49,045 nt of DNA from Chitinophagales bacterium (GTDB lineage: Bacteria; Bacteroidota; Bacteroidia; Chitinophagales; CAIODY01). Shown piece after piece: positions 1-49,045 of this stretch. The number at the start of each line of letters is the position of its first letter. Positions within the stretch are counted from its first letter, which is position 1. Location of the stretch: the NCBI GenBank assembly GCA_026461075.1, contig JAPJNH010000108.1:1-49045 (forward strand), given 5' to 3'. Position numbers and translations under genes: made by a program. A model generated the notes under the pieces. It saw only the letters and a list, made by a program, of their open reading frames with translations. It was not told where the DNA came from and searched no databases.

Positions 1-60
1 ATGGTAAGCGTAGATGCTCCAGGATACAAAGCGACAAAACGTTTGGTAGTAACTAAATAA
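1..60 (+). CDS. 3' end of a T9SS cargo protein (partial)
   Basis: Only the last 19 codons and the TAA stop are inside the window; the gene begins upstream. The visible C-terminus ends GYKATKRLVVTK. This resembles the last beta strand of a type IX secretion type-A sorting domain, where a Gly-Tyr pair precedes a basic residue and a short hydrophobic strand ending in Lys. By family knowledge such proteins are exported across the outer membrane and the domain is cleaved off. The ATG at position 1 is an internal codon, not evidence of a start. Nothing can be said about the mature part. A hairpin terminator follows 18 bases after the stop. Confidence 0.6.
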   Translation: MVSVDAPGYKATKRLVVTK

Positions 61-77
61 GTTTTGTAAACGATAAC

Positions 78-112
78 AAAAAGGCCTCTCTGAATTTCAG
101 AGAGGCCTTTTT
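78..112. terminator. Intrinsic terminator, bidirectional
   Basis: An 11-bp GC-rich stem (83-93 pairing with 97-107, loop 94-96) is extended by A5 on the left (78-82) and T5 on the right (108-112). It lies between a plus-strand gene end (60) and a minus-strand gene end (165), so it can end transcription from both sides. Confidence 0.9.
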
Positions 113-128
113 GTTTTAATGAATAATG

Positions 129-158
129 AATGATGAATGATGAATGATGAATGATGAA
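129..158. repeat. AATGATG heptamer tandem repeat
   Basis: Four perfect copies of the 7-bp unit AATGATG run from 129 to 156, with a degenerate copy before them (122-128) and a partial one after. They fill the gap between the terminator and the stop codon of the minus-strand kinase gene. The same unit recurs in opposite orientation at 25160-25173, in the same kind of position. Confidence 0.85.
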
Positions 159-164
159 GAATTC

Positions 165-1001
165 CTACTTGCTGTAAAATGAGATTAAGCCTTCAATAGG
201 GGACTGCTGAACTTGTGATAAGTGATAATCGTATTTCGCAAGGGACTCGGCTAATTCATGTTGGAAATGGAATGCAATGCTACCAACGGCTCTGAATTCA
301 TTGGCGTAAGGTTTGTAAGCCAAACAATTGTTTTGTATCATTAATTCAAAACGTTCCTTTACCAGTTGTTTGAGTTGCGCGTTGTGCAAATGATCCTTGA
401 AGGCGATTAAAATACCTGCTATTGCTTTATTAGGTGCAATATGACCATAAACATAAGCGATTGGGTCGCTGATTTTGTTCTCGGAGAAATATTGTTCCAG
501 GCAGCTATTTAATTCCTGGTTTAAATTTTTGCGTAAATAATTAGTAAGAATCGTTTTGCCAAGGTCGCAACCACTTCCTTCATCGCCGAGCAGATAACCT
601 AGGGAAGGTGTTTTAAACGCTATTTTCTTCCCATCATAAAAGCCGCTATTTAATCCAGTGCCCAATATTAATATATTGCCTGAATGATTGCCATATAGCC
701 CTTTAGCCGCTCCTACGATATCGGAGTCGATTTCAATGGGTCCTTCAATCTTAAATGTTTGTAATAAGGCCTCCTTAATCTTGAGATTAGAAGCTTCGTT
801 GCGACAGCCTGCTCCGAAAAAATGTATTTCTTCCAATTCTTTTGGAAAGCTTTGTCCTGCTGAGAGCCAAATCTTAAGTATACTAGCAGTATCGGGTAAT
901 AGGCTTGGGTTAGTACCGGGTGTTCGAAGTTGTAAAACCTCTTTGCCATTGATAAAGGCCCAATCGATTTTACTGGATCCGGCATCGCAAACTAATATCA
1001 T
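165..1001 (-). CDS. BadF/BadG-type ATPase, N-acetylglucosamine kinase-like
   Basis: A 278-residue protein of the actin-like (ASKHA) kinase fold. The N-terminus VCDAGSSK (residues 4-11) is the first phosphate-binding motif, GTG at 114-116 is the second, and LGDEGSGCDLGK (138-149) is the strongly conserved family loop. By family knowledge, Bacteroidota members of this length phosphorylate N-acetylglucosamine or a related amino sugar in the cytoplasm. This could serve recycling of cell-wall or scavenged sugars, but the substrate cannot be read from sequence. It starts with ATG at 1001 and is transcribed away from the arginine decarboxylase gene. Its stop codon lies just inside the heptamer repeat and faces the terminator. 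BadF-type benzoyl-CoA reductase activator is a less likely alternative, because there is no cysteine cluster typical of those activators. Confidence 0.8.
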   Translation of the reverse strand: MILVCDAGSSKIDWAFINGKEVLQLRTPGTNPSLLPDTASILKIWLSAGQSFPKELEEIHFFGAGCRNEASNLKIKEALLQTFKIEGPIEIDSDIVGAAKGLYGNHSGNILILGTGLNSGFYDGKKIAFKTPSLGYLLGDEGSGCDLGKTILTNYLRKNLNQELNSCLEQYFSENKISDPIAYVYGHIAPNKAIAGILIAFKDHLHNAQLKQLVKERFELMIQNNCLAYKPYANEFRAVGSIAFHFQHELAESLAKYDYHLSQVQQSPIEGLISFYSK

Positions 1002-1111
1002 TTTTTGTTGCTTGTTGATTGATAAAATTAAAGCAAATTGTGAGAAATAAACAGCTTATTAAGTACTTTTATCCTCCTATTTAGAAAACTTAAACCGAAT
1101 TAATTTAAGAA

Positions 1112-2500
1112 ATGTCAAACCGTTACAGCGACCTAGTGCATCAGACTTTTGATTTTCCTCAAGACGGATTCAAAGTGCGTGATAATCGATTGTTTTTTCA
1201 TGATATTGATATTTTAGAGATTACTAAAAAGTATGGTACGCCTTTAAAGCTTACTTACTTGCCAAAGATTAGTGATCAGATTCAATCGGCTAAGAAGATG
1301 TTTGCGAAGGCATTTAAGCAACATAAGTACGAAGCTGAATACAATTATTGTTATTGTACGAAGAGTAGTCATTTTAATTTTATTTTGGAAGAGGCGTTGA
1401 AGAATGATATTCACTTAGAAACATCCTTTGCTTTTGATTTGGAGATTATTATGCGTTTATATCGTCGAAAAAAAATCAATAAGCAAACGAAGATTGTTTC
1501 GAATGGATATAAGACAAAAGCTTATACACGCCGTTTGAGTCAGATGATCAATGAGGGCTTTAATGTTACGCCAATTTTGGATAACAAAGAAGAGTTTAAG
1601 GATTACGACAAAATGGTGAAGACGAAGTGTAATATTGGAATTCGTATTGCAGCGGAAGAAGAACCTCAGTTTCAGTTTTACACGTCGCGTTTAGGCATTC
1701 GTTCAAAAGATATTGTCAATTTTTATTTAGCGAAGATTAAGGATAATGACCGCTTCGATTTGAAGATGTTGCATTTCTTTATCAATACAGGGATTAAGGA
1801 TGATGCGTATTATTGGAGTGAGTTGAATAAGGCATTGGATGTGTATTGTAATTTGAGAAAGGAGTGTGAGACCTTGGACTCGATTAATATCGGAGGCGGG
1901 TTTCCGATTCGTAATTCATTGAACTTTACCTATGATTACGACTACATGATTAATGAAATCGTGTTACAGATTAAAAATGCATGTAAGCGTGCGAAAGTGC
2001 CTGTACCGCATATCTATACGGAGTTCGGTAGTTTTACAGTAGGAGAGAGTGGTGCAGCGGTTTATAGCGTATTAGATCAAAAATTACAGAATGATAATGA
2101 GTTATGGTATATGATTGATTCCTCTTTCATTACCACTTTGCCTGATACTTGGGGAATCGGACAGAAGTTTATCATGTTGCCGATTAATAAATGGGAGGAA
2201 GAATATCACCGCGTGAATTTGGGAGGATTGACTTGCGACAGTCATGACTATTATAATTCCGAAGCGAATATTGCACAGATTTATTTGCCGAAAATTTCAA
2301 AGACGGAGCCTTTATTTATTGGGTTCTTCCATACAGGTGCTTATCAAGAGTCGTTGAGTGGTTATGGTGGAATTAAGCACTGCTTGGTACCTGCACCTAA
2401 ACACGTATTGATAGATCGTGATGAAGAAGGTAAAATTACCACACGTTTATTCCGAAAAGAGCAAACGGCAGATTCCATGATGCGAATTTTGGGATATTGA
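1112..2500 (+). CDS. speA: Biosynthetic arginine decarboxylase, PLP fold type III
   Basis: A 462-residue protein matching the compact arginine decarboxylases of Bacteroidota, which are shorter than the roughly 650-residue E. coli SpeA. The reaction is arginine to agmatine plus CO2, the first step of polyamine synthesis through agmatine. The PLP-binding lysine is most likely K84 in NYCYCTKSSHF. The glycine-rich phosphate-binding loop is SINIGGGFPIRN near residue 265. The late motif LGGLTCDSHDYY supplies the conserved Cys-Asp that contacts substrate across the dimer. It starts at ATG 1112, and 110 bases separate it from the divergent kinase gene. It could also decarboxylate related diamino acids, but overall sequence recall favours arginine. 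Confidence 0.87.
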   Translation: MSNRYSDLVHQTFDFPQDGFKVRDNRLFFHDIDILEITKKYGTPLKLTYLPKISDQIQSAKKMFAKAFKQHKYEAEYNYCYCTKSSHFNFILEEALKNDIHLETSFAFDLEIIMRLYRRKKINKQTKIVSNGYKTKAYTRRLSQMINEGFNVTPILDNKEEFKDYDKMVKTKCNIGIRIAAEEEPQFQFYTSRLGIRSKDIVNFYLAKIKDNDRFDLKMLHFFINTGIKDDAYYWSELNKALDVYCNLRKECETLDSINIGGGFPIRNSLNFTYDYDYMINEIVLQIKNACKRAKVPVPHIYTEFGSFTVGESGAAVYSVLDQKLQNDNELWYMIDSSFITTLPDTWGIGQKFIMLPINKWEEEYHRVNLGGLTCDSHDYYNSEANIAQIYLPKISKTEPLFIGFFHTGAYQESLSGYGGIKHCLVPAPKHVLIDRDEEGKITTRLFRKEQTADSMMRILGY

Positions 2501-2551
2501 TATTTATTCGTAAATTCAATTAACAAACCACTTATAAAAACATACTCAAAC

Positions 2552-4618
2552 ATGAAGAAAATTAGCCTTCTATTTTTAATGGGGATGTCAGCCATGTTCA
2601 GCGCTAAAGCGCAATATTGGATGATCCCTAATCCAAATGCAGGTAACAATCCTGGTGGATTGAATACCTATGTGGAGCAACCTAGTACGGCTGCAGCACC
2701 TTGGACTACGATTCAAGCAACTAGTGCAACAGCAGCTTGGTCGCCAGCACAAACGATTCCTTTTACCTTCCAATTTAACGGTGTAACGGAAACAAGTTTC
2801 AAAGTTTCTACCTCTGGTGTATTAACATTCGACGTAGCAACAGCACTTCCTGCGCCTGCAAGCACGAACGCAGCATTACCAAGTGCTTCCATTCCTGATA
2901 AGTCAGTGTGCGTTTGGGGTTTACAAGGTACCGGTGCAAATGATAAAATTATCACTACCGTTTTAGGAACCGCTCCTAATCGTCAATTGTGGGTGTCATT
3001 TAACTCTTACAGCCATGCAAGTTCTGCAACCATTTACACCTATTGGTCAATTGTGTTGGAAGAAACATCTAACAAGATTCATATCGTTGATCAACGTGCG
3101 GGTAACTCAACAGGTGCTGCAGTAACATTGAACCTTACTGCTGGATTACAATTCAATAGCACTTCTGCTATGATGGTTCCAGGTTCTCCTGCTTTGAATT
3201 CTGCATCGAATCCTGCTTTGGATGATGCGTCTGATAATAGCTATTGGACTTATGTTCCGGGTACGCAACCTACGGATGAAATCATGTTGGTAGACGTTAC
3301 TCCTCATGATGGCGCTACAGCTTCTTATATTTTATCTCCAGGTAATATGCCAATTACGGCAAAGGTAGTTAACTACGGTACGAATACAATCACTGGTTTT
3401 ACGTTTACTTATGATGACGGTAGTGGTCCTGTAAGTGATGTTAAAACTGGATTGAACATCGCTCCATTCCAAACTTATTCTTTCGTTGTTAGTCCTGCTG
3501 TTCCTGTTACTGCGACAACTCACAAAGCAATTAACTGTGTGGTTACAATGACTGGTGATACGGATCCAATGAACAACTATTTCATCACTGGTGTTACCGG
3601 TGCTGCCTTCAATCCTGTTCACTATGTAACTTTTGAAGAAGCTACAGGTACTTGGTGTGGATGGTGCCCAAGAGGTGCTGTATACATGGATTCAATCCAT
3701 AAAGTGAAAGCGGATGCAGTAGTTATCGCAGTACACAATAATGATCCAATGACTGAAACGACTTATGATGCAGGTATTGGTGGCTTTATTAGTGGTTATC
3801 CTTCAATCGTAGTAGATCGTAAAGAAACAGATGATCCTTCAGCAGCTTTCGCGCAATATACTGCACACAAACCTGACTTTGGTTTCGCAGATATCACGTT
3901 AACGAATACGCTTTCTGGTATGAACCTAACTTCTGACGTTAGCTGTCATTTTGCGGTTGACTTAGCTGGTTCTTACCGTTTGGCTTATATCGTAACTGAA
4001 GACAATGTTACAGGTACAGATGCTAGTTACAATCAAACTAACTACTATTCTTCTGCGTCTCAAAATATTGCATTGAATGGTGCTGGTCACGTTTGGCAAT
4101 CAGAAACAAATCCTGTTCCTGCTGCAAAAATGGAATACGATTTCGTAGCACGTGTAATTGATAATACCTTCACTGGTCGTGCAAACACCATTTCATCTCC
4201 AGTAACTGCTGGTTCAACACAATCTTATTCATTTAACTATACGATCCCTGCAGGTAGCAATCCATTAGATTTTAATGCAATTGCTTTGTTGATTGATCAA
4301 ACTTCAGGAATGATTTTAAATGCGAATCAGTCTCGCGTTAATTTCCCGAATGGAACAACAACTAACGACTTGCAAAATAGCGTTTACATGTATCCTAATC
4401 CTGCTTCTGATCGAGTTTCTGTATTCGTTCAAAGCAATAAAGGAAATAACTTCCGTGTAGATGTAATGAATTTGTTAGGTCAAGTTGTGCTTTCAGAAAC
4501 TTCTGTAGCTGCAACTGGTAATGTATTATTGAACACTGCGAACTTAACTGCTGGTCAGTATTTAGTTCGTGTAAGCAATGGTGCAGAACAAACAACTTTG
4601 AAATTGACTAAGAACTAA
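2552..4618 (+). CDS. Omp28-related, thioredoxin-like T9SS cargo protein
   Basis: A 688-residue secreted protein. Residues 1-21 form a signal peptide ending at SAKAQ. Residues of about 30-230 look like a beta-rich domain I do not recognise. A CARDB-like stretch follows (about 240-345). From about 358 comes an Omp28-related domain that contains a thioredoxin-like CGWC motif (C369, C372), followed by HNNDPM and a YPSIVVDR segment like the cis-proline loop of thioredoxins. The end (about 612-688) is a T9SS type-A sorting domain with YPNPASDRV, LGQVV and a final KLTKN. Family knowledge suggests outer-membrane or surface attachment; a redox role at the surface is inference from the CxxC. It ends at a strong terminator and is convergent with pyrC. 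Confidence 0.85.
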   Translation: MKKISLLFLMGMSAMFSAKAQYWMIPNPNAGNNPGGLNTYVEQPSTAAAPWTTIQATSATAAWSPAQTIPFTFQFNGVTETSFKVSTSGVLTFDVATALPAPASTNAALPSASIPDKSVCVWGLQGTGANDKIITTVLGTAPNRQLWVSFNSYSHASSATIYTYWSIVLEETSNKIHIVDQRAGNSTGAAVTLNLTAGLQFNSTSAMMVPGSPALNSASNPALDDASDNSYWTYVPGTQPTDEIMLVDVTPHDGATASYILSPGNMPITAKVVNYGTNTITGFTFTYDDGSGPVSDVKTGLNIAPFQTYSFVVSPAVPVTATTHKAINCVVTMTGDTDPMNNYFITGVTGAAFNPVHYVTFEEATGTWCGWCPRGAVYMDSIHKVKADAVVIAVHNNDPMTETTYDAGIGGFISGYPSIVVDRKETDDPSAAFAQYTAHKPDFGFADITLTNTLSGMNLTSDVSCHFAVDLAGSYRLAYIVTEDNVTGTDASYNQTNYYSSASQNIALNGAGHVWQSETNPVPAAKMEYDFVARVIDNTFTGRANTISSPVTAGSTQSYSFNYTIPAGSNPLDFNAIALLIDQTSGMILNANQSRVNFPNGTTTNDLQNSVYMYPNPASDRVSVFVQSNKGNNFRVDVMNLLGQVVLSETSVAATGNVLLNTANLTAGQYLVRVSNGAEQTTLKLTKN

Positions 4619-4635
4619 TTTAGTTTTTCAATCAT

Positions 4636-4669
4636 AAAAAAAGCGCGAGAATTTTCTCGCGCTTTTTTT
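4636..4669. terminator. Intrinsic terminator, bidirectional
   Basis: Stem GCGCGAGA (4643-4650) pairs with TCTCGCGC (4655-4662) around a 4-base loop, flanked by A7 on the left and T7 on the right. It follows the Omp28-like gene stop by 17 bases and can also serve the convergent pyrC gene. Confidence 0.9.
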
Positions 4670-4702
4670 ATGTCTAATAACATCGCGTTCGTGTTAATCG
4701 CC

Positions 4703-4726
4703 ACGGTTCGTGTCCCCACGAACCGT
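4703..4726. repeat. Perfect inverted repeat (10-bp stem, 4-nt loop)
   Basis: ACGGTTCGTG at 4703-4712 is followed by TCCC and then by the exact reverse complement CACGAACCGT at 4717-4726. There is no T-tract, so it is not a canonical terminator. The GGTTCGTG word recurs at 4754-4761 within the neighbouring repeat cluster. Confidence 0.85.
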
Positions 4727-4745
4727 AAAAATTCAATTTTTAGAA

Positions 4746-4844
4746 ATTAAAATGGTTCGTGAGACACGTCCCGAAGATTCGGGACATAACGTGAGTCACG
4801 TCCCGAAGAATCGGGACATAAAGTGAGACACTAACCATTTTAAT
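4746..4844. repeat. Nested inverted/tandem repeat cluster
   Basis: An outer 12-bp inverted repeat, ATTAAAATGGTT (4746-4757) and AACCATTTTAAT (4833-4844), encloses tandem 32-bp units beginning at 4759 and 4791, with a partial third at 4823 (GTGAGACAC). Each unit carries a small palindrome, TCCCGAAGATTCGGGA in the first and TCCCGAAGAATCGGGA in the second. It lies in the convergent gap before pyrC, ending three bases short of its stop codon. No coding capacity is seen. Confidence 0.85.
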
Positions 4845-4847
4845 GAA

Positions 4848-6218
4848 TTATTGATTAAACGTTAATCGCATCCCGTTCATACATTCATCGAATTTTCCAT
4901 TTTCAAATACTAAATGGCCATTCACAAATGTATGGGTGATCTTTCCTTGTAAGGTGTTGCCTTCTAAGGGACTCCAACCGCATTTGTAAAGTATGTTTTC
5001 TTTAGTGACTTGGTAAGTAGCTTCAAGATTCACCAATACTAAATCTGCTGCATATCCTTCACGGATAAAGCCTCTGTCTTTTACTCTAAAAATAGTCGCA
5101 GGGGCATGACACATTTTCTCTACGATTTTTTCTAAGCTGATTCGGCCTTCTTTGTAAAAGCCTAACATCATATTCAGGCTGTGTTGCAATAATGGCAATC
5201 CGCTCGGTGCTGCTAAGCCGGGTAATTGTTTTTCTTCCCAGGTATGAGGCGCATGGTCGGTAGCTATTAAATCTAGTTTATTGTCGAGCATTGCTTCGAA
5301 CAAAGCTTTCTTATGATGCGCCGCTTTGATAGCAGGATTACATTTGATTAAAGCCCCTAAGGTATCATATTGCGAAGCGTCGAAATGTAAGTGATGCACA
5401 CAAATTTCAGAAGTGATGTTTTTGGATGCAAGTGCTTTCAAAACCTCTGCTGTGGAGGCATTGCGATCGACGCTGCTTTCAAATAATTGAATTTCATCCG
5501 CAGTAGAAATGTGAAACACATTGAGTCGCGTGCCGTACTTTTTAGCTAGTGCAACGGCAATTGAAGAGGAGGCTAAACAAGCTTCTTCGTTACGTATAAT
5601 TGGGTGTTGCTGAATTGGAATCTGCTCTCCGTAAATAGCTTTTGCCTTCTCTGTATTCGTACGAATGATTTGCTCCGATTCACAATGGGTGGATATGACT
5701 AGTGGCGTATTTGCAAATACGCGATTGAGTGTTTCTTCATTGTCTACTAACATGTTTCCTGTAGAGGATCCCATGAAGATTTTAAGTCCACATACTTCTG
5801 CTCCGTTAGTGCGCATCACCTCTTCATAGTTGTCATTGCTGACGCCCATGTAGAAGGAATAATTCGCAAGGGAAGTAGTGGCAGCAATATCATATTTCTG
5901 TTGCAATAGGTCTTGCGTCGTTGCAGGAGGGTTGGTGTTTGGCATTTCCATAAATGTGGTCACACCGCCCGCAATTCCTGCTTTGGCTTCTGAGTAAATC
6001 GTTGCCTTATGCGTTAGGCCTGGCTCTCTAAAATGCACCTGATCGTCAATAATGCCTGGCATTAACATTTTGCCATTCGCATCAATTTCGATACAGTTTT
6101 CGAGTACATCGATTTGCGAAGCAATCTTTTCAATTCGTCCGTTTTTGATTAACACCTCTCCGTAGAATTGTGTTCCTTCATTAACGATTCTTGCGTTTTT
6201 AATAAGATAGGTATGCAT
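4848..6218 (-). CDS. pyrC: Dihydroorotase
   Basis: A 456-residue amidohydrolase that closes N-carbamoyl-aspartate to dihydroorotate in de novo pyrimidine synthesis. Using the ATG at 6218, the likely metal and catalytic residues are H62 in DDQVHFREPG, carbamylated lysine K146 in LKIFMGSSTG, H178 in STHCESE, H236 in FHIST and D321 in ATDHAPHT. The first His of the usual HxH pair is Gln (Q60), which I recall as common in Bacteroidota dihydroorotases. A reading frame extends seven codons further upstream, but the -7 element TACCTTTG (6223-6230) lies inside that extension, so 6218 is the supported start. The gene is divergent from an SGNH hydrolase. Allantoinase is a weaker alternative. Confidence 0.92.
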   Translation of the reverse strand: MHTYLIKNARIVNEGTQFYGEVLIKNGRIEKIASQIDVLENCIEIDANGKMLMPGIIDDQVHFREPGLTHKATIYSEAKAGIAGGVTTFMEMPNTNPPATTQDLLQQKYDIAATTSLANYSFYMGVSNDNYEEVMRTNGAEVCGLKIFMGSSTGNMLVDNEETLNRVFANTPLVISTHCESEQIIRTNTEKAKAIYGEQIPIQQHPIIRNEEACLASSSIAVALAKKYGTRLNVFHISTADEIQLFESSVDRNASTAEVLKALASKNITSEICVHHLHFDASQYDTLGALIKCNPAIKAAHHKKALFEAMLDNKLDLIATDHAPHTWEEKQLPGLAAPSGLPLLQHSLNMMLGFYKEGRISLEKIVEKMCHAPATIFRVKDRGFIREGYAADLVLVNLEATYQVTKENILYKCGWSPLEGNTLQGKITHTFVNGHLVFENGKFDECMNGMRLTFNQ

Positions 6219-6222
6219 ACTA

Positions 6223-6230
6223 CAAAGGTA
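6223..6230 (-). promoter_or_regulatory. pyrC -7 promoter element TACCTTTG
   Basis: On the minus strand this matches the Bacteroidota -7 consensus TAnnTTTG exactly. Only four bases separate it from the pyrC ATG, so the transcript would begin at or next to the start codon. Confidence 0.75.
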
Positions 6231-6257
6231 TAGATACAAGATTTGAAATGAAAGCTG

Positions 6258-6264
6258 TATTTTG
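6258..6264 (+). promoter_or_regulatory. Possible -7 element of the SGNH hydrolase gene
   Basis: TATTTTG is one base shorter than the TAnnTTTG consensus, but it sits four bases before the chosen ATG, the same spacing as at pyrC, trmH, pdxJ and lspA. Confidence 0.4.
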
Positions 6265-6268
6265 CAAT

Positions 6269-6874
6269 ATGATTAAATATTTAGCCTTAGGCGATTCTTA
6301 TACTATTGGTGAATTAGTGGAAATGAATGAGCGTTGGCCGTTTCAAATGCGTCAAATTCTTTTGCAGAAGGGGATTGAAGTGTCGGAACCTTTGACCATT
6401 GCTGTTACGGGATGGACGACGGATGAGCTTTTGAAGGGGATAGATGCTGCCGCTATCGAAGGTCAGACCTTTGATTTGGTAAGCTTATTAATAGGGGTGA
6501 ATAATCAATATCGTGGACGTAGTGTAGCGAATTATATAACGGAGTTGAATGGGTTAATGGATCGCGCCATTGCCTTTGCAGGAGGAGATAGCAGTCGTGT
6601 TTTTATGGTATCGATTCCTGATTGGGGGCATACACCTTTTGCTGCTGAAAATAAGCGTGATGCGAAAGTGGTTGCTGCAGAGATAGATGCTTATAACAAG
6701 GCGAAGGCTGAGGAAGCAGCTAAACGAGGGATTCGTTTTGTTGATATCACAGCGTTATCGCGTGAGGAACACGAAAACTGGCTGGCCTCGGATTTATTAC
6801 ATCCCGGAGCCGCACAATACACCGCATGGGCTAAGAAAATAGCGCCAGTGGTGGCATCCATGCTACAAGTATAA
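6269..6874 (+). CDS. SGNH/GDSL-type hydrolase
   Basis: A 201-residue hydrolase when started at ATG 6269. The catalytic block LALGDSYTIGE near the N-terminus gives nucleophile S10. GVNN (around residue 78) is the SGNH asparagine block, and ASDLLHPGAAQY carries the Asp-x-x-His pair (D175, H178). These are the full catalytic residues of a GDSL esterase or lipase. The substrate, possibly acyl or acetyl esters, is not evident. There is no signal peptide, so the protein is probably cytoplasmic. The reading frame is open from 6248 with an earlier ATG, but that extension covers the likely promoter and is not conserved in form, so the later start is preferred. It is convergent with the DAHP synthase gene, with a 10-base gap. 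Confidence 0.85.
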   Translation: MIKYLALGDSYTIGELVEMNERWPFQMRQILLQKGIEVSEPLTIAVTGWTTDELLKGIDAAAIEGQTFDLVSLLIGVNNQYRGRSVANYITELNGLMDRAIAFAGGDSSRVFMVSIPDWGHTPFAAENKRDAKVVAAEIDAYNKAKAEEAAKRGIRFVDITALSREEHENWLASDLLHPGAAQYTAWAKKIAPVVASMLQV

Positions 6875-6884
6875 TTCTTGGTCT

Positions 6885-7883
6885 TTAGATTAATTGACGA
6901 CCCACCGCTCCGGCAATCACTTTCATTTCGCCATGTAATTGTGCGAACTGCGCATGATCCAATTGCTGTGAAGCATCTGATTTAGCCACTTTAGGGTTCG
7001 GGTGAACTTCGATCAATAAACCATCGCAACCAAAGGCTACGGAAGCTTTTGCCAAATCTGGAACACCGTATGCATAACCCATTGCATGTGAAGGGTCGAG
7101 AATCACTGGTAAGTTTGTATACTCTTTCAAATAGGCAGCGCCACAAAGGTCGAAGGTAAAACGAGTCTTTGTTTCGAAGGTACGAATACCGCGTTCGCAC
7201 AACATCACTTGATCGTTACCTGCGCTTAAAATGAATTCTGCTGCTTGTACAAATTCTTGTAACGTAGAGCCAAAGCCTCGCTTAAGCAAGATTGGTTTAT
7301 TTATTTGTCCGCAACGACGAAGGATACTATGATCATACATCGCTTTAGCGCCGATTTGAATGATGTCGGTATGTTCGATTACTTCTTCGATATGTGAAGA
7401 GTCTTTTACTTCTGTGATTACTTTCAAGCCATACTTTTCGCGCATTTTAGAAAGCAATAATAAGCCTTCTAATCCTAAACCTTGGAAGGAATAAGGAGAG
7501 GTACGCGGCTTATAACAGCCAGCGCGCAAAGTATTGATGCCAAGGCTCACTAGCATTTCTGCACTTTGCATAATTTGCTCTTCACTTTCAACACTACAAG
7601 GACCAGCAATCACTACTGTGTTTTTCGTCTGACCACCCACACTTGATTTTCCCCATTGTACTAAACGAGTTTCAGGAAGGTATTTTCTAGAAGCTAATTG
7701 GATATCACTTTCCATGGCCCACGATCCGCTGCTTTTTCCTGCAAGAATTGTTGGAAGTTCTTTTACAGCCGAAGGCGTTACAAGGACGTAAAATGAGCCA
7801 TTAAAGGCAATAGTGGAAGAAGTTGCATGTGCTAATTCTCTCGCCTCTAATTCTGTGATGTTGCTGTTTAAATGTACTATCAT
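6885..7883 (-). CDS. aroF: 3-deoxy-7-phosphoheptulonate (DAHP) synthase, type I-beta
   Basis: A 332-residue enzyme condensing phosphoenolpyruvate with erythrose 4-phosphate, the first step of the shikimate pathway. Residues of about 1-70 resemble the ferredoxin-like regulatory domain found at the N-terminus of some type I-beta enzymes. The barrel shows GPCSVES, RAGCYKPRTSPYSFQG, KPILLKRGFGST, CERGIRTFE and DPSHAMGY, which hold the PEP, metal and phosphate contacts. KDO-8-phosphate synthase is a homologue, but it lacks the N-terminal domain and the RxxxYKPRTSP motif in this form. Only two bases separate it from the upstream epimerase-CBS gene, so the two are almost certainly one transcript. 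Confidence 0.9.
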   Translation of the reverse strand: MIVHLNSNITELEARELAHATSSTIAFNGSFYVLVTPSAVKELPTILAGKSSGSWAMESDIQLASRKYLPETRLVQWGKSSVGGQTKNTVVIAGPCSVESEEQIMQSAEMLVSLGINTLRAGCYKPRTSPYSFQGLGLEGLLLLSKMREKYGLKVITEVKDSSHIEEVIEHTDIIQIGAKAMYDHSILRRCGQINKPILLKRGFGSTLQEFVQAAEFILSAGNDQVMLCERGIRTFETKTRFTFDLCGAAYLKEYTNLPVILDPSHAMGYAYGVPDLAKASVAFGCDGLLIEVHPNPKVAKSDASQQLDHAQFAQLHGEMKVIAGAVGRQLI

Positions 7884-7885
7884 AA

Positions 7886-8893
7886 TTATAATTCTCCTTT
7901 TATCAATTGGGTGAATAATACGGCCCCTTTCAGTTTTTTTTGCGCATCAACTACCGGCAAGTATTGAACTGGGAAGTCGACTTGTTGAATAAACTCTAAA
8001 AGTCCATGAATTGTTGCAGATTCTTGAATTTTTAATGGTGTTCTATTGATTAATTGATGCACGTCAATATTCGGCCATGCTTCCCATTGTTTCAATAGTC
8101 CTTTGCGTATATCTGCATTTGAAATTAATCCTGTTAAGTGACCGGCTGCATCGCAGATACAGGTGAAGGCCATTTTATAATCATCGATTGACTGTAAGGC
8201 CTTTCGAAGAGATAATTCGTTTTCAGTAAGTATCGGTAGCTCGTTTATGGAAAGCATAAAGTCGCTTATTTGATAATGCGAACCAACCATCGGTCGATGA
8301 AGCTGTAATAAGGCTGCACCGAGGGTTTCTTGTTTGAAGAGGTAGGAACCAACTACTGCAGTTTGAACGCCTAAATGTCTAAGAATAAAACTTACTTCAG
8401 CATTGACGCCACCATCTACTTGTACAGGTATTTTAGGAAAGCGCTTTTGGAATTCACGTATTCTTAAAAAGGTGTTTTTATCGAAAGTGCCACCCGACTG
8501 ACCAGGCGTAGTGGTCATTAACAAGATATAATCGCACTGTGCTTGATAGCTTTCAAATACATCGATACTTGTTGCAGAGGTGATGGCTAGACCGATTTTA
8601 TAGGTTCTGTTTTTCGGGAAGTTTACCGGAGCAGGGAAGTTCTCGTATTGGAAAGAAACTTGCGAAGGGTTCGCATTTGCAATAGCTTCAAAATACTTTT
8701 CTGGCGTCGATGAAATGATGTGTAAGTCGACAGGTGTATTGCTCAGTTGATTGATTTGTTCGATGTCGGCAAAGACTTTTGGATCGTCGTTACAGTCTAC
8801 GTGGAGTAGGTTGACGCCGTGATTATCCAATTCTTTTAAAAGAGCGGGCAGAGATGCTGCTTTTGCACTATATATCGAAGCCGAGATTTTCAT
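7886..8893 (-). CDS. Ribulose-phosphate 3-epimerase-like barrel fused to CBS pair
   Basis: A 335-residue protein. Residues 1 to about 200 match the ribulose-5-phosphate 3-epimerase TIM barrel and keep the metal and acid/base residues: H31 and D33 in LLHVDCND, H58 in VDLHIIS, and D160 in VQVDGGVN. The phosphate loop reads TPGQSGG in place of the usual NPGFGGQ. Residues of about 205-335 look like two CBS motifs, including FTCICDAAGHLTGLISNADI and VQYLPVVDAQKKLKGAV; CBS pairs commonly bind adenine nucleotides. It is the first gene of a pair with DAHP synthase. One reading is nucleotide-controlled flux through the pentose phosphate pathway toward erythrose 4-phosphate; this is inference. The barrel may also have lost or changed substrate. 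Confidence 0.75.
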   Translation of the reverse strand: MKISASIYSAKAASLPALLKELDNHGVNLLHVDCNDDPKVFADIEQINQLSNTPVDLHIISSTPEKYFEAIANANPSQVSFQYENFPAPVNFPKNRTYKIGLAITSATSIDVFESYQAQCDYILLMTTTPGQSGGTFDKNTFLRIREFQKRFPKIPVQVDGGVNAEVSFILRHLGVQTAVVGSYLFKQETLGAALLQLHRPMVGSHYQISDFMLSINELPILTENELSLRKALQSIDDYKMAFTCICDAAGHLTGLISNADIRKGLLKQWEAWPNIDVHQLINRTPLKIQESATIHGLLEFIQQVDFPVQYLPVVDAQKKLKGAVLFTQLIKGEL

Positions 8894-8961
8894 TCTATAT
8901 CCGTCTGTAAAAATACGATTTCAAAATGGTAAATAATATCATTAATCACGTGTAAATGCGC

Positions 8962-8969
8962 TATTTTTG
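8962..8969 (+). promoter_or_regulatory. -7 promoter element TATTTTTG
   Basis: An exact TAnnTTTG match 18 bases before the ATG of the Cys/Met-metabolism enzyme. The implied leader is too short for a riboswitch. Confidence 0.6.
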
Positions 8970-8987
8970 TCAACTAAATTATAATAC

Positions 8988-10127
8988 ATGAAACAGGCAA
9001 CGAAGTTGATTCATGCCGGTGTTGAACCGGATCCAAGTACGGGAGCGATTATGACTCCTATTTTTCAAACAAGTACCTTTGTTCAGGCTGGTCCTGGCGA
9101 ACATAAAGGGTATGAATATGCGCGCAGTCAAAATCCTACGCGTAAGGCATTAGAGGGTGCTTTAGCTGCTATTGAGAATGGTAAATACGGTTTAAGTTTT
9201 AGCTCAGGCGTAGCTGCAACGGATGCGGTGATTAAGTTATTATCACCTGGTGATGAAGTTATTTGTGCGAATGATATGTATGGTGGCACTTACCGTTTGT
9301 TTACGAAGATTTTTGAAAAATTCGGTATTAAGTTTCATTCTGTGAATATGCAGGATGCGAGTGCTATCGAGCCTTTCATCAATGAAAATACGAAATTGGT
9401 ATGGACAGAAACGCCTACTAATCCGTTGATGAATATTTGTGATATCGCAGCTTTAGCGCAAATAACGAAGAAGCATAATGTTTTGTTATGTGTCGATAAT
9501 ACGTTTGCAACGCCGTATTTGCAAAACCCATTGGATTTGGGAGCAGATATTGTGATGCATTCTGTAACGAAGTATTTGGGTGGGCATAGTGATGTTATCC
9601 AAGGTGCATTGGTGATGAATTCTACAGAATTACATGAGAAGTTGTATTTTATTCAGAAGTCGTGTGGTGCTGTACCGGGTCCGTTTGATTGCTTCTTAGT
9701 TTTACGCGGAATCAAAACTTTGCATGTGCGTATGCGTCAGCATTGTGAGAATGGAGAACTTATTGCGCATTATTTGCGTAATCATCCGAAGGTGAAACGC
9801 GTTTACTGGTGCGGATTTAGCGATCACCCGAATTACGAGATTGCTAAAAAGCAGATGCGTGGATTTGGAGGAATGATGAGCTTTGAATTGAAAGACGAGA
9901 GTGTAGAGGCAGCTAAAAAAGTGTTGAAGTCGACGCATTTATTTGCTTTGGCAGAATCATTGGGCGGGGTAGAGTCATTGATCAACCATCCTGCAACGAT
10001 GACACATGCGTCTATACCAAGAGAGGAACGTATTAAAAACGGTTTGAGCGATGGCTTGATTCGTTTAAGTGTGGGTATTGAAGATGCTGAAGATTTGATT
10101 GCTGATTTGGAAAATGCTTTGAAGTAA
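8988..10127 (+). CDS. Cystathionine gamma-synthase/lyase family PLP enzyme
   Basis: A 379-residue fold-type-I PLP enzyme of the Cys/Met metabolism family, usual length about 380-400. The PLP lysine is K195 in HSVTKYLGGHSD. Other family marks are YEYARSQNPTR (PLP phosphate and partner-subunit contacts), FSSGVAATDAV, CANDMYGGT and the late SLGGVESLINHPATMTH. Family members make cystathionine from an O-acylhomoserine and cysteine (MetB), or split cystathionine (MccB/CTH) or methionine. Annotation in this phylum is usually cystathionine gamma-synthase, but these activities cannot be separated reliably by eye. It stands alone with its own promoter and terminator, and is divergent from the epimerase-CBS gene. 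Confidence 0.9.
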   Translation: MKQATKLIHAGVEPDPSTGAIMTPIFQTSTFVQAGPGEHKGYEYARSQNPTRKALEGALAAIENGKYGLSFSSGVAATDAVIKLLSPGDEVICANDMYGGTYRLFTKIFEKFGIKFHSVNMQDASAIEPFINENTKLVWTETPTNPLMNICDIAALAQITKKHNVLLCVDNTFATPYLQNPLDLGADIVMHSVTKYLGGHSDVIQGALVMNSTELHEKLYFIQKSCGAVPGPFDCFLVLRGIKTLHVRMRQHCENGELIAHYLRNHPKVKRVYWCGFSDHPNYEIAKKQMRGFGGMMSFELKDESVEAAKKVLKSTHLFALAESLGGVESLINHPATMTHASIPREERIKNGLSDGLIRLSVGIEDAEDLIADLENALK

Positions 10128-10147
10128 TACAAGGAAGCCTATACATT

Positions 10148-10175
10148 AAAAAAGCCCCGAATTCGGGGCTTTTTT
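10148..10175 (+). terminator. Intrinsic terminator
   Basis: Stem AGCCCCGAA pairs with TTCGGGGCT with almost no loop, flanked by an A-tract on the left and a T-tract on the right. It starts 20 bases after the PLP-enzyme stop codon. Confidence 0.9.
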
Positions 10176-10267
10176 AGTTTATGATCAGGATTTTATAGGG
10201 TAAAATTTATTACAGCTAAAATAAAAACAACTGATTTTGCGTTAATTAATAGAAATCAAGTTTATAA

Positions 10268-10906
10268 ATGAAACGAAAGGAGTTTTGGCTGTTTGCTAAA
10301 AATGAGAAGCGCTTATTATTATTAATATTTGGGCTTTTGTGTTTAAGTTTTACTTGGCGGCATGTCATGAATCGACCTACAGCAAATAATTTGATGATTC
10401 AAGGCGATAGTACTGTTGTAAGGGTGCATTCGAAATATTTCAAGCAAACATCGAATGGTGCTCATTCGAAAAAGTATGATAATCAAGGCCGAAAAGCTAA
10501 AGTTTTTCAAAAAGTTGAATTGAATAGTGCAGATTCTGCACAATTGGAAGCTTTACCAATGATAGGCGCCAAATTAGCGATGCGGATCATAAAGTATCGA
10601 GATCGTTTAGGTGGATTTTATGCGGTAGAGCAGTTGAAGGAGGTTTATGGCTTACGTGACTCTTGTTTTCTGGTGATTCAAAATCGAGTTTTTGTAGATA
10701 GTGCTACCCGTCATTTTTTAAAAATTAATTACTGTTCTTTGGAAGAAATGGGGCACCATCCTTATTTGGGCTTTAGGAATGCTAAGTTGATTGTGAAGTA
10801 CAGAAAGGAGCATCAGCGAATTAATTCTGAGCAGGAATTGCAAGAAATTCAAGGATTACATTTCGAATCTGGAGAAAAGTGGAGGTTTTACATTACTTAT
10901 CATTAA
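10268..10906 (+). CDS. Membrane-anchored helix-hairpin-helix protein (ComEA-like)
   Basis: A 212-residue protein. A basic N-terminus and one hydrophobic segment (about residues 16-30, LLLLIFGLLCLSFTW) suggest an inner-membrane anchor. After a linker come two helix-hairpin-helix modules. The first begins VELNSADSAQLEALPMIG (about 88) and continues LAMRIIKYRDRLGGF. The second begins LKINYCSLEEMGHHPYLG (about 150) and continues LIVKYRKEHQRI. The order NSAD...L..LPGIG...A..I..YR is that of ComEA-type DNA-binding modules. A role in DNA uptake is possible but not shown; Bacteroidota encode many HhH proteins of unknown role. It is separated from its neighbours by a terminator upstream and 48 bases downstream. 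Confidence 0.75.
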   Translation: MKRKEFWLFAKNEKRLLLLIFGLLCLSFTWRHVMNRPTANNLMIQGDSTVVRVHSKYFKQTSNGAHSKKYDNQGRKAKVFQKVELNSADSAQLEALPMIGAKLAMRIIKYRDRLGGFYAVEQLKEVYGLRDSCFLVIQNRVFVDSATRHFLKINYCSLEEMGHHPYLGFRNAKLIVKYRKEHQRINSEQELQEIQGLHFESGEKWRFYITYH

Positions 10907-10954
10907 AATTTGCTTCAATTATCGTAAATTCGCCAACCTAAAATAGTATTTGGT

Positions 10955-12100
10955 ATGATGAATTTTGCTCCGACAGAAAATCAAAACATGATTGCAGAAA
11001 CAGTACGTGATTTCGCAAATAAACATATTCGTCCTTACGTAATGGAATGGGATGAAACACAGCATTTCCCACGTGAGTTGTTCACCAAAATGGGAGAATT
11101 AGGATTGATGGGTGTTTTAGTGCCAACTGAATACGGTGGAAGTGGCTTCGGCTATTTGGAATACTATACTGTAATCACGGAAGTGACGAAGGTTTGTAGT
11201 TCTATCGGGTTGTCGGTTGCGGCGCATAACTCTTTGTGTACGGGTCATATTTTGCAATTTGGAACTGAGGAACAAAAGAAGCGTTGGTTGCCGAAATTGG
11301 CTACCGGAGAGTGGTTGGGCGCATGGGGATTGACGGAGCCGAATACAGGTTCAGATGCAGGTAATATGAAATGTGTTGCACATAAAGAGGGTAATGAATG
11401 GGTGTTGAATGGAACTAAATGTTGGATTACGCATGGTAAATCAGGAGATGTGGCAGTAGTAATTGCACGTACCGGAGAGGTAGGGGATAGTCATGGTATG
11501 ACTGCTTTTGTAGTGGAACGTGGTACGCCAGGATTCAGTGCAGGTAAGAAAGAAAACAAGTTAGGAATGCGCGCTTCTGAAACAGCCGAAATGATTTTTG
11601 ATAATTGTCGTATTCCTGAAACGAATGTGTTAGGCCAAGTTGGAGATGGATTTGTGCAATCGATGAAGATTTTAGATGGTGGTCGTATTTCGATTGCTGC
11701 TTTATCGTGTGGGATTGCAATTGGTGCTTATGAGGCTAGTATTAAATATGCGAAAGAGCGTCATCAATTCAATCAGCCTATTGCTAATTTCCAAGGTATT
11801 TCCTTCAAGTTGGCAGATATGAAAATGAAAATCGAAGCGGCAGAGTTATTGACTTTACAATCGGCAGATATGAAGAATCGTGGGGAGAAAGTAACGCGTG
11901 AATCGGCTTACGCTAAATATTACGCTTCTGAGATTTGTGTACAGGTTGCTGAAGACGCGATTCAAATACATGGAGGATATGGTTATACCAAAGATTTTTG
12001 TGTAGAGAAGTTCTGGCGTGATTCTAAATTATGTACGATAGGCGAGGGAACTAGTGAGATTCAGAAATTAGTAATTGCTCGCGAACTCCTTAAGGGATAA
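10955..12100 (+). CDS. Acyl-CoA dehydrogenase
   Basis: A 381-residue flavoenzyme of the usual short/medium-chain length. It removes two hydrogens from acyl-CoA to give the 2-enoyl-CoA and passes electrons to electron-transfer flavoprotein. Visible family motifs are [16 protein letters not shown] (FAD and substrate contacts), [28 protein letters not shown], and the signature [11 protein letters not shown] near the C-terminus. The catalytic base is the Glu of [10 protein letters not shown]. Chain-length or branched-chain preference is not visible. ATG ATG offers two adjacent starts; the first is given. gpsA follows 10 bases downstream, so the two may share a transcript. Confidence 0.92.
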
Positions 12101-12110
12101 GCTGTTTCTA

Positions 12111-13118
12111 ATGGCCGCCAATCGCAAAAGTATAGGCATAGTGGGTAGCGGTAGCTGGGCAACAGCTATTGTGAAAATTTTGTGTGAGCAGGACATTACT
12201 ATTCATTGGTGGGTTCGTCGTGAAAGCGCTCGAACACATATTGAAAAGTTTGGTCATCACCCCAATTATATCAGTGCGGCGCAATTAGATCGTAGTAAAA
12301 TTGTCCTGCATGCGGACGTAAGTTCTGTATTAGCAGCGGCCGATACTATTGTTTTTGCGACTCCTTCCGCTTTTTTAAAGGAGGCCTTGGAAGGACTTAC
12401 TGCAGCGCATTTAGAGAACAAGACGATTGTTTCTGCCATTAAAGGAATGATTCCTGGAGAGCAGGAAAATTATATTATTGCGGAGTATTTTGAGCGTTTT
12501 TGGTCGGTATCACATGATCGCTTTGTGGTGATAAGTGGTCCTTGCCATGCGGAGGAAGTGGCACAAGAGAAATTATCTTATTTAACGTTTTCTAGTCCGA
12601 ATATGCCTTTGGCAGAAGCGGTTGCAGACTTGTTTGCCTGTCGTTTTATTCGTGCGCATGTCACGGATGATATTTTCGGTACGGAGATAGCGGCGGTGAT
12701 GAAGAACATCATAGCTGTCGCGAGCGGGATTTGTCATGGTTTGGGCTATGGCGATAACTTTCAGGCGGTCTTAGTTTCGAATGCTATTCAAGAGATCAAA
12801 CGCTTTGTGGATGTGGTTCATCCAATAGAGAGAGATATCAAGGGAAGTGCTTACTTGGGGGATTTGTTGGTGACAGCTTATTCTAATTTTAGTCGCAATC
12901 GCGCCTTTGGTATGATGATCGGGAAGGGGTATTCTGTAAAGGCTGCGCAATTGGAGATGAATATGATCGCGGAGGGGTATTATAGTGTGCGTAATATATT
13001 TGAAAATAATCGTAAGTATGAGGTAGCGCTTCCTATAACGGAGGCGGTTTTTAATATCTTATACAAAGGAGCTCGACCGGTGGATGAAATTCATAATATG
13101 ACTAATTTTTTGCGTTAG
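12111..13118 (+). CDS. gpsA: NAD(P)-dependent glycerol-3-phosphate dehydrogenase
   Basis: A 335-residue enzyme reducing dihydroxyacetone phosphate to sn-glycerol 3-phosphate for phospholipid synthesis. The Rossmann motif IGIVGSGSWATAIV lies at residues of about 8-21 from the ATG at 12111. Further marks are VISGPCHAEEV, the catalytic lysine in AAVMKNIIAVASGI, and the substrate-binding block SAYLGDLLVTAYSNFSRNR. The frame is open from a TTG at 12075 inside the acyl-CoA dehydrogenase gene, but the family's N-terminus begins shortly before the glycine motif, so 12111 is chosen. It follows the dehydrogenase by 10 bases. Confidence 0.93.
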   Translation: MAANRKSIGIVGSGSWATAIVKILCEQDITIHWWVRRESARTHIEKFGHHPNYISAAQLDRSKIVLHADVSSVLAAADTIVFATPSAFLKEALEGLTAAHLENKTIVSAIKGMIPGEQENYIIAEYFERFWSVSHDRFVVISGPCHAEEVAQEKLSYLTFSSPNMPLAEAVADLFACRFIRAHVTDDIFGTEIAAVMKNIIAVASGICHGLGYGDNFQAVLVSNAIQEIKRFVDVVHPIERDIKGSAYLGDLLVTAYSNFSRNRAFGMMIGKGYSVKAAQLEMNMIAEGYYSVRNIFENNRKYEVALPITEAVFNILYKGARPVDEIHNMTNFLR

Positions 13119-13207
13119 AAAAGGTCGAAACTCTAATCATTTTTGGCTAATTTAGAGCCCTTCGTAGCGCAAAATCCTTCTGTCTACGATTTTTTTAAAT
13201 TTTTACT

Positions 13208-16200
13208 ATGAAAAAACTGTTGTACACGCTTTTTGCGGTGCTTTTGTTTGTTAGCACGCGTAGCTTTTCACAGAGTGTTACGGTCACTTCTCCTAACGGA
13301 GGAGAAAGTTGGGCGGGTTGTAGCACGCACAATATTACCTGGACGATAAGCGGTACCAGTCATTACTATAATATTGATTATTCCATCAATGGCGGTTTAA
13401 CCTGGATATTCTTGGCAACAGGTTATAATCAGCCGGGTAGCACTGGGTCTTTTGCCTGGACTTTGCCAAACTTGAGTAGCAATCAAGTGAAGGTTCGAGT
13501 TTATGATCAAGGAACGCCAAGTGTAGTGGATGAAAGTGATAATACTTTTTCCATTAACGCGCCTTTAATAGTCACCTCACCTAACGGAGGGGAAAGCTGG
13601 CAAGTGGGAGGATCGACACGTACTATTAGCTGGACTGCAGCTGGTACAAGCAATTATTATGATTTAGATTATTCTACGGATAATGGCGTTACATGGAATT
13701 CCATTATAAGTAATTATTATCAGAGTTCTACGAATGCTTCCTATACATGGACCATTCCTAATAATCCATCCACTACTGCGCTAGTGAGAGTGAAGGATCA
13801 TACTACCAGTTGTATGAGTGACGTGAGTGATGCGATATTTACCATAGTACCGCCTACGCCAAGTATAACAGTAACTGCCCCTTCAACAGGATCTACTGTT
13901 TATTGGTCCAATCCGACTAGCATTACCTGGTACTCGAGTTATACCTCTGCATCTTTTGTTAAGTTAGAATATAGTTTGAACAATGGAAATAGCTGGACCA
14001 CGATAGTTAACAGTACGAGTATGTCGACGGGCTCTTATTCATGGACGCCTCCATCTTCCTATACTACACAGGCATTAGTGCGTGTGAGCGAAATTGGTGG
14101 AACATCTGCTGTTGGCACATCAGGGAACTTTACGATCCGTCAGCCTTATATTGTTTTGAGCGCACCTAATGGAGGAAATACCTTTACAGGTTGTGGCAAT
14201 ACGACGATTAGTTGGACGCCATTTGGGACTTCTGGTCCTTACACCATTGAATTGAGTACGGATGGTGGTGTGACTTATACATCCGTTGCCACCACGAGTT
14301 CTTATACTTCTAGCTATAGTTGGAATCCGATTAATAACGTACAAACTTCGCAAGCGCGTATTCGCGTGAGCGCAAGTAACGCGGTGAGTGATACTTCTGC
14401 TAGCAATTTTACAATCAACAAGAATACGGATGTAATTGTGAATGCTCCTAACGGAGGAGAGATATGGACTGTCGGTACTGTTCATAATATTCAATGGTCC
14501 TTTGCCAATATGAGTAATTACTATTGGAATTTGGAGTACTCTACCGATAATGGGGTTACGTGGAATGCTATTAATACGAGCTATTATGCATATTCTAGTC
14601 CTGCTTCGTTTTCTTGGAGTGTGCCGAATAATCCATCGATGAATGCATTGGTACGTGTAACGAACACTTCTAATACGTGTAAGAGTGATGTAAGCGATGC
14701 GGTCTTTACTATTCAACCTGCGACACCATTCATTAGTGTCAGTTCGCCAAATGCTGGTAGCACCGTTTATTGGAATAATTCGACGACCATTTCTTGGTTC
14801 TATGGATACACGACCTCAAACTTTGTTAAGATTGAGTATAGTACGAATCAGGGTAGCACTTGGAATACGATTGTCAATAGCACCAATATCTCTGCGGGAT
14901 CTTATACATGGCCTGCAGCTTCTATTCCAAATGTGTTGACGAATCAGGCATGGGTTCGTATTAGCGAAATAGGAGGAACGAATGCAATCGATACATCCGC
15001 TTATTTCACCATTCGTCAACCGTATATTGTATTGAATTCACCTAATGGCGGAAATTCATTTATAGGATGTAGCTCAACCAATATTACTTGGACGGGCTAT
15101 GGGGTAACAGGCTCTTACGCCCTAGAGCTGAGCACAAATGGAGGTGCCACCTTTACGCCAATTGCGTATCCTTCAGCCTATACTGGGTCTTACTCTTGGA
15201 ACCCAATTAATAATCTTCAAACTTCTCAAGCCCGTATTCGAATTATAAGTGCTGGAGCCGTTCCGGATACATCAAATGCAGATTTTACGATTAATCAAAA
15301 TACAGATGTGATTTTGAATAGTCCTAACGGAGGCGAAGTATGGCAAGTGGGAGGTCCAACACGTACGATCAATTGGTCGTTTGTGAACATGAGCAATTAT
15401 TACTGGAACATTGAGTATTCGACAGACAACGGAGTTACATGGAATTCGATTACCAGTAGCTATTATGCGTATAGCAGTCCTGCGTCATACACCTGGTCAA
15501 TACCGAATAATCCTTCGACCACCTGTTTGGTTCGTGTAATAAATACATCTAATACGTGTAAGTTTGATGCGAGTGATGCTGTTTTCACTATTGCACCACC
15601 AACACCTTACATCAGCGTAAGTAGTCCTGGAGCCTCCACCGTTTATTGGGGGAATAGTGCCACTATTAACTGGGGTTATGGCTATACCACGTCTAATTTT
15701 GTCAAGATAGAATACAGTACCAATCAAGGTAGTACTTGGAATACGATTGTGAACAGTACGAATATCTCCACAGGTTCCTATACATGGCCTGCCGCGAGTA
15801 TTCCGAATATCACAACGAATCAAGCTTGGGTACGCGTGAGTGAAATAGGAGGTACCAATGTGAAGGATACTTCTGCTTATTTTATTATACGACAACCTTA
15901 TATTGTATTGGGTAGTCAGAACGGTGGGCAGTCCTATATTGGATGTAACGCTACAACAATTAACTGGACTGGTTATGGCGTAACATCGTCTTATGTCATT
16001 TATTTAAGTACAAATAACGGGGCTACTTATACGCCAATTGCCTATCCTTCAGCCTATACAGGTTCCTTCTCTTGGAACCCAATCAATAATGTACAGAGTT
16101 CGCAATGTAAATTGATTGTGGCAGCAGCTAATGCAATTTCAGATACTTCTAGTGCTGTATTCACGATCAACCAAAATACAGATGTAATCTTGAATACCCC

Positions 16201-19200
16201 AAATGGAGGTGAAGTTTGGACGGTCGGTGGTGCTGCGCAAAACATCCAATGGGTGTTTGCTAACATGAGCAACTATTATTGGAATATCGAGTATTCTACA
16301 GATAATGGGTTGACTTGGAATACTATTACAAGTAGCTACTACGCTTATTATAGTCCTGCATCTTATTCGTGGGCAATACCGAATAATCCTTCGACGACCT
16401 GTTTGGTTCGTGTAACCAACACTTCTAATACTTGTAAAAACGATGTAAGTGATGCTGTGTTTACGATAGCGCCTCCAACTCCATACATCAATGTAGGAAA
16501 TCCTGGCGCTTCAGTTGTGTATTGGGGTAACAGTGCTACGATTAACTGGAGTTATGGCTATACGACCTCGAATTTTGTAAAAATTGACTATAGTACCAAT
16601 CAAGGTAGTACCTGGAACACGATCGTAAATAGTACAAATATTTCCACAGGTTCTTATACTTGGTCAGCTGCAAGTATTCCTACTATTACGACCAATCAGG
16701 CTTGGGTGCGTGTAAGTGAAATAGGAGGAACGAATGCCAAAGATACCTCTGCTAATTTTACGATTCGCCAACCTTATATTGTTTTAGGAAGTCAGAATGG
16801 TGGACAATCCTATGTGGGTTGTAATTCCACCACAATTAACTGGACCGGCTATGGTGTAACATCGTCGTATATCATTTATTTGAGTACAAATAATGGGGTT
16901 AGTTATTCGCCAATAGCATACCCATCTGCTTATACAGGGTCTTATTCATGGAATCCGATTAATAATGTTCAGAGTTCGCAATGTAAATTAATTGTAGCGG
17001 CTTCTAACGCAATTCCGGATACATCTAGTGCGGTATTTACTATCAATCAAAATACAGATGTTGTATTGAATACTCCTAACGGAGGCGAAGTGTGGACGGT
17101 CGGCGGTCCTGCACAAACGATTCAATGGACCTTTGCCAATATGAGTAATTATTACTGGAATATAGAGTATTCAACAGATAATGGATTAACATGGAATAGT
17201 ATTACAAGTAGTTATTATGCATATTATAGTCCTGCTTCCTATTCTTGGGCTATACCGAATAATCCTTCGACGACCTGTTTAGTACGCGTAATTAATACTT
17301 CTAATACTTGTAAAAATGATGTGAGTGATGCGGTATTCACGATAGCACCACCAACGCCTTATATTAGTGTCGGTAATCCGGGTGCTTCGGTTGTGTATTG
17401 GGGGAATAACGCCACGATTAACTGGAGTTACGGTTATACGACTTCTAGTTTTGTAAAAATAGAATATAGTGTCAATCAGGGCAGCACATGGAATACTATT
17501 GTGAATAGTACCAATATCTCTTCTGGTTCCTATACTTGGTCGGCGGCGTCTATTCCAAACGTTTATACTAATCAGGCTTGGGTACGTGTTAGCGAAGTAG
17601 GAGGGACCAATGCCAAGGATACCTCTGCTAATTTTACGATTCGCCAGCCATATATTGTTTTGGGAAGTCAGAATGGAGGCCAGTCTTATGTGGGTTGTAA
17701 TTCCACTACGATTAACTGGACCGGCTATGGAATTACTTCGTCTTATGTCATTTATTTAAGTACAAATAATGGCGTTAGTTTTACGCCGATTGCTTATCCA
17801 TCTGCTTATACAGGGTCTTATTCATGGAATCCGATTAATAATGTTCAGAGTTCACAATGTAAATTGATGGTTGCTGCTTCTAATGCAATCTCAGATACAT
17901 CAAGTGCTGTATTTACCATTAATCAAAATACAGATGTGATGATTAGCTCTCCTAACGGAGGCGAGGTTTGGGCGGTAGGTGGCCCAGCACAAACGATCAG
18001 TTGGTCGTTTGCAAACGTTAGTAATTACTATTGGAATATTGAGTATTCAACTGATAATGGTTTGACTTGGAACACAATTTCGAATAGCTATTATGCGTAT
18101 TATAGTCCTGTAAATTATACTTGGACCATCCCGAATACGCCTTCTACCAATTGTTTGGTGCGTGTTATTAATACATCCAACTCATGTAAAATGGATGTCA
18201 GCGATGCTGTATTTACTATATCACCTCCTGTACCTTTTATTACGGTTTCTAGTCCGAATGGAGGAAATACATTATATGGAAATGCGAGTACAACAATCTA
18301 TTGGAGTAGTGGTTATTTGACTTCTTCTTTTGTTAAGTTGGAGTATTCTTATGATAATGGAACTACTTGGAATACGATTATTAATTCCACCAATAATACG
18401 GGTTCCTATAATTGGAATTCGGTACCAGCAACCTATAGCACACAATGTTTGGTGCGTATTACTGATTTAGGCAATGCAGGAAACTACGATATTTCAGATG
18501 CGGTATTTACTATCGCGCCACCTATCACAGTCACTGCCCCTAATGGAGGAGAGAATCTTGGTGGTTGTACCGTGACTACCGTTACGTGGAACGCAGGTGG
18601 AACTTCTTTGTATTATGATTTATTTTATTCTTTAAATAATGGCGTGACTTGGAATTCAATCACGAGCAATTATTATCAAAGTGGTGTTAGCTGTTCTTAT
18701 AACTGGACCTTACCCAATTCACCATCTACTTTGTGTCTTGTAAAAGTGGTAGATCATTCTATTGCAACGAAGCAAGATATTAGTAACGCGGTATTTACCA
18801 TTCAGCCAACTATCACAATCACCAACCCTAATTTCGGAGGGAATTTCCAAGCGAATAATGCAATGAATATTACCTGGAATGCACAAGGGGCTTCTGGATA
18901 TTACAATGTTGATTATTCTACCAATGGTGGTACCACATGGACGAACATAACCACGAATCAACTTATTCTTACTGGATCATATAGTTGGACTACGCCAAAT
19001 ATGAATCTGGGTAATGTGCTAATACGTGTAATGGACTACGTGAGCAATTGTAAACAAGATATAAGTGATATTGCATTTGGTATTTCAACTACTGCAGCGC
19101 CTATAACTGTTTCTTCACCGAACGGTACAGAGCAGTGGACGGTTTGTGATACCACGAAAGCGATTACATGGACAAGCAACGGAAGTACTTCAGGGACATA

Positions 19201-22200
19201 TGATATCGAGTTAAGTACTAATTCTGGTAGCACTTGGACGAGTATCATTAATAACTATAGTAGTAATAATGGTTATTATAAGTGGACTATTCCAAACTTA
19301 CCAAGTACTAGCTGTTTGGTGAGAGTGAAAGACCATTCGAATGGATCCATTTTAGATGCTAGTAATGCAACCTTTAGTATCGTTGCGCTTGCGCAACCCG
19401 GTGCCATTACAGGTGCGACTACTGTTTGTCAGGGAACTTCACAGACGTATTATTGTCCATTGGTTAGCGGGGCTACGAAATATATTTGGACGCTTCCTAG
19501 CGGCTGGGTAGGGTATTCAACCAATAACGCGATTACAGTAAGTATTGGTGCTTCTAGCGGTTCTATAGGTGTTATGGCAATGAACGCTTGCGATACATCG
19601 CTTGCGCAGCTTTTAGCTATTACAGTGAATCAGTTACCTTCTATGCCGGGTAGTGTAAGTGGACTTGCTTCCATTTGCGCTAATAGCACGCAAAGCTATA
19701 CCGCTTCTGCAGCTTCTGGCGCGAGTTCTTATTCTTGGACCTTACCGAGTGGATGGACAGGTACTTCTTCTACTACGTCGATTTCTTCCATTGCAGGTTC
19801 TACTAGTGGCAACGTAAGTGTTATTGCGAATAACGCTTGCGGTAGTAGTGCCGCTTCCGTATTACCTGTTTCAATAATTACAGCGCCTTCTACTCCAGGC
19901 TCTATAACAGGCTTAAGCACGCCTTGTCAAAATACTTTACAAAGTTATAGTGTAAGCGCAGTTCCTAACGCAAGCTTTTATACATGGACTTTGCCTAGCG
20001 GTTGGACAGGCACTTCTAATACAAGTACCTTGTCTACAACAGTTGGAACTGTGAGCGGCAATGTATTAGTGTCAGCCGGGAATGCCTGTGGATCTGGAAC
20101 TGTTTCAACATTAGCAGTTACTATTGGGAATGTACCTGCTACGCCGGGAACAATCACTGGTTCGGATACTTCATGTGTCGGAGCAAATGTAATTTATAGT
20201 ATTACGCCTATCAGCGGCGCAACTTCTTATACCTGGTCATTGCCAAATGGCTGGACCGGAACTTCCACGACTAATTCAATTTCTGCAGTGGTTGGTGCCA
20301 ATGGCGGCGCAATCTCAGTTAAGGCAGTTAATGCTTGTGGTAACAGTGCAAGTGCTTCAAAAATAATTGTGGTGAATCCTGCGCCAAGCAATATCGGCGC
20401 TATCTCTGGTAATTTGAATGTTTGTCAAGGAAATACGCAGTCTTATTCTGTATCCTTAGTTCCTTACGCTTCAAATTATACTTGGACCTTACCAAACGGC
20501 TGGACCGGTACTTCTACAGCCTCATCCATCAATACCATTCCTGGTGCGGCTGGTGGAACTGTATCTGTAATAGCCTCGAATCAATGTGGAGCTACTAGTC
20601 CTCAAACACTAACGGTATCAGTGAATCCATTACCGGCTTCGCCTGGTACGATTAGTGGGAACGCAATCATTTGTCCGAATGCTTCTATGACTTATTCTTT
20701 CGCTGCTGTGAGTGGTGCAAGCGCTTATACATGGAGCTTGCCGAGTGGTTGGACAGGGACTTCTACTACGAATAGTATCAATGTTACAGCAAATACGAAT
20801 GGTGGCACGGTGAGTGTGAACAGTGTCAATAGTTGTGGTTCTTCTTCTCCAACTTTATTAGGCGTTACGGTTTCTTCTAGTGTACCAACGCCTAGTGGTG
20901 TTATCGGACAAAATAATGTATGTGGAGGAGCAACAGTCACCTTACATGTTTTACCTGTTGCCGGTGCAACTTCTTATAGTTGGACTTTGCCAGGATCTTG
21001 GTCTGGAGCTTCTGTTACGGATTCTATTCAGTTGACTGTAGGCAATAATTCCGATACTGTTTGGGTACGTGCACTAAATGCTTGTGGTGTAAGCGCTGCT
21101 TTGCCTTTTGTTATTAATGTAAATCCTTCTACATCTCCGAGCATTGCTATTAACGGTTCTTCAAGTATATGTGCGGGTAGTATTGCGAATTATACTTCTA
21201 GTGTAAGTAATGCAGGCGCAAACCCAAGTTATAGTTGGAATGTAAATGGTATTGCAAGTGGAATCACTGGCGCGAGCTTCTCTACGGCTAGCTTATCTAA
21301 CGGAGACGTGGTGACCTGTACCGTTACAAATAACTCTGGTTGTTCATCTCCTGCTTCTGTAACTTCCAATGCATTAAATGTGATAGTTAATACGAGTGTA
21401 ACTCCTAGTATTGCAATTGCAGTCAATTCAAATCCTATATGTGCTGGTGCTGCCGCTAATTTTATTGCGACTAGTCAGAATGGAGGAACTGCTCCAACGT
21501 ATAATTGGTTTGTGAATGGGGTTAATCAAGCGGTGAACACCGCTGGCTTTAGTACTAGTAGCTTGCTGAATGGTGATGTTGTTACTTGTCAATTAACTTC
21601 TAATGGCTCTTGCTTAACAAGTTCTATTGCGTCTTCAAATGCACTAAACATGCAAGTGACGACTGTAAGTGCGCCTTCAATAAATATTACATCTAGTGGC
21701 AATACCATTTGTCCGGGTGCAAGTGTTTCGTTTATAGCAAATACAACAAATGCAGGAAGCGCTCCTGTTATTGATTGGTTTGTCAATGGCGTTTTAATGG
21801 CAAGCGGAAATAATTCGTTCACGTCTGCCACATTGAATAATAACGATACAATTTATGCTAGTGTTACAGCAACGGGCATTTGTTTGTCTCCTTCTATTGT
21901 GAACTCTAATTTGCAAGTCATTTCAGTCGTTGCCGGCGGAGGAACGCCTACCGCAAATATCACTGCTAATAATACAGCAATTTGTAGTGGCGCAACCGTT
22001 GTATTTAATGCATTGGTTCAAAATGGAGGTTCTTCACCAAGTTATGATTGGGCAGTGAATGGTGTTTCTACAGGTGTAACCACATCTACTTATTCTAATA
22101 ATAATTTGAGTAATGGTGATATTGTTACGTGTAATGTGGCAGGAACGAACTCTTGCGCTCAAACGTATACCATTACCTCAAATGCGATAACGATTACCGT

Positions 22201-25108
22201 AAATGCAAGTGCTAATCCTGCAATTTCAATCAGTACAAATGCAAGTACCATCTGCTCCGGTACGAATGTTACTTTTATAGCACTCGATACCAATGCTGGA
22301 TTGAATCCTGCTTATCAATGGTCTTTGAATGGCATTGCGATTCCTTCTGCTTTTGCAAATACCTATAGCTCGAATTCCCTTCAGAATGGTGATGTGATTA
22401 GCTGCCAACTTACAGCTAACGGTGCATGTGCAAGCCCTAGCGTAATCAGTTCTAATTCCATTACGATGAATGTCGGAAGTTCTGTCCTTGCGACAGCAGC
22501 TATTACGGGAACAAATACATTGGTATGCGGTACAGGGGCTTCTAATTTTGTAGCAACAGTTACTAATGCTGGATCTAATCCTGCTTATCAATGGTTGTTG
22601 AACAATAATCCAATCGCAGGGGCAAACACCTTGACCTACACCGATACATTGAACAACGGAGATCAAGTTTCTTTTGTGCTTACTAGCAACGCAGCCTGCG
22701 TTAGCAATGTTACGGCTAATTCAAATGTAGTAAGTATCACCGTAAACCCAATTGATACAGCATCTATTCTTATTAGTGCAAATAATAATTCAATTTGCGC
22801 AGGTATGCCAGTAACGTTCAATGCAAGTGTTGTAAACGGCGGTGCGAATCCGGTTTATAATTGGTACGTGAATGGAGTGAGCACAGGTGTTAACGCAGTA
22901 AATTATGTAACAAGTACCTTAGCAAATAATGATGTCGTTACGTGTAATCTTGTTTCTTCGCAAGCCTGCGTACTTAACGCGAGTGTGAGTTCGAATGCAA
23001 TTACCATGGCGGTCGTTAATTCAGCTGCCCCAACGATAACAGTTAACGCAAGTTCAACGACTATTTGTTCAGGAACTACTGTTAGCTTTACCTCCACCAT
23101 CGCAAATGCGGGTGCGGCTCCTACTTATCAATGGAATTTAAATGCTGTGCCAATTAGTGGTGAAACGAATCCGGTATATAGCACTAGCGCATTGAATAAT
23201 GGAGATGTTGTTACATGTACTTTAAACGCCATGGGTGTTTGCGGATCGAATACTATTGTTACTTCTAATCCTGTCACCATAACAGTTACAGCAGCATTAA
23301 CACCGAGTGTAGTGATTGCACTGAATACCCCAACTATTTGTGCAGGGGCGAATGCTAGCTTTACGGCTACGGGATTAAATATGGGAACGAGTCCGCTCTA
23401 TCAATGGTATGTAAATAGTGTGGCTATTCCTACTGCTACTAATTATCAATGGAACTCCTCTTCTCTAACAAATAATGATACCGTTACTTGTTTGATTACC
23501 GCAAACCCTAGTTGCGCTGCAATTAACACGGCACTCTCCGCGCCAATCGTTGTAACGGTGAACACATTGATTACGCCAAGTATCAGTATTACTGCAAATG
23601 ATACTAGTATCTGTGCGGGAACAAGTGTGAGCTTTACGCCGAATCCTATTAACGGAGGTGTTGCGCCTACTTATACGTGGTATGTGAATGGAGCAAATAC
23701 GGCTAGTGGAAATACGTTCACTTCCTCTTCTTTACAAAATAATGATGTGGTGACTTGCGCCTTAACTAGTAGCTTGTCATGCGTAAGCAATAATCCAACT
23801 AATTCGCCTTCGATAGTAATGCAAGTTGGAACACCGGTAAATCCTGTTCTTACAGTAAACGCGAGTGCAACAGTAATTTGCTCAGGAACATCGGTTAGCT
23901 TCAATGCAATCGCTTCTAATGTTGGAACGAGTCCTACCTATCAATGGCTGCTCAATAATAATCCGATTCCATTAGCAAATGCGGCTACATATTCTTCAAC
24001 TGCATTAAATAATGGCGATCTTGTTCAAGTAACGGTCAACTCATCCGCGGCTTGTACGGTGCCTGCTGCCATTACTTCTAGTCCTGTAACGATGACAGTG
24101 AATACTTCTGTAACGCCATTTGTTTCTTTAATTGCTAATCCATCGAATATCGTTTGCTCTAATGTGCCATTGAGTTTCAATGCTACGCCGGTTAACGGAG
24201 GAACTGCTCCTCAATATTCATGGTACCTAAATGGTGTGTTAGTTGGTACAAGCACTGTTCCTACCTTCACTCCTGCGAATATTCAGAATGGCGATACTGT
24301 TTCCTTGACACTTAACTCTTCAATTGCTTGCGCAAGTACAAATCAAGCCAATGCTACGCCAGTTATCATGACTATCAATACTGCTCCGGTAGTAACTAGT
24401 CTAACAAGCAACGGACCAGTATGTGAAGGCACAAACTTATTGTTGAATGCACAAGCAAATGACCCGAATGCGGTGTTCGCTTGGACAGGTCCTAATGGCT
24501 TTACGTCTAATTTGGCTTCGCCGATTTTGACTAATGTGAATAATAGCAATTCCGGTATTTATACTGTGACAGCTAGCGCGAATTCTTGTGTGAGTGCTCC
24601 TTATAGCAGTATTATGCAAGTGAATCCTAATCCAGCTAAGCCTTATATCTCTGTTAATGGAAATGCCCTGAGCTCCTCTGCTCCGTCAGGTAATCAATGG
24701 TATTTTGCTGCTTCGCCAATTAATGGGGCTACTAATAATACCTACACTGCCACGCAAGTGGGGTATTATCAAGTGCAAGTCACGAATGCGGCCGGATGCT
24801 CATCCATCTCCGATTCAGCGCATATAAGCAAAATTATCGGGGTAGGCTTGAATGATCTGACTATTATTGCTCCGCGCATTTATCCAAATCCTTTTGAAAA
24901 TGATTTGATGATTGAGTGGCCAAGTGAAATCAAGGATAAGTCTAACTTAAAGTGGCAATTGCTAAATATCCATGGACAAGTGATTAGAGAGGGTAGTGCG
25001 GAGAATAACAAAGAAACACTTAGCTTATTTGAATTGAACGCAGGTACCTATGTGTTGAAAATTGCCTACAAAGAAATCCAATGGCAATATCCACTCGTTA
25101 AACAATAA
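13208..25108 (+). CDS. Giant secreted Ig-like/PKD-like repeat protein, T9SS cargo
   Basis: A single uninterrupted 3,966-residue frame. Residues 1-22 are a signal peptide. Residues 23 to about 2061 hold 21 beta-sandwich modules of about 97 residues marked by SPNGGE, TWNxI, WxIPNNPS and SDAVFTI; many form an A-B-C triplet of exactly 292 residues. Residues of about 2063-2644 hold seven PKD-like modules of about 83 residues, each with a Cys near the start, WTLPSGWTGTS, and an ACG/QCG near the end. Residues 2645-3727 hold twelve Ig-like modules of about 90 residues with ICAG, NGDVVTC and a later Cys. Two further Ig-like stretches precede a T9SS type-A domain at about 3890-3966 (YPNPF, LNIHGQV, NAGTYVLKI). 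It is probably a surface adhesin or filament. No enzyme domain is seen. A strong terminator follows. Confidence 0.93.
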   Translation: MKKLLYTLFAVLLFVSTRSFSQSVTVTSPNGGESWAGCSTHNITWTISGTSHYYNIDYSINGGLTWIFLATGYNQPGSTGSFAWTLPNLSSNQVKVRVYDQGTPSVVDESDNTFSINAPLIVTSPNGGESWQVGGSTRTISWTAAGTSNYYDLDYSTDNGVTWNSIISNYYQSSTNASYTWTIPNNPSTTALVRVKDHTTSCMSDVSDAIFTIVPPTPSITVTAPSTGSTVYWSNPTSITWYSSYTSASFVKLEYSLNNGNSWTTIVNSTSMSTGSYSWTPPSSYTTQALVRVSEIGGTSAVGTSGNFTIRQPYIVLSAPNGGNTFTGCGNTTISWTPFGTSGPYTIELSTDGGVTYTSVATTSSYTSSYSWNPINNVQTSQARIRVSASNAVSDTSASNFTINKNTDVIVNAPNGGEIWTVGTVHNIQWSFANMSNYYWNLEYSTDNGVTWNAINTSYYAYSSPASFSWSVPNNPSMNALVRVTNTSNTCKSDVSDAVFTIQPATPFISVSSPNAGSTVYWNNSTTISWFYGYTTSNFVKIEYSTNQGSTWNTIVNSTNISAGSYTWPAASIPNVLTNQAWVRISEIGGTNAIDTSAYFTIRQPYIVLNSPNGGNSFIGCSSTNITWTGYGVTGSYALELSTNGGATFTPIAYPSAYTGSYSWNPINNLQTSQARIRIISAGAVPDTSNADFTINQNTDVILNSPNGGEVWQVGGPTRTINWSFVNMSNYYWNIEYSTDNGVTWNSITSSYYAYSSPASYTWSIPNNPSTTCLVRVINTSNTCKFDASDAVFTIAPPTPYISVSSPGASTVYWGNSATINWGYGYTTSNFVKIEYSTNQGSTWNTIVNSTNISTGSYTWPAASIPNITTNQAWVRVSEIGGTNVKDTSAYFIIRQPYIVLGSQNGGQSYIGCNATTINWTGYGVTSSYVIYLSTNNGATYTPIAYPSAYTGSFSWNPINNVQSSQCKLIVAAANAISDTSSAVFTINQNTDVILNTPNGGEVWTVGGAAQNIQWVFANMSNYYWNIEYSTDNGLTWNTITSSYYAYYSPASYSWAIPNNPSTTCLVRVTNTSNTCKNDVSDAVFTIAPPTPYINVGNPGASVVYWGNSATINWSYGYTTSNFVKIDYSTNQGSTWNTIVNSTNISTGSYTWSAASIPTITTNQAWVRVSEIGGTNAKDTSANFTIRQPYIVLGSQNGGQSYVGCNSTTINWTGYGVTSSYIIYLSTNNGVSYSPIAYPSAYTGSYSWNPINNVQSSQCKLIVAASNAIPDTSSAVFTINQNTDVVLNTPNGGEVWTVGGPAQTIQWTFANMSNYYWNIEYSTDNGLTWNSITSSYYAYYSPASYSWAIPNNPSTTCLVRVINTSNTCKNDVSDAVFTIAPPTPYISVGNPGASVVYWGNNATINWSYGYTTSSFVKIEYSVNQGSTWNTIVNSTNISSGSYTWSAASIPNVYTNQAWVRVSEVGGTNAKDTSANFTIRQPYIVLGSQNGGQSYVGCNSTTINWTGYGITSSYVIYLSTNNGVSFTPIAYPSAYTGSYSWNPINNVQSSQCKLMVAASNAISDTSSAVFTINQNTDVMISSPNGGEVWAVGGPAQTISWSFANVSNYYWNIEYSTDNGLTWNTISNSYYAYYSPVNYTWTIPNTPSTNCLVRVINTSNSCKMDVSDAVFTISPPVPFITVSSPNGGNTLYGNASTTIYWSSGYLTSSFVKLEYSYDNGTTWNTIINSTNNTGSYNWNSVPATYSTQCLVRITDLGNAGNYDISDAVFTIAPPITVTAPNGGENLGGCTVTTVTWNAGGTSLYYDLFYSLNNGVTWNSITSNYYQSGVSCSYNWTLPNSPSTLCLVKVVDHSIATKQDISNAVFTIQPTITITNPNFGGNFQANNAMNITWNAQGASGYYNVDYSTNGGTTWTNITTNQLILTGSYSWTTPNMNLGNVLIRVMDYVSNCKQDISDIAFGISTTAAPITVSSPNGTEQWTVCDTTKAITWTSNGSTSGTYDIELSTNSGSTWTSIINNYSSNNGYYKWTIPNLPSTSCLVRVKDHSNGSILDASNATFSIVALAQPGAITGATTVCQGTSQTYYCPLVSGATKYIWTLPSGWVGYSTNNAITVSIGASSGSIGVMAMNACDTSLAQLLAITVNQLPSMPGSVSGLASICANSTQSYTASAASGASSYSWTLPSGWTGTSSTTSISSIAGSTSGNVSVIANNACGSSAASVLPVSIITAPSTPGSITGLSTPCQNTLQSYSVSAVPNASFYTWTLPSGWTGTSNTSTLSTTVGTVSGNVLVSAGNACGSGTVSTLAVTIGNVPATPGTITGSDTSCVGANVIYSITPISGATSYTWSLPNGWTGTSTTNSISAVVGANGGAISVKAVNACGNSASASKIIVVNPAPSNIGAISGNLNVCQGNTQSYSVSLVPYASNYTWTLPNGWTGTSTASSINTIPGAAGGTVSVIASNQCGATSPQTLTVSVNPLPASPGTISGNAIICPNASMTYSFAAVSGASAYTWSLPSGWTGTSTTNSINVTANTNGGTVSVNSVNSCGSSSPTLLGVTVSSSVPTPSGVIGQNNVCGGATVTLHVLPVAGATSYSWTLPGSWSGASVTDSIQLTVGNNSDTVWVRALNACGVSAALPFVINVNPSTSPSIAINGSSSICAGSIANYTSSVSNAGANPSYSWNVNGIASGITGASFSTASLSNGDVVTCTVTNNSGCSSPASVTSNALNVIVNTSVTPSIAIAVNSNPICAGAAANFIATSQNGGTAPTYNWFVNGVNQAVNTAGFSTSSLLNGDVVTCQLTSNGSCLTSSIASSNALNMQVTTVSAPSINITSSGNTICPGASVSFIANTTNAGSAPVIDWFVNGVLMASGNNSFTSATLNNNDTIYASVTATGICLSPSIVNSNLQVISVVAGGGTPTANITANNTAICSGATVVFNALVQNGGSSPSYDWAVNGVSTGVTTSTYSNNNLSNGDIVTCNVAGTNSCAQTYTITSNAITITVNASANPAISISTNASTICSGTNVTFIALDTNAGLNPAYQWSLNGIAIPSAFANTYSSNSLQNGDVISCQLTANGACASPSVISSNSITMNVGSSVLATAAITGTNTLVCGTGASNFVATVTNAGSNPAYQWLLNNNPIAGANTLTYTDTLNNGDQVSFVLTSNAACVSNVTANSNVVSITVNPIDTASILISANNNSICAGMPVTFNASVVNGGANPVYNWYVNGVSTGVNAVNYVTSTLANNDVVTCNLVSSQACVLNASVSSNAITMAVVNSAAPTITVNASSTTICSGTTVSFTSTIANAGAAPTYQWNLNAVPISGETNPVYSTSALNNGDVVTCTLNAMGVCGSNTIVTSNPVTITVTAALTPSVVIALNTPTICAGANASFTATGLNMGTSPLYQWYVNSVAIPTATNYQWNSSSLTNNDTVTCLITANPSCAAINTALSAPIVVTVNTLITPSISITANDTSICAGTSVSFTPNPINGGVAPTYTWYVNGANTASGNTFTSSSLQNNDVVTCALTSSLSCVSNNPTNSPSIVMQVGTPVNPVLTVNASATVICSGTSVSFNAIASNVGTSPTYQWLLNNNPIPLANAATYSSTALNNGDLVQVTVNSSAACTVPAAITSSPVTMTVNTSVTPFVSLIANPSNIVCSNVPLSFNATPVNGGTAPQYSWYLNGVLVGTSTVPTFTPANIQNGDTVSLTLNSSIACASTNQANATPVIMTINTAPVVTSLTSNGPVCEGTNLLLNAQANDPNAVFAWTGPNGFTSNLASPILTNVNNSNSGIYTVTASANSCVSAPYSSIMQVNPNPAKPYISVNGNALSSSAPSGNQWYFAASPINGATNNTYTATQVGYYQVQVTNAAGCSSISDSAHISKIIGVGLNDLTIIAPRIYPNPFENDLMIEWPSEIKDKSNLKWQLLNIHGQVIREGSAENNKETLSLFELNAGTYVLKIAYKEIQWQYPLVKQ
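14423..17926 (+). repeat. Four tandem 876-bp in-frame units
   Basis: The codon run for NTDV recurs at 14423, 15299, 16175, 17051 and 17927, every interval being exactly 876 bp (292 codons). Each unit encodes modules A, B and C. Small length differences inside units compensate: the first unit is one residue shorter in A and one longer in B. A fifth, more divergent ABC-like unit precedes 14423, and module A plus altered modules follow 17927. Confidence 0.93.
19394..21139 (+). repeat. Seven PKD-like modules (coding repeat)
   Basis: Seven in-frame modules of about 83 codons in the giant gene. Each has CxG or a variant followed by YxWTLPSGWTGTS and a final ACG-type cysteine. The first (YIWTLPSGWVGYS) and the seventh (WTLPGSWSGAS) are the most divergent. 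Confidence 0.85.
21140..24388 (+). repeat. Twelve Ig-like modules (coding repeat)
   Basis: Twelve in-frame modules averaging 90 codons. Typical marks are an ICAG or ICSG turn, YxWxVNG, LxNGDVVTC and a third Cys about 10 residues later. Some modules have lost the middle Cys (for example NNNDTIYASV in module 3), so disulfide patterning is not uniform. Confidence 0.85.
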
Positions 25109-25118
25109 GAATACTACA

Positions 25119-25153
25119 CAATAAAAAAGCCTCCTATGGAGGCTTTTTTATTG
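25119..25153. terminator. Intrinsic terminator, bidirectional
   Basis: CAATAAAAAAGCCTCC (25119-25134) pairs perfectly with GGAGGCTTTTTTATTG (25138-25153) around a TAT loop. It lies between the giant gene and the convergent TPR gene. Confidence 0.92.
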
Positions 25154-25159
25154 TCACAG

Positions 25160-25180
25160 CATCATTCATCATTCATTCTT
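25160..25180. repeat. AATGATG heptamer repeat (minus orientation)
   Basis: Two perfect CATCATT units (25160-25173) and a degenerate CATTCTT unit. The unit is the reverse complement of the repeat at 129-156. The stop codon of the TPR gene (25169-25171) falls inside it, and the last codons (MKNE) are written by repeat-like sequence. Confidence 0.75.
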
Positions 25181-27043
25181 CATTTCTTCTAATTTATCAC
25201 CTCGTAATTGTCTGTATCTTTTTTTCGCCTTTACAACATAAGTGCTTCCGGGATACTTCATAAATAAATCGCTATACAACTCCATCGCCTTCTTCTCGTC
25301 CTTAAGCGTATAGTCGTATAAATTTGCTTTTGTATAAAGCGCATCATCACCATAAATATCCTCGCCATATTTTAAAGATATTTCGCTTAAGGCTTCAATT
25401 GCCTTTTCGAAGTTCTGTTCTTTGATCCATATGTTTGCCTTTGCATACAAAATATCATCTGCTAAGGGCGCATCAGGGTAATAAACAAGAATACTGTCGT
25501 AAGTCTCTAAGGCTTTTGCGTATTGATGTTGAAAGCTAAACAGATCAGCTTTTGCATACATTTTCATGCTATTAATATTCGCCAAACTGTCAGCGCCACT
25601 ACCAAGATTTTCAGAAATGAAAACGGTTAAGTTTAATGCGTCGTTGGCAATTAATTCGCTAGTACTGCTTTTTAAAATATCCATTTGTGACTGTGACCAA
25701 GCAAAATCACCTTGATAATAACTCCACTTCGCATTTTTAAATTTTGCCACTTCTCCAATCTCTGCACCTGGTGCAGCTTTATCAACTTGACTATACAATA
25801 AGGTCGCTTCCCAAGGTGAATCTCCAATCAAATAATAGTCGCCTAATTTCACTTTACAATGTAAAAGTTGATTCGTCTCGACAGGCATTGTATTGATGAC
25901 CTTTTCTAAAATCTGAATAGCAGAATCCGTTTTCATTAAATATTCACCATACAATTCAGCTAAGTCGATGTTTATATCAATCAATTCATAAATCCTTCTT
26001 TCTTTTTCATAGTCTTGAATCGTCGATAAATAAAGGTTTCTAAGGATATTTAAATCATTTGCTGAATATCGGCCCGAAAGTAGTTTCTGTTTTTGTGCAT
26101 CGAATAAGCTCATCTGCGCTTGATAAAAATAGTCCTGATTTTTACCCAGTCCCATGACATAAGAATAAGCACTAATCGCTTCGGTATAAAATTTTTCTTG
26201 CATCGCTTGATCGCCAATAGTCAAAACAATCATCCCATTCTGCCCTAATCGTTTATCAAATTGAATACTATATTTCACCGCGTTCTTGAAATCTTGATCT
26301 TGCACATACACCCATAAAAGTAAATCCATGAAAGGGATATAGGACGGACGCTTCTGAATTTCTGAATACAATTTCTCTTTTAAAATATTCGAGGTCTTCG
26401 ATTCAACTAGATAAGTTTGAACGGTGTTTTTTACTTCTTGAATCCTGCTTTCATCCCTTCCTAATACTTGAATCAATAAATTATAAAGCGCTTCCCATTT
26501 TCCTTGCTTTCCATAAATAGAAGCAATCTGATAATTGTATCGCTCTGGGTCATTGAATAAGTCATTGCCTTTTAGGTAAATGGCAATCGCCTCGTCCCAA
26601 AGATTGTTTTCTATAAAGGCTTTGGCTGTTTTTTCTACTAAAAGATGATCCGCTTTATTGACAGATTTTTTTATTTCTTTCAGAATAGCTTCTTCTTTTT
26701 TGACTTGACCTGTTTCCCTATAAAGACGCCATAAATCAAATTTAAAACCTGGCTCTAATGGAAACTGCTTTATTTCTTTTCGAATCAACTTCTCCGCCTT
26801 TTCAAATTGCTTCAATGTTTTTAAGCAGTTAAGATAGGGGCCATATATGGCTGTATTTTCAGGAGCTCTGCTGAAAATTTTGTCATACAGCGTCACCGCC
26901 TTATCCATCTCTCCATTTTGGAAATAAGCCTTCGCAAGATCCAAGTCTTCCTGACTTTGTGCACGTGTCATTCCTGTACTAAGCGTGAGCACCATGAAAA
27001 GAACGCTTAGTGTATGCCAATAATATTTTATGTCGATCCTCAT
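25169..27043 (-). CDS. Secreted/periplasmic tetratricopeptide repeat protein
   Basis: A 624-residue protein from ATG 27043. The N-terminus has a basic start and a hydrophobic stretch ending TGMTRAQ, read as a signal peptide. The rest is mostly helical TPR-like repeats. Clear units are AKAYFQNGEMDKAVTLYDKI (near 35), YAKALETYDSILVYYPDAP, FEKAIEALSEISLKYGED and KKAMELYSDLFMKYPGS near the C-terminus. The last of these resemble outer-membrane lipoprotein or YbgF-type repeats. Such proteins act as scaffolds, and no partner is named by the context. The frame extends two codons further to a TTG, but the ATG is preferred; TAACTTAG six bases before it is one base from the -7 consensus. carA ends 36 bases upstream of this ATG on the same strand. 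Confidence 0.85.
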   Translation of the reverse strand: MRIDIKYYWHTLSVLFMVLTLSTGMTRAQSQEDLDLAKAYFQNGEMDKAVTLYDKIFSRAPENTAIYGPYLNCLKTLKQFEKAEKLIRKEIKQFPLEPGFKFDLWRLYRETGQVKKEEAILKEIKKSVNKADHLLVEKTAKAFIENNLWDEAIAIYLKGNDLFNDPERYNYQIASIYGKQGKWEALYNLLIQVLGRDESRIQEVKNTVQTYLVESKTSNILKEKLYSEIQKRPSYIPFMDLLLWVYVQDQDFKNAVKYSIQFDKRLGQNGMIVLTIGDQAMQEKFYTEAISAYSYVMGLGKNQDYFYQAQMSLFDAQKQKLLSGRYSANDLNILRNLYLSTIQDYEKERRIYELIDINIDLAELYGEYLMKTDSAIQILEKVINTMPVETNQLLHCKVKLGDYYLIGDSPWEATLLYSQVDKAAPGAEIGEVAKFKNAKWSYYQGDFAWSQSQMDILKSSTSELIANDALNLTVFISENLGSGADSLANINSMKMYAKADLFSFQHQYAKALETYDSILVYYPDAPLADDILYAKANIWIKEQNFEKAIEALSEISLKYGEDIYGDDALYTKANLYDYTLKDEKKAMELYSDLFMKYPGSTYVVKAKKRYRQLRGDKLEEMKNE

Positions 27044-27079
27044 CGACAACTAAGTTAAGAAATCCTTTTTGGGAATTGA

Positions 27080-28189
27080 TTAAGCTTTACTGCTTTTTAA
27101 CAAGTCGATGAATTGATCGAACAAATAACGACTGTCATGCGGACCCGGATTGCTTTCAGGATGATACTGAACGCTGAAGGCTGGTCTGTTTTTAACACGA
27201 ATACCTTCAACGGTATCATCATTCAAATTGACGTGGGTAATTTCCAAAAGTTCATTCTGACTTACCGCGTCTGCATCCACTGAAAATCCGTGGTTTTGTG
27301 AAGTGATTTCACAAAGCCCCGTTTGCATATTTTTTACCGGGTGGTTGATACCGCGATGTCCATTATGCATTTTATAGGTCGGGATTCCGTTCGCTTGCGC
27401 AAGTAATTGATGACCTAGACAGATGCCAAAAAGCGGCTTATTGCTATCCAACATTTGTTTTACGGTCTCCACAGCGTATGGCATGGCAGAAGGGTCGCCA
27501 GGACCATTACTCACAAAATAACCATCCGGATGGAAGGCTGTTAATTCGGAAAAATTAGTTTTGGCAGGGTATACTTTCAAGTAACATCCACGATCTGCCA
27601 AACTTTTTAAAATATTACGTTTAACCCCAAAATCCATAACCGCTACTTTGAATGGCGCATTTTCGTCTCCGAAAGTGTAAGCCTCCTTAGTAGATACTAA
27701 GCTAGAAAGCTCCAAGCCATTCATAGAAGGCTCTTGGGCTAGCTTCGCCTTTAAAACAGCGATATCCGTCGTTTCAGATGAAATGATGGCGTTCATCGCT
27801 CCAGCATTACGAATATGTCTAACAATGGCACGGGTATCAACACCTTGAATGCCTACCATTGCATTGTCTTCAAAATAAGATTGAATATTCCCGTCAGCCA
27901 TTGAACGGCTATATTGAGGAACCCAATTCTTACAAACTAAACCCGCAATTTTCATACTTTCACTCTCTGTATCAATATCCTTCACGCCATAGTTGCCAAT
28001 GAAAATATTGGTCATGACGATGATTTGCTTGTAATAACTAGGGTCAGTAAAGATTTCTTGGTAACCGGTCATTCCGGTATTGAAACAAATTTCGCCTGTG
28101 GTAGTACCAATTTTTCCAGCTGCAAAACCGTTAAAAACTGTTCCATCTTCCAATAAGAGAACGGCGGGGGTAGAGAATTTGTTTTCCAC
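27080..28189 (-). CDS. carA: Carbamoyl-phosphate synthase small (glutaminase) subunit
   Basis: A 369-residue glutamine amidotransferase subunit that releases ammonia for carbamoyl phosphate, feeding pyrimidines and arginine. The N-terminal domain shows CFNTGMTGYQEIFTDPSY. The class-I glutaminase domain has the nucleophile Cys in FGICLGHQLLA and the His/Glu pair in SVQYHPESNPGP. Start choice: the frame is open to a TTG at 28216, but that TTG is the end of a perfect -7 element. A GTG at 28189 gives an N-terminus (MENKFSTPAVLLLEDGT) of the length expected for the family, so it is preferred. No ATG is available. The large subunit carB is not in the window. Confidence 0.9.
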   Translation of the reverse strand: MENKFSTPAVLLLEDGTVFNGFAAGKIGTTTGEICFNTGMTGYQEIFTDPSYYKQIIVMTNIFIGNYGVKDIDTESESMKIAGLVCKNWVPQYSRSMADGNIQSYFEDNAMVGIQGVDTRAIVRHIRNAGAMNAIISSETTDIAVLKAKLAQEPSMNGLELSSLVSTKEAYTFGDENAPFKVAVMDFGVKRNILKSLADRGCYLKVYPAKTNFSELTAFHPDGYFVSNGPGDPSAMPYAVETVKQMLDSNKPLFGICLGHQLLAQANGIPTYKMHNGHRGINHPVKNMQTGLCEITSQNHGFSVDADAVSQNELLEITHVNLNDDTVEGIRVKNRPAFSVQYHPESNPGPHDSRYLFDQFIDLLKSSKA

Positions 28190-28213
28190 TTTTAGTAAAG
28201 GCTTATTGGAAAA

Positions 28214-28221
28214 CAAAGGTA
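28214..28221 (-). promoter_or_regulatory. carA -7 promoter element TACCTTTG
   Basis: An exact TAnnTTTG match on the minus strand, 24 bases before the GTG start. It overlaps the alternative TTG start, which argues against that codon. Confidence 0.6.
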
Positions 28222-28263
28222 ATTAAACGAGGGCAAGCTTCCCAATAATTTGGAAAATAATCT

Positions 28264-28758
28264 TTAACTAATGACGCTTTCTCTCAACTTAGCGCGTAAA
28301 TTTCGTTCTTCTCTTTGTTCTCTTGATATTATCTGAAACATAAAGTAGTCGGGGAATTTCAACTTCTCTAATTTGATTTTTAGCGCATTCGCGGGGCCTA
28401 CAATTCCTTTCAGCACTTTTAAGAATTGTTTTTCTTGTAAATCGCTCCACTCACCGGTTACACGAACGAAATATTGGAAATTCTTTAGTTCTGGGTTGAA
28501 CACCTGGTCGTGTTGCCAGTTTTTCCATAAAGCAATTTGAAAATGACCAGAACTATTGTGTTCTCCAAAAAAGTCAAATCGATATGGAGGTTCAGACTCT
28601 GTGTCCTCTAATGGTAAATAGCTGTGCAGATTCCAACGCATGCTGTGATTAATGGCTAAGGCTAATTGGAAGTCAGCTAAATCATCCGTTAACAAGCCAT
28701 ATACTCGAAAATCGAATTCTTTGTTTCCCTTTATTGTAATTGCCTTTTGCTTTGCCAT
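28264..28758 (-). CDS. Unknown protein, possibly IPExxxVDY-like
   Basis: A 164-residue soluble protein with no signal peptide or membrane segment. The block DDLADFQLALAINHSMRWNL near the N-terminus resembles the start of the small Bacteroidota family named for its IPExxxVDY motif, where an acidic Leu-Ala-Tyr-x-Leu-Ala helix precedes an Asn-His-Leu segment. The C-terminal region LKFPDYFMFQII does not keep that motif, so the link is tentative. Aromatic-rich strands (PYRFDFFGEHN, FQIALWKNW, FQYFVRVTGEW) suggest an alpha/beta fold. It follows tadA by nine bases and is the last gene of a four-gene minus-strand run. Function unknown. Confidence 0.6.
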   Translation of the reverse strand: MAKQKAITIKGNKEFDFRVYGLLTDDLADFQLALAINHSMRWNLHSYLPLEDTESEPPYRFDFFGEHNSSGHFQIALWKNWQHDQVFNPELKNFQYFVRVTGEWSDLQEKQFLKVLKGIVGPANALKIKLEKLKFPDYFMFQIISREQREERNLRAKLRESVIS

Positions 28759-28767
28759 TTTATTGAA

Positions 28768-29202
28768 TTATCGCTTCGATAGAAAGAAACGTTTTAACAT
28801 AGCTGAACAGTCTTCCTCCATAATACCACTGAGCACTTGCGTCTTCGGGTGTAAAACGGAAGGAGTCAACTTTGAAAAGCCACCACGCGGATCTGAGGCG
28901 CCATATACGATTCGTTGTACTTGTGTCCACTGCATCGCCCCTCCACACATCACACAAGGCTCCAAGGTCACATAAAGCGTGCAATTTTGCAGGTACTTAT
29001 TGCCAAGGTAATTCGAGGCTGCCGTTATGGCAATCATCTCTGCATGCGCTGTCGCATCTCTCAACTGTTCGACCTGGTTGTAACCCTTACCAATAATTTT
29101 GTTCTCACACACTATAATCGCTCCGACAGGTACTTCATCGTTATCATAAGCCTTCTGTGCCTCACGAAGCGCTAAGCCCATATAATAGTTATCGTCTAAC
29201 AT
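28768..29202 (-). CDS. tadA: tRNA-specific adenosine deaminase
   Basis: A 144-residue zinc deaminase that converts A34 to inosine in the tRNA-Arg(ACG) anticodon. The zinc ligand and proton-shuttle motif is TAHAEMIAI (H53, E55), and the second zinc motif is LEPCVMCGGAM (C83, C86). Length and the N-terminal EVPVGAIIV are typical of TadA; guanine deaminase and cytosine deaminase relatives are less similar. Its ATG at 29202 overlaps the end of the FAD oxidase gene by seven bases, showing tight coupling in one transcript. Confidence 0.92.
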   Translation of the reverse strand: MLDDNYYMGLALREAQKAYDNDEVPVGAIIVCENKIIGKGYNQVEQLRDATAHAEMIAITAASNYLGNKYLQNCTLYVTLEPCVMCGGAMQWTQVQRIVYGASDPRGGFSKLTPSVLHPKTQVLSGIMEEDCSAMLKRFFLSKR

Positions 29203-30611
29203 GTCGGAAATACTTTACCTGGATTTAAAATTCCTTTTGGATCGAATAAATCTTTAATGCCACGCATCAAATTCAATTGCACCTCATTAAAAACTATCGA
29301 CATATACTCTTTTTGAACAAGACCAATTCCATGCTCCCCACTAATCGTTCCGCCTAATGCATGCACATATTCAAACAACAAATGAATCGCCTGTGGTAAA
29401 TCTTGCTCCCATTGCGCATCCGTTAAATCCCCTTTGACAATATTCACGTGTAAATTCCCATCGCCCGCATGTCCATAACATACGCTCTTAAAACCAAATT
29501 CTTTTCCTAAGGCTTTTACTTTATTTAAAAGTTGAGGTAAAGCAGCTCGAGGAACTACGGTGTCTTCTTCCTTGTAAATGGAATGCGCCTTCACCGCCTC
29601 CGCAACTGAACGACGTAACTTCCACAACCTATTTTTCTCCGCTTCATTATCGGCGAACAAAATTTCGTCACAGCCCATTTGTTCTAATACCTGGGCAATT
29701 CCTTCTATTTCGCGCATTAGGATATCTTCCTCCTTGCCATCTACCTCTATTAGTAGATGTGCTTGGACTGTGTCGCCAATCGGTAAGGCACTCGGCTCCG
29801 AACTATATTTTAATGACCATTCAATGGCATCGCGTTCCATAAATTCCAATGCGCTTGGCGTATATCCCGCTTGAAAAATTTTAGCCACCGCCTCACACGC
29901 AAGCTCTGCCGAAGGGAATGGGACTAACATTAATAGATTTTTATCAGGGTAGGGAAGAAGCTTCAAAACGATTTTAGTAATTACGCCCAACAATCCTTCA
30001 CTTCCTACCATTAATTGCGTCAAGTTGAATCCTGTGGCATTCTTCAAGACATTAGCGCCCGTCCAGATAATGTCTCCATTCGCAAGCACTACTTCTAGGT
30101 TTAGGACATAATCTTTAACAACGCCGTATTTAACGGCTCTCGGACCGCCACTGTTTTCACTCACATTTCCACCAATAAAACAAGTGCCTTTACTAGAAGG
30201 ATCTGGAGGGTAAAACAATCCTTTCTCCTTTACCGCGTTTTGTAGTACTTCCGTAATCACCCCTGGTTCTACTAAGACTTGCAAATTCTGCTCGTCGATG
30301 TTCAGAATTTTATTGAAACCCTGCATATTTAAAACAACACCGCCATGAATAGCCAATGCTCCACCGCTCAATCCGGTACCGCCACCACGAACGGTGACAG
30401 GGATCGTACGTTCATTGCAATAACGCAATACGTTCGAAATTTCTTTAGCCGTGTGCACGAATAAAACGAGCTCTGGTGGGAAGCTTAAATCTTCCGTTTC
30501 ATCCGAAGCGTGTTTAGTCAATATCTCCTGATCTAAGCCAACGCGCGCAATTCCAAGTAAGCCTTGAAAATGGGTAATTGCGGCAGTATCAATTTTTGAA
30601 AAAGAACTCAT
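29196..30611 (-). CDS. FAD-linked oxidase, glycolate/D-lactate dehydrogenase type
   Basis: A 471-residue GlcD-like flavoprotein. An N-terminal PCMH-type FAD domain contains VTVRGGGTGLSGGA, followed by GLFYPPDPSSKGTCFIGGNV and ENSGGPRAVKYGV. A C-terminal FAD-oxidase domain ends with CYGHAGDGNLHVN, GTISGEHGIGLVQK and DPKGILNPGKVF. Family members oxidise D-lactate, glycolate or other 2-hydroxy acids and pass electrons to the respiratory chain. No iron-sulfur domain is present and no glcE/glcF neighbour is seen, so single-subunit D-lactate dehydrogenase is plausible. It lies three bases after the acyl-CoA ligase gene and overlaps tadA by seven bases. Confidence 0.87.
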   Translation of the reverse strand: MSSFSKIDTAAITHFQGLLGIARVGLDQEILTKHASDETEDLSFPPELVLFVHTAKEISNVLRYCNERTIPVTVRGGGTGLSGGALAIHGGVVLNMQGFNKILNIDEQNLQVLVEPGVITEVLQNAVKEKGLFYPPDPSSKGTCFIGGNVSENSGGPRAVKYGVVKDYVLNLEVVLANGDIIWTGANVLKNATGFNLTQLMVGSEGLLGVITKIVLKLLPYPDKNLLMLVPFPSAELACEAVAKIFQAGYTPSALEFMERDAIEWSLKYSSEPSALPIGDTVQAHLLIEVDGKEEDILMREIEGIAQVLEQMGCDEILFADNEAEKNRLWKLRRSVAEAVKAHSIYKEEDTVVPRAALPQLLNKVKALGKEFGFKSVCYGHAGDGNLHVNIVKGDLTDAQWEQDLPQAIHLLFEYVHALGGTISGEHGIGLVQKEYMSIVFNEVQLNLMRGIKDLFDPKGILNPGKVFPTC

Positions 30612-30614
30612 GCC

Positions 30615-32405
30615 TTAAAGATACAGCTTGGAAATTTCATTCGAATAACGTTCCATCAATACTTTTCGTTTTAATTTTAGCGAAGGCGTTAATTCTCCAG
30701 AATCAATGGTCCATTCTTTCGGAAGTAGATGAAATTTCTTCACCTGCTCTACGTGATTGATTTCCTTATTCAGCACCTCTAACTCTCTTTGAATTAACTC
30801 AACCGCTTCGCGATTTTGATAGAGTTCCTCTAAGCTCAATTCATGCAAATTTTGTGTCTTCGCCCAGTCTTTCATTTCTCCTTGGTGCGGAACAATAAGT
30901 GCGGCTACAAATTTTTGGCCATCACCCAAAACCATTACCTGTTCGATAAATTTCGACTCTTTTAATTTGTTTTCAATAAGCTGAGGCGCAACATATTTGC
31001 CCCCACTTGTTTTAAAGAGTTCTTTTTTTCTATCCGTTATTTGCAACTGTCCTTCTGCGGTATAGTGCCCGATATCTCCAGTATGAAAGAAACCTTCTGC
31101 ATCGATCACTTCTGCCGTAAGTTCAGGTTTTTTATAATAGCCTTTCATGATATTGGTGCCCTTCACACAAATCTCTCCGTCAGGCGCAAATTTTAGTTGA
31201 ATTGTTTCTAAAGGAAAGCCAACGCAACCAAATGCTGCTTGTCCAGGATAAGGGCGACCCACGCTGATTACCGGAGAGGTTTCCGTTAGACCATAGCCTT
31301 CAAGGATCATAATTTTCGCTGCGCTAAACACGCGCGCAAGACGAGGTTGTAGGGCGGCTCCTCCTGACACGATGAGTCGCACTTCTTCACCAAGTGCTTG
31401 GCGCCATTTTGAAAAGACAAGTTTGTCGACGATGCGAAGTTGGAAGTGATACCACCAGCCATTTTTATTTAGATGTTCATAACGCAAGCCGAGTGAAAGT
31501 GCCCAAAAGAAGAAGACTCTCTTAATCCCTGTTAGGGAATTGCCTGTAGTCATGATTTTGTCAAAAACCTTTTCCAATAAACGAGGGACGGTTGTGAATA
31601 CATGCGGACGGACCTCTTTGATGTTTTCGCCAATGGTTTCCATACTTTCTGCATAGTAAACACCAACACCAGCACTCATTAAAAGGTAACAAACCATACG
31701 TTCTAAAATATGGCACATCGGTAGGAAGCTCAGGAATCGATCGTGTACAGAGAGTGGCACTAACACGATTGGTACGCAGTCGCGGACATTGCTCATAATG
31801 TTTTTGTGCGTTAACATAACACCTTTTGGAAATCCTGTAGTGCCAGAGGTATAAATGATAGTAGCTAATTCTTCTTCATCAATGGCATTCGCGATTGTAT
31901 CGATTTCTTTTTGATGTGGCTTGTTGGGCATTAGGAGGGTCGACCAATGCGTAGCACCTTCAATCTCGTTGAAGGTATATATGGCTTTTAGAGAAGGAAC
32001 TTGCGGCGCGATGTTTTGTACTTTGCTTAGAAGTTCTTCATCACTTACGAAGGCGTACTCAATGCTCGCGTCGTTAAAGATATAGGCCATTTCAGTGTCG
32101 GTAATGGTAGGGTAAACAGGAACGTTTACTAAGCCTAATTTCATTAAGGCATTATCTACAATATTCCATTCCGGGCGATTATTCGCAAGTAGTGCAATTT
32201 TTTGTTTTCCTTCATCCGTACTTTGCGGACGGCACCCTAATTCATACAATCCGTTAGCAAGCTGATCAATCTTTTCCACCATTTCTGCAGTGGAAATTTT
32301 AATCCATTGACCATTCTTCTTGTGCACCACACAATCGTTTTTGGGAAAGTGCTCTAACTGGTAGGGGAGGATTTCAAATAAGCGAGTTACGTTAATAGTA
32401 TTCAT
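30615..32405 (-). CDS. Long-chain fatty acid-CoA ligase (AMP-forming)
   Basis: A 596-residue ANL-superfamily enzyme that activates a fatty acid through an acyl-adenylate to acyl-CoA. Motifs in order: TIIYTSGTTGFPKGVMLTHK (P-loop), the linker around FLPMCHILERM, EGYGLTETSPVISVG (adenine/acyl pocket), GFFHTGDIGHY, and the hinge ITDRKKELFKTSGGKYV. The overall form and the C-terminal ELTPSLKLKRKVL block are those of the FAA1/FadD15-type ligases common in Bacteroidota. It is the first gene of a four-gene minus-strand run, divergent from trmH. Together with the acyl-CoA dehydrogenase and enoyl-CoA hydratase genes elsewhere in the window it could serve fatty-acid oxidation, but these are not one operon. 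Confidence 0.92.
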   Translation of the reverse strand: MNTINVTRLFEILPYQLEHFPKNDCVVHKKNGQWIKISTAEMVEKIDQLANGLYELGCRPQSTDEGKQKIALLANNRPEWNIVDNALMKLGLVNVPVYPTITDTEMAYIFNDASIEYAFVSDEELLSKVQNIAPQVPSLKAIYTFNEIEGATHWSTLLMPNKPHQKEIDTIANAIDEEELATIIYTSGTTGFPKGVMLTHKNIMSNVRDCVPIVLVPLSVHDRFLSFLPMCHILERMVCYLLMSAGVGVYYAESMETIGENIKEVRPHVFTTVPRLLEKVFDKIMTTGNSLTGIKRVFFFWALSLGLRYEHLNKNGWWYHFQLRIVDKLVFSKWRQALGEEVRLIVSGGAALQPRLARVFSAAKIMILEGYGLTETSPVISVGRPYPGQAAFGCVGFPLETIQLKFAPDGEICVKGTNIMKGYYKKPELTAEVIDAEGFFHTGDIGHYTAEGQLQITDRKKELFKTSGGKYVAPQLIENKLKESKFIEQVMVLGDGQKFVAALIVPHQGEMKDWAKTQNLHELSLEELYQNREAVELIQRELEVLNKEINHVEQVKKFHLLPKEWTIDSGELTPSLKLKRKVLMERYSNEISKLYL

Positions 32406-32466
32406 AATTCCAATATAGTCAAAAAATAGCGTTTATTAAAATTGATACAAATTTTGCACCAAATCT

Positions 32467-32474
32467 TACATTTG
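32467..32474 (+). promoter_or_regulatory. trmH -7 promoter element TACATTTG
   Basis: An exact TAnnTTTG match, four bases before the trmH ATG. It implies a leaderless or nearly leaderless mRNA. Confidence 0.75.
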
Positions 32475-32478
32475 CAGT

Positions 32479-33063
32479 ATGACTCCAGAAAGATTTGAAA
32501 AAATTCAACGCGTAGTAAAGAACAGACGATTCGATATTACGGTCGTTTTAGAAAATGTCCACGACCCGCATAATATTGCCGCTGTGCTCCGCACATGCGA
32601 TGCAGTAGGTATTTCAGAAGTGTATACGATTGATAGTGTCAAGCGTTTAAGTGGTCGATTAGGCAAGAAATCTTCATCGAGTGCATCCAAATGGGTAAAA
32701 GTTCATCACTTTGATGATATGCAAGTTGCAGTGGAAACGATTCGTTCTAAGTATGATCGTATGGTTTGCACCCACTTAAATAGCGAGGCGGTATCTATTT
32801 ATGATATGGATTTTAAGTGGAGCATCGCGTTGGTTTTTGGCAACGAACATGCAGGGGTAACGGATGAATTGAGAGCCTTGTGTGATGGCAATTTTATTAT
32901 CCCGCAAATAGGAATGATTTCTAGCTTAAATATTTCAGTTGCTTGTGCAGTGACTATTTATGAAGCTTTCAGACAGCGCTCGTCAATTAATTATGATGAA
33001 AAGTTTACTGCTGAAAAAAAGAACCTTTGGGAAGATTGGGCTTCGCGAGAAACTTTATCTTAA
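32479..33063 (+). CDS. trmH: SpoU-family tRNA/rRNA 2'-O-methyltransferase (TrmH-like)
   Basis: A 194-residue SPOUT methyltransferase. Motif 1 is VLENVHDPHNIAAVLRTCDA with the conserved Asn and Arg. Motif 2 is ALVFGNEHAGVTDE and motif 3 is IPQIGMISSLNISVACAV, forming the trefoil knot that binds S-adenosylmethionine. The length and the N-terminal PERFEKIQRVVKNRR element match tRNA (guanosine-18-2'-O)-methyltransferase TrmH more than the longer RlmB type. It starts at ATG 32479. Its last nine bases overlap the end of the convergent secreted-protein gene. Confidence 0.87.
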   Translation: MTPERFEKIQRVVKNRRFDITVVLENVHDPHNIAAVLRTCDAVGISEVYTIDSVKRLSGRLGKKSSSSASKWVKVHHFDDMQVAVETIRSKYDRMVCTHLNSEAVSIYDMDFKWSIALVFGNEHAGVTDELRALCDGNFIIPQIGMISSLNISVACAVTIYEAFRQRSSINYDEKFTAEKKNLWEDWASRETLS

Positions 33064-33807
33064 CTCAGGAGTTGCCAAATAAAACTCTTGAAAGCTGATC
33101 TCTCTGCAGTCAGTAAAGTCATCCATATGAGGCATTTCCTTCAGGTCCAATGCCTCAAAGTTTATCGACTTTAATTTGAAAAAGATATTTTTTCCATCTA
33201 TCGTGAGAGAAAAATTTACGGGAAAATAAGTTGGCTTGTCGAAGCCGTAATAAAGATTAAAAATGCTGTTCACGGCTGGAAAATTTTCTGAGGCCATGCA
33301 AGACTCAAGATGGCGAACGTTTTTACCTATGAATCGATGGCAAAAACAATTGAACCCTTCGTAGTCGTATTTTGCCTGATTACAGATCTCTGAATGGATG
33401 TCTTGTCCTCCTTCATTTACTATAGATAAATTGAAAATTGCCCTATAAGTTGCTGTATCACCATGATAAACAAGAAAGGATTCCCCGTTGTTATTTTGCG
33501 TATAGGTGCTCATTAATTTTGTAATGTATTGTAATTTGCATTCGGTATACGCTGTGCCATGTAATATTTTCATGCTAGCATTTTGCATAATGCTAATACG
33601 CTCTTTGGTAGGAGTCTCTCCCCATTGCGTCTTCTGTTCGTCAATTTCATACTCACAGGTAAAATTCATCCCAGTAGGTTTGTTCCCATTCAAAATAAGT
33701 TCTTTAAAGGAATTGATTTCTCCTACCATGAATGGTAAGTTTTGTGCTTTCCCAGAATAGAAAGTAAACAAGGAAAGAAGTAAGCAGATGCTTTGTAGTT
33801 GTTTCAT
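33055..33807 (-). CDS. Unknown secreted protein
   Basis: A 250-residue protein with a clear signal peptide (about 1-21, ending YSGKAQ). The mature part has seven cysteines, in TCEYE, TECKLQ, SEICNQ, NCFCHRF, ESCMAS and TDCREI, plus many aromatic beta-strand-like segments. There is no T9SS sorting domain, lipobox or membrane segment, so a periplasmic location is likeliest. I do not recognise a family. It is 16 bases downstream of the enoyl-CoA hydratase gene on the same strand and overlaps trmH tail-to-tail by nine bases. Confidence 0.7.
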   Translation of the reverse strand: MKQLQSICLLLSLFTFYSGKAQNLPFMVGEINSFKELILNGNKPTGMNFTCEYEIDEQKTQWGETPTKERISIMQNASMKILHGTAYTECKLQYITKLMSTYTQNNNGESFLVYHGDTATYRAIFNLSIVNEGGQDIHSEICNQAKYDYEGFNCFCHRFIGKNVRHLESCMASENFPAVNSIFNLYYGFDKPTYFPVNFSLTIDGKNIFFKLKSINFEALDLKEMPHMDDFTDCREISFQEFYLATPELR

Positions 33808-33823
33808 GATTACGGAATTTAAA

Positions 33824-34609
33824 TTACCAGTTAATTTTCTCTTTGTTTAAAAAAGATGCGATTCCTTTTTTGCAATCTTCACCTGCTCTTGCCTTTGCAT
33901 TCGATGCTGCAGCGTAGTTAAAGGCCTCATCTAAAGACATATCACCTACCGCAGCAAGCATTTGTTTCGTTAATTTTAAAGATTCTCCAGAACAAGTATT
34001 TAATAGTTGATCGATAAAAGCCTTTGTTTCGAAAGCTATTGTCTCAGAAGGATAAATATTATTGATTAAATGTAATTGTTGTGCTCTTTCTGCTCCAATG
34101 ATATTTCCCGTAAGTAGTAATTCTCGTGCAGCACCCTCGCCAATTCTCTTTACCAAAAAGATCATCACAATGGCAGGGATGAATCCGATTTTTACTTCTG
34201 TAAAGCCAAATTTGGCCTCTGGTACAGAAAATGCAAAATCGCACACACTTGCAAGACCACAGCCACCCGCTAGTGCTGGTCCTTCTATCTGTGCCACGAC
34301 TACTTTAGGGTGGCGGTAAATTTTATCGAACAAATTTTTTAAATGCGTTGAATCAGCTAAATTCTCTTCGTAGGTGTTTTTTTGCAATTGTTGCAAGTAA
34401 GCTAAATCTGCTCCGGCACAAAATGCATCTCCATTTGCATCTAAGAGAATCACTTTCACCTTATCGTCTTCACCAGCCTTATCAAAAGCATCTTGTAATT
34501 CAGTAACTACGTCCGGATGTAATGCATTACGTTTCTCTGGTCTGTTTAAAGTAATGCGTGCAATGCGCTCCTCGATTTGGTACTGAATATAATTATAGTT
34601 GTTTTGCAT
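33824..34609 (-). CDS. Enoyl-CoA hydratase/isomerase family protein
   Basis: A 261-residue crotonase-fold protein from ATG 34609. Visible marks are ITLNRPEKRNALHPDVV, FCAGADLAYL (first oxyanion-hole strand) and EGPALAGGCGLASVCDFAF (second oxyanion-hole glycine), then FGFTEVKIGFIPAIV. The Glu of FTEVKIGFIP matches one hydratase catalytic position; the other candidate position reads G, as in methylglutaconyl-CoA hydratase and related enzymes, so the exact reaction is open. The frame extends eight codons to a TTG at 34633, which is less likely. The start overlaps the end of the DUF5684-like gene by 17 bases. Confidence 0.87.
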   Translation of the reverse strand: MQNNYNYIQYQIEERIARITLNRPEKRNALHPDVVTELQDAFDKAGEDDKVKVILLDANGDAFCAGADLAYLQQLQKNTYEENLADSTHLKNLFDKIYRHPKVVVAQIEGPALAGGCGLASVCDFAFSVPEAKFGFTEVKIGFIPAIVMIFLVKRIGEGAARELLLTGNIIGAERAQQLHLINNIYPSETIAFETKAFIDQLLNTCSGESLKLTKQMLAAVGDMSLDEAFNYAAASNAKARAGEDCKKGIASFLNKEKINW

Positions 34610-35039
34610 TATCCGAGTTGTTAGTGTTGTCAACAGATTCTAAATTACTATGAAAGGCTAATATAGGTAAGAAAATAATGAAGAAGAGTGAACCTACAGC
34701 TGAAAATAAAAAGCCTTTATTGTAGGCTCTAAAAAATCTAAAAATCAATACCATGGCAAATACAAAATTTATATACGGAACAAATAGCAGTAAAATACTT
34801 ATTGCTGGTAAGCCTCCAATTTGAGCCATTACGGAGTAGTTTAGAAAAGGAATCAATGCGGTCCATCCCGGAACTCCTTTTAATTTAAAGAGTTTATAAA
34901 GACTGGCAAAAAACAACAATAATACGGCTGCGAAAACTAATGCAAGACTCCAACCATAAGGCGTGTTCCAATCAACATGCTTAAGATAGGTCATTAACTC
35001 CTCTTGCTGATCAATATCTTCCAAATTCATCCCTTTCAT
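34593..35039 (-). CDS. Small membrane protein, DUF5684-like
   Basis: A 148-residue protein with about four hydrophobic segments: about 30-50 (SLALVFAAVLLLFFASLY), 60-75, 77-100 and 105-128. Between the first two is KLKGVPGWTALIPFLNY, like the signature of DUF5684 and the N-terminal membrane region near signal peptidase I in Bacteroidota. There is no catalytic Ser/Lys dyad, so it is not itself a peptidase. The C-terminus is short and polar. It sits between the type-B T9SS gene and the enoyl-CoA hydratase gene with short or negative gaps, so it is probably co-transcribed. Function unknown. Confidence 0.65.
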   Translation of the reverse strand: MKGMNLEDIDQQEELMTYLKHVDWNTPYGWSLALVFAAVLLLFFASLYKLFKLKGVPGWTALIPFLNYSVMAQIGGLPAISILLLFVPYINFVFAMVLIFRFFRAYNKGFLFSAVGSLFFIIFLPILAFHSNLESVDNTNNSDNAKQL

Positions 35040-35048
35040 ATGCTTAAA

Positions 35049-37970
35049 TTATCGTTGAAGGATTAAGTATCCTTTTGTTTGGCCGCCTTCGGTATTTTCT
35101 GCACTATTAATGATGTAGAAATAAGTGCCGTCAGGTAAATCCGCTCCGTTATATCTTCCATCCCATTTAGTGTCGTAGTGCTCTGTTCTATAAACGACAT
35201 TTCCCCATCTATTGTAAATGATTAATGCGCAATCGGGAATGCAATTCCCCGGATTAATAAGTTCTAAATAATCATTTTTGCCATCATTGTTTGGTGAAAA
35301 ACCTTCAGGTATTTCACAATGACAGGACGGACAGTTGTAGTCAATATAAATACTTGCAGTATCACTAATACCATTTTGTGTGAGTACGTATTGAATGGAA
35401 TCTTTAAATGTTTTACTATCTGCGCTAAATAGAATATCAAGGCCATTCACCTCGAAGTGGCCATAATTACTTTGGTCAAGTAAAGTTATCGTAGGAGATG
35501 AATTAGTGGAGTAATGGTCATTGAGTGTGAAATGAAGGATGCTATCTGAACAGCCTAAATTTCCTGAATGTGTATTAAAGGTGTCATTGATTGCATCTAA
35601 AGCCACTCGGATTAAAATTAACGCAGTGTCCTCATAAACCCTTAAATCTAAGGTGTCGCGCAAAATATAGATTGCGGTGTCGTAGCCTACAAAATCAAGC
35701 TTGGGTGAATAGGAGAATTCAATCTTATTGATGGTAGAGGCGATGTAGCCAATTCCATTTTTACAAGGCATTTGTAAAGAGAAGCTGCTATGGTCGTATT
35801 TATTAATCGAACTAGTATCGTTCAATTCAATTTGAATTGTTTTACTAGTATTAGCCGTAGTAAATAAGTGATTGTAATTAGCTTGTAGAAAAACACTGTC
35901 TGTACAAACAATAAAGGAAACACTATCTGTCGCAGTACATGCTCCATTATCAATTTGTAAAACGAAATTTTGTGTGCTTAATTGTGTTAGGCTTGGATTT
36001 AATATGCTGTCATTATTCAAGGCGCTGGATGGAAACCAAGTAGGATTCCCCGTTCCAAAACCTAAAAGTTGATGTGCATAATAACCTCGTGCAGGACAAT
36101 AAAATATATCCTGCCCCGCATTCGCAATTGGTTTGTTTTTTACAATAACAGCAACGGCTGTATCATAGGAACAACCTTGCGGTGAGGTGTATTGATAACG
36201 AATTAAGTAAGGTTTCCCAACCTGTATAGCCGTATCATTCGGGTCGAATAAGTTATTATTAAGCGGGATAAGGTTGCCATTAATAATTAATGAGAATTGC
36301 CCGCCGGCAGGTAGTGCATTTAATAGGATCGGTACCTCTCCTTTACAAAACATTTTCTTAAAAGGTAATTGAAAGTTGGGTAAAGGGAATATGGTGACTT
36401 TGATTGAATCTGTTGCGGAGCCGCACTTAGCGTTACCCGCATCCAAAACAGTTAAATTATATTGTGTTGTATTGCTTGGTTGTGCAACAGGGTGTGCAAA
36501 GCTAGGATTGTTAAGTGTTTGACTCGGCTGCCATTGATAAATGAAATTTCCAGTCCCTCCAGAGGCGACTTGCAATTGAGCGCCAAGAATAATACTATTG
36601 CCTAAACAGATACTTTGATTCAAGCCCGCATACGCTTTTATTGAGTCGAAAACATCCACCAAAAGGCTATCCTTATTTTTACAACCATTGGTGCCTAAAA
36701 CTTCTAAAGTATACCAGGTGTCGCTACTTGGGTAAACATAAGTTGAAGAGGTGTATATATTAGAAATTGCAATATTGGGGGTCCATGAATAATGATACCC
36801 AGAAATCGAACTACCTCCAACTGATATGCTATCACGGAAACACGCCTTGTATAGATGCTTTCCTTGTAAATCAACTACGGGTAAAGGCCTTACCGTAACT
36901 TGCATGGTGTTAGAGTCGCTACAACCATAAGCACTCACCTTTAGTTTATAGCTTGTGGTATTAGTAGGGAAGGCAAGAGGCTGTGCAAGCTTAGAATTAT
37001 TTAAACTAGTACTTGGAGACCAAAGATAGTTCCATCCAGATTTTTGAGCGGAACCAATTATTATGGAGTCGCCGTAACAAATACTTACATTACTGCCCGG
37101 ATTAGCGATTAAACTATTTACTACGTTAACCGTTACTTGCGCATTCCCAGTGCAGTAGTTTGTGTCAGTAACAAATAAGGTATATATGGTATTGGCAATT
37201 GGATTGGCTATAGGCTGTGCAATACTACTGTCGTTTAAGCCGTTTCCAGGAAACCATAAATAATTTAAGTTAGGTTGAGATACGGAACCTAAAGTAACTG
37301 CATTTCCATTACATACGGTCGCGTTATTACCTGCATTGACAATCGGAGGCGCTACTGTCTTTACTAGTACACTGTCTCGCGTTAGACAAGCTCCCTTGTT
37401 GACGGAAATATAGTAATAAGCGCTCTGCGCAGGTGCTACCAGTATGATTCTTGAATTGCCAATATAAGCGCCACTAGCATCTGTCCAGCTAATGCTTGCA
37501 CTTGTTGTATCGGACGTTCCAATTAAGACACCACTCGTATTCGTACAATATTTTTTGCTTGCACCCGCGTCTGCAATGGACCCTCTTACTTCAACTTGTA
37601 AGGTATCTGTATAGGCTACATTGAAAATGTCGTAAACACTTAAAGTGATGATTTTTATTCCCGGAGTGGAGAAAACTGCCGAAGCTTGTGTTTGATTGAG
37701 TATGGTGGATGTTTGCGCTCCAGGTGAAAAAGTCCACATCCTCGAAGTGGGCTGAAACGGGTCATGTATGCATGTGTCCTGAACTTTTAAGGTATCCCCT
37801 AAACAAATCGAAGCTCTATTATAACTAAAAGTATGTGGATGTCCGCCACCGCTAGGCTTTGATTGAACCACAGTTGAGTCAATGCAAAAAACTAAGCCTA
37901 GTAAGAAGGTGAAAAGTATATGTTTATTAAGGACGGACAATGCAGTTGATTTGAATTGCAATTTAATCAA
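35049..37970 (-). CDS. Secreted Ig/PKD-like protein with T9SS type-B sorting domain
   Basis: A 973-residue protein. A signal segment is at about 16-37 (HILFTFLLGLVFCI). A PKD-like domain follows (CLGDTLKVQDTC ... GIKIITLSVYD). Then come five or so Ig-like repeats with NAG-type starts, IC.G and YLWSP marks. A different beta-rich region lies at about 690-880. The end is a gliding-motility-associated type-B sorting domain: EGFSPNNDGKNDYLEL, IYNRWGNVVY, WDGRYNGADLPDGTYFYII and a final GYLILQR. There is no ATG in the first 40 codons; the start given is a TTG placed directly after the pdxJ stop (TAA TTG). Downstream TTG codons (37961, 37940) are alternatives. It is probably a surface protein; ligand unknown. 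Confidence 0.87.
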   Translation of the reverse strand: MIKLQFKSTALSVLNKHILFTFLLGLVFCIDSTVVQSKPSGGGHPHTFSYNRASICLGDTLKVQDTCIHDPFQPTSRMWTFSPGAQTSTILNQTQASAVFSTPGIKIITLSVYDIFNVAYTDTLQVEVRGSIADAGASKKYCTNTSGVLIGTSDTTSASISWTDASGAYIGNSRIILVAPAQSAYYYISVNKGACLTRDSVLVKTVAPPIVNAGNNATVCNGNAVTLGSVSQPNLNYLWFPGNGLNDSSIAQPIANPIANTIYTLFVTDTNYCTGNAQVTVNVVNSLIANPGSNVSICYGDSIIIGSAQKSGWNYLWSPSTSLNNSKLAQPLAFPTNTTSYKLKVSAYGCSDSNTMQVTVRPLPVVDLQGKHLYKACFRDSISVGGSSISGYHYSWTPNIAISNIYTSSTYVYPSSDTWYTLEVLGTNGCKNKDSLLVDVFDSIKAYAGLNQSICLGNSIILGAQLQVASGGTGNFIYQWQPSQTLNNPSFAHPVAQPSNTTQYNLTVLDAGNAKCGSATDSIKVTIFPLPNFQLPFKKMFCKGEVPILLNALPAGGQFSLIINGNLIPLNNNLFDPNDTAIQVGKPYLIRYQYTSPQGCSYDTAVAVIVKNKPIANAGQDIFYCPARGYYAHQLLGFGTGNPTWFPSSALNNDSILNPSLTQLSTQNFVLQIDNGACTATDSVSFIVCTDSVFLQANYNHLFTTANTSKTIQIELNDTSSINKYDHSSFSLQMPCKNGIGYIASTINKIEFSYSPKLDFVGYDTAIYILRDTLDLRVYEDTALILIRVALDAINDTFNTHSGNLGCSDSILHFTLNDHYSTNSSPTITLLDQSNYGHFEVNGLDILFSADSKTFKDSIQYVLTQNGISDTASIYIDYNCPSCHCEIPEGFSPNNDGKNDYLELINPGNCIPDCALIIYNRWGNVVYRTEHYDTKWDGRYNGADLPDGTYFYIINSAENTEGGQTKGYLILQR

Positions 37971-38702
37971 TTATTCGTTCTTTAAACAACGTAAATAAAG
38001 CTGTACCGTGTTTTCCATGCCAAGGTATAATGCATCGCAAATGAGTGCATGTCCAATCGAAACTTCATCTAATCTGCATAGCGCAGTTTTAAAAGCACGA
38101 AGGTTATGTAAATTTAAATCATGACCTGCATTAACCCCTAAGCCGGCCTCGTCTGCAGCTTTGGCAGTCGTTTGATATGGAAGAATTAATTCTTCAAAAG
38201 CTCGGTTGCCAAATTGATGCGCATAATCTCCGGTATATATCTCGATTCTATCAGCCCCAACCTCCGCAGCAGCAATAGCTTGCGATGGATCCGGGTTGAT
38301 AAATAAACTGCTTCGGATTCCTTTTTCCTTTAATCTAGCAATTATATCTATTAAAAATCCGCTTTCCTTTTTTACGTCCCATCCCGTGTTTGAGGTAAGA
38401 ACCCCCGGCGGGTCAGGAACTAATGTACATTGATGAGGATTCACTTCTTCTACTAAGGCAAGAAACTTCTCATCCGGATACCCTTCAATATTGAATTCCG
38501 TACGAAGAATGGGTTTAATATCACGAACATCTGAGTAACGAATGTGTCGTTCGTCAGGCCTCGGATGAACAGTAATTCCTTCAGCTCCAAATCTTTCGAT
38601 GTCCTGAACCATTTGCAATAAATTCGGAAGATTACCCCCTCTTGAATTACGTAGAGTGGCAATCTTATTCACATTAACAGAAAGGCGCGTAACTAATTGC
38701 AT
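37971..38702 (-). CDS. pdxJ: Pyridoxine 5'-phosphate synthase
   Basis: A 243-residue TIM-barrel enzyme joining 1-deoxyxylulose 5-phosphate and 3-amino-2-oxopropyl phosphate to pyridoxine 5'-phosphate. Family marks are RLSVNVNKIATLRNSRGG, GITVHPRPDERHIRYSDV, FNIEGYP, CTLVPDPPGVLTSNTGW, GADRIEIYTGDYA and NAGHDLNLHNL. The phosphate-binding EVSIGHALI closes the barrel. The frame extends five codons upstream, but that stretch contains the -7 element TACCTTTG, so ATG 38702 is the start. A type-B T9SS gene begins directly after its stop. Confidence 0.95.
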   Translation of the reverse strand: MQLVTRLSVNVNKIATLRNSRGGNLPNLLQMVQDIERFGAEGITVHPRPDERHIRYSDVRDIKPILRTEFNIEGYPDEKFLALVEEVNPHQCTLVPDPPGVLTSNTGWDVKKESGFLIDIIARLKEKGIRSSLFINPDPSQAIAAAEVGADRIEIYTGDYAHQFGNRAFEELILPYQTTAKAADEAGLGVNAGHDLNLHNLRAFKTALCRLDEVSIGHALICDALYLGMENTVQLYLRCLKNE

Positions 38703-38706
38703 GTGA

Positions 38707-38714
38707 CAAAGGTA
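38707..38714 (-). promoter_or_regulatory. pdxJ -7 promoter element TACCTTTG
   Basis: An exact TAnnTTTG match on the minus strand, four bases before the pdxJ ATG, the same sequence and spacing as at pyrC. Confidence 0.75.
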
Positions 38715-38808
38715 CAATTCCGGACATAAATTGGTAATAGGAGAAAGCTTTTCTTTTACTCTAATTTCAGCGATACTTTCCGTTTATTTGCATAGTTTAA
38801 CTATTGGA

Positions 38809-40890
38809 ATGAAGAAGATTATAATTCTATTGTCGGCAGCCTTGCTATGTTCTCAAGCAAACGCTCAATCCTCATTTAGTCGTCAGGTAACTGATCCAGG
38901 TAATTTGACCTTATCATTTACCAACGCTGGTACGATAGGAGACCCCTCTATGGCAACAAGTTCGAATAGACCTTCCATGCAATATCCAAAGGGTTCCGGC
39001 ATTGAACATTTATTTGAAGGGGGCTTATGGATAGGCGCTAAAGTTGCTGGCCAAACTGCTGTTTCTACAGCTTCGATAGATGCGGCAAGCGGCTATACTA
39101 CGGGTGCTGCGGGCTTTGAATTTACTGCCCCGCTCGGCAATTCAATTAATCAGCGTTCCTCTCTTACAAGTAACAACTACTATTCTAGCTCTGCCATTTC
39201 ACATCAAGATTTGTTAATCGATTTTACCGATAAATACACGGTCGTTCCTGGTACCACTACGCCTATATCCTCCCATAATGTTCCACTCGGAGCAGATGTT
39301 CATTTAGAAACCTATGCTTGGAATTATGGATACGCCGACTACTTCGTGATTTGCAACTATAAAATCACGAATCATTCCACTACGGCGTGGGATTCTGCCT
39401 ATATCGGACTTTGGACCGATTTGATTGTTCGTAATGTGAATGTTACCTCAGCTTCAGGAACCTCCTTTTTTAATAAAGGAGCTAGTGGCTGGTTAGACAC
39501 TGCAAAGGCAATCTACGCTTACGATTATAATGGCGACCCTGGCTATACCAATTCCTATGGAGCCATGTTGTTTTTAGGCGCCGAATATCGCAATCTATTT
39601 TTCCATCCTGATAACGCAAGTGCAATCACGGCAGCCGGTTATCCGAATCCGTTGGTGAATGCAAATTTCTGGCGCTATAAGGATTTGGGCCCTGCTCCTC
39701 CTTATATCAGCGGATTCCCAGATGACGATGTGAAAAGATATTCTCGTATGAAAACGGGTGTAAATTCTCCGGGAAGCAATATCTTCTTGAATACAGCAGA
39801 CAATCGTACACAACTCCTAACAGTCGGGCCATTTGTACAAATCGCTCCGAATGAAACGGTTTATTTTACCGTCGCTTTCTTGTGTGCCAAGCAAACAGGA
39901 CCGTCCTTGCCGCATACGAATGATGATTATAGTACCCGTGCTAATTTAATGTCGAATATTGAGTGGGCGAAAAGAACGTACCGTGGCGAAGACGTAAATA
40001 ACAACGGAATTTTAGATGCAGGCGAAGATTTGGATGCGGACAATATTTTAGATCGTTATATTCTTCCTTCTCCGCCACATGATCCGCATGTAAAAATCGT
40101 CCCAGGCGATGGGAAAATTGATATCTATTGGGACAATATAGCAGAAGCCTCCATTGATCCTATTTCCAAAAAGAAAGATTTTGAAGGCTATAAATTGTAT
40201 CGTTCAAATGTCAATAAAGGTAATGATGGAAACGATGCGACAATTGCCTATAACCAAATCGGACAATGGGATCAAATCGGGGATAGCGTAGGCTATAACA
40301 ATGGTTTTAGCGCAATTAAAATCGCTCCCAAAACGTTTGACGGCGACTCAATCACCTATACCTATCACTATGAAATGTCCGGTTTATTAAGTGGTTGGCG
40401 CTATGAAGTTGTCCTTACCGCTTTTGATGAAGGGGATAAAAATCAAGGCCTTGATCCGTTAGAATCGTCTTTTATTACCAATACATTCAATGTATTTCCT
40501 GGAACGGCTGCCATAAGTGATGATACTACGGCCATTGGAGTATACCCTAATCCATTTGTCGTGGAAGCTGCTTGGGATGGAGGTACCGCTACCTCACATA
40601 AAATTTATTTCAACCACCTGCCTGCCAATTGCTTGATTACCATTTATACCCAAAGTGGGGATGTAGTGACTAGCTTTAATCATGAAACGGAGGCCTCTGC
40701 CAATTCTACTATCGATTGGTATAAGCTGAATGGTGGAAACCCTGAAACACGTGTTTTGGCAAGCGGGGAACATGCGTACGACCTGCTCTCAGCTACACGT
40801 CAGACCATTTCTTCTGGACTTTACTATTTTTCTGTGAAAGATCTTTCCACAGGATTCGTAAAACGTGGACAATTCGTCGTTGTCAGATAG
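38809..40890 (+). CDS. Secreted T9SS cargo with calcium-loop-like motif
   Basis: A 693-residue protein from ATG 38809, chosen because a proper signal peptide (MKKIIILLSAALLCSQANAQ) begins there; the upstream 26-codon extension is unlike a leader. The N-terminal two thirds are aromatic, beta-rich and not recognised. Near nucleotides 39990-40060, DVNNNGILDAGEDLDADN looks like a dockerin or EF-hand-type calcium loop. A fibronectin-III-like region follows (about 460-590). The last part has YPNPFVVEAAW and ends with SGLYYFSVKDLSTG and GQFVVVR, a long variant of the T9SS sorting domain. It is divergent from pdxJ and ends 49 bases before ilvE. Confidence 0.8.
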   Translation: MKKIIILLSAALLCSQANAQSSFSRQVTDPGNLTLSFTNAGTIGDPSMATSSNRPSMQYPKGSGIEHLFEGGLWIGAKVAGQTAVSTASIDAASGYTTGAAGFEFTAPLGNSINQRSSLTSNNYYSSSAISHQDLLIDFTDKYTVVPGTTTPISSHNVPLGADVHLETYAWNYGYADYFVICNYKITNHSTTAWDSAYIGLWTDLIVRNVNVTSASGTSFFNKGASGWLDTAKAIYAYDYNGDPGYTNSYGAMLFLGAEYRNLFFHPDNASAITAAGYPNPLVNANFWRYKDLGPAPPYISGFPDDDVKRYSRMKTGVNSPGSNIFLNTADNRTQLLTVGPFVQIAPNETVYFTVAFLCAKQTGPSLPHTNDDYSTRANLMSNIEWAKRTYRGEDVNNNGILDAGEDLDADNILDRYILPSPPHDPHVKIVPGDGKIDIYWDNIAEASIDPISKKKDFEGYKLYRSNVNKGNDGNDATIAYNQIGQWDQIGDSVGYNNGFSAIKIAPKTFDGDSITYTYHYEMSGLLSGWRYEVVLTAFDEGDKNQGLDPLESSFITNTFNVFPGTAAISDDTTAIGVYPNPFVVEAAWDGGTATSHKIYFNHLPANCLITIYTQSGDVVTSFNHETEASANSTIDWYKLNGGNPETRVLASGEHAYDLLSATRQTISSGLYYFSVKDLSTGFVKRGQFVVVR

Positions 40891-40925
40891 CTTTAATTCT
40901 AAAAAATATCGTTTCTTTACGTCCC

Positions 40926-40933
40926 TAATTTTG
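40926..40933 (+). promoter_or_regulatory. ilvE -7 promoter element TAATTTTG
   Basis: An exact TAnnTTTG match six bases before the ATG at 40940. It falls inside the longer open frame and so decides the start. Confidence 0.65.
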
Positions 40934-40939
40934 GCGCTA

Positions 40940-41998
40940 ATGCAATACCCAATCCGAATTGAGAAAGTAGCTCAAAGCCGCGTCTCTCAACAACCTTTAA
41001 CCAACTTAGTGTTTGGTAAATTATTCACTGATCACTTATTTATAGCTGATTTTGCTGACGGGAAGTGGGGTAACTGCCACATCGCTCCTTATGGACCAAT
41101 AGCTACTTCGCCTTCTTTATATACTATGCACTATGGTCAAGGTATTTTTGAAGGGATGAAGGCGGTGCTAAACGCAGAAGGAACACCTATGATGTTCCGT
41201 CCGCTAGATAACCTTCAACGCTTGAACTATGGCGCTCGTCGTATGGCTCTGCCTGAAGTTCCTGAAGAAATCTTCATGAACGGTCTAACGCAACTTTTGC
41301 AATTAGACAAGGCTTGGATTCCTACCGAAGCCGGTTCAGCTTTGTATATTCGCCCATTCCTTTTTGCTACGGATTCTTTGATTGGGATTAAGCCAACTGA
41401 GAAGTTTCGTTTCATGATTATCGCAACGCCAGTTTCGAAATATTATGACAAGCCAGTAAAAATTTTGGTGGCTGATGAATATGTTCGCGCATTCAAAGGC
41501 GGTACTGGTGATGTAAAAGCTATAGGAAACTATGGTGCAACAATGTTGCCAATGATCGAAGCTCGTCAGAAAGGCTACGATCAAGTATTGTGGATGGACG
41601 GCGCAGAATTTAAATATGCACATGAAATCGGAACCATGAACTTCTTCGTTCAAATCGGAGATACGTTTATTACCCCAAATATCGACGGTTGTATCCTTGA
41701 AGGAATCACACGTAAGAGCGTGATTGCGCTATTGCAGGATGGTGGCTACACCGTAGAAGAACGTCCAATTACCATTGATGAAATCGTAGACGCAGCCGAC
41801 AAAGGGATTTTGAATGATGCGTTTGGTACAGGTACTGCGGCGTCATTATCGCATATTGAATTGTTTGGTTACGAAGGACGTGATTTAATGGTGAAGCCAG
41901 TAACTGAAAGAACAATCTCTACTGCTATCAAGAATCGTCTGGATAATATCAAATGTGGTAACGAAGCCGATAAGTTCAATTGGGTAGTTCCTTGTTAA
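40940..41998 (+). CDS. ilvE: Branched-chain amino acid aminotransferase
   Basis: A 352-residue fold-type-IV PLP enzyme of the longer (class II) BCAT type. It interconverts leucine, isoleucine and valine with their 2-oxo acids, using glutamate/2-oxoglutarate. Marks are YGQGIFEGMKAV, RPLDNLQRLNYGARRM, ALYIRPFLFAT, the PLP-lysine segment DVKAIGNYGATM, EIGTMNFFVQIG and the phosphate-binding GTGTAASLS. The open frame reaches back to 40865 inside the previous gene, but the ATG at 40940 directly follows a -7 element and gives the normal length. gcvT begins 18 bases after the stop. Confidence 0.94.
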   Translation: MQYPIRIEKVAQSRVSQQPLTNLVFGKLFTDHLFIADFADGKWGNCHIAPYGPIATSPSLYTMHYGQGIFEGMKAVLNAEGTPMMFRPLDNLQRLNYGARRMALPEVPEEIFMNGLTQLLQLDKAWIPTEAGSALYIRPFLFATDSLIGIKPTEKFRFMIIATPVSKYYDKPVKILVADEYVRAFKGGTGDVKAIGNYGATMLPMIEARQKGYDQVLWMDGAEFKYAHEIGTMNFFVQIGDTFITPNIDGCILEGITRKSVIALLQDGGYTVEERPITIDEIVDAADKGILNDAFGTGTAASLSHIELFGYEGRDLMVKPVTERTISTAIKNRLDNIKCGNEADKFNWVVPC

Positions 41999-42016
41999 TT
42001 TATAAAAAATAGAAAA

Positions 42017-43102
42017 ATGAAAAACACTCCTTTTACAGAAAATCATATCGCTCTTGGCGCTAAAATGGCTGAATTCGCAGGCTTTAACATGCCAATCAGC
42101 TATACTGGTATCAACGAAGAACATCATCAAGTACGTAATAGCGTAGGTGTATTCGATGTAAGCCATATGGGAGAATTTATGTTAAAAGGAGAGGGTGCAT
42201 TAGAACTAATCAATCGTATCACTTCCAATGACGCTTCGAAACTTGCTAGACATCAAGCACAATATTCTTGTTTGCCAAATGCAACAGGCGGTATCGTCGA
42301 TGATTTATTGGTATATCGTGTAGAAGAGGATGTGTACATGCTTGTAGTAAATGCAGGTAATATTGATAAAGATTGGAATTGGATTCAACAACACAATACA
42401 GCCAACGTCGAGATGCATAATATCTCTGACAGAACAGCTCTTCTAGCGGTTCAAGGTCCGAAAGCAACGGCAGCTATGCAGAAGTTGACCAACATGGATT
42501 TGATCAACATGAAGTATTATACCTTTGACAAAGGCGTATTTGCAGGTTGTGAAAATGTGATTGTTTCCGCTACGGGTTATACTGGTGCAGGAGGGGTAGA
42601 AATCTACTTTGATATTAAAGATGCAGCCGCTATTTGGAAAGCTGTTTTTGAAGCAGGCGCTGAATTTGATATTAAACCAATTGGTCTAGGCGCTCGTGAT
42701 ACGCTACGTTTGGAGATGGGCTTCTGTTTATATGGTAACGATATTGATGATACCACGTCTCCGATAGAAGCGGGTCTTGGTTGGATTACTAAATTCACAA
42801 AAGAATTCACCAACAGTGCGAATTTAAAAGCACAAAAAGAAAATGGTACCGCTCGTAAATTGGTTGGTATCAAAATGATTGATCGTGGTATTCCTCGTCA
42901 TGGTTATGAAGTGAAGAATGAAGCCAACGAAACAATCGGTGTAGTTACTTCTGGTACCCAATCTCCTTCACTAGGTTCGGCAATCGGGATGGCCTATGTG
43001 AGCAGTGATTTAGCAAAGGCGGGTTCTGTAATTGGAATCGCTATCCGCGACAAAGTGTTGAAAGCAGAGGTTGTTAAAATTCCTTTTTATACCGTAGGGT
43101 AA
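42017..43102 (+). CDS. gcvT: Glycine cleavage system T protein (aminomethyltransferase)
   Basis: A 361-residue folate-dependent enzyme that transfers the methylene group from the lipoyl H protein to tetrahydrofolate and releases ammonia. Marks are [21 protein letters not shown], the catalytic-Asp region [24 protein letters not shown], the folate-contact [16 protein letters not shown], and the C-terminal [16 protein letters not shown]. Length is normal. It follows ilvE by 18 bases and an AT-rich leader, and may be read with it. The other glycine cleavage genes are not in the window. Confidence 0.94.
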
Positions 43103-43113
43103 TTGATTTTTGC

Positions 43114-43121
43114 TTAATTTG
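43114..43121 (+). promoter_or_regulatory. Possible porQ -7 element TTAATTTG
   Basis: One mismatch from TAnnTTTG (the A at position 2), six bases before the porQ ATG, the same spacing as at ilvE. Confidence 0.4.
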
Positions 43122-43127
43122 GAACAA

Positions 43128-44171
43128 ATGAAGATACGTTTGTGCCTTTTTGTTCTGTTGTTCTCCTTGCATGCGAATGCGCAAGTAGGAGGACTGCATA
43201 CCTTTAGTTTTCTAAATTTACCAAGCTCTTCGTTTGTAAACGTTCTCGGACCTGCAGCGGATGCGGCAGAAAGAACGAGTATTTCAAATGCGTATAGAAA
43301 TCCTGCATTGCTCGATAATTCGTTGAATAATGCAATAGAAGTGAACCATACCTTTTGGTTTGCAGGTATCCAAAGTGGGTATGTCGCTACCGCCAGAACG
43401 ATTCATAAATCGGTATTTGCTGGAGGTTTGCAATATATTAATTACGGGAAATTTGAATCGAACGACGCATACGGTAATGGAAATGGGTTCTTTAATTGTT
43501 CTGAATACAACGCACACTTAAGCTGGTCGAAAGAAATCGCTCCGAGATATCATTTTGGCTATCGTACCGGCTTTGCCGCAAGTTATTTCGAAGCAGATAA
43601 TGCCTATGCATGGACAAACAGCCTTGGCGTATTGTATAGTGATACATCCAAGCGTTTTAAGGCTGGACTTACGGTATCCAATTTCGGATTTATAGGGAAT
43701 TATTTTGGAGGCAAAGGAAGAGATCCTAATGAAAGCCTTCCTTTAGATATTCGTCTTTCTGTTTCAAAGCGCTTGGAGCATATGCCTTTTACCTTTTACG
43801 CAGCGGCGCAACATTTAGAACAGTTTTATATTCGATATCCAGAGCCAGTAATTAGCACTTCTATCGATGGTTCTGATACCCTCGGCGCTTATACCAATAA
43901 GTATATTTTAGATAATATCGCTCGCCATTTGGCTGTGGGCGGTGTGTTCCATTTTGGAAAAAGTTTTGATTTGCAAGTGGGGTACAACCATCTGCGACGC
44001 AAAGAATTGAAAAATAACGACAGAGCGGGGATGACAGGCTTTTCCATGGGCTTCGAGGTGAAAACAAAATTCGCCTGGGTGGCTTACAGTCGGAGTTATT
44101 TTAATCCTGCTATGGCCAATAACTCACTTAGTTTTAGGATTCCCATGAATTGGAGTAAAAAAGCAGGCTAA
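43128..44171 (+). CDS. porQ: Type IX secretion system protein PorQ
   Basis: A 347-residue outer-membrane beta-barrel candidate from ATG 43128; the six codons upstream of it are not part of the signal peptide. The signal peptide MKIRLCLFVLLFSLHANAQ is followed by GGLHTFSFLNLPSSS, then AADAAERTSISNAYRNPALLD. This is the typical opening of the PorQ/PorV-like barrel family, with the NPALL turn. Alternating strands run to the end. In Porphyromonas gingivalis PorQ belongs to the T9SS attachment machinery at the outer membrane. The presence of several T9SS cargos in the same window fits. It starts 25 bases after gcvT and ends 64 bases before lspA. Confidence 0.8.
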   Translation: MKIRLCLFVLLFSLHANAQVGGLHTFSFLNLPSSSFVNVLGPAADAAERTSISNAYRNPALLDNSLNNAIEVNHTFWFAGIQSGYVATARTIHKSVFAGGLQYINYGKFESNDAYGNGNGFFNCSEYNAHLSWSKEIAPRYHFGYRTGFAASYFEADNAYAWTNSLGVLYSDTSKRFKAGLTVSNFGFIGNYFGGKGRDPNESLPLDIRLSVSKRLEHMPFTFYAAAQHLEQFYIRYPEPVISTSIDGSDTLGAYTNKYILDNIARHLAVGGVFHFGKSFDLQVGYNHLRRKELKNNDRAGMTGFSMGFEVKTKFAWVAYSRSYFNPAMANNSLSFRIPMNWSKKAG

Positions 44172-44223
44172 AATTATTTGAGAAAAATTGACAATATAAA
44201 ATAGTTGGAGCGACTTAGTGTTT

Positions 44224-44231
44224 TAACTTTG
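44224..44231 (+). promoter_or_regulatory. lspA -7 promoter element TAACTTTG
   Basis: An exact TAnnTTTG match four bases before the lspA ATG. Confidence 0.75.
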
Positions 44232-44235
44232 TAAT

Positions 44236-44937
44236 ATGATGGAACGCAAAAATAAAATGTGGTGGATTGCAGCCTTTACAGTTGCATTCGTATTGCTCGT
44301 TGATCAGTGGGTGAAGTTTTATGTAAAAACACATTTTGCCATCGGAGATCAATATGATGTTACAAGTTGGTTTAAAATACATTTTGTAGAGAATGAGGGA
44401 ATGGCCTTCGGCTGGAAACTTGGTCCTTCAGGAACTTGGGGCAAATTGGTATTATCTCTTTTTAGAATTGTTGCTGTATTTTTTATCGGCCGTTTTATTG
44501 TTCGCTTAATAAAGACGGAAGCAACTCCTGGCTTAGTATTTTGTTTGAGTTTGATTTTTGCAGGTGCCATCGGCAATATCTTAGATAGCCTTTATTTTGG
44601 TAGAATTTTCTCTGCATCTACCCCCTTTGATATAGCTACTTTATTTCCAAAAGGCGGAGGATATGCCAATATTTTACACGGCAAGGTAGTTGATATGCTT
44701 TATTTTCCGCTGTTTGAAGGCTATTTACCTAAATGGCTTGGTGGTGGATACTTTACTTTCTTTGATCCCGTTTTCAATATTGCAGACGCTTCTATTAGCG
44801 TGGGTGTGGCTTTGATGTTATTATTTCATCGTTCGATTTTTGATAATAATAAAGAGGAGGAATTAAACCTCTCCGAAAATGAAGAGTCAAACATAGCATT
44901 AAACAATCAAGAATCAACGGAATTGCCCAATGCATAA
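44236..44937 (+). CDS. lspA: Lipoprotein signal peptidase (signal peptidase II)
   Basis: A 233-residue inner-membrane aspartic protease that cuts the signal peptide from diacylated prolipoproteins. Four hydrophobic segments lie at about 9-28, 70-90, 98-116 and 182-196. The catalytic aspartates are D117 in AGAIGNILDSLYFG and D184 in PVFNIADASISVG. The second is preceded by an insertion of about 50 residues (FGRIFS ... YFTFFDP), usual in Bacteroidota LspA and explaining the length above the 165 residues of E. coli. ENEGMAFGW is the conserved NxGxAFG loop. A polar, acidic C-terminal tail follows. Its end overlaps the next gene by eight bases (ATGCATAA). Confidence 0.95.
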   Translation: MMERKNKMWWIAAFTVAFVLLVDQWVKFYVKTHFAIGDQYDVTSWFKIHFVENEGMAFGWKLGPSGTWGKLVLSLFRIVAVFFIGRFIVRLIKTEATPGLVFCLSLIFAGAIGNILDSLYFGRIFSASTPFDIATLFPKGGGYANILHGKVVDMLYFPLFEGYLPKWLGGGYFTFFDPVFNIADASISVGVALMLLFHRSIFDNNKEEELNLSENEESNIALNNQESTELPNA

Positions 44938-46000
44938 ATTACTGACATTAATTCTGCTAGTAGCTTTGTCTTTATGTAAGGCACAAGCGCAGAGTTCTAA
45001 TGTGAGTAGTATAAATGATCAGGCCAATTTGATTACGGATAATCGTCCGGTTCCTGTTGTGCAGACCATGCTCCGTTATGAGCCTAGCGCTTATTTTGGA
45101 GATACCAATACCTCTTTTAAATTCGCACAGCTTAGGGTAGATGCCAACTTGCCCTTGTTTTATTTTCAAGGTAAAAAAGGATTGACGCATTCTATCGGCT
45201 TTGGCTTAGGTTTTCGTTATTCTCTCCCGCAAGCTTCTTTTTTGTGGCGTTTTCATGAGGTATATAGCTTCAATACCAATATCAACTATACCATTCTAAA
45301 GCCAGGTAAATACATCTGGATGAACACACTAGGCACTGGTTTGGCAGATGATAATTATACGATTGATAATCCAAATATTCGTTTACTATTCAGTACCGTT
45401 TACGAGCGTTCGCTATCAGATCGAATCAAGGTTAGAGGTGGAGGCGTTTTCGCTTCAATAAACAAAGAACAGTTGTTTGTGCCAATGTTAGGCGTGCAAT
45501 GGAAAGTCTCCCGTAAAATAAACTTGTTTGTCGCATATCCTTATAACGTGCGTCTGAGCTATCGATACAATAAACAATGGCAGTGGTACGCATCTTGCCA
45601 CCGACGGATTGAAACCTTTCGAATTTCTGCTTATAACGAAGATTTGCCAACCGAAACAGCATCCGTTTTTCTAACGAAGTCGGATTTTCCAACTGGTATC
45701 GGCTTTAAGCATAACTTGGCAACAAGATTCCTTTGGAGCTTCGAACTTGGTACCTTAATGAAGCGCGACCTGTATTTTTATAATCGGGATGAGTTTCCTC
45801 GTATCAATGCAAAAGGCGCTACGCCTGTATTAAATGCTCCATTGCATTTGTATAATAATGCAGGACTCTATTTTGAGACCTCCTTGCGTTATATAATTCC
45901 GAATAGAAAGCGTAATATGCCGGCCAATACCAATGCCCGCATTCTTCAAATTTTAGATCCTAGTGACGCTGATTTGGAAGAAATATTAATTCAACATTAA
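44930..46000 (+). CDS. Outer-membrane beta-barrel candidate, DUF6268-like
   Basis: A 356-residue protein with a signal peptide (about 1-21, ending KAQAQ). The mature part alternates polar and aromatic residues in short strands: GFGLGFRYSLPQ, YIWMNTLGTGLADDN, RIKVRGGGVFAS, MLGVQWKVSRKINLFVAYPYNV, LWSFELGTLMKRDLYFYNRDEF and GLYFETSLRYIIP. This looks like a small outer-membrane barrel of the DUF6268 kind; the family call is from recall and not certain. An acidic C-terminal tail (DPSDADLEEILIQH) follows the last strand. It is translationally coupled to lspA by the eight-base overlap. Role unknown. Confidence 0.7.
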   Translation: MHKLLTLILLVALSLCKAQAQSSNVSSINDQANLITDNRPVPVVQTMLRYEPSAYFGDTNTSFKFAQLRVDANLPLFYFQGKKGLTHSIGFGLGFRYSLPQASFLWRFHEVYSFNTNINYTILKPGKYIWMNTLGTGLADDNYTIDNPNIRLLFSTVYERSLSDRIKVRGGGVFASINKEQLFVPMLGVQWKVSRKINLFVAYPYNVRLSYRYNKQWQWYASCHRRIETFRISAYNEDLPTETASVFLTKSDFPTGIGFKHNLATRFLWSFELGTLMKRDLYFYNRDEFPRINAKGATPVLNAPLHLYNNAGLYFETSLRYIIPNRKRNMPANTNARILQILDPSDADLEEILIQH

Positions 46001-46051
46001 AGGATTATATCTTTCTTAACTAATTGAAACATTTTAGAAGTACGTGGTGTT

Positions 46052-46059
46052 TAACTTTG
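46052..46059 (+). promoter_or_regulatory. -7 promoter element TAACTTTG of the metallophosphoesterase gene
   Basis: An exact TAnnTTTG match eight bases before the ATG at 46068. It falls inside the longer open frame that begins at 46044. Confidence 0.65.
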
Positions 46060-46067
46060 TACTACTT

Positions 46068-47303
46068 ATGCATACGCTTATCCGGATTTTTATTTTCGTA
46101 GCACTTTTTGTGTTGATTGATATTTATGTCGCACGTGCTCTTTACGCTTTGTTCGACAATCAAAGTTCCTTACGCATTTTTAAATGGATCTATTGGGGGA
46201 TTCATACCGCCTTTTGGTTAACACTAATTGGTTTATTGTTTTTCGTTTCACGTAAGGCAGGGATTAATAATTGGATGGCGCGTGGTGTGATGGGCTTTTT
46301 TATCTTTTTGTATATTCCAAAGTTATTGCTGGCGCTATTTCTATTGATACAAGATACAAGCCGCTTGTTTGCTTCTGTATTGCCTTTGTTGAAAGGGGAG
46401 GCTTTGTCTATGCCCGATCGTCGTAAGTTTATTACGCAATTAAGTGTTCTTGTAGCAGCAATCCCAATGGGAGCTGTATTGCACGGAATATGGAAAGGAA
46501 GATTTAAGTTTACTATTCATTGCCAAGAATTGAAGTTTAAAGATTTGCCTGACGCATTCGATGGTTTCACATTAACACAGTTAAGTGATATTCATATCGG
46601 CAGCTTCGACAATAAAGAAGAGTTGGAACGCGGACTAAAAATGGCTAACGACTTGAAAAGCGATATCATTGTATTTACGGGCGATTTGGTGAATAATGTC
46701 GCGAATGAAGCAGAGCCGTGGATTCCTTCTTTTCAAATGCTAAAGGCCCCATTAGGAGTTTATTCTATTTTGGGTAATCATGATTATGGCGACTATTTCC
46801 AGTGGGAATCGAGGGAAGCGAAAGTGGCGAATTTGGAATTATTGAAAAAATATCACGCTGATTCTGGTTTTAAATTATTGCTGAACGAACATACCATCAT
46901 AGAAAAAAACGGACAGTCAATTGTATTAGTAGGACTTGAAAATTGGGGCGCACCACCATTTCCACAATACGGTAATATGAAAAAGGCGACCGCATTCTTA
47001 GAGCCGGATACCTTTAAAATTCTACTATCGCATGATCCAACACATTGGGATTTGGAGGCCAAGAATCATCCTTCCAATATTTCATTAAGCTTAGCTGGAC
47101 ATACGCATGGGATGCAATTTGGCGTGGAAATTCCTTGGTTAAAATGGAGTCCCGTAAAATTTAAATATCCTAAATGGGCAGGCTTGTATCCTGAAGGAGA
47201 TTCGAAATATCTTTATGTGAACAGAGGTTTTGGTTATTTAGCATTCCCTGGAAGGGTAGGGATTTGGCCTGAAATCACCAAAATTACGTTGAGGAAAGCT
47301 TAG
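46068..47303 (+). CDS. Membrane-bound metallophosphoesterase (YkuE-like)
   Basis: A 411-residue protein. Three hydrophobic segments (about 3-24, 45-62 and 76-96) are followed by DRRKFITQLSVLVAAIPMGA, a twin-arginine-like motif before a further hydrophobic stretch. The calcineurin-like domain then shows LTQLSDIHIG (D174, H176), FTGDLVNN (D206), ILGNHDYGDY (N237, H238), LSHDPTHWD and LAGHTHGMQFG, the full dimetal set. Homologues such as YkuE act on the outer face of the membrane; the substrate here is unknown. The start is set by the -7 element and removes eight codons from the open frame. It is followed by the TM2 gene set. Confidence 0.88.
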   Translation: MHTLIRIFIFVALFVLIDIYVARALYALFDNQSSLRIFKWIYWGIHTAFWLTLIGLLFFVSRKAGINNWMARGVMGFFIFLYIPKLLLALFLLIQDTSRLFASVLPLLKGEALSMPDRRKFITQLSVLVAAIPMGAVLHGIWKGRFKFTIHCQELKFKDLPDAFDGFTLTQLSDIHIGSFDNKEELERGLKMANDLKSDIIVFTGDLVNNVANEAEPWIPSFQMLKAPLGVYSILGNHDYGDYFQWESREAKVANLELLKKYHADSGFKLLLNEHTIIEKNGQSIVLVGLENWGAPPFPQYGNMKKATAFLEPDTFKILLSHDPTHWDLEAKNHPSNISLSLAGHTHGMQFGVEIPWLKWSPVKFKYPKWAGLYPEGDSKYLYVNRGFGYLAFPGRVGIWPEITKITLRKA

Positions 47304-47356
47304 TTTTAAGAATGCCTTATTTTTAATATATTCGTGCATAGATAAAAAGTGTTATT

Positions 47357-47896
47357 ATGCTCAAGCATCTTTTAATTTTAGGGTTCCTTTTTTTAGGGAT
47401 TAATTCCGTTTCAATAGCAAATGATTTTAAACTAGATCAAGGCTCCATTGAAACTAAGTTTGATAATTCGGTAGAAGTTCCAATTGAACATTTTACTTAT
47501 TTTGCTGCAATTAAGGATGGGGTTATATCACGGGTGATTGATCAAAATATTGCGGGAGTGTTAGCTATTTGTTGTGGTACATTTGGAGCACATCGTTTCT
47601 ATATGGGGCAAATGGATGCGGGATTAAAGCATTTAGCTGTCACAGTTTTGGTTGGAGCATTTGGAGCCGCCTCATTGATAGCCCTAGGCACAACATCCCC
47701 AACCGGAACAACAACTACTTCTAACATAATTACAGGTTTTAGTATGGTTACCTATGGTTTGGCTTATTGTGGTAGTTTTGCGCATGGTGTTTATACCCTT
47801 GTTGAAGGAATTATGTATTTAGTCATGCCCGAAGCAAAATTTCAAGGTAAAATAGTAAAAGACCCTGCCTTTTTTGCAGCTTTCAAAAGAGATTGA
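47357..47896 (+). CDS. TM2-domain-like membrane protein, tandem copy 1
   Basis: A 179-residue protein. It has an N-terminal signal-like segment (about 1-21), then the element DFKLDQGSIETKF shared with the two following genes. About 30 residues later comes the TM2 signature GVLAICCGTFGAHRFYMGQ with GLKHL. The first helix is followed by an extra hydrophobic region (about 120-140) before the second signature VEGIMYLVMPEAKF, so the module spans about 110 residues against about 50 in a standard TM2 domain. It ends with a short charged tail. Function unknown. Two paralogues follow at once, on the same strand. Confidence 0.75.
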   Translation: MLKHLLILGFLFLGINSVSIANDFKLDQGSIETKFDNSVEVPIEHFTYFAAIKDGVISRVIDQNIAGVLAICCGTFGAHRFYMGQMDAGLKHLAVTVLVGAFGAASLIALGTTSPTGTTTTSNIITGFSMVTYGLAYCGSFAHGVYTLVEGIMYLVMPEAKFQGKIVKDPAFFAAFKRD

Positions 47897-47932
47897 TTTA
47901 TTCTCAACTTTGTAAAAGTCAAATTGTTTCCT

Positions 47933-48466
47933 ATGTTAAAAAGAGTGCTGTGTTTACTTGTATTGTGTTTCTTACTAAAGATAAATGCATATTCCTCAAT
48001 CTATAAATTAGATCAATGCTTGTTAGAAATGAAGTTTGAGCAGACTCAAGAGGTGTCTCTACATTTCTTTGATCAGAATGCGATAAATGATAATCAGGCC
48101 CATGTTAAACCAATCAACAAAAATCTTCTTGGCGCCGCGGCTGTTTTTTGCGGTACTGTCGGTTTACACAGATATTTATTGGGTCATACTTCTAGTGGAA
48201 CGATTCATTTATTGTTCAATATATTGCCTGCTGGATTGATAGCTGCCGGAGCGTTAATTTTTGATGCAAATATTGGTGGAATGATGTGTCAAAATGCATT
48301 TTATGGACTCATTGTAATGGCTGCAGGTATAGTAGTAGAATTAGGTCATATAGTTTTTACTGCGGTGGATGGGATTGTATATTTTGTCAATTCAAGTGAA
48401 AAATTCTCCATGAAAGGAGGATTAAGAGATGATCCATCCTTCTGTGCATCTTTTCATAGACATTGA
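47933..48466 (+). CDS. TM2-domain-like membrane protein, tandem copy 2
   Basis: A 177-residue paralogue of the preceding gene. It has a signal-like segment (MLKRVLCLLVLCFLLKINAY), the element YKLDQCLLEMKF, the TM2 signature GAAAVFCGTVGLHRYLLGH, an inserted hydrophobic middle, and VDGIVYFVNSSEKF near the end, finishing RDDPSFCASFHRH, like the PAFFAAFKRD end of copy 1. Identity with copy 1 is limited to these blocks, so the duplication is old. A frame open from 47924 adds three codons; the ATG at 47933 is preferred for its better signal peptide. It starts 36 bases after copy 1. Confidence 0.73.
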   Translation: MLKRVLCLLVLCFLLKINAYSSIYKLDQCLLEMKFEQTQEVSLHFFDQNAINDNQAHVKPINKNLLGAAAVFCGTVGLHRYLLGHTSSGTIHLLFNILPAGLIAAGALIFDANIGGMMCQNAFYGLIVMAAGIVVELGHIVFTAVDGIVYFVNSSEKFSMKGGLRDDPSFCASFHRH

Positions 48467-48481
48467 TCTAAAAAACTAATT

Positions 48482-49000
48482 ATGCGTTTTAAAGCCGTTG
48501 CATTTTCCGTAGCGTTTTGTCTTATTGCAATTACAGCTAGCGCCGCAGAATTTAAGTTGGATTCTGCTGCTGTGAATAGTCTTTTTAATTCATCAGTGGA
48601 TATTTCAAGCCAATATATGAATAGTGATAGTACTAAAGTAGGTACTATTCAAGATTCATTCCGGGTAAGTAAAAACACCGCCGCTTTATTGGCAATTTTT
48701 GGTAGTTCGCTTGGTTTGCATCGTTATTATATGGGACACGACAAAGCGGGTTGTATGCATTTGACCTTGAATTTTCTGTCCATCGGTGCTTGTGCTGCCG
48801 TAACTTTGATAGGGGTCTATTCAAATCCTGAGATTCTTGACCCTCCATTGAACTTGCCTACACTAATTGTAATCGGAGGCTTGTCTTATATTGCGCTGGA
48901 TAAAATTATGGGCTTTATTGAAGGGGTAACTTACCTGGCCTCCTCGGATAGTAGATTCAGAAATAAAATTCTAAAAAATCAGAGATATTTAAATTTCTAA
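48482..49000 (+). CDS. TM2-domain-like membrane protein, tandem copy 3
   Basis: A 172-residue third member. It has a signal peptide ending TASAA, the element EFKLDSAAVNSLF, the TM2 signature LLAIFGSSLGLHRYYMGHD with GCMHL, a proline-containing insert (EILDPPLNLP), then a hydrophobic helix and FIEGVTYLASSDSRF. The C-terminus (KILKNQRYLNF) differs from copies 1 and 2. It begins 15 bases after copy 2, so the three are probably one transcript. The window ends 45 bases after its stop, and further copies downstream cannot be excluded. Confidence 0.73.
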   Translation: MRFKAVAFSVAFCLIAITASAAEFKLDSAAVNSLFNSSVDISSQYMNSDSTKVGTIQDSFRVSKNTAALLAIFGSSLGLHRYYMGHDKAGCMHLTLNFLSIGACAAVTLIGVYSNPEILDPPLNLPTLIVIGGLSYIALDKIMGFIEGVTYLASSDSRFRNKILKNQRYLNF

Positions 49001-49045
49001 GTAAGCTTTAACCTAGTCGAACTTTCTTCTTTGGAACCATTCCTC

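Follow-up and report, generated by a model that had tools for sequence, protein, structure and literature searches.

An A-B-C super-repeat of Ig-like modules with paired cysteines at its C-A joints in a giant T9SS-type protein of Bacteroidota

The window (the whole 49,045-nt stretch of DNA analysed here) encodes a protein of 3,966 residues whose distal part probably forms a stalk of 21 Ig-like beta-sandwich modules. The modules follow an A-B-C super-repeat that appears to be ancient, with C-A joints predicted to be locked by disulfide bonds and A-B joints as candidate hinges; we put the probability of this reading at about 0.75. The usual picture of a tandem Ig-like stalk is a string of interchangeable beads. 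In this protein, the super-repeat organization would exist because the joints between modules differ. In the proposed mechanism, the array is the distal part of a giant T9SS substrate. At the C to A, cap to A0 and x1 to x2 steps, the AB-loop cysteine at the C-terminal pole of one module would bond the FG-loop cysteine at the N-terminal pole of the next, locking the two neighbouring modules together. The B to C step would be unlocked in the window protein and carry a second lock in sister families, and the A to B step, never locked, would be a likely universal hinge. Along such a stalk, hinges would connect C=A doublets that are stiffened by covalent bonds, with B=C=A blocks taking their place in sister families. 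This construction would probably let the stalk reach far and withstand pulling or proteolytic attack. Recombination in whole-trio register would homogenize the copies within a genome, and selection would preserve the module classes, the lengths of the linkers and, in most cases, a total of seven clasps.

The array consists of 21 Ig-like modules of 94-101 residues each (13277-19384), with borders set by splitting at the conserved SPNGG-like start. Their order is cap m0-(A-B-C)x5-A-B-x1-x2-x3 (Table 1). Identity is ~30-40% among the three modules of one unit and 57-94% for the same module across units. As originally predicted, the NTDV-coding points at 14423, 15299, 16175, 17051 and 17927 are separated by exactly 876 bp in every case. 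The self-comparison proposed along with that prediction is dominated by a single lag: over residues 1-2150, lag 292 is the best by far (50% identity), lags 584 and 876 are the runners-up, and every other lag stays at or below 18%. The array is missing from the Tandem Repeats Finder output, since that program considers periods only up to 500. The ordered trio had been placed at 14423-17926; the trio itself stands, but it begins earlier, with A0-B0-C0 (~288 residues, not 292), and A5-B5 continue beyond that end. Similarly, there are indeed three distinct module types, but the motifs taken as signatures of A, B and C are less specific than supposed: SPNGGE marks many module starts and not A alone, VYWGNS is exact only in B2-B3, and SQNGGQ occurs only in C2-C4. 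The claim that length changes within units compensate is true but weak, concerning one step only (100 to 101 residues from A1 to A2 and 98 to 97 from B1 to B2); the same +1/-1 pair is found in both species compared below.

Table 1. Features of the giant open reading frame in the window
Feature	Position	Strand	Basis
ORF, 3,966 aa: signal peptide, 21 SPNGG-type Ig-like modules, 7 PKD_6, ~14 further Ig-like domains, T9SS type A C-terminal sorting domain	13208..25108	+	ORF list, profile matches; signal peptide by eye
Cap module m0; AB-loop Cys38 (codon 13319), first putative clasp donor	13277..13567	+	
Trio 0: A0 13568-13864, B0 13865-14149, C0 14150-14431; A0 acceptor Cys202, C0 donor Cys329; upstream of the originally predicted start	13568..14431	+	
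Trio 1 (A1, B1, C1): A1 acceptor Cys491, C1 donor Cys621	14432..15307	+	
Trio 2 (A2, B2, C2): A2 acceptor Cys784, C2 donor Cys913	15308..16183	+	
Trio 3 (A3, B3, C3): A3 acceptor Cys1076, C3 donor Cys1205	16184..17059	+	
Trio 4 (A4, B4, C4): A4 acceptor Cys1368, C4 donor Cys1497	17060..17935	+	
A5 (acceptor Cys1660) and B5	17936..18523	+	
Closing modules x1 (donor Cys1787), x2 (acceptor Cys1948), x3 (donor Cys1980); nfn ending common to distant homologues	18524..19384	+	
Seven PKD_6 domains, one AB-type and one FG-type Cys each; extra Cys2083 in the first; borders approximate	19385..21128	+	
~14 Ig-like domains; AB-type and FG-type Cys in all except the last, which has the FG type only (Cys3864); borders approximate	21129..24854	+	
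T9SS type A C-terminal sorting domain, residues 3891-3956, PF18962 (Por_Secre_tail) / TIGR04183	24878..25075	+	profile matches

Cysteine is concentrated at three columns of the 673 aligned modules: the AB loop (column 14), strand F (column 68) and the FG loop (column 79). The strand F cysteine, present in 290 of 673 modules, was set aside as a candidate bonding partner because it is class-independent and probably a core residue. In the window protein, the AB-loop cysteine (donor) is found in the C modules, the cap, x1 and x3, the following A has an FG-loop cysteine (acceptor), and the B modules have neither. In the first set of proteins, 93 of the 104 modules with an AB-loop cysteine directly preceded a module with one in the FG loop. 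Lags 0, -1, +2 and +3 were at or below chance, and lags -2, -5 and +4 were high only because the period is three. In ten of the 11 exceptions the next module carries a BC-loop cysteine, twice within an insert missed by the match columns, and in the eleventh the next module is cut off by the end of the contig. The BC and FG loops of an antiparallel sandwich share the N-terminal pole. The set was enlarged with 36 further regions from other genomes under the same model (44 proteins overall, the window protein included). All 278 donors with a complete next module were then followed by an FG- or BC-loop cysteine; BC-loop cysteines were counted as acceptors only after the first exceptions had been seen, the rule then holding in the added regions, and these were found with a clasped-pair profile, which favours clasped proteins but forces neither a donor match nor lag +1. 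Among modules whose predecessor has no donor, a cysteine at the facing pole occurs in only 17 of 674, the modules of the 44 proteins not being independent observations.

No module has both an AB and an FG cysteine, so that A-B is never clasped. The B-C joints have both cysteines in 48 cases, neither in 114, the acceptor only in four and the donor only in none. In several families, B has a donor cysteine and the next C a BC-loop acceptor; in arrays whose other B-C joints carry this pair, the last B-C joint is without both cysteines. One FG-cysteine module without a preceding donor is present in L135 (L numbers denote homologous loci). The distance separating an acceptor from the donor after it is variable, and a donor stays directly adjacent to its acceptor. 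The conserved feature is therefore adjacency and not a period. From these counts, we infer that disulfides form between the paired cysteines of neighbouring domains, locking C to A and never A to B, and every third joint of the trio section is probably locked by such a bond. Locking of the C-A joint would account for a repeat unit of three domains instead of one; the cysteine pairing may be the physical reason for the higher-order repeat. With no exception among 278 donors, it suggests that locked and free joints can be told apart from sequence alone, which might allow stiffness to be read off the sequences of giant surface proteins in Bacteroidota.

Homologues were taken from 68 genome loci and from genome searches at the order, class and phylum level. 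A tree of 213 modules, drawn from 13 ORFs and built with the cysteine columns masked, has few columns and is weakly resolved; on it, the labels donor, acceptor and neither need 17 changes, against 99 when shuffled. The B modules of the window group in this tree with B modules of Bacteroidales, Flavobacteriales and others. A, B and C appear to be ancient classes common to Bacteroidota, the tree showing their clustering and not exact ancestry. Homologues with broken and kept order at equal frequency would have spoken against the original prediction, but the order is mostly kept: of 173 steps from one A to the next, 142 span three modules and 25 span four (with an extra B or C). The linkers have lengths typical of each joint (A-B 12, B-C 9-10, C-A mostly 11), and an NTD-like motif is frequent in the C-to-A linker. 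The trio step across the family is 288.6 +/- 4.0 residues, ranging from 273 to 299, and the exact 292-residue period is specific to this genus. The proposal that the trio is the true period is thus upheld by the classes shared with distant Bacteroidota, the order kept and the cysteine code at C-A, but 292 residues is not a universal step, and NTDV was rejected as the unit boundary, as it sits in the C-A joint. With that boundary inside a joint predicted to be locked, the covalent grouping would be B-(C=A).

Complete arrays of 21 modules are found in the window and in L033, L049, L050, L118-L122, L134, L135, L137, L138, L142 and L143; L048 also has 21 if the splitting stop is ignored. Other arrays have 23 modules (L046, L065) or 24 (L052, L136, L139, L141). 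Seven FG acceptors are present throughout, in ~20 complete arrays of 21, 23 or 24 modules, with fewer independent cases than rows since L134 and L049 and some others look closely related. L035, L036, L062 and L146 differ from these arrays and depart from seven clasps. The recurrent numbers may provide a test case for whether selection keeps the count of modules fixed in the face of recombination.

The sister species of the same genus (G002, contig CANGEV010000001.1, a Chitinophagales metagenome bin) has an ORF of equal length and equal module order, with 21 modules and five NTDV points exactly 292 residues apart. The comparison of the two species gives low dN and a dS mostly >1, and dS between units of one genome is mostly 1-2 or saturated. 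Recent tandem duplication as the cause of the exact spacing is ruled out, because synonymous sites are near saturation between units; the spacing is not an artefact of recent duplication. Units 0, 1 and 5 pair with their orthologues between species (dN 0.05-0.10). Among units 2-4, dN is 0.04-0.08 within each species and 0.105-0.128 between orthologous units of the two species, and units 2 and 4 of the sister species share a recognizable conversion tract. These two observations indicate that units 2-4 are homogenized in whole-trio register, with protein sequence and length apparently held since then by strong purifying selection. Together with homologues that show other local periods (4, 7), they would also suit a trio that is a recombination unit only, that is, a three-module segment tandemly duplicated in the lineage without structural meaning and with too little time for indels. 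The dS values imply ample time, though, the A/B/C classes and their order recur in distant families, and L050 still keeps the period although its units are old and only ~50% alike. The clustering of the classes largely contradicts a trio of this kind, which we regard as improbable.

A disulfide clasp is also to be weighed against the possibility that the paired cysteines bind metal or cross-link neighbouring fibres, with no bond inside the chain. Recognized oxidation machinery is not evident in the 16 array-bearing genomes, VKOR being found in one and DsbB in none, which would be in line with this possibility, and one cysteine per face could bridge two chains too. DSBA-fold matches, some of which may be cytoplasmic, are present in 14 of the 16, and the accessible text of PMC12635249 describes experimentally known disulfides between outer-membrane and periplasmic T9SS proteins in Bacteroidota. 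Against metal, the pair alignment has no conserved His or Asp beside the cysteines, as a metal site would need. Against cross-linking, adjacency is strict within one chain while the distance to other partners varies, and bonding between chains would not need the partner to be exactly the next module. Both variants seem very unlikely beside the intra-chain disulfide. A clasp of this type would be compatible with a fixed superhelical turn per trio, which would make the trio the geometric repeat of a stiff helical fibre, as originally suggested. Locked C-A joints and joint-specific linkers would give a reproducible twist per trio, and the recurrent module numbers could be read in the same way. 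In AlphaFold2, the C2-A3 pair (69 rows) reached a pLDDT of 94.7 and a pTM of 0.81, with Cys15 between predicted strands A and B and Cys178 between F and G, which suggests that the C-A pair has a defined arrangement. The seven modules from A2 to A4 (30 aligned homologous segments) had confident domains (mean pLDDT 90.4) but a pTM of only 0.45, which speaks against a fixed step. Moreover, the A-B joint is never clasped, and the extra B or C modules inserted in L035, L046 and L052 would break the phase. We consider a fixed turn unlikely, if somewhat less so than the metal or cross-link alternatives. In PDB fold searches, the seven- and two-module models gave generic tandem Ig/FnIII matches with a query TM-score of at most 0.39, no solved pair in the C-A arrangement being among the matches listed.

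The sorting domain of the protein scores 37.0 bits with PF18962 (cut-off 27) and 30.4 with TIGR04183 (cut-off 23) over residues 3891-3965, and a T9SS translocon gene is present in the host genome (SprA_N match, E 2.7e-163, contig C75 of the same assembly). The protein is probably a giant, surface-exposed T9SS substrate. Its source is a freshwater Bacteroidota bacterium. With seven PKD_6 domains and 21 SPNGG modules, it has the tandem stalk domains expected of fibrillar adhesins. No adhesive domain is found among the Pfam and NCBIfam profile matches to the protein, and the array modules themselves could be binding domains. The protein may act as an adhesin or a spacer.

Comparison with known systems may provide some context, here as far as the openly accessible parts of the cited papers describe them. 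The E-G5 repeats of SasG/Aap (PMC4458895) likewise form a long monomeric surface stalk in which the unit is made of unlike modules and the joints are mechanically important. SasG differs in that cooperative folding couples its modules with no covalent cross-links described, whereas the present protein has a predicted inter-domain cysteine code and belongs to T9SS and Bacteroidota. The giant adhesin of Mobiluncus (PMC10619420) is also a giant tandem Ig-like protein stabilized by covalent bonds, but its ester, isopeptide and disulfide bonds are described inside single domains, and the bond predicted here is between neighbouring domains. The fibrillar adhesins and stalk domains surveyed in PMC8286594, which include PF19408 (PKD_6), resemble our protein in the seven PKD_6 domains and the repetitive stalk layout. 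They differ in that a known adhesive domain was not detected here and single SPNGG-type modules fall below the cut-off of every curated stalk family. SprB-type gliding adhesins are giant T9SS substrates too, and disulfides occur in the T9SS/gliding machinery (SprF-GldK, PorG-GldK), as the available text of PMC12635249 and PMC12618676 reports. Nevertheless, those bonds join machinery proteins and not repeats, and SprB-type proteins carry a type B sorting domain where the 3,966-residue protein has type A. In the open literature, with subscription papers mostly outside that scope, we found no description of disulfides between domains combined with a higher-order repeat in proteins of this kind, which is not proof of absence. 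If the bonds form as predicted, the array would be a natural design for covalently stapled protein rods.

Single modules show weak similarity to Reelin subrepeat B (PF21471), Kre9_KNH (PF10342) and BNR/Asp-box (PF02012), with an Asp-box-like S-x-D-x-G-x-T-W hairpin. The window pair scores 20.4 bits with Reelin_subrepeat-B, below the cut-off of 27. Kre9_KNH matches 42 of 69 module pairs (best E 1.5e-9), the window pair not among them. Among solved structures, a sequence search found no more than weak matches, to Reelin and gamma-adaptin.

Downstream of the array, the seven PKD_6 domains and 13 Ig-like domains have one AB-type and one FG-type cysteine each, and the last Ig-like domain has the FG type only. 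Pairing each AB-type cysteine with the FG-type cysteine of the next domain matches 21 donors (x3 included) with 21 acceptors, and no cysteine is left over at either end; if the pairs lay inside domains, each end would have one unpaired cysteine. The lag test in this section (p 1e-5 at lag +1, 1e-4 at lag -1 and 0.013 at lag 0) is weak because nearly all domains have both cysteine types. Tentatively, the whole stalk might be one covalent chain running from the x3 donor to the first PKD_6 and then from domain to domain, although we lean against it. If this were true, disulfides would tie successive domains of giant T9SS stalks together, the trio section alone would contain hinges, and the set of seven clasps would act as a length standard. 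Equivalent chain ends are found in L033, L050, L123, L134, L138 and L143.

The clasp, a predicted disulfide between the donor cysteine in the AB loop of one Ig-like module and the acceptor cysteine in the next, looks specific to Bacteroidota T9SS proteins, because the SPNGG-type module arrays outside Bacteroidota, including those in two archaeal bins (L101 and L109) and at the non-Bacteroidota loci L053, L054 and L063, have no donor cysteines.

Among the homologous arrays, two paralogous 21-module arrays in a single genome, G383, differ in their clasp codes: the B-C clasp is present in one (nfnN) and absent in the other (nf-; loci L120 and L121). In another homologue, the array ORF L048:8963-16870 is interrupted by a stop in module 10, which splits it into one open frame of 963 residues and another of 1,672; this may be either a pseudogene or a sequencing error.

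A further cysteine pair, at alignment columns 54 (start of strand E) and 68 (strand F), is found mainly in donor modules: a cysteine at column 54 is present in 17 of them, and in 15 of these the pair is complete. This pair may form an intra-domain disulfide.

The window also encodes a second large T9SS-type protein, among whose Ig-like domains are acceptor-only ones. Its terminus resembles a sorting domain of the gliding-motility-associated kind (type B). The PorQ-like product was recognized by eye from its resemblance to PorQ, a T9SS component. The 32-bp repeat is intergenic, lies between convergent genes and contains an inverted repeat; the ATGAATG repeat sits at the window edge.

Features located in the window
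Feature	Position	Strand	Remarks
ATGAATG repeat	119-158		5.7 copies
32-bp repeat CGTGAGACACGTCCCGAAGAATCGGGACATAA	4758-4831		2.3 copies
Column 54 and 68 cysteine pair	18524-18811		also in donor modules of homologous loci L046, L065
Second T9SS-type Ig-like protein	35049-37970	-	AB/FG cysteine pattern
PorQ-like protein	43110-44171	+	recognized by eye
Three tandem paralogous small membrane proteins	47357-49000	+	179, 180, 172 aa; each with signal peptide
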